Shown one piece after another: positions 1 through 21,820 of a DNA stretch of 21,820 nucleotides. Under the pieces are notes generated by a model. The model did no database searches and had not been told where the DNA came from. It saw nothing but the letters and a program-made list of their open reading frames with translations. This DNA is from a virus: positions 1 through 21,820 of IMG/VR virus record IMGVR_UViG_3300025930_000040; one strand, given 5' to 3'. A program made the translations under genes and the position numbers. Position 1 is the first letter of the stretch. Every line of letters begins with the position of its first letter.

Positions 1-3000
1 CGGTTGCCACCCAGTCATTCGCAGGGTCATTTGCTCTTCATCTTTGAGTGGCCCACCCCCGGTTATCAACCCGTTCAGTGCCATATATCCGACACCGATC
101 CCTACCATATTCCCTACTAACATCCTCGATATCTGTGTATCTCGCGCCGCAGCTCCATTCTTGCCGGTCATATTCTCCCACACCTGTTTCGACAACAGGC
201 CAAGTGGGCCGCGCTCTATAGAGTACTTAAGAAGATTGACTGGTGTGCGGATAAATGGAAGCACGAGGCGCATGAGTGGGTGTGCTCCCGCCAAACCATA
301 AAGCCACTGTGCTCTCCTACCGAGTGCAGTCTGAAATGTTTGGTAACGCTCAAACTTAACCGCTTCAGCAATCATTTCTGGTGTTGGTGTACCACGCAGC
401 TGTTCAATTCTGGAAGCGAGGACATCGCCGCTCAGTCCTTCGCTAAGGGCTATGCGCCGCGCTTGCACATTGATTTCCTGTTGCCACGCTACCGCCTTGA
501 AGAACTTATCCTCCGCAGCCAGGAAGCGCCCTGGCAACCGAATCCCTTGTCCAACTATTCCAGGTATGGTTCGCGTATCATAGTCCAGCGGATTGTAAAT
601 ATCTATCTTGCTCTCGTCACGCAGGATGGCTCCGGCCCCTCGAAGCCCATCCACAAACCCCATAGAGATGCCATGTGCGCGATCAATAATCTCCGCAGCG
701 GTGACACCCTGTTCTCTTCCGAACAGCCGAAATACCCGCCCAACCGCTGCTGCCACTCCCGCCTCAATAGGTGCACCAAGCATCACTCCTGCATTAGTTC
801 CTGTGTTCACTAGATGGGTATGCGGCCCTGACACCAGTGCATTTATCCATGCCTCCGTACCCATCTTGCTCCATTGAATATGGCGCGCCCTTGTCAGAAG
901 CTTATTGATCTGTTCCGGCATGGCCAGCTGCGACAGTTCGCGGGCCTCGTTTCGAAGCTCCGTTAAATCTTTGCTCCCATCTAGCTTAAGAAAACGATTA
1001 AGCTCTGCTAAATCGCCTTCTGCTCTAAGGAACCTGAAGGCTCGCAGAGCCCGTCCTGCCTCAGCAGTGGCCCCAGACACAGCTTCCTGTATCATCATAT
1101 GGGTTTGGCGTGCCTGCACATAGTCAAGCAGGGTGGCTTCGTCGGTTGTGGTTGCGACGCGCAGCGCGAGATCACGGACGTAGGTCGCGGAGTTTCTTAA
1201 TACGGTGCGTGCCCATATAACCTGTTCAGCAGTCCACGCCTGTCCGACTTCCCATTTGTCAATAGTTTTTGGATCAACACCACGTTCTTCAGCTAGTCGA
1301 ATAGTTTCTGCGTCAGTAAGGACGTTGCGGCGGGCCTCCATGAACCCGGTCCGCTCTCCCGAGGCATCAATGATTACCTGTCGTACATCGTCAGCGGTCT
1401 CGATATTCTCGACCCGTATGTTTCCCTGGTAGTCTATGAGGGGACGGTCGGCAGGGCCATATCCATCTCCCGTTTCCGTTGGCGTTTCGCTTTTTCTCGA
1501 AGATACAGTTCTACCTTCGCCGACGTTATCATCTGGTCCAATACCTGCTTCTCTTCGGAAGACAGCTTTTGGGTCTTCGACACCTCCATCAGATACCCTA
1601 GTTCTCTCTGGGCGGCTTCTTGCATCGCGTCTTCCACTGACTATCTCCGCTCTCAGTTGCCCACTTGCGGCTTCGCGCTCCGCAAGCACCTCGTCGGCCT
1701 TCTGCCCCGCAAGGTGAGGTGGCGTGGCCCGCGCCTCAGCAACGGGATCGCGTGGCGGTGGGCGCTCTGGCGCAATGATCGGCTCCCGCTCCGGCACGAG
1801 CATCCGATCGAAGACTTGCCTAATGCGGTCGTTGATCGGCACTCCAGCGGAAATGCCGCCTTGATAGATGCTGGTAAGCCACTCCTTAAACTGCTGGAAC
1901 ACCCGCGCCAGCCCCTTCGACGGTGCAGTTCCCTCCAGCAAGTAGCGCTCAAAGGCAGTCGCAAACTGTTCGTGGGCGCGTGTCCAGTCCTCTGGGGAGA
2001 GCTTTTCGCCCTCTCGCATCCCAATCCATTCGCGAACCGCAGCTACGTCGTCGATGAGCTGTTGCGGTGCCTTGCTGTGGGTAGCATCACGGAGAAGGCG
2101 CTCGAGCCAGTCGTGCGCCGTCTCGTGCATAAAGGTCGAGGCATCGGCGTTCTTGAAGAACGTAATTAGGGATCGAGCAGCGCGCGGGTCGGATGGATCA
2201 GCGAGACTTATCTTGCCGCGCGCGGGTTGTTCGAGAGTAATCCCCTCTGTAACTACTCTACCACGTTGTCCTGGTCCCCGGACATTCGGACCCTCTCGCT
2301 GATAGATGTCCCATGCACTTCCCAGCTCTCCTTTGAATCGGGCCGCATGTGCCTCATACATCGACTGCAAGATGCGGGCAGCAGCCTTCGCTTCGGCCTC
2401 GGGGCGTCCCGCCAGCACCAGCTTCCGGGCCATGTCGGTCGAGATGGTGCCGTTACGCTGATAGAGAGTCCGCAGTTTATCGGCGTTCTTCGCGATCATC
2501 CGATCTCGGATGCGATTAGCCTCCGTAAAACCTACCACGAAATCGCGCTGGATGTCACTCGTCGACAGGATGCCTACAGAGACCAGTTCCCTCTCGAGGC
2601 GAGCCGCCGCCGCCGCGATGCCCGGTTTCGCCTCCAGGCGCAACGGCAACGCTTCGGCGCGGAGCCGTTCTACCCCTCGCCGCAGCATTGTCTGTACATC
2701 AGCATCGTACCGCGCTACATCCTCAGCCCTGACGGAGGCATTCCGTCGCTGTTCAGCGTTGCGCAGTATTGACCGTTCTTCTCCCGTAAGATTGAGGCGA
2801 ACACGCTCGCCATCCATAATTACCGAAACATTGCCAGCATTATTAACCCGATATGGTAACGGCTTACCTGCCTCTGCATCTGTCTTCGCCGACAGTATTG
2901 CTTGGCGCTGCGCATACGCAGCCTTGAGTCGGGCCTCTTGGGCTACAGCTGCTTCCGGTGTGACCGCAGCCAGCCTCCCTACGCCTTCCGGCGTATCAAC

Positions 3001-4584
3001 AACGACCTCGAACCCACCTCCAGGTAACCGATTGATAGTAGTCTGGATGCCACGCGGCGCAACCACCGTCGGTTCCGGCCCATGAGCTGCCTCTGTGGCG
3101 TCATGAATAGCCGATCTTACCTGCGGTCCCAACGTCCGCAGCCCCTCGTCGGCCTCCTGCATACGTTGTCGCAGGAACGCCATCGCAGGCGTATCCTCAT
3201 GCAGATAACTATACAAGACATCTCGCGTCTCGGCAACCCTCTGTCGTTGGGCATTGGTCAGACGCGACTCAACCCCACCCACTTTCGCCAGCGTCTGGTC
3301 GATGTACTGTTGAGCCGCGACCGCTGTTGGATGGGACCGGCGCGCTTCCGCCTCCTCTTCGATCAGCCGCAGCTGTTCCACCTTCATGGCGGCGAAGTTG
3401 TCGTATGCCTCGAAGAGTGGTGGATCGAGAGCAGCGGCTACCTCGCGGGGCGTCCCACTTACGCGAGGTGTTACCGGTTTGAGTTGTCGCGCCAAATCGT
3501 TTGGAAGGTCGAAGGCAGCATACGGAGCGCGTTGACTTGTACCAGTGTCGTCGAATGTCTTAGTTGCACCAAGCTCAGCCAGACGAGTTTCAGGCACATC
3601 TACATAAAATACGTCACCGTTAACATTCCTGGCCCAGCCTTCTGCGTAGGCACGATCCTCTTGTACCCACCGAGTACCACCTGTTTCGCCAGGATGACTC
3701 CCACCATGGTAGAACCGTACATTTCCTGGCGCTACAGGTGGATCTCCAGCGACCGCAGCAGGTTCATTGGGACGCGGGAACGCTCCCGGCGCCTCGCCTT
3801 GAACCGCAACCGGCTCTCCGACTATCGGTGCCTCCGAGGTCCGCCCTTGCACTGTAAGCGACACGTCAGCGTTAGGCGCGAACCGTTCCGACGCGGTAAG
3901 GTCAGACGACCTTCGTCCGAACACCCCGAGGTCAGCCGCCACATCAAGATCGAGTGGCGCTCCGCGCGGCAACAGCCGTCCCATCGCTGGCGACGGAGCA
4001 CCGAGCGGCGCTCCCGCTACTCGCGGTAGGCCGGTCATACGCCCTGCGGGGAACACCTCGAGGGCCGCTCCCACCACTTCGCGTGGCACTCCCACCTCTG
4101 CCGCCAGCCCAGCCGCACCCATGATCGTGGCTTGCGAGGCCATGAGGGCTTGATACATCATCTCGTTGAATTGCTGGGTGATGGTACGCATCCGAGCGTC
4201 CGCTGGGGCGAACACCCCTGCATCTTGCAATGCCTTCCGAGTCGGATCAGGTTGGCCGGGGATGGCGGTAGTGCTCATCGCGTGATCCCAAACCCGACTG
4301 TACTCCGCAGCGAAGTGGCTCAGGGCCGGTGACTTACTGTACCACGGCTTCGGTAGGGCGAACACCTCATCGACATCCGGCAGCGTCCCAAACACATCAT
4401 CAACATCAGATAATGGTGCCTTGAATGCGCTTGGGGCGTTGGGTAGCAGTGGTAGAGAAGGAGTTATCTCTGTGACAAATGCACCCACCCCCTGAGCAAG
4501 TGTGGTCGCGCCTTGAGCAACATTCCTGGCACTACGAGCCAAGAAGCCAGCTGGTTGTTCTTCGGGCGGCGGTACGTCACTCAT
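1..4584 (-). CDS. Giant polyvalent internal virion protein (C-terminus missing)
   Basis: ATG at 4584 (ATGA overlap) opens a frame of 1528 codons without stop to the left edge. Domains seen: residues 1-285, low-complexity Ala/Pro segments; about 289-345, an ADP-ribosyltransferase-like unit (VRFYHGGSHPGETGGTRWVQ, AYAEGWA, GDVFYVDVP); about 390-760, long helical stretches; about 790-925, a zincin-like unit with HETAH at 820-824 and the FATAFERYLLEGTAPSKGLA / FKEWLTSIYQ helices that often follow it; about 930-1045, a disordered Arg/Pro/Gly linker; 1049 onward, a conserved helical half with GTEAWINALVSGPHTHLVNT at about 1224-1243 and a hydrophobic helix at 1489-1508, then GGGPLKDEEQM. It is probably ejected into the host. 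Substrates are unknown. The linker DNA also holds another ORF (1434-1637). Confidence 0.8.
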   Translation of the reverse strand, partial: MSDVPPPEEQPAGFLARSARNVAQGATTLAQGVGAFVTEITPSLPLLPNAPSAFKAPLSDVDDVFGTLPDVDEVFALPKPWYSKSPALSHFAAEYSRVWDHAMSTTAIPGQPDPTRKALQDAGVFAPADARMRTITQQFNEMMYQALMASQATIMGAAGLAAEVGVPREVVGAALEVFPAGRMTGLPRVAGAPLGAPSPAMGRLLPRGAPLDLDVAADLGVFGRRSSDLTASERFAPNADVSLTVQGRTSEAPIVGEPVAVQGEAPGAFPRPNEPAAVAGDPPVAPGNVRFYHGGSHPGETGGTRWVQEDRAYAEGWARNVNGDVFYVDVPETRLAELGATKTFDDTGTSQRAPYAAFDLPNDLARQLKPVTPRVSGTPREVAAALDPPLFEAYDNFAAMKVEQLRLIEEEAEARRSHPTAVAAQQYIDQTLAKVGGVESRLTNAQRQRVAETRDVLYSYLHEDTPAMAFLRQRMQEADEGLRTLGPQVRSAIHDATEAAHGPEPTVVAPRGIQTTINRLPGGGFEVVVDTPEGVGRLAAVTPEAAVAQEARLKAAYAQRQAILSAKTDAEAGKPLPYRVNNAGNVSVIMDGERVRLNLTGEERSILRNAEQRRNASVRAEDVARYDADVQTMLRRGVERLRAEALPLRLEAKPGIAAAAARLERELVSVGILSTSDIQRDFVVGFTEANRIRDRMIAKNADKLRTLYQRNGTISTDMARKLVLAGRPEAEAKAAARILQSMYEAHAARFKGELGSAWDIYQREGPNVRGPGQRGRVVTEGITLEQPARGKISLADPSDPRAARSLITFFKNADASTFMHETAHDWLERLLRDATHSKAPQQLIDDVAAVREWIGMREGEKLSPEDWTRAHEQFATAFERYLLEGTAPSKGLARVFQQFKEWLTSIYQGGISAGVPINDRIRQVFDRMLVPEREPIIAPERPPPRDPVAEARATPPHLAGQKADEVLAEREAASGQLRAEIVSGRRDARSRPERTRVSDGGVEDPKAVFRREAGIGPDDNVGEGRTVSSRKSETPTETGDGYGPADRPLIDYQGNIRVENIETADDVRQVIIDASGERTGFMEARRNVLTDAETIRLAEERGVDPKTIDKWEVGQAWTAEQVIWARTVLRNSATYVRDLALRVATTTDEATLLDYVQARQTHMMIQEAVSGATAEAGRALRAFRFLRAEGDLAELNRFLKLDGSKDLTELRNEARELSQLAMPEQINKLLTRARHIQWSKMGTEAWINALVSGPHTHLVNTGTNAGVMLGAPIEAGVAAAVGRVFRLFGREQGVTAAEIIDRAHGISMGFVDGLRGAGAILRDESKIDIYNPLDYDTRTIPGIVGQGIRLPGRFLAAEDKFFKAVAWQQEINVQARRIALSEGLSGDVLASRIEQLRGTPTPEMIAEAVKFERYQTFQTALGRRAQWLYGLAGAHPLMRLVLPFIRTPVNLLKYSIERGPLGLLSKQVWENMTGKNGAAARDTQISRMLVGNMVGIGVGYMALNGLITGGGPLKDEEQMTLRMTGWQP
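1434..1637 (-). CDS. Candidate overlapping gene (67 aa) nested in the giant gene, +1 frame
   Basis: GTG at 1637 is preceded by GGAG with a spacing of seven bases and ends at TAG 1436-1434, wholly inside the giant gene. The product is a charged helix (EAAQRELGYLMEVSKTQKLS, SEEKQVLDQMITSAKVELYL, then a Lys/Arg-rich stretch). By my count about 63% of its codons end in G or C against about 40% for the giant frame in the same place, and the host frame here is an AGA-rich disordered linker. This is what one expects of a coding overlap, or of a segment displaced by an old or sequencing frameshift; stops at 1653 and 1641 in this frame block a simple read-in from upstream. Real translation is unproven. 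Confidence 0.35.
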   Translation of the reverse strand: MEDAMQEAAQRELGYLMEVSKTQKLSSEEKQVLDQMITSAKVELYLREKAKRQRKREMDMALPTVPS

Positions 4585-7085
4585 CGCATCGGCACCCCGG
4601 TTTCCGGCACAGCCTGTCTACGCATTCCCAGCCCCGCTCTTATCGAGTACTGCTTGGCCGCCTCAATGGCCTCTGCGGTCCCAAACGTACCAAATCTCCC
4701 CTCCTTATACGCCTTCATTATCGAGGGATTGTCCTTAAGCTCGCCTTCAGCCGGGAATACGGTGTTTGCCTGTCCTCTTCCGAATTGTTTCGCCCCCTTT
4801 CCAAACTCATCCAGGATAGCGCGGCTCCCGAGGTACTCAGGATTGGGCTTATCCGGCGACCCAGGATCGAACAGCTTCCGTACATCCTTCCCTTGCGTAA
4901 TATAATCCTGTACACTGTTCTCTACAAACAGTTGGTAGCGACGCTCGCGCGTCGGAGCATCCGGGTCCATACGCAACCCCACTCCACCTGTCATATGCTT
5001 TAGCGGGAACAGTACCCGTTCTGCATCCGTAAGGAGTTGGGTGATATGAGGCTGGACGTATTGGCGCTTTGCGTTGTTCTGAAGTTTAAGTATTTCATCG
5101 AGAGATTGAAACTGGTTCCAGGTAATACGCTGATTTGGGTCGGGATGAGACATAAGCGCAGCTATCTCTGATGTTGTCTTGAGCTGTGGTTTGCCATTTA
5201 CTTCTCCACCCAGCCGTTGGTATGCTTCGACCCGATTAGCCTCGGATACAGCGGGACTTGGCTGTGGATGATTGGGCGCGTTCAATGCCCCGATCAGATT
5301 CTCTCGCATCTTTAAGCTGAGCCGCTTGTCGGTCCTTATCTCTGCGTCGGAGGGCCGATTGGTGCCGTCAGGAACCATCCTCTCGTAATACTGACTTCCT
5401 ATTTCTTCGTCCGCTTTCTGTTGAGCCAGCGCCCGCGATCGTTCTGCGTGCATCTGTTGGTTGTACAGCGTGTTAGCGTCCTGCCGCACCGAGCGCACAT
5501 AGGCGTTCCATACCTCCGGCTTTGCGCCGGGCGGTAAGAGCTTTGCGCCCTGCTTGAGCTTATCCAGCAGGCCGGGCACTTCTCCGTCGGGAAACTCGCC
5601 TGGCTCGTTGGGAGGAAGGGTGGGCATTGCCGGAGCGGTAGATGTAGATGTTCCGGAGGTAGGTGCAGTGGGAGCTTCCCCTCTTAATATTTGCTGCGCG
5701 CGTGCCGTATCGCCACTCCTAACAGCAGCATTGTAGCGCGCCTGTACATCCATCGGGCCTGATGGCCCAGCTATAGCGCCGGATGGCTGGTCGCCACCGG
5801 CGCTAGGCGTTGGTTGCGCCGGGGCAGTCGATGATCCACTAATAGGCCCAGATACAGGCAACCCCACACTCAGTGCTGATGCACGCAAACGTGCGTTGTA
5901 ATCAGTCCAGTGTTGGACACCGCTCGTCATGACGATATGGCGTGCTACCTGTCGCTGTACCTCAGGTGGGGCAGACATTGCTGTTGAATATTTGGCGAGG
6001 TCCACACCAGCCCCTGGCGCAAAGCTATTCCAAGTTGTATTGGTTATCTGGTAGTAGCCCTGAGCTGTCGAAGGCCCAGTTACGGTTCCGGTCGATGGGT
6101 TGTATCCACCTTGCGGCCCAATGAGTCCCTGAGGAATGTTACGCCAACCGCTCTCGTGCTGTGCAGTTAAATCGAGGAACTTGTCGACTGAATCACCTAC
6201 CGCCCCACCCCTCACCAAGTTGGGCTGCGTCGTAACGGGCGGCAGTCCATTCTTCATTCGCTCCACATCGTACTGCACACTGGCTGCGTTGGCCTTGTGC
6301 AGCAATTCGTCGTACTTATCCCCCAGCTCATCCTTGTGATCCAGCACAAACTGTTTGCCTTCCGGCGCGTTGCGCTCGATGGCATTCACAGCCCAGGTAG
6401 CAGTGAATGCCTCGACAGTCTTGGCCCTAGTAAGTTTGATCGTGGCCTCGTCCGCCCCGCGCAGACGCTGCGCTTGTTCGGCCGCTACCAGGGCCGACTC
6501 AAGCGAGGCCCTGAGCCGAGGGAAGTCATTGTTATTCGCGGAAACCGCCCCCTCCTGCAACTTCAGCTTGAAGGTGCTGTCCGCTGTCTCGGCTGCGTGC
6601 TTGTTGTACTGCTCATCGTAGTGCCGTCCCACTTGGTTCAGGGTTGCATTCCGATACCGGGAGGCGTCCTGGTTGAACAGTCGAAGCTGGTTGGCGTTCT
6701 TCAGGGTTGAGCGGTGCTCTACGAGCAGCGCGTCGATGTCCTTGCGAACACCTTCCCGCGCTTCTAGAGCATTCTTGCCCTGCAACCCCATATACCCGAC
6801 ATCCCCCGGCACCGAGGGATCACCGTACATCCTGTTATTGACCTTGTTCTCGTAAGCGTTCTTCTGCTCGTCTACGACTACCTGATCGTAGAACGACTGG
6901 ATGTTCTCAAGGTGCCCTGCGGCTTCACCGAGCGATTTGCCGAAGCCGCTTAGAGCTTGGGCGGTTACACCTCCGAACGCCTCCACAGGCGCACGAATGT
7001 CCTGGTAAGGCGTCAACGGAACCGGAGACGGCTCCACCGTCGGCGCCGCAGGTGTCAAATAGCCACTGGCAGGCAGAAGAGGCAT
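4581..7085 (-). CDS. Internal virion protein with lysozyme/transglycosylase-like domain
   Basis: This 834-aa protein starts with ATG at 7085. Residues 1-290 are Ala/Glu-rich helices, as in ejected core proteins. Residues about 298-402 contain FLDLTAQHESGWRNIPQG, GPSTAQGYYQITNTTWNSF and a helix ending TDYNARLR, a layout of the lysozyme-like/lytic transglycosylase fold. Glu311 in HESGW is the expected catalytic acid. A Pro/Ser/Thr-rich linker follows (about 405-500), then more helices to the C-terminus. It probably opens a small hole in peptidoglycan for genome passage, the task done by the T7 gp16 N-terminal domain. The stop overlaps the next start as ATGA. Confidence 0.85.
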   Translation of the reverse strand: MPLLPASGYLTPAAPTVEPSPVPLTPYQDIRAPVEAFGGVTAQALSGFGKSLGEAAGHLENIQSFYDQVVVDEQKNAYENKVNNRMYGDPSVPGDVGYMGLQGKNALEAREGVRKDIDALLVEHRSTLKNANQLRLFNQDASRYRNATLNQVGRHYDEQYNKHAAETADSTFKLKLQEGAVSANNNDFPRLRASLESALVAAEQAQRLRGADEATIKLTRAKTVEAFTATWAVNAIERNAPEGKQFVLDHKDELGDKYDELLHKANAASVQYDVERMKNGLPPVTTQPNLVRGGAVGDSVDKFLDLTAQHESGWRNIPQGLIGPQGGYNPSTGTVTGPSTAQGYYQITNTTWNSFAPGAGVDLAKYSTAMSAPPEVQRQVARHIVMTSGVQHWTDYNARLRASALSVGLPVSGPISGSSTAPAQPTPSAGGDQPSGAIAGPSGPMDVQARYNAAVRSGDTARAQQILRGEAPTAPTSGTSTSTAPAMPTLPPNEPGEFPDGEVPGLLDKLKQGAKLLPPGAKPEVWNAYVRSVRQDANTLYNQQMHAERSRALAQQKADEEIGSQYYERMVPDGTNRPSDAEIRTDKRLSLKMRENLIGALNAPNHPQPSPAVSEANRVEAYQRLGGEVNGKPQLKTTSEIAALMSHPDPNQRITWNQFQSLDEILKLQNNAKRQYVQPHITQLLTDAERVLFPLKHMTGGVGLRMDPDAPTRERRYQLFVENSVQDYITQGKDVRKLFDPGSPDKPNPEYLGSRAILDEFGKGAKQFGRGQANTVFPAEGELKDNPSIMKAYKEGRFGTFGTAEAIEAAKQYSIRAGLGMRRQAVPETGVPMR

Positions 7086-7597
7086 TACAACGTCCTATAT
7101 CGGGTCCACTTGTCTGCGAAACTCGCAGCCCCACTTAACAACGAACCAGCCGCCGTCAGTGCGCCGGCGCTCTGCGCCCCACTGGCCTTCTTGTCTTGGA
7201 GATCAGCCTCAGACAGATACTCTGTCCCTTGCGCCTCGTAAGCGCGTGCCCGCAGAGCTGCATTCTGAACGATGTTCGCCGTGTCGAGCCGATATACCTG
7301 CGCTGATCCCTCGTAGATGTCTTGTAGTGAGGGGCTATCTATGGATATCCCACTTGCGCTCTGCGCCGCCCGGATTGAGCCTAGTGCTGAGCGTGCCTTG
7401 AGGTCTTGCGCCTGTGCCGCGGTTTCCCCTGCTTGCGAGACATACTCGGCGTTCTGCTGCGCTATCTGCGCGTTGTTGCGTGCCACCTGCGCTTGATACC
7501 TAGCCGCACTTGACGCAGCTTGTCCCTGCTTAATCCCTCCAATAGCACTTACCAGTGTGCTACCAGCAGTTGCAGCAAGCATTACCTCAGGACCCAT
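7085..7597 (-). CDS. Internal virion protein, T7 gp14-like
   Basis: This 170-aa protein (start at 7597, or at the TAATG-coupled ATG at 7582 giving five residues less) has a hydrophobic Gly/Ala N-terminus (LAATAGSTLVSAIGGI) and a long Ala/Gln-rich helix (AARYQAQVARNNAQIAQQNA) with the SGISIDSPSLQDIYEGSAQV region in the middle. This pattern is typical of gp14-type core proteins, ejected first and thought to form an outer-membrane pore. It ends with TAATG onto the lysozyme-like gene. Assignment is good by pattern and position. Confidence 0.75.
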   Translation of the reverse strand: MGPEVMLAATAGSTLVSAIGGIKQGQAASSAARYQAQVARNNAQIAQQNAEYVSQAGETAAQAQDLKARSALGSIRAAQSASGISIDSPSLQDIYEGSAQVYRLDTANIVQNAALRARAYEAQGTEYLSEADLQDKKASGAQSAGALTAAGSLLSGAASFADKWTRYRTL

Positions 7598-7674
7598 ACC
7601 ACCATCCCCACCAAAACTGCAACCAGCACTACCACCACCGCAAGCGTGAGGGCATTAAGCCGCTTATCCGTCAT
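7582..7674 (-). CDS. Tiny single-pass membrane protein (30 aa)
   Basis: This ORF of 30 codons overlaps both neighbours: its ATG at 7674 lies in the last 11 bases of the gp13-like gene, and its TAA at 7584-7582 overlaps an in-frame ATG of the gp14-like gene as TAATG. The product is MTDKR followed by about 22 strongly hydrophobic residues (LTLAVVVVLVAVLVGMVV) and a C-terminal WVLR, a classic one-helix membrane peptide. No strong Shine-Dalgarno is seen, so translation would depend on coupling. It could be a small holin-like or envelope-interaction peptide; membrane insertion is a firm prediction, function is not. Confidence 0.55.
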   Translation of the reverse strand: MTDKRLNALTLAVVVVLVAVLVGMVVWVLR

Positions 7675-8101
7675 TGCGTAGCACAAACATCAAGTGGCGC
7701 TCGTGAGGAGTTATCTCCGCTCCGCACCATCGCAGCCATCGTTGCGATGCCTTATAGTCCACCTCGATCTCCCCATACAGCACTCGATAGCGTTGGCGCA
7801 TCAGCTTGAGCGCGGCCCGCGAGTACCGCAGGAAGTGGATCGGATAATCGTCGATGATAGAGGTGCCAAGCATCCACACATACGCACTGTTATCGAGAAG
7901 CTGGGCCGCACGCAGCCCCCATATAACCGCAGGAACCCCCGCAGCCAGCCCCACATAATTAGAGATGCTCGCTGACATTGCTTCGTTAATTATCTCGACC
8001 GGATTGCCCTGTCGTACCAAATTGAGGCGATCCCGCTCCCGGAGGAATGGCACAATCGTGAGGGCATCTTGGCGCTCCGCGTCTCGAAAAGTGATGTTCA
8101 C
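7664..8101 (-). CDS. T7 gp13-like (DUF2833) protein with acetyltransferase-like fold
   Basis: This 145-aa protein starts with GTG at 8101 in a four-base overlap. The pattern ITFRDAERQDALTIVPFLRE, then AAQLLDNSAYVWMLGTSIID and HFLRYSRAALKLM, fits the DUF2833/T7 gp13 family. These have a GNAT-like outline but are treated as internal virion or assembly factors rather than enzymes. I see no clean acetyl-CoA binding Q/R-x-x-G-x-G/A signature. Position before the gp14-like gene agrees with the T7 gp13-gp14 order. Confidence 0.75.
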   Translation of the reverse strand: MNITFRDAERQDALTIVPFLRERDRLNLVRQGNPVEIINEAMSASISNYVGLAAGVPAVIWGLRAAQLLDNSAYVWMLGTSIIDDYPIHFLRYSRAALKLMRQRYRVLYGEIEVDYKASQRWLRWCGAEITPHERHLMFVLRNDG

Positions 8102-10755
8102 ATCACATCCCCTTGAGCTAGTTCCGGTATGATGCTGATTACGGTGGCCGGGTACGGATCATCCTGTTGTACACATACCCAACCACCGAGCCCAAACACT
8201 TGATCGAGCCAGATACGCTGGTCGCCACTGTAGAGGCCAATCGCGCCATACGGTAACGGAGGCTGCTCATCTGTGGAAGATGTACCGCTCACCCACGGCT
8301 TCACGGTGGCGAACGAGGAACCGTACTTGAGGCCCTGCGCATCGCGGACCCGCACGCTTGCAGCCGCTACCTTCTTCCGTTTTCCTTGGATAGTAGCGGC
8401 CTCCGGTGTCTCGATGTAGAGCGGTTGCAGCTGTGCTTGGAACCGATAACCCACCAGCACCTGCGAGCCGGGCGTCGTCAGGGTTATCGCGCCGCCCGCC
8501 ACCGTAAATGGACCCTGCACTACTCCATTAACCAGCGCGTAGACGCTCGTACCCTCCAAGTGGGCGAGGCCGGTCACGACGCTCAGCACCGGGTCCATGC
8601 GCCACAACCCTTGAGCAAAAGATTGATTATAGAATGGTCGCGCCGGATCGATAGCTATCGATACCTGCGTTGGGCTAACATACTCAGTGATGGTGCCGCG
8701 TGACCATACCGCATGGATCTCTTTCCCTACATCACCGAGGGCGAACACTGCTGCCGAAGCCACGGCGGCCTGCGTCCCGGTCTGCCCTCCAACATCGAGA
8801 TGTGCCGCCGGATAGTGCGAGGCGATCGACAACGCCCCATCAAGCTGCCAAGCATCCGATGCTTGGAACAAGCGTTGTTGGGCCTGTCGCTCGATCCAGC
8901 GCACCGTGCCTCGCAGTACCGAGAAGTAGACGGCATTTACCTCGCCCTCTTGGATCGTGGTAATCGACTCGATAGTGCCATTGGGTGTGTCGTGTCGCGC
9001 CCAGCCCGCGATCTCCTGATCTTTGACATAAGTGAGCGACAGGAGGGTGCCAACGTTGAGAACCGCCCACACCACCTTGCCCGGCGAGTCGGCATAGGCC
9101 CAATCGACCACCCGCGCCTCATTAAAGAAGTGGTTAGACAGAATGGTGATATCTTTGCCAGCGTATATGTTGGCGTAGAAGTTGTAGGCAAGTTCGTTTA
9201 CGCTGCCCTCGGTGCGGACGTAGAGGACGTTGTGATCGATAACAATTGGCTCGACATTGGCTGCACCGAATTGGGACTGTGGCACTATCACAGCGTTGGT
9301 CGGTGTTACTGCCACCGGGTTAGCAGCGGTATTGCTGCCACCAGTGAGCTGGACAACGTGGGCATTAGTGCCGATTAGGAGGCCACCTGGCAGCGAATGC
9401 AGCCAAAAGATACGGGATACCTGCTGATCGAAGATGTCGAAGCGAAAGGCATCGCCATCATTGGTTGGATTGCTGGTGCGGAAATCGTCTGGCGCGCCGG
9501 GCCTCGAGGCCGCAAGCGAGATCGGCTTCTCTTCACTCGAGGCATAGATTAGGCGCTGCTGAAAGATGCCTACCGTAGAGGGGTCTAGGCCGGTCGAGGG
9601 TCCAACAGTGAAGGTGGCGGTGAAGCCGGACCCGGCTCCGGTCGCGATAGCGGTCGGCGCAGTATAACCACTGCCAGCGGCGGCGATGTAGAGACCAACG
9701 ATCCCACCAGCCACCCCCGCCTCGTTGGTATCGAGCACCGGATACACCACTGCGCCCGATCCCGAGGTGTCGCTGACGGTGATCAGCGTGCTCTCAGGCA
9801 CATATCCGGTTCCTGGCGCGGTGATTGTGTAGCCTGTCAGGGCACCGGGTGCAAACGGGTCGGACGCCGAGATCGGTGCTTGTGCGAAGTCTGGGACGAT
9901 ATTCGAGTCGGTGAAGCTGGTGCCGTAGGAGTATCCGGCAAACCCGAACTGCTCTGAAGGAGTAGGAACGCGATTACCGTGCGCTGGCAGCGCCTTCCAT
10001 ACCTTGTAATACTGTGCCTCGGCCACAGGGAGCCACAGCACCGTCACAGTTCCAGCTGTAACCGCGATATTGATCCCGGCACCACTGAGCACTGGGGTGC
10101 TTGGCAAGCTCTCGGCGCCGTCCGTATTGACCGCGGAGACGGCGTACATGTATCGGGTCTCGACCGCAGGGGCAGGTGTCACCCCAGTCGGCGCATCGCT
10201 AACTGTTGCGCTGATCGCTACCGGCGCTGCGATATCTGGTGTCGAGGTCACCGGTGCGAGCGTCCAGTTATCGTCGGCGAGCCGCGACAACTTCTGGCGG
10301 GGATGGCCGCGACACGCAAGCCACATTACATCTGCCATCTGCACGAAGTGAAGGCCGCGCAGATCGGCCTCGGTCAGGTAAGGCGTTGTTATGCCGTAAT
10401 CAGCGCCACCGCTCTGGATGAAACCCGCGTTCGAGCCATTCGGATACGCAGCTGTTCCAGGGTTCTTAACAAACTTGATCCACCCGGCACTGAATACCAG
10501 CACATAACTCTGGCCGATATCGGGCGAGAACTGGAACGGGATCAGCCTCGCATACCCGACCTCGGTCGGATAGCCGATGAATTGGGTGCCAGGGCGCACC
10601 GTAGCCCCACCCCGAGGATCAACGTAGAAATTTCGTAGAACCGCGCAGCCGCTTGCGTACTTCTGGATATCCTGGCGGCCATAGAAACCAGGCGATACCT
10701 CGCCGGTGGCAAAGGAGTGCTGTGCAAGGCTGGCCGGGGCTTCGCGATCAGGCAC
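8098..10755 (-). CDS. Tail nozzle / tail tubular protein B-like protein with FN3-like insertion
   Basis: This 885-aa protein starts with GTG directly after the adaptor stop. The N-terminus (LAQHSFATGEVSPGFYGRQD, CAVLRNFYVDPRGGATVRPG) is the conserved start of tail-nozzle-like proteins in BPP-1-related and many other podoviruses. Residues about 177-292 look like a fibronectin type III domain (TRYMYAVSAVNTDGAESLPS, YYKVWKA). Residues about 305-385 have two G-x-G-Y beta repeats (TAPGTGYVPE, AAGSGYTAPT). The rest (QQRLIYASSEEKP onward) is the conserved beta-propeller-like body. It should form the distal tail tube used for DNA exit. It ends in a GTGA overlap with the next gene. Confidence 0.85.
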   Translation of the reverse strand: MPDREAPASLAQHSFATGEVSPGFYGRQDIQKYASGCAVLRNFYVDPRGGATVRPGTQFIGYPTEVGYARLIPFQFSPDIGQSYVLVFSAGWIKFVKNPGTAAYPNGSNAGFIQSGGADYGITTPYLTEADLRGLHFVQMADVMWLACRGHPRQKLSRLADDNWTLAPVTSTPDIAAPVAISATVSDAPTGVTPAPAVETRYMYAVSAVNTDGAESLPSTPVLSGAGINIAVTAGTVTVLWLPVAEAQYYKVWKALPAHGNRVPTPSEQFGFAGYSYGTSFTDSNIVPDFAQAPISASDPFAPGALTGYTITAPGTGYVPESTLITVSDTSGSGAVVYPVLDTNEAGVAGGIVGLYIAAAGSGYTAPTAIATGAGSGFTATFTVGPSTGLDPSTVGIFQQRLIYASSEEKPISLAASRPGAPDDFRTSNPTNDGDAFRFDIFDQQVSRIFWLHSLPGGLLIGTNAHVVQLTGGSNTAANPVAVTPTNAVIVPQSQFGAANVEPIVIDHNVLYVRTEGSVNELAYNFYANIYAGKDITILSNHFFNEARVVDWAYADSPGKVVWAVLNVGTLLSLTYVKDQEIAGWARHDTPNGTIESITTIQEGEVNAVYFSVLRGTVRWIERQAQQRLFQASDAWQLDGALSIASHYPAAHLDVGGQTGTQAAVASAAVFALGDVGKEIHAVWSRGTITEYVSPTQVSIAIDPARPFYNQSFAQGLWRMDPVLSVVTGLAHLEGTSVYALVNGVVQGPFTVAGGAITLTTPGSQVLVGYRFQAQLQPLYIETPEAATIQGKRKKVAAASVRVRDAQGLKYGSSFATVKPWVSGTSSTDEQPPLPYGAIGLYSGDQRIWLDQVFGLGGWVCVQQDDPYPATVISIIPELAQGDVM

Positions 10756-11556
10756 CTAATATACGCCCCCAGCGTCTTCAACAAACGGGAAGTCGCTCCA
10801 GCCACTCCCATACCACCCACGCCACGCGGTCGAGGTCCGCGCCCTTATCCAGTCCGGGGTGTGGTCCGTTAAGGTCCATCCCTCATTGCCATCCCGGACC
10901 CGCGCCTCAATCAGCGCATCCCGCGCCACCGCCAGCTGATCGCCGCGCATGGCCCGCGCCGCAGCTTTGTCTTCTATAAGCGGAACCGCAAGGCGGGCTG
11001 CGAGCGCCGCTACGAACGCGCGCCGGAACCCAGCATCCCACGCATCCGGGTACTGCACCAATCCCGTATAAACGAGTATAGCCCCAAGCTCGTTGGTAGC
11101 AATCACTCGCGTTGATTCAGGGTTGTGTCCTTCAGTCCGATCCCAATCGCTTGCGATATCGTTAACGAGCGGGGCATCGGTTACGATGAAAGGAGCTGGC
11201 CGCGCCCATGCCGGTGCAGCGGCAAGCGGCGCCCCACTTGCATCCAGCGCATACGCATTCAGCCCCAGCACCCATCTCGCGTGTACGCAGTCATTAGGCC
11301 ACTCGTACATATATGACCAATGCAGCGGGACGTTGCGGTTGTTGTGGTATTGGCCGCTCGCGTCACCGCGCATATCGATTTGGCGCTGGCGCCGGGCGAA
11401 GTTCCACGGAGCGGCAGCGTGCATCGCCCGCAGGATCGGGTCATAATTCCTGCGCGCTACGTTCGCAGCCCGTGATCCCTCATGCAGATCCCCGATCTCC
11501 TCGACCCCTATCTCATCCAGTGCTTCATTAACGATGTCATCTGGCGTTGTTGGCAT
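10756..11556 (-). CDS. Tail adaptor-like protein, copy 4 (extended)
   Basis: The start is ATG at 11556, four bases after GGGAGG, inside the end of copy 3; the product is 266 aa, the longest of the four. The N-terminus MPTTPDDIVNEALDEIG, then HEGSRAANVARRNYDPILRA and AAPWNFARR, is the family block. WSYMYEWPNDCVHARWVLG is the middle element. The fold continues with AAFVAALAARLAVPL-like helices, and an extra C-terminal tail rich in Trp/Gly/Ser (WRGWYGSGWSDFP) is missing in the other copies and may contact the nozzle protein that follows. It ends with TAG directly before the nozzle GTG start. Confidence 0.8.
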   Translation of the reverse strand: MPTTPDDIVNEALDEIGVEEIGDLHEGSRAANVARRNYDPILRAMHAAAPWNFARRQRQIDMRGDASGQYHNNRNVPLHWSYMYEWPNDCVHARWVLGLNAYALDASGAPLAAAPAWARPAPFIVTDAPLVNDIASDWDRTEGHNPESTRVIATNELGAILVYTGLVQYPDAWDAGFRRAFVAALAARLAVPLIEDKAAARAMRGDQLAVARDALIEARVRDGNEGWTLTDHTPDWIRARTSTAWRGWYGSGWSDFPFVEDAGGVY

Positions 11557-12109
11557 CGGGCCTCCCTTCGGCCTCAGGTGGGCGGTTCTTGTTACCAAAG
11601 AGACGCTCGAATTTCTTCGATAACGTCATGACCATCAGATCAATGAAATCCTCGTACCAGACATCAGGATCATGGGTGTGCACGATGCAGGTAAGAATTG
11701 GAGCCGGGTCATTGCCAAGCAGGACATAGGTCTGGTCAGCGCCGGTCTTGACTCGAAAGCGCATCGGGCGCGGACGCCATACCGGCAAAGTGTGTGGCCT
11801 CGGTTTGAGGGACAACGGTACCAGGCACGTTTCTGGCTGTGCGTACTCGTAGAGCCACGGTAAATCGGGATGCTGCCCTGCTATCCACGGTGTTTGCTCG
11901 TCGTAGTAAGGGGGCGCGGCTTTGAGTACTGTTAAGGCCACATCCTCGCGTGCCCAATCCGGTTGCAGCCGTACCAAAAGCGCGTCTCGGGTTTCGGCCC
12001 ACATATCCCGCGCCACAACCGCCTCAGGCGAACCATCACCAAACGCCGCTATACGTTGCTCATGCCCGATGATCTCGAGGGCTTGATTGATGATGTCCTC
12101 CGGCTTCAT
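11537..12109 (-). CDS. Tail adaptor-like protein, copy 3
   Basis: ATG at 12109 in an ATGA overlap gives 190 aa. The N-terminal block MKPEDIINQALEIIG, then FGDGSPEAVVARDMWAETRD, is the clearest match to copies 2 and 4. The middle has HPDLPWLYEYAQPETCLVPL, the W-x-Y-x-Y-P-like element in which Pro is shifted. The C-terminus has VWYEDFIDLMVMTLSKKFER. The last 20 bases overlap the start of copy 4. Predicted to belong to the portal-proximal tail ring, like its neighbours. Confidence 0.75.
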   Translation of the reverse strand: MKPEDIINQALEIIGHEQRIAAFGDGSPEAVVARDMWAETRDALLVRLQPDWAREDVALTVLKAAPPYYDEQTPWIAGQHPDLPWLYEYAQPETCLVPLSLKPRPHTLPVWRPRPMRFRVKTGADQTYVLLGNDPAPILTCIVHTHDPDVWYEDFIDLMVMTLSKKFERLFGNKNRPPEAEGRPDANNAR

Positions 12110-12591
12110 TGTTTTTCTTCCTTTGCAGCGACCGCGGGCAACAACCGCTGGAAGCGGTGTGCCAGGGTACGAATCACCGCCTCTGTGTAATCGGGGGGCC
12201 AATCGGCCGTGTCGAGAACGCGATCGGTACTGGCCGCGCCCGCATCGGTAAAAGGCGATACGATAAGGCGCTCACCATCGATGTAAGTCTCGAGCCAGCG
12301 GGCCGGTTCCGGGTCCAACGGATCAAAGCCAATCGGGTAAACATCGAGCACTACGACCGCGTTTGGCGGCCTCGTGTAGGCGGTCATACCAAACGCCAAC
12401 TGTCCGGTTGCGACGAGCGTGTGGAACGATCGCGCAAACAGCCACGGGCGCACCGCCAGCACCTCATCGCGCACCTCCGCAAACGCGTTAAGGGCTACGC
12501 GGGCTGCTGGCGTCCCGTCCCACACTGAGCCGATGTGGCGCTTATACCCGATAAGGTCGAGCGACTGGTTGACGACACTTTCGATCGACAT
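12106..12591 (-). CDS. Tail adaptor-like protein, copy 2
   Basis: The start is ATG at 12591, one base after the previous stop; the frame reaching 12711 has an implausible Trp/Arg/Cys-rich extension. It encodes 161 aa. The N-terminus MSIESVVNQSLDLIG, then WDGTPAARVALNAFAEVRDE and VRPWLFAR, aligns by eye with the other three copies. The central YTRPPNAVVVLDVYPIGFDP and the C-terminal helix TEAVIRTLAHRFQRLLPAV are equivalent to copy 1. It ends in an ATGA overlap with copy 3. This is the shortest member and may be a divergent ring subunit. Confidence 0.7.
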   Translation of the reverse strand: MSIESVVNQSLDLIGYKRHIGSVWDGTPAARVALNAFAEVRDEVLAVRPWLFARSFHTLVATGQLAFGMTAYTRPPNAVVVLDVYPIGFDPLDPEPARWLETYIDGERLIVSPFTDAGAASTDRVLDTADWPPDYTEAVIRTLAHRFQRLLPAVAAKEEKQ

Positions 12592-12592
12592 C

Positions 12593-13132
12593 TTACATAT
12601 CCCGCAGCTTGGCGATCCCGGCGAAACCCAGCGCCTCGTCCAACTTGACCTTGCTGGCCTCGATCCGGTTCTCCAGCGCGAAAGCCAGCGCCGATGCCAG
12701 CATCCGCACAAAGCTCTGGCGGAATATCCCGTCCCACACCTCTTCGGTGGCCGCCCAGGTGTAATGGATTTGGATCATCTCGACTTTGGTGTTGATCTGG
12801 CGAGGCCCGAAAGAGGTGGTCGTCGTCCACTCGACCGGACGCGGGTCGAGCGGATCGGAGTCCTTTGGGAAAAGCTGGCGTATCCGCAGGGCATCAGTTG
12901 GGTACGGGTAGGCGTGAAACCACGGAGTCGCTGGTACGGTGGTAAGCGCAATCAGTGGTTTTATCGACAGCGAAAAGTCATAATCGCCATCGGTCAGCAG
13001 GAAGTCCCGGATCGGCTCGTAGAGCAAGTTGATGTATGTCGCCTCAGCGGACCCGTCGTCCAGCGAAGTCATCGTCGAGCGGGTGCCTATCTGGGCCAGC
13101 GCCTCGCGGGCGACCTCGATCCGGTCAGCCAT
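12593..13132 (-). CDS. Tail adaptor (T7 gp11 / tail tubular protein A-like), copy 1
   Basis: This 179-aa protein begins with the N-terminal pattern of the tail tubular A/adaptor group: MADRIEVAREALAQIG, then LDDGSAEATYINLLYEPIRD. The middle has PATPWFHAYPYPTDALRIRQ, the usual W-x-Y-x-Y-P-x-D element, and the C-terminus has an Ala-rich helix (FVRMLASALAFALENRIEAS). Such proteins form the ring joining portal and nozzle. The ATG follows the previous TAA directly. This is the first of four tandem paralogues, and it keeps the canonical length. Confidence 0.8.
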   Translation of the reverse strand: MADRIEVAREALAQIGTRSTMTSLDDGSAEATYINLLYEPIRDFLLTDGDYDFSLSIKPLIALTTVPATPWFHAYPYPTDALRIRQLFPKDSDPLDPRPVEWTTTTSFGPRQINTKVEMIQIHYTWAATEEVWDGIFRQSFVRMLASALAFALENRIEASKVKLDEALGFAGIAKLRDM

Positions 13133-13333
13133 TTATTGCTCCTTGCACGGGTCGCCGCAGCGTTTCTCGAGATCAGCAATGCGGGCCTCGTAGTAGGCGG
13201 CCATAGCCTCTAAGGAGAGGCCAAGCTGTTGATAGGCTAGTACAACGCTGCGCATCTGTGGTGGCGATGGCTTCTGGGCCAGTGCCATCGCAGGCACAAG
13301 TGCCATTGCTAGGGCAAGCGTCTTAACAAACAT
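13133..13333 (-). CDS. Small predicted exported helical protein (66 aa)
   Basis: ATG at 13333 overlaps the previous stop by 11 bases, and TAA is directly followed by the ATG of the first tail-adaptor gene. The N-terminus (MFVKTLALAMALVPAMALAQ) is a clear signal peptide with an ALA-Q cleavage site. The mature peptide of about 46 residues is one amphipathic helix with a C-terminal CGDPC motif that could form one disulfide. It has no lipobox, so it is not an evident outer-membrane spanin. A periplasmic accessory or lysis-related role is possible but not shown. Confidence 0.65.
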   Translation of the reverse strand: MFVKTLALAMALVPAMALAQKPSPPQMRSVVLAYQQLGLSLEAMAAYYEARIADLEKRCGDPCKEQ

Positions 13334-14774
13334 AGAGCGCTCTCGTAGTTGAGTCCATGTATAACGTACCTACCGGCAACCCAGTGCACGCTGTTGGAGG
13401 ACTAACCAGCGTCACTGGCCCAGCAAGGGCTACAGTAGAGTTGAACTGCACAGTGGCGTCGGTCGGAGTGCCGGTAATTACTAGCTTGTGTGTGGGAAGA
13501 TCCACGGTCGAGGTATATCGATGCTCTACCCCAGCAATGTCAAAGACCCAATCGGCTCTATCCCGAAAATGTACCCTCGGATAAAAGTCCACTCCCCCGT
13601 TGGTAGTACCTGTATCGCTGGCAAATATCAAATTGCGATCGGTGCCTGCGTGCATACTAATAAAGTGTTTTACTTCAGTAGCGTCCGTATACCAGAAGTT
13701 AATAGCCGGTCCCTTCACGAACGCCCCAGTCGTGGCTTCCGGCTGAATATCGAGGCACACCCCATTCGGGATGATTGCCGCAGGATTACAGGCGAAGCCG
13801 CGCAGCCATGTCGTCAAGCCGGGACTCTGCACGCTCAAAGAGCCGACCACCACACCGTCGCGGACGTTGCTGGTAAGTGTCGCTGTCGAGGTGCCATACA
13901 GCCCAATGCCGATCAGCCGGTCGTTTGGCGAGGCCATGTTGAAATCGCCCTCATAGCCTTGCAGCACCTTGCCTGTGCCATTGGGGTCGGTCGTGTTCTG
14001 GACTGTGTTGATGCCCCATACCGCAGCGTTGTTGACGACGGCGTTGCTGATGCCCATGAACGCGACCGAGTTGCCGCTCTCGCCGAGCGACGGAGTGCGG
14101 TTCATCACATAAGCGCCCACCGCAGCAGCATTCTGTACCGTAGTACCCGCTGGTATGTCGGCGCGGACCTCGAAAGTGTTGTACTGTGGCAGGCCGAACA
14201 GATCGCCGTCGAGCACCGTGCCCTGCGTGTTCTCTATCTTGCTGAACGACGATGTGGTTGTGTAAGCCGCTGTGTTGCGCCCACTCGCCACCAGGCCACC
14301 GCCGGTTGTTGCGAGGGGGCCGCCGCAATCCTTGATAAAGGTGCCCAGCGTGTCGTTCCAGCAAGTCAGGTTGTTGATTACTGTAGGGGCTCCGCCCACG
14401 GTATTGCCCGCGCCCTGCCCAACAAACGGATAAACAACCCCGTTTACCTCGAGCACCGGGGTCGTTTGCGGCGACTTGGTGCCGCCCCAGATGATCTTGC
14501 CGCTCTTGGCGTCGATGCAGAGCTTGTAGTAACCGCTCGGCGCGTCGGTCGGATCGCTATAGTCGCAGCGCCCGCCCACCGTCGCGTCACCAGTAGTGAT
14601 TATCTGACCGCTCGGAGCGCCGCCCACGGGCGCGCCCTGACGCGCCCGGTTGTTCCCCCGAAACATCATCGGAGCATTCTGGAGGACGGTGCCTTCCTGC
14701 GTGATCGCGTTCTGGGCGCGCCCTTCGGGTGCAAGGGCGCACAGCGCCAGTGCGACGGCGAGAACCCTCTTCAT
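13323..14774 (-). CDS. Large predicted exported protein (483 aa), possibly fibre-like
   Basis: The correct start is ATG at 14774 in an ATGA overlap; the longer frame to 14822 adds an Arg-rich piece that is not protein-like. The N-terminus is a Sec signal peptide (MKRVLAVALALCALAPEG then GRA-Q at about residue 21). The mature part begins with AITQEGTVLQNAPMMFRG, includes a VGGRCDYSDPTDAPSGYYKL segment, a long Asn/Thr/Gly-rich beta region, and a C-terminus ending PVGTLYMDSTTRALYVC. Such Gly/Thr-rich beta architecture resembles fibre or adhesin proteins. Eight cysteines remain after the signal, again an even number. A long plus-strand frame lies opposite but is a shadow. It may be a decoration or receptor-related protein; function not proven. 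Confidence 0.55.
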   Translation of the reverse strand: MKRVLAVALALCALAPEGRAQNAITQEGTVLQNAPMMFRGNNRARQGAPVGGAPSGQIITTGDATVGGRCDYSDPTDAPSGYYKLCIDAKSGKIIWGGTKSPQTTPVLEVNGVVYPFVGQGAGNTVGGAPTVINNLTCWNDTLGTFIKDCGGPLATTGGGLVASGRNTAAYTTTSSFSKIENTQGTVLDGDLFGLPQYNTFEVRADIPAGTTVQNAAAVGAYVMNRTPSLGESGNSVAFMGISNAVVNNAAVWGINTVQNTTDPNGTGKVLQGYEGDFNMASPNDRLIGIGLYGTSTATLTSNVRDGVVVGSLSVQSPGLTTWLRGFACNPAAIIPNGVCLDIQPEATTGAFVKGPAINFWYTDATEVKHFISMHAGTDRNLIFASDTGTTNGGVDFYPRVHFRDRADWVFDIAGVEHRYTSTVDLPTHKLVITGTPTDATVQFNSTVALAGPVTLVSPPTACTGLPVGTLYMDSTTRALYVC

Positions 14775-14980
14775 GAGCGTGAGGTTGGTACGAGTTCGCC
14801 GAACGGCGTCGCGATCGTCCACTCCTCGCCGTTCTCAAGGACCAGATCGCTCCAGCCTGGGTCATCCCCACAGGGCGACGCCTCCATTATAAATCGTATC
14901 CCGATGGCGATCGGCTCCTGATCCACGACTCCAGTGACAACACGCTTAGTCAGGATGAACTCGTCAGTCGATAAGGGCAT
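14771..14980 (-). CDS. Small conserved-looking protein of unknown function (69 aa)
   Basis: The start is ATG at 14980, five bases after AGGAGG (14986-14991), which itself overlaps the stop of the previous gene. The predicted protein has alternating hydrophobic strands (EFILTKRVVTGVV, IAIGIRFIMEASP, WSDLVLENGEEWTI) and looks like a small beta-barrel or sandwich domain. It has no signal peptide, unlike its neighbours on both sides, and ends in an ATGA overlap with the next gene. No family recognised. Confidence 0.65.
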   Translation of the reverse strand: MPLSTDEFILTKRVVTGVVDQEPIAIGIRFIMEASPCGDDPGWSDLVLENGEEWTIATPFGELVPTSRS

Positions 14981-14989
14981 TTATGCCTC

Positions 14990-15424
14990 CTAAGGGGCTT
15001 GTGCAAAAATCTGTCCGGTAGTCGCCGCTGTCAGCGTGGCACATCCAGTAGAACTAACTGCTACGACAATGCCGGTCGTGAATGACATTGGGCTATTCCA
15101 CTGCCGATCCACATAACCGCCAGCCGCCACCGGCGCGCACCACATCAGACACGGACGAGCCGCAGCTGCATTGGCACAAGCGGCAACCGCACCGTTGGAT
15201 GGCAGCGAAGCGGCATCGTATACGAGCACAAACCCAGCCGCACTACTAAACACAGTCAGTGAAGCCAAAGCCTTACTCGGTGAAGCGAGGACGAGGCTCG
15301 ATGTCCCTGCCGTACTGACCTGTTGGTCGATCTCTACCTGGTTGAGCGGATTAGTAAAGATTTGGGCATCGGCATCGAGCGATCCACCTAACACGAAGGC
15401 CGCCGCCAGAAACAGGTGGCGCAT
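14990..15424 (-). CDS. Predicted exported small protein (144 aa), unknown function
   Basis: ATG at 15424 overlaps the previous stop as TGATG; an upstream GTG would add one residue. The N-terminus is a good Sec signal peptide: basic start (MRH), hydrophobic LFLAAAFVLGG and a signal peptidase I-type site ADA-Q near residue 20. The mature part (about 124 aa) is beta-rich, with FSSAAGFVLVYDAASLPSNG and a C-terminal TTGIVVAVSSTGCATL. It has four cysteines, an even number that fits periplasmic disulfides. Export is unexpected for a gene inside a virion-assembly operon. It could be a periplasmic or surface protein, or a virion protein whose hydrophobic end is retained. No family function is known to me. 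Confidence 0.65.
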   Translation of the reverse strand: MRHLFLAAAFVLGGSLDADAQIFTNPLNQVEIDQQVSTAGTSSLVLASPSKALASLTVFSSAAGFVLVYDAASLPSNGAVAACANAAAARPCLMWCAPVAAGGYVDRQWNSPMSFTTGIVVAVSSTGCATLTAATTGQIFAQAP

Positions 15425-15801
15425 CACGATTTGTCCTCGACCAAGTGTGGCCCTCTTTGCGGGCGAGGTATGCCAGGAAAACCGGGGATGTAGCGGTCAT
15501 CGTAATCATCGCGCCCACCCGTCAAATGCGCCAACATAACCGGGAGCTGATCCACCGGGTTCATCGAGGCGTTGTTGCGGGCCAACCGCTCCCGCTCCGT
15601 ATCCATCATCGCCTCGGCCTCGTCGTCGAGGGGTAGCATCTCGAGGGTAGCGTGGACCACTGGGTAGGGCGTGCCGTCACCAACGAGCGTCCCACGCTCC
15701 TCCCCAAGATGCTCTGTCTCTCTGTCCCCAAGCAGAAGTACGTCCGCTTTAAGCTCTATATTGCGCAATTGATGTGCTGCAAGCAATCTGAACTTTGCCA
15801 T
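15424..15801 (-). CDS. Head-module protein of unknown function, related to its upstream neighbour
   Basis: Two adjacent ATGs occur (15804, 15801). The second is five bases from AGGAGG and gives 125 aa. The N-terminal 65 residues (MAKFRLLAAHQLRNIELKAD, later HLGEERGTLVGDGTPYPV and ATLEMLPLDDEAEAMM) share the layout of the previous protein: an RLL start, a central Gly-Asp turn, a T-x-E/Q-M segment and LDD. This suggests an old duplication. The C-terminus is Pro/Arg-rich and probably flexible. It ends in a TGATG overlap with the first signal-peptide gene. No function recognised. Confidence 0.65.
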   Translation of the reverse strand: MAKFRLLAAHQLRNIELKADVLLLGDRETEHLGEERGTLVGDGTPYPVVHATLEMLPLDDEAEAMMDTERERLARNNASMNPVDQLPVMLAHLTGGRDDYDDRYIPGFPGIPRPQRGPHLVEDKS

Positions 15802-15816
15802 CATGTCCTCCTATGC

Positions 15817-15863
15817 GAGTCCGCCCCACTAGGGAGCCGCAGAGCTGGGAGCGGGGCGGACTC
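15817..15863 (-). promoter_or_regulatory. Intergenic hairpin, perfect 11-bp inverted repeat
   Basis: GAGTCCGCCCC at 15817-15827 is matched perfectly by GGGGCGGACTC at 15853-15863, with a 25-base loop. It lies in the only sizeable spacer of the window and, on the transcript, ends just before AGGAGG of the 125-aa gene. There is no run of U after the stem, so an ordinary intrinsic terminator is unlikely. An RNA-processing, stability or translational-control hairpin between head genes and downstream genes is possible. The repeat is directly seen; the role is inferred. Confidence 0.45.
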
Positions 15864-15875
15864 TACCCGCAGGCG

Positions 15876-16439
15876 CTAGCCCTTGGGGTACTGTTCCTCG
15901 TTAGGTTTGGTGGGCCTCACCTCGTCCTTGTCTGGTGCTTTGGGCGTTGCTGGTCCCGGAGCCGGGGCCGTTTGTCCGCCGCGCGTCGGCGAGGCTGCGG
16001 AGGTGTGCGATGGTTGGCGTGCTGCGCCCGGCGGAGAGGTCACGGGCGCCCTTGGAGGGATCGTCGGCGCCATCGCGGCTTCGCCTCGCTTCCCGTCCTT
16101 AAACTCCTTTTCCCACTCCCGTTCCGCTTTCTGTTGCGGTGACACCGGCTCCGAGCCCTCATCCAGCTTCTTCTGCTCCTCAGCCTGCTTCTCGTGGGCT
16201 TCGCGAGCCTCATCACTTTCCCTTCGCTCCCATGTCGGCCCGCGCCCATAGAGGCGCTGATGCACTTCACGCACCTTGTCGCGCGAAGCATCATCGAGCC
16301 CTTCCATCTGTGTGGTCGGGTCCATCTCCTTCCCATCAATGTCTTTCCAGGGAACGTCTGTGTCGTCGCCGACCTCAGTGCCCGCGTCGAGCATTTGGCC
16401 TTCGGCCAGCACGTGCGGTCCTAACAATCTGTACTTCAT
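15876..16439 (-). CDS. Head-module protein of unknown function with Pro-rich C-terminus
   Basis: The start is ATG at 16439 (187 aa), six bases after AGGAGA and just beyond the cement stop; a longer reading of the frame would run back into the cement gene without a ribosome site. Residues 1-60 form a compact domain (MKYRLLGPHVLAEGQ, then AGTEVGDDTDVPW and TTQMEGLDDAS). Residues about 75-125 are a highly charged helix (ERRESDEAREAHEKQAEEQK), and the last 60 residues are Pro/Ala/Thr-rich and disordered. The N-terminal domain resembles that of the next gene. Similar proteins occur near the capsid genes of BPP-1-like phages without known function; an accessory head role is inferred. Confidence 0.65.
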   Translation of the reverse strand: MKYRLLGPHVLAEGQMLDAGTEVGDDTDVPWKDIDGKEMDPTTQMEGLDDASRDKVREVHQRLYGRGPTWERRESDEAREAHEKQAEEQKKLDEGSEPVSPQQKAEREWEKEFKDGKRGEAAMAPTIPPRAPVTSPPGAARQPSHTSAASPTRGGQTAPAPGPATPKAPDKDEVRPTKPNEEQYPKG

Positions 16440-16449
16440 GGGGATTCTC

Positions 16450-16926
16450 CTAGTTCGGGACTGTAATACCAGGTGGGTATCCAACATAGTCCGCGCGATC
16501 GAGGACCAGTGCGGCATAGATACCCCCGGCTCCATGCGTGCCTGCCGAAACGTACTGAAGTCGGTAGAAGCGCGGCAGCGGCGCTCCAGGGGGCGGGCGC
16601 GGAATGTCCATCGGCAGCAGGTAACGGCCCGCGACCAGATCGGCCTCGAGCACCGCAGCGCTCTCGGCGTAGGTCACGTAGGTACCAGGTGTACCGGAAC
16701 CGGAGTCCGGTGCGCCCTGGAACTGGACCTGAAGGCTGGTCCCACCTGTAAGTGTCGTCTTGACCACACAAAGGAGCTTTATGGCCGGATCATCGCCAAT
16801 GCCCATATCGCGGGCGTTAACGAGGTCGATCACATTTGTGGACTGCTGCGTTCCGGTGGTCGGAAGGTCTACAGACCCCGCAACTCCTGCTGTCCCACTG
16901 AACTGCAATGCGCCATCAATAATCAT
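16450..16926 (-). CDS. Bbp16-like capsid cement protein
   Basis: This 158-aa protein follows the capsid gene after an 11-base gap with AAGGAG seven bases before the ATG. The start MIIDGALQFSG, the STNVIDLVNARDMGIGDDPA segment at about residues 29-48, and the C-terminal YRLQYVSAGTHGAGGIYAAL region agree with the Bbp16 family, the cement protein that trimerises on the BPP-1 capsid surface. The predicted fold is a beta-sandwich with few charged helices, as expected. It should stabilise the mature shell. Assignment rests on sequence pattern and neighbours. Confidence 0.85.
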   Translation of the reverse strand: MIIDGALQFSGTAGVAGSVDLPTTGTQQSTNVIDLVNARDMGIGDDPAIKLLCVVKTTLTGGTSLQVQFQGAPDSGSGTPGTYVTYAESAAVLEADLVAGRYLLPMDIPRPPPGAPLPRFYRLQYVSAGTHGAGGIYAALVLDRADYVGYPPGITVPN

Positions 16927-16937
16927 CTCACAGCTCC

Positions 16938-17981
16938 TTAAACAACGCGGGCTTCGGTCGAGAGGATAGCATCTACCGTCCTCACCGGAATGCCCCTGAA
17001 CATCGTTACAACGCGTCCCTGGAACTCCTGCAACGACAACAGGACGTTGGTCTTATTCATCGCCTGGAGGTCCAGATATGTCCGGACGACGCGGTTACAG
17101 TACATCGCGGTGTTGCCCATCGATCCCTGGATCTGTGGGCTATCCGAAGTCTGGATGCCCGTAGCCGCTGGAGAGGCCGTCGGAAGGCGATACAACCCTC
17201 GAACCATCCCATTGATCAGGTTCGCCGCGCTGGCACCGTTCAGCAGTGTGACGTCGATGTTGGCGAGCCGGACGTTGTAGCGCCAATCCCTCACCGCGAG
17301 CCCAATCTCCCACTTGAAGTGGTCCCTATAGGCCTGATAAGTGTTGCCGCTAGCATCTTGGACAGGCCACTCACCCATATCGCGGTGCTGAAGGCCAGTC
17401 ATCTTACCTTTCGGGAAGATACCGTGAGTGGTGTTCGCGCCCCAGGTCACGATCCAGATGGAGGTGTTGGTGCCACCAGTGCCGCCCATATCCACCACAT
17501 TGGCGGCGCTCTGAGCGTTCGCTGCCGTCACCGTCGAGTACCTCGGGGCGAAGCCTGTAAACCGCTCCGGGTTTACGGCCTGGTTCCCATAGATAATCGT
17601 GGAGGCGATCTGCTGGTTCATCCCCTCGAGGAACGCAACCACTTCCGATCCACGGAACTCACTCGTATTCCCGTTCAGATCGGCGATGTCCTTATCGACC
17701 AGAGCATACGCCTCCAGATTCCCGCAGGTGTCGATGATCGGCGCGGTGGTCGATTTGGAGTTCGGGACGCCGTAATTGAGCAAGCGCCACGTTGCAGTCG
17801 GCAGACCGGTCCTCACCGTCGTCTTGTGGCCGGTGGGCAGGTTGCCTTCCAGCACCAACATATCCAAGAGGATCTCGTTGGTCTGCGAGAGCAACTCGAT
17901 GATGGTGCCGATGCGATAGCCGTCCTCAACCCGCTTTGCCCAGTCGGCGTAGGTTAGGACGGTTGTTCCAAGTACTGCCAT
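16938..17981 (-). CDS. Major capsid protein
   Basis: This 347-aa protein has the length and composition of HK97-fold-type capsid proteins of BPP-1-like and related podoviruses. The N-terminus (MAVLGTTVLTYADWAKR), the segment LPTGHKTTVRTGLPTATWR at about residues 48-68, and GNTSEFRGSEVVAFLEGMNQ in the middle are the family's conserved stretches, recognised from memory of the family. It forms the icosahedral shell. The ATG at 17981 is preceded by AAGGA overlapping the scaffold stop, and the stop is followed within a few bases by AAGGAG for the cement gene. Order scaffold-capsid-cement matches the BPP-1 head module. Confidence is high. Confidence 0.93.
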   Translation of the reverse strand: MAVLGTTVLTYADWAKRVEDGYRIGTIIELLSQTNEILLDMLVLEGNLPTGHKTTVRTGLPTATWRLLNYGVPNSKSTTAPIIDTCGNLEAYALVDKDIADLNGNTSEFRGSEVVAFLEGMNQQIASTIIYGNQAVNPERFTGFAPRYSTVTAANAQSAANVVDMGGTGGTNTSIWIVTWGANTTHGIFPKGKMTGLQHRDMGEWPVQDASGNTYQAYRDHFKWEIGLAVRDWRYNVRLANIDVTLLNGASAANLINGMVRGLYRLPTASPAATGIQTSDSPQIQGSMGNTAMYCNRVVRTYLDLQAMNKTNVLLSLQEFQGRVVTMFRGIPVRTVDAILSTEARVV

Positions 17982-17992
17982 GTTTCAGATCC

Positions 17993-18628
17993 TTATTGAA
18001 GTCGTGGTCCGCCAGTATGCGGCCCGCTTGGGCCGTAGATGGCTTCGCCAACAGTGGTAGGCCGTTGCATCGTCTGCGACGGTGTTCCGCGTACCGGACC
18101 TCCTTCGGACAGGGCTTTTGCCCACCGTGCCAGGGTCCGTACTATCGCTGGGTGGTTTCCCGCGCCGGTAAATGCTAGTGCCTCGCGAAACTTCGGATCA
18201 GACAACTCAGGATCGCTTGCAACCTTGGAAAATGTCTGCAAGACTTCTGAGAGCTTGTCGCCCCCGATTTCCTTGTCGGCCCGTACCTCCGCTTGCCAGT
18301 CCGAGTTCTGCTTGTCCCAACTCGCTTGAAGCTTTTGGTTGGCAGCTTGGACTTGCTTCGCGGCCAAGTCAACTAGGGTTTGTGCTACAGGCCCGGTCAA
18401 GCCGTGCTCCTTCGCAATGTCCGCAAAATCACCAAAGAGGGCGTCATCTCGCGACAATCCCTCCGGGATGGTGAGCTTCTCAATGTCGAACGGCTCCGGT
18501 GCCGCAGGCGGCTCGGTCCCGAGAACCGACGGGGCTGGCGCCTCAGGCGCTTCCGGTTCCGTCGTCGTCGTCAGGGTCTCCGTCACTATCGCCGAAGCCT
18601 CTGGTGCCGATTGCGCCTGGTCGCTCAA
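17993..18628 (-). CDS. Scaffolding protein (predicted)
   Basis: This 211-aa protein lies directly before the major capsid gene, the standard place for a scaffold. The first 50 residues are Ala/Pro/Glu/Thr-rich and probably disordered. Residues about 80-115 form a Gln/Lys/Asp-rich coiled-coil-like helix, followed by a KEIGGDKLSEVLQTF segment and GNHPAIVRTLARWAKAL, a pattern typical of phage scaffolds that carry a GLGNHPE-like motif. It should guide procapsid assembly and then leave the shell. I chose TTG at 18628 because AAAGGAGA lies six bases upstream and no in-frame ATG follows until near the C-terminus. Its 5' end overlaps the Bbp19-like gene by 86 bases. A protease role is less likely, since no Ser/His/Asp protease motif is visible. 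Confidence 0.8.
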   Translation of the reverse strand: MSDQAQSAPEASAIVTETLTTTTEPEAPEAPAPSVLGTEPPAAPEPFDIEKLTIPEGLSRDDALFGDFADIAKEHGLTGPVAQTLVDLAAKQVQAANQKLQASWDKQNSDWQAEVRADKEIGGDKLSEVLQTFSKVASDPELSDPKFREALAFTGAGNHPAIVRTLARWAKALSEGGPVRGTPSQTMQRPTTVGEAIYGPSGPHTGGPRLQ

Positions 18629-18881
18629 CTTCCATCTCCTTTAACATCTTGAGATACATATCGTGATTGGCCTGCATCGCCTCGGCTTGCAGTCTGAGGC
18701 CGATAAAGCGCGATCCCTCCCGGAACGCTAAGCTGAGGGCGTTGGACACGCCAAAGGTCGCCCAAACATTGCACTCAGCCATGAGATTGTAGAGCCATCG
18801 ACGCCCGGCAGGTTCGCCTAAAAAACGCCCCAATGCCTGCATCTCCGCGACTCTTTCAGGCGTGAGCTTGATCTTAGCCAC
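18543..18881 (-). CDS. Bbp19-like phage protein
   Basis: The best start is the GTG at 18881 (112 aa), which overlaps the portal stop (GTGGCTAA) and follows GGAGG by about 5 bases; a GTG at 18893 would add four residues. Residues about 15-75 carry the pattern LGEPAGRRWLYNLMAECNVW then SLAFREGSRFIGLRL, characteristic of the Bbp19-like family found between portal and scaffold in BPP-1-like phages. The function is not established as far as I know. The C-terminus becomes an acidic Gly/Asp tail (DSDGDPDDDD). The last 86 bases are also translated in another frame as the start of the scaffold gene. Confidence 0.85.
   Translation of the reverse strand: MAKIKLTPERVAEMQALGRFLGEPAGRRWLYNLMAECNVWATFGVSNALSLAFREGSRFIGLRLQAEAMQANHDMYLKMLKEMEVERPGAIGTRGFGDSDGDPDDDDGTGSA
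18635..18642 (-). promoter_or_regulatory. Ribosome binding site of the scaffold gene, inside the Bbp19-like gene
   Basis: AAAGGAGA on the minus strand ends six bases before the TTG at 18628. This is one of the best Shine-Dalgarno matches in the window, and it decides the scaffold start although the site lies inside the upstream coding region. A strong site paired with a weak TTG start suggests tuned translation of an abundant protein. Confidence 0.7.
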
Positions 18882-20547
18882 CGCTGCCTCCACCCAACAT
18901 CAACTGGAGGGCATTCGCCCCGCCACCCACATCCGTCTCACTGAGCGTCTTCGCGCCCTGTGCAGCGGTAGCGGCCATCTCGACGGCCTGCGCGGCCTGT
19001 TGTTGTGCCGCTCGCGCTTCACGCGCCGCCGCTGCATCCTCGTCTCCCACCACAATCTTCGGCGACACGCCCAGCGCCGCTGCGTATTCATCAATCGTCT
19101 GATCCGGGTTCAACTTGTCGAGGATGTCTGGGATAACCGCCGCGAGGTTACCGGCGAAGCCCCACAACTTCTCGATCCCGGCAGTCGCAATGCCCTTCTG
19201 TGCCATCGCCAGCATCGAGATGTAATCGACCTGGATGTTGGTTGGTGCTCCGCGCAACGACGCAGGTGGGGGCGGTAGCAACTGGCCGCGCCACATAATG
19301 CCCCATACCCGATCAATCCCGCTCCCAAGCCCTTCATGGGCCGACTCTATCCTCTCCAGCACCGGACCCAACAATACCAGCTTCTCTTCGCGGCGCGCAT
19401 CGATCTCGGTCGCTGTCCGCACCGTCTGCAGATCGGTGATACCCGTGAAGAGGTCGTTGTGGAAGGTGATCTTGATGCGCTGCTGGACTTCGCGGATATC
19501 CTGCATCATCTCAGCGATCGGTGGCATGATGGTGTAGATTGGGCGTGCGCCCTCCCGGTCGCGGCCTAGCCCCGAGACGTAGGTCATCCCACCCGGCAGC
19601 AGGCTCATCGGTTGGTTCTTGAGTTGGACATCGGCCAGCATGGGCGGGTTTACCATCTTGTCGATGGCCTGTGCTTTGCGCAAAGTTTCCTTTTGGAGCT
19701 GTTTGATGTCGCCCAGCGCATCCATACCAGGGCTGCGCCCATAGGGATCGTTTGACTGGACGTCCCATCGCGGGGTCATACAGGGCCAATCATAAAAGCC
19801 CCGGCTTCGCAAAAGAGTGTTGTTCGGGGAACCGATCTCCCAATAGACCTCACGGAACGGGAATTTCTTCGGGACCATCGAGAAATCGCCGGTATTGCGC
19901 TCGATGATGTGGCCGATCCGCTTCTCGTGCGACTTCATCGAGCCCTGCTCATAGCCCCGGCGCACCTCCGGCGATACCTTCTCTTCCCCAAACTCCTCAA
20001 CCATTTGACAGTAAGTCAACACAAATTCGCGGGCGACGGTGCCGACCTCGAGGTTGTTGTTGAGATCGAAGAAGAACTCGCCCAGGCACGGATTGAAGCA
20101 GTGAATGATGTTGTCATAGTTCTCGTAAACGATGATGCACGCGCTGCCGAACACCACCAGGTCGAAATACATGATCGCCATCGACTGGTAGAAGTTTGAT
20201 GACTGGAAGACGGTCATCATCCTTCGTTCACAGTCACTCAACCAGCTTTGGACCTCGTAATCTTCCTCGTAGCCCTCGATGCGGAGCTTGAACCAGGGGC
20301 GGGTAGGGCTGGTTATGCCGTTCATCATCCCGCTCGCGAGCGTACGCGCCGCGAGTGTGCCGGTCGAGTCGATTATGTTCGTGTTGATGTCGGCTCCGCG
20401 CGACCGATCATTAGCGGTGATGAGCCACTTGTACCGCCTCGGAAGGATGTAGCTCGATAGGTCTCGCCAGTGCAAATACCAAGTCATTCGCACCGTGCGG
20501 AGCGACTCTATCCGCTCTTGCGCATATTTACGATACGCTTCGCTCAT
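18874..20547 (-). CDS. Portal (head-to-tail connecting protein, podovirus type)
   Basis: This 557-aa protein has the normal length for podovirus-type portals. The N-terminus has the family hallmark of a Trp-rich helix and a YILPRR segment at about residues 20-40 (WYLHWRDLSSYILPRRYKWL). The middle contains GSACIIVYENYD and the stem/clip-like segment around RKAQAIDKMVNPPMLAD. The C-terminus is an Ala/Gln-rich helix (roughly 500-535) followed by a Gly-rich tail. As a dodecamer it should sit at one capsid vertex, forming the DNA channel and the platform for the tail adaptor. It starts with ATG in an ATGA overlap, and its 3' end contains the GGAGG used by the next gene. The family assignment is firm. 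Confidence 0.95.
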   Translation of the reverse strand: MSEAYRKYAQERIESLRTVRMTWYLHWRDLSSYILPRRYKWLITANDRSRGADINTNIIDSTGTLAARTLASGMMNGITSPTRPWFKLRIEGYEEDYEVQSWLSDCERRMMTVFQSSNFYQSMAIMYFDLVVFGSACIIVYENYDNIIHCFNPCLGEFFFDLNNNLEVGTVAREFVLTYCQMVEEFGEEKVSPEVRRGYEQGSMKSHEKRIGHIIERNTGDFSMVPKKFPFREVYWEIGSPNNTLLRSRGFYDWPCMTPRWDVQSNDPYGRSPGMDALGDIKQLQKETLRKAQAIDKMVNPPMLADVQLKNQPMSLLPGGMTYVSGLGRDREGARPIYTIMPPIAEMMQDIREVQQRIKITFHNDLFTGITDLQTVRTATEIDARREEKLVLLGPVLERIESAHEGLGSGIDRVWGIMWRGQLLPPPPASLRGAPTNIQVDYISMLAMAQKGIATAGIEKLWGFAGNLAAVIPDILDKLNPDQTIDEYAAALGVSPKIVVGDEDAAAAREARAAQQQAAQAVEMAATAAQGAKTLSETDVGGGANALQLMLGGGSGG

Positions 20548-20744
20548 TGGCCCAACAGGACTTTATTGCGCACAGTACCGCCACTCGTCCCCAGCGGCCC
20601 GGTCAGGATGGTATCTGAGAGGGTGCCAAAGCGGCCTATGTTCGTGTTAGGGCGCACACTTGCCTGTGCAGCATAGGTTGGTGGAGACGCTGGCGGCGGT
20701 GGCGGGTCTGGTGGGCGGGAAGACCTGCTCCCTCCTCCAAACAT
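20544..20744 (-). CDS. Small Pro/Gly-rich protein preceding the portal (66 aa)
   Basis: The likely start is the ATG at 20744, coupled to the previous stop as TGATG; a GTG one codon earlier is also possible (67 aa). The N-terminus is Gly/Ser/Pro-rich with a PPPPP run. The C-terminal half contains LSDTILTGPLGTSGG, which recalls short phage proteins often encoded just before podovirus portals that have a TILTG-type motif. The stop overlaps the portal start as ATGA. The protein is probably largely disordered. Its function is unknown; a minor head or connector role is inferred only from position. Confidence 0.6.
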   Translation of the reverse strand: MFGGGSRSSRPPDPPPPPASPPTYAAQASVRPNTNIGRFGTLSDTILTGPLGTSGGTVRNKVLLGQ

Positions 20745-20884
20745 CACTCATCCTCCTTCGGCTCTTCACGCTCGGCGCGCTCCCAGAACTCCTGGTCGCG
20801 CCCTTCCGGCTCACCGGCCGCGCGCCACAGCCAATAGGCTCGCTCCAGTACCCGGCGCTCGCGTTCAGTCATATCTTCGCTCAT
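20744..20884 (-). CDS. DUF2934-like small protein (46 aa)
   Basis: A 46-codon gene starts with ATG at 20884, overlapping the previous stop as ATGA, and ends in TGA that overlaps the next gene's ATG as TGATG. It encodes a charged helical peptide with the pattern ERAYWLWRAAGEPEGRDQEF followed by WERAE. This matches the DUF2934 family (usually RAYxLWExxGxPxGRDxxHWxxAE), a short family of unknown function common in proteobacteria and their phages. Seeing this pattern in a tightly coupled position supports a real gene despite its size. No function is assigned. Confidence 0.8.
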   Translation of the reverse strand: MSEDMTERERRVLERAYWLWRAAGEPEGRDQEFWERAEREEPKEDE

Positions 20885-21820
20885 CGTACCACCGCCCAGG
20901 TCGGATCATCGGCCCACGGAATCGCTATGCCGCTTTCCAGCGTCTTCGCCGCAATCGTCTCCTCGCAGCGGTCCCAAGCTTCCTCGCCGCCGGGCTGGTC
21001 GGTGACAAACGACAGGGCCGTACGCGCCTCGTTGTAGTAGTTGATCGGCAGGCCCCAGTAGCCTATCTCGATCTCTCCATTCAGCCTGCCGGTTTGTTTC
21101 TGGGCCGACCACCCGGTGAGCACTTCGTCCCAGGACTCGAACCATGCCGCGCCTGTGCCTGCTTTCTTCATATCAGGCACAACATATTGCCCGCACAGTT
21201 GCGGCGGGTATCCCTCCGTGCCGAACTGTCCGATGACGTGCGGCGCCACCCAGGCGAGCAGGTCATCGCATGGAAAACCAAGTTCCCGGCCCCGCCCGAG
21301 CGCGGCGATGCAAAACATCGTCATCCAATGTGAGTTGGCCGAATAGGCCACGGTAGTGTTGTAGTAGACCGGATCGGTGGCAGCGTAGCCGCCTGCCCCT
21401 GCCCACCATCGGCAGGGCGGCGGGCCATGCCCGCTCCATCCGTCGCCGGTTGTGCCGATGGGCGTGGCGCCGAACACATGCTGGACGCTTCCGGCGAACT
21501 CGGTGTCGTTGATATGCCGCTGCCCCTCGTCCTTTGCTATGGCTTCGTCGACCATCCGCTCGAATACCCCCCGGAGTGGATCGGTGTCGGGCAGCAAAGC
21601 AGCGGCATTGAACAATGTTCGGTACATCCAGCCCATAGCTCGCGTCTGACCGTCGCCATAACAGGTCATGTTAGAATAATTCCGGTAGCCCGGATTGCCC
21701 CACAGTGAGTTGCATCCCTGCCACATTTCGAGGCCATCGAGGAAGAACGGATCGCCGGTCATCAGGTACGGTATCGAGAACGGGTCCGGGTGGTGCGCGA
21801 TGTCCGACTGCCGCCCGTTC
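20881..21820 (-). CDS. Unrecognised protein, possibly helical-toroid type, upstream of the portal (5' end missing)
   Basis: The reading frame is open to the right edge, so the start lies outside the window; 312 codons are present. The first internal Met is at 21762, but coding continues upstream of it (AHHPDPFSIPYLMTGD), so that Met is not the start. The protein is rich in Trp, Tyr and Gly with regularly spaced helical segments. Phrases such as HHPDPFSIPYLMTGDPFFLDGL, split by short loops, recall alpha/alpha-toroid proteins that act on sugars, but I see no catalytic signature and give no function. It ends with an ATGA overlap onto the DUF2934-like gene, so it is co-transcribed with the head genes. 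This is the place where a terminase large subunit is often found; no Walker motif is visible here. Confidence is high that it is coding and low on role. Confidence 0.5.
   Translation of the reverse strand, partial: NGRQSDIAHHPDPFSIPYLMTGDPFFLDGLEMWQGCNSLWGNPGYRNYSNMTCYGDGQTRAMGWMYRTLFNAAALLPDTDPLRGVFERMVDEAIAKDEGQRHINDTEFAGSVQHVFGATPIGTTGDGWSGHGPPPCRWWAGAGGYAATDPVYYNTTVAYSANSHWMTMFCIAALGRGRELGFPCDDLLAWVAPHVIGQFGTEGYPPQLCGQYVVPDMKKAGTGAAWFESWDEVLTGWSAQKQTGRLNGEIEIGYWGLPINYYNEARTALSFVTDQPGGEEAWDRCEETIAAKTLESGIAIPWADDPTWAVVR

Follow-up and report, generated by a model that had tools for sequence, protein, structure and literature searches.

A predicted Sec-exported gene block between capsid and tail genes of an epsilon15/BPP-1-like podovirus is a candidate receptor-binding module

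Three genes lying between the head and tail genes of an epsilon15/BPP-1-like podovirus encode proteins of 144, 483 and 66 aa with predicted Sec signal peptides and even numbers of cysteines. Our preferred interpretation, held at slightly better than even confidence, is that this block is an exported receptor-binding module, whose products would leave the cytoplasm by the Sec route, form disulfides in the periplasm and join virions at lysis. Sequence comparison with related phages points to the signals, to export with disulfide formation, and to the larger family members being tailspikes or tail fibres.

The window (the whole stretch of DNA that was analysed, 21,820 nucleotides) is a 21.8-kb fragment from IMG/VR. 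Both its capsid protein and its portal matched the epsilon15/BPP-1 type in Pfam (GP7-type and head-tail connecting families, respectively), the Bbp16 cement gene and the phrog_394 and phrog_376 tail genes were found in the expected epsilon15/BPP-1 order, and a nozzle and internal virion proteins are encoded as well. The trio sits on the minus strand between the capsid/cement and tail-adaptor genes, and the open reading frames proposed in a first-pass annotation of this DNA were confirmed at 15427-14990, 14774-13323 and 13333-13133 (minus strand). That annotation had also described an exported set inside a virion operon; the gene overlaps bear this out, and the association recurs in many related phages. 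Neighbouring genes share bases or adjoin directly (TGATG at 15424, a 4-base overlap at 14771-14774, an 11-base overlap at 13323-13333, and abutting ends at 13133/13132), and we therefore place the trio in one operon with the virion genes. The 144-aa gene could start at a GTG at 15427, giving 145 aa, or at the ATG at 15424 that overlaps the previous stop, giving 144 aa. Where the window has a 69-aa ORF, the relative G001 has an unlisted gap of ~70 codons. Features are collected in Table 1.

Table 1. Positions, strands and basis of assignment of the features in the window.
Feature	Position	Strand	Basis
Portal (head-to-tail connecting protein)	18874..20547	-	Pfam PF12236, E 1.4e-138
Major capsid protein, GP7 family	16938..17981	-	Pfam PF20911, E 1.7e-132
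Bbp16-like cement protein	16450..16926	-	Pfam PF21190, E 4e-9
126-aa ORF, upstream operon neighbour, without signal or Cys	15424..15804	-	ORF list and signal scan
144-aa predicted Sec precursor; mature part a predicted 8-stranded jelly-roll domain with 4 Cys	14990..15424	-	ORF, signal scan, family alignment A2, AlphaFold2
Predicted signal peptide of the 144/145-aa protein, cleavage ADA/Q	15365..15427	-	Heuristic Sec scan; relatives
69-aa ORF between the 144- and 483-aa genes, no signal, one Cys	14771..14980	-	ORF list and signal scan
483-aa predicted Sec precursor, candidate tailspike/tail fibre; conserved N-terminal anchor, wholly variable C-terminal part	13323..14774	-	
Predicted signal peptide of the 483-aa protein, cleavage GRA/Q	14715..14774	-	Heuristic scan; conservation break
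Mature N-terminal anchor of the 483-aa protein, residues 21-137, invariant Cys pair C70/C86	14364..14714	-	Alignments A1, A4
66-aa predicted Sec precursor; short, probably helical mature part ending C-G-D-P-C	13133..13333	-	
Predicted signal peptide of the 66-aa protein, cleavage ALA/Q (or AMA/L)	13277..13333	-	Heuristic scan
Tail adaptor (phrog_394), downstream neighbour, start adjoins the 66-aa gene stop	12593..13132	-	

Two further features of the window are recorded here. Positions 10756-13132 hold four tandem adaptor-like genes (179, about 161, 221 and 280 aa), as against one each in epsilon15 and BPP-1; phrog_394 is the match for three of them, and the 161-aa one has a BLASTP hit to the first (5e-10). 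At 20881-21762 lies the C-terminal part of a gene that adjoins the portal gene and is cut near the window end; its counterpart in G001 is 812 aa long and had no Pfam or PHROG match.

Relatives were assembled as 80 viral loci, found via the capsid protein, and 31 loci from bacterial assemblies, with genes called by a simple script. The cassette was defined as the genes between capsid and nozzle, counts are of non-redundant families, and signals were scored by a heuristic scan that has a background of 3-5% elsewhere and includes some true membrane proteins among its positives. Signals were present in 98/237 cassette genes of the soil clade to which the window belongs, whereas upstream of the capsid gene the figure was 9/322 (Fisher p about 2e-32, a value that, as with all Fisher tests on these loci, overstates independence even after clustering because the loci share ancestry). 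At the same stretch in other lineages, 5/91 cassette genes had signals. Cassettes in relatives are often larger than that of the window, with as many as six genes carrying a signal in a single listed stretch, and signal-bearing genes also adjoin capsid/adaptor genes in another podovirus lineage (L170, L194, L202).

Within the window, the three proteins follow the Sec/signal peptidase I pattern, with a positive n-region, a hydrophobic h-region and A-x-A, and the heuristic scan agrees with the ADA-Q, GRA-Q and ALA-Q sites of the first-pass annotation. With a slash marking cleavage, it reads the 144-aa protein as MMRHLFLAAAFVLGGSLDADA/QIF, the 483-aa protein as MKRVLAVALALCALAPEGRA/QNA, and the 66-aa protein as MFVKTLALAMALVPAMA(LA)/Q; in the last case it favours AMA/LAQ, with ALA/Q tied as equally plausible. 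Relatives of the 144-aa protein keep the charge and hydrophobic pattern together with A-x-A/Q or a similar site. Taken as a prediction from sequence, export of the signal-bearing cassette proteins is strongly supported.

The residue after the cleavage site is Gln in 61/98 signals of the phage cassettes. By the same crude scan, Gln makes up 10-41% of the +1 residues scored in samples of bacterial chromosomes; of the four samples that yielded at least 10 signals, three have it as their most frequent +1 residue. Gln at +1 is thus ordinary for Sec signals, and its reading as a special shared signal was rejected; pyroglutamate formation there is possible. Lipoproteins resembling the exclusion factor Llp were likewise rejected, since +1 is not a lipobox Cys in any of the three, being Gln (Leu at the alternative site of the 66-aa protein).

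A recount of the cysteines in the mature parts gave 4, 8 and 2 for the 144-, 483- and 66-aa proteins, all even, as first annotated. Even counts characterize the mature parts of 82/91 signal-bearing families, versus 101/223 families without signal (p 1.6e-14), and neighbouring cysteines occur in pairs in 32/42 proteins with a signal versus 31/58 without; those of the 483-aa protein form four sequence-adjacent pairs. Such patterns strongly support disulfide formation as a predicted property of the exported cassette proteins. Two other phage contigs, L173 and L189, have four to five signal-bearing genes at the cassette locus; in L173 all five large genes have even cysteine numbers (12, 6, 2, 10 and 4), including the first, whose signal the scan missed.

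The 483-aa family combines a conserved N-terminal anchor of about 117 mature residues with a C-terminal part that is replaced wholesale among close relatives. An anchor followed by a swapped C-terminal part is the usual layout of tailspikes and fibres. The break in conservation at the other end of the anchor coincides exactly with the predicted cleavage site, pairwise identity being 39% in the signal versus 92% in the first 30 mature residues, and C50 and C66 of the mature part are invariant in alignment A1. A search with alignment A4 retrieved 17 anchor loci; all those examined begin with a signal-like stretch (for L280 an unusual start codon has to be assumed, and L283 is without the Cys pair), and no non-exported anchor homologue was found among them. 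In the more distant L058, a 483-type anchor is joined to a pectate-lyase-like tailspike domain (E 6.8e-8, above the Pfam cut-off); L004 and L012 have the anchor and then a pectate-lyase-like domain at E about 1e-5, just below the cut-off. The window protein itself had no Pfam or PHROG match, hence no spike or fibre domain of its own, and its monomer structure model, one of those called for in the first-pass annotation, was unusable at pLDDT 38. For these reasons the case for a tailspike is built on the anchor that it shares with relatives and on modular variability, and we regard the protein as a candidate that may work like a tailspike, not as a confirmed member.

Structure prediction was more successful for the 144-aa protein, which AlphaFold2 modelled with pLDDT 81.8 overall and 84-95 across nearly all of the mature domain, so that a jelly-roll fold is confidently predicted. 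A fold search of the PDB gave as its best matches the HFTV1 turret (Z 7.5), the KHP40 cement protein (Z 5.8) and a Milano neck chain (TM about 0.45), all weak matches in the range of common arrangements, and no function was therefore drawn from them. In relatives the domain is also the C-terminal domain of larger exported proteins, and in other phages it is found both with and without a signal. Of the members with a signal 51/53 have a Cys pair, of those without 0/10 (p 5e-10), and clustering at 70% leaves 29/31 versus 0/9; the counts of 51/53 and 0/10 were read by eye from aligned segments because an automatic regex misread several 'STTGC' members. A purely automatic alignment count gave 43/54 versus 0/9. 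Nine of the ten signal-less members have Pro at the second Cys position ('STTGP' versus 'STTGC' in exported ones). Because the Cys pair appears only together with a signal, we take export to be real. Some non-exported copies occur in virion modules, directly after a capsid-like gene in L219 and between portal-like and scaffold-like genes in L191. This distribution suggests one structural domain serving two redox settings. Isolated phage records gave no match to the 483- or 144-aa protein, nor to the distant domain copies of L065 and L202; a search of 289 sampled genomes from the class to which G013 belongs did not find the 144-aa domain, an empty answer from which we draw no inference.

The 66-aa protein has two homologues, L023_13 and L017_6, and both keep the Cys pair of the CGDPC motif. 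The first-pass annotation had looked to co-occurrence of the three genes in other phages, and this was found in part: all three are present in L008/L023 (=G001), and elsewhere there are partial sets, comprising the 144-aa gene and the large gene without the 66-aa gene in L004, L011, L014, L021 and G008, and, in L017, the large gene with a 66-aa-like one but no 144-aa gene.

Other signal-bearing cassette proteins carry recognizable domains, namely a Phage Tail Collar domain (E 5e-12) and the endosialidase chaperone Peptidase_S74 (E 7e-11), and a PHROG scan of 62 cassette proteins matched many tail fibre/spike families. None of 29 signal-less late proteins scanned from the four long relatives G003, G004, G005 and G007 matched a tail fibre/spike family; the scan covered part of their late proteins, and a 713-aa G004 protein lay outside it. 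G001, which carries all three genes, also encodes large signal-less proteins of 812 and 1049 aa that might instead be the receptor binders, which would count against the exported-spike reading. Caulobacter phage Kuura, found via the collar domain, had no signals in the genes checked.

Several observations on the relatives stand apart from this comparison. Capsid relatives among the bacterial assemblies come from mixed MAGs and isolates. Among MAG relatives that have an exported cassette L095 is the closest, and it is in an assembly labelled Terriglobia; its phage contig may be misbinned, so the label cannot be used to assign a host. Membrane proteins of the O-antigen ligase-like (Wzy_C) kind lie inside three cassettes (L044:4132-5010, L052:5339-6253 and L062:12737-13651), one of them above the Pfam cut-off, and possibly serve in receptor modification. 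G005 has a second signal-bearing pair of 541 and 118 aa (L132:13347-14972 and G005 34480-34836) upstream of the portal region and away from the main cassette, both with Gln at +1 and with 6 and 2 cysteines. A conserved signal-less protein of ~130 aa ('LDDSITERDLLWRIFRELVTLRKQN'-like) adjoins exported spike genes at L129:555-953, L135:18425-18817, L141:7467-7859 and L070:8826-9224 and could be a docking or assembly factor.

The cassette is a lineage-specific feature within a familiar genome plan. The window shares with the epsilon15 and BPP-1 types (Uetakevirus, Rauchvirus) the GP7 capsid, Bbp16 cement, portal, adaptor, nozzle, and GNAT-like and transglycosylase gene order; in contrast, the space between capsid and adaptor is occupied by only two or three small signal-less genes in epsilon15, BPP-1, BcepC6B, Caulobacter Jess A and Limnohabitans DC33, and it is because these isolated relatives are without signal genes there that we consider the exported cassette lineage-specific. 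Pectate-lyase-like beta-helix tailspikes of the P22 and epsilon15 type likewise have a conserved N-terminal anchor and a variable C-terminal part, and beta-helix and endosialidase-chaperone domains both occur in the window's relatives, whereas a Sec signal, conserved Cys pairs and predicted periplasmic maturation belong to the cassette proteins. P22 spikes fold inside infected cells, and an export step is not described (PMC9576892).

In the mechanism that we propose, the 483-aa tailspike or fibre would be made as a Sec precursor, exported, and freed of its signal at Ala/Gln, after which its Cys pairs would be oxidised to disulfides in the periplasm. The exported 144-aa jelly-roll protein would most likely be a further surface or receptor-binding part, and the 66-aa protein an exported accessory. 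Heads and tail stubs would be built in the cytoplasm as usual, and finished spikes would encounter them once lysis opens the inner membrane, with attachment as the last assembly step. That exported spikes attach to virions, and at what stage they do so, is our inference. In podoviruses the spikes are the last part to be added, and spikeless particles can take them up in vitro, which makes joining at lysis plausible. Those podovirus spikes that have been studied fold, to our knowledge, in the cytoplasm, and an exported spike would need a late joining step that is not known from them. For the full two-compartment scheme, with cytoplasmic heads and tail stubs, Sec-exported oxidised spikes joined only at lysis, and particles infectious only once the cell opens, we put the chances for and against at par.

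The alternatives differ mainly in where the exported proteins end up. The first-pass annotation had suggested receptor masking, superinfection exclusion or help with release; direct support for these was not found, and the evidence points instead to tailspike or tail fibre proteins with an accessory jelly-roll domain. A related idea is that the exported proteins are freed at lysis and never join virions, and that, as free spikes or lectin-like proteins, they remove or cover receptors on debris and neighbours and so curb the loss of progeny or superinfection. The well-supported export agrees with this, as do spike-like domains that could cut or bind surface polysaccharide, and O-antigen ligase-like genes in some related cassettes would make surface change a theme. 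However, it would leave G003, G004, G005 and G007 without a recognizable spike or fibre, and the genes lie among virion genes and combine an anchor with swapped C-terminal parts in the manner typical of virion-attached spikes; we consider it unlikely. The phage-encoded, signal-bearing, envelope-located exclusion or receptor-blocking proteins Llp of T5 and Cor of phi80 are small lipoproteins or membrane-bound factors. They resemble the window proteins, as predicted here, in all three of these respects; the window proteins differ in being without lipobox Cys at +1, and the large one is modular and spike-like. A mixed case is possible, if doubtful: the large protein would be a virion spike, and the 144- and 66-aa proteins periplasmic helpers, such as a spike chaperone, disulfide partner, lysis aid or exclusion factor. 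The 66-aa gene does adjoin the spike gene in L008/L023 and L017 (L028 has a different 70-aa signal protein there), and its size fits a chaperone or exclusion factor, but the use of the 144-aa domain as the C-terminal part of larger exported proteins and its non-exported copies in virion modules make that domain look more structural than helper.

The remaining alternatives question cleavage or the signals themselves. The N-termini might be uncleaved membrane or hydrophobic anchors for cytoplasmic assembly or DNA entry, with disulfides arising only after lysis, as maybe in Agrobacterium phage Milano. Milano virions have extensive disulfide networks, and the text of the paper is silent on the periplasm (PMC10491603). 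This reading nevertheless leaves unexplained the A-x-A/Q sites, the conservation break at the site, and a Cys pair that comes only with a signal, and we judge it very improbable. Milano and 7-7-1, phages of Alphaproteobacteria, share with the virions proposed for the cassette phages cysteine-rich, disulfide-stabilised proteins; they differ in that, in the passages searched, signal peptides or a periplasmic stage are reported for neither. In both phages the bonds join capsid, neck and tail; the cysteines of Milano link capsid, neck, collar and sheath, not exported spikes (PMC10491603). Finally, gene-calling artefacts or chance hydrophobic N-termini could be suspected given the heuristic nature of the scan, its background and the true membrane proteins among its matches, but set against the enrichment (p about 2e-32), the cysteine parity (p about 1e-14) and the conserved boundaries, we find this scarcely credible.

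A search of the open PMC literature (subscription papers and preprints being outside its scope) found no report of Sec-exported tail fibres; 'signal peptide' appeared in the phage papers found in connection with the Lom protein, a lysis esterase, a holin, and general methods. The usual account of tailed phages has their virions assembled wholly in the cytoplasm up to the point of lysis. If the exported receptor-binding module is real, the host-recognition parts of many soil phages would be matured by the host Sec and Dsb pathways, and particles would acquire host-binding ability late. The combination of a signal and a Cys pair could then reveal host-range proteins of uncultured phages where sequence search fails, and exported cassettes would be a source of disulfide-stabilised, naturally secreted proteins that bind or cleave polysaccharide. 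The question of compartment becomes testable with one purified virion preparation.
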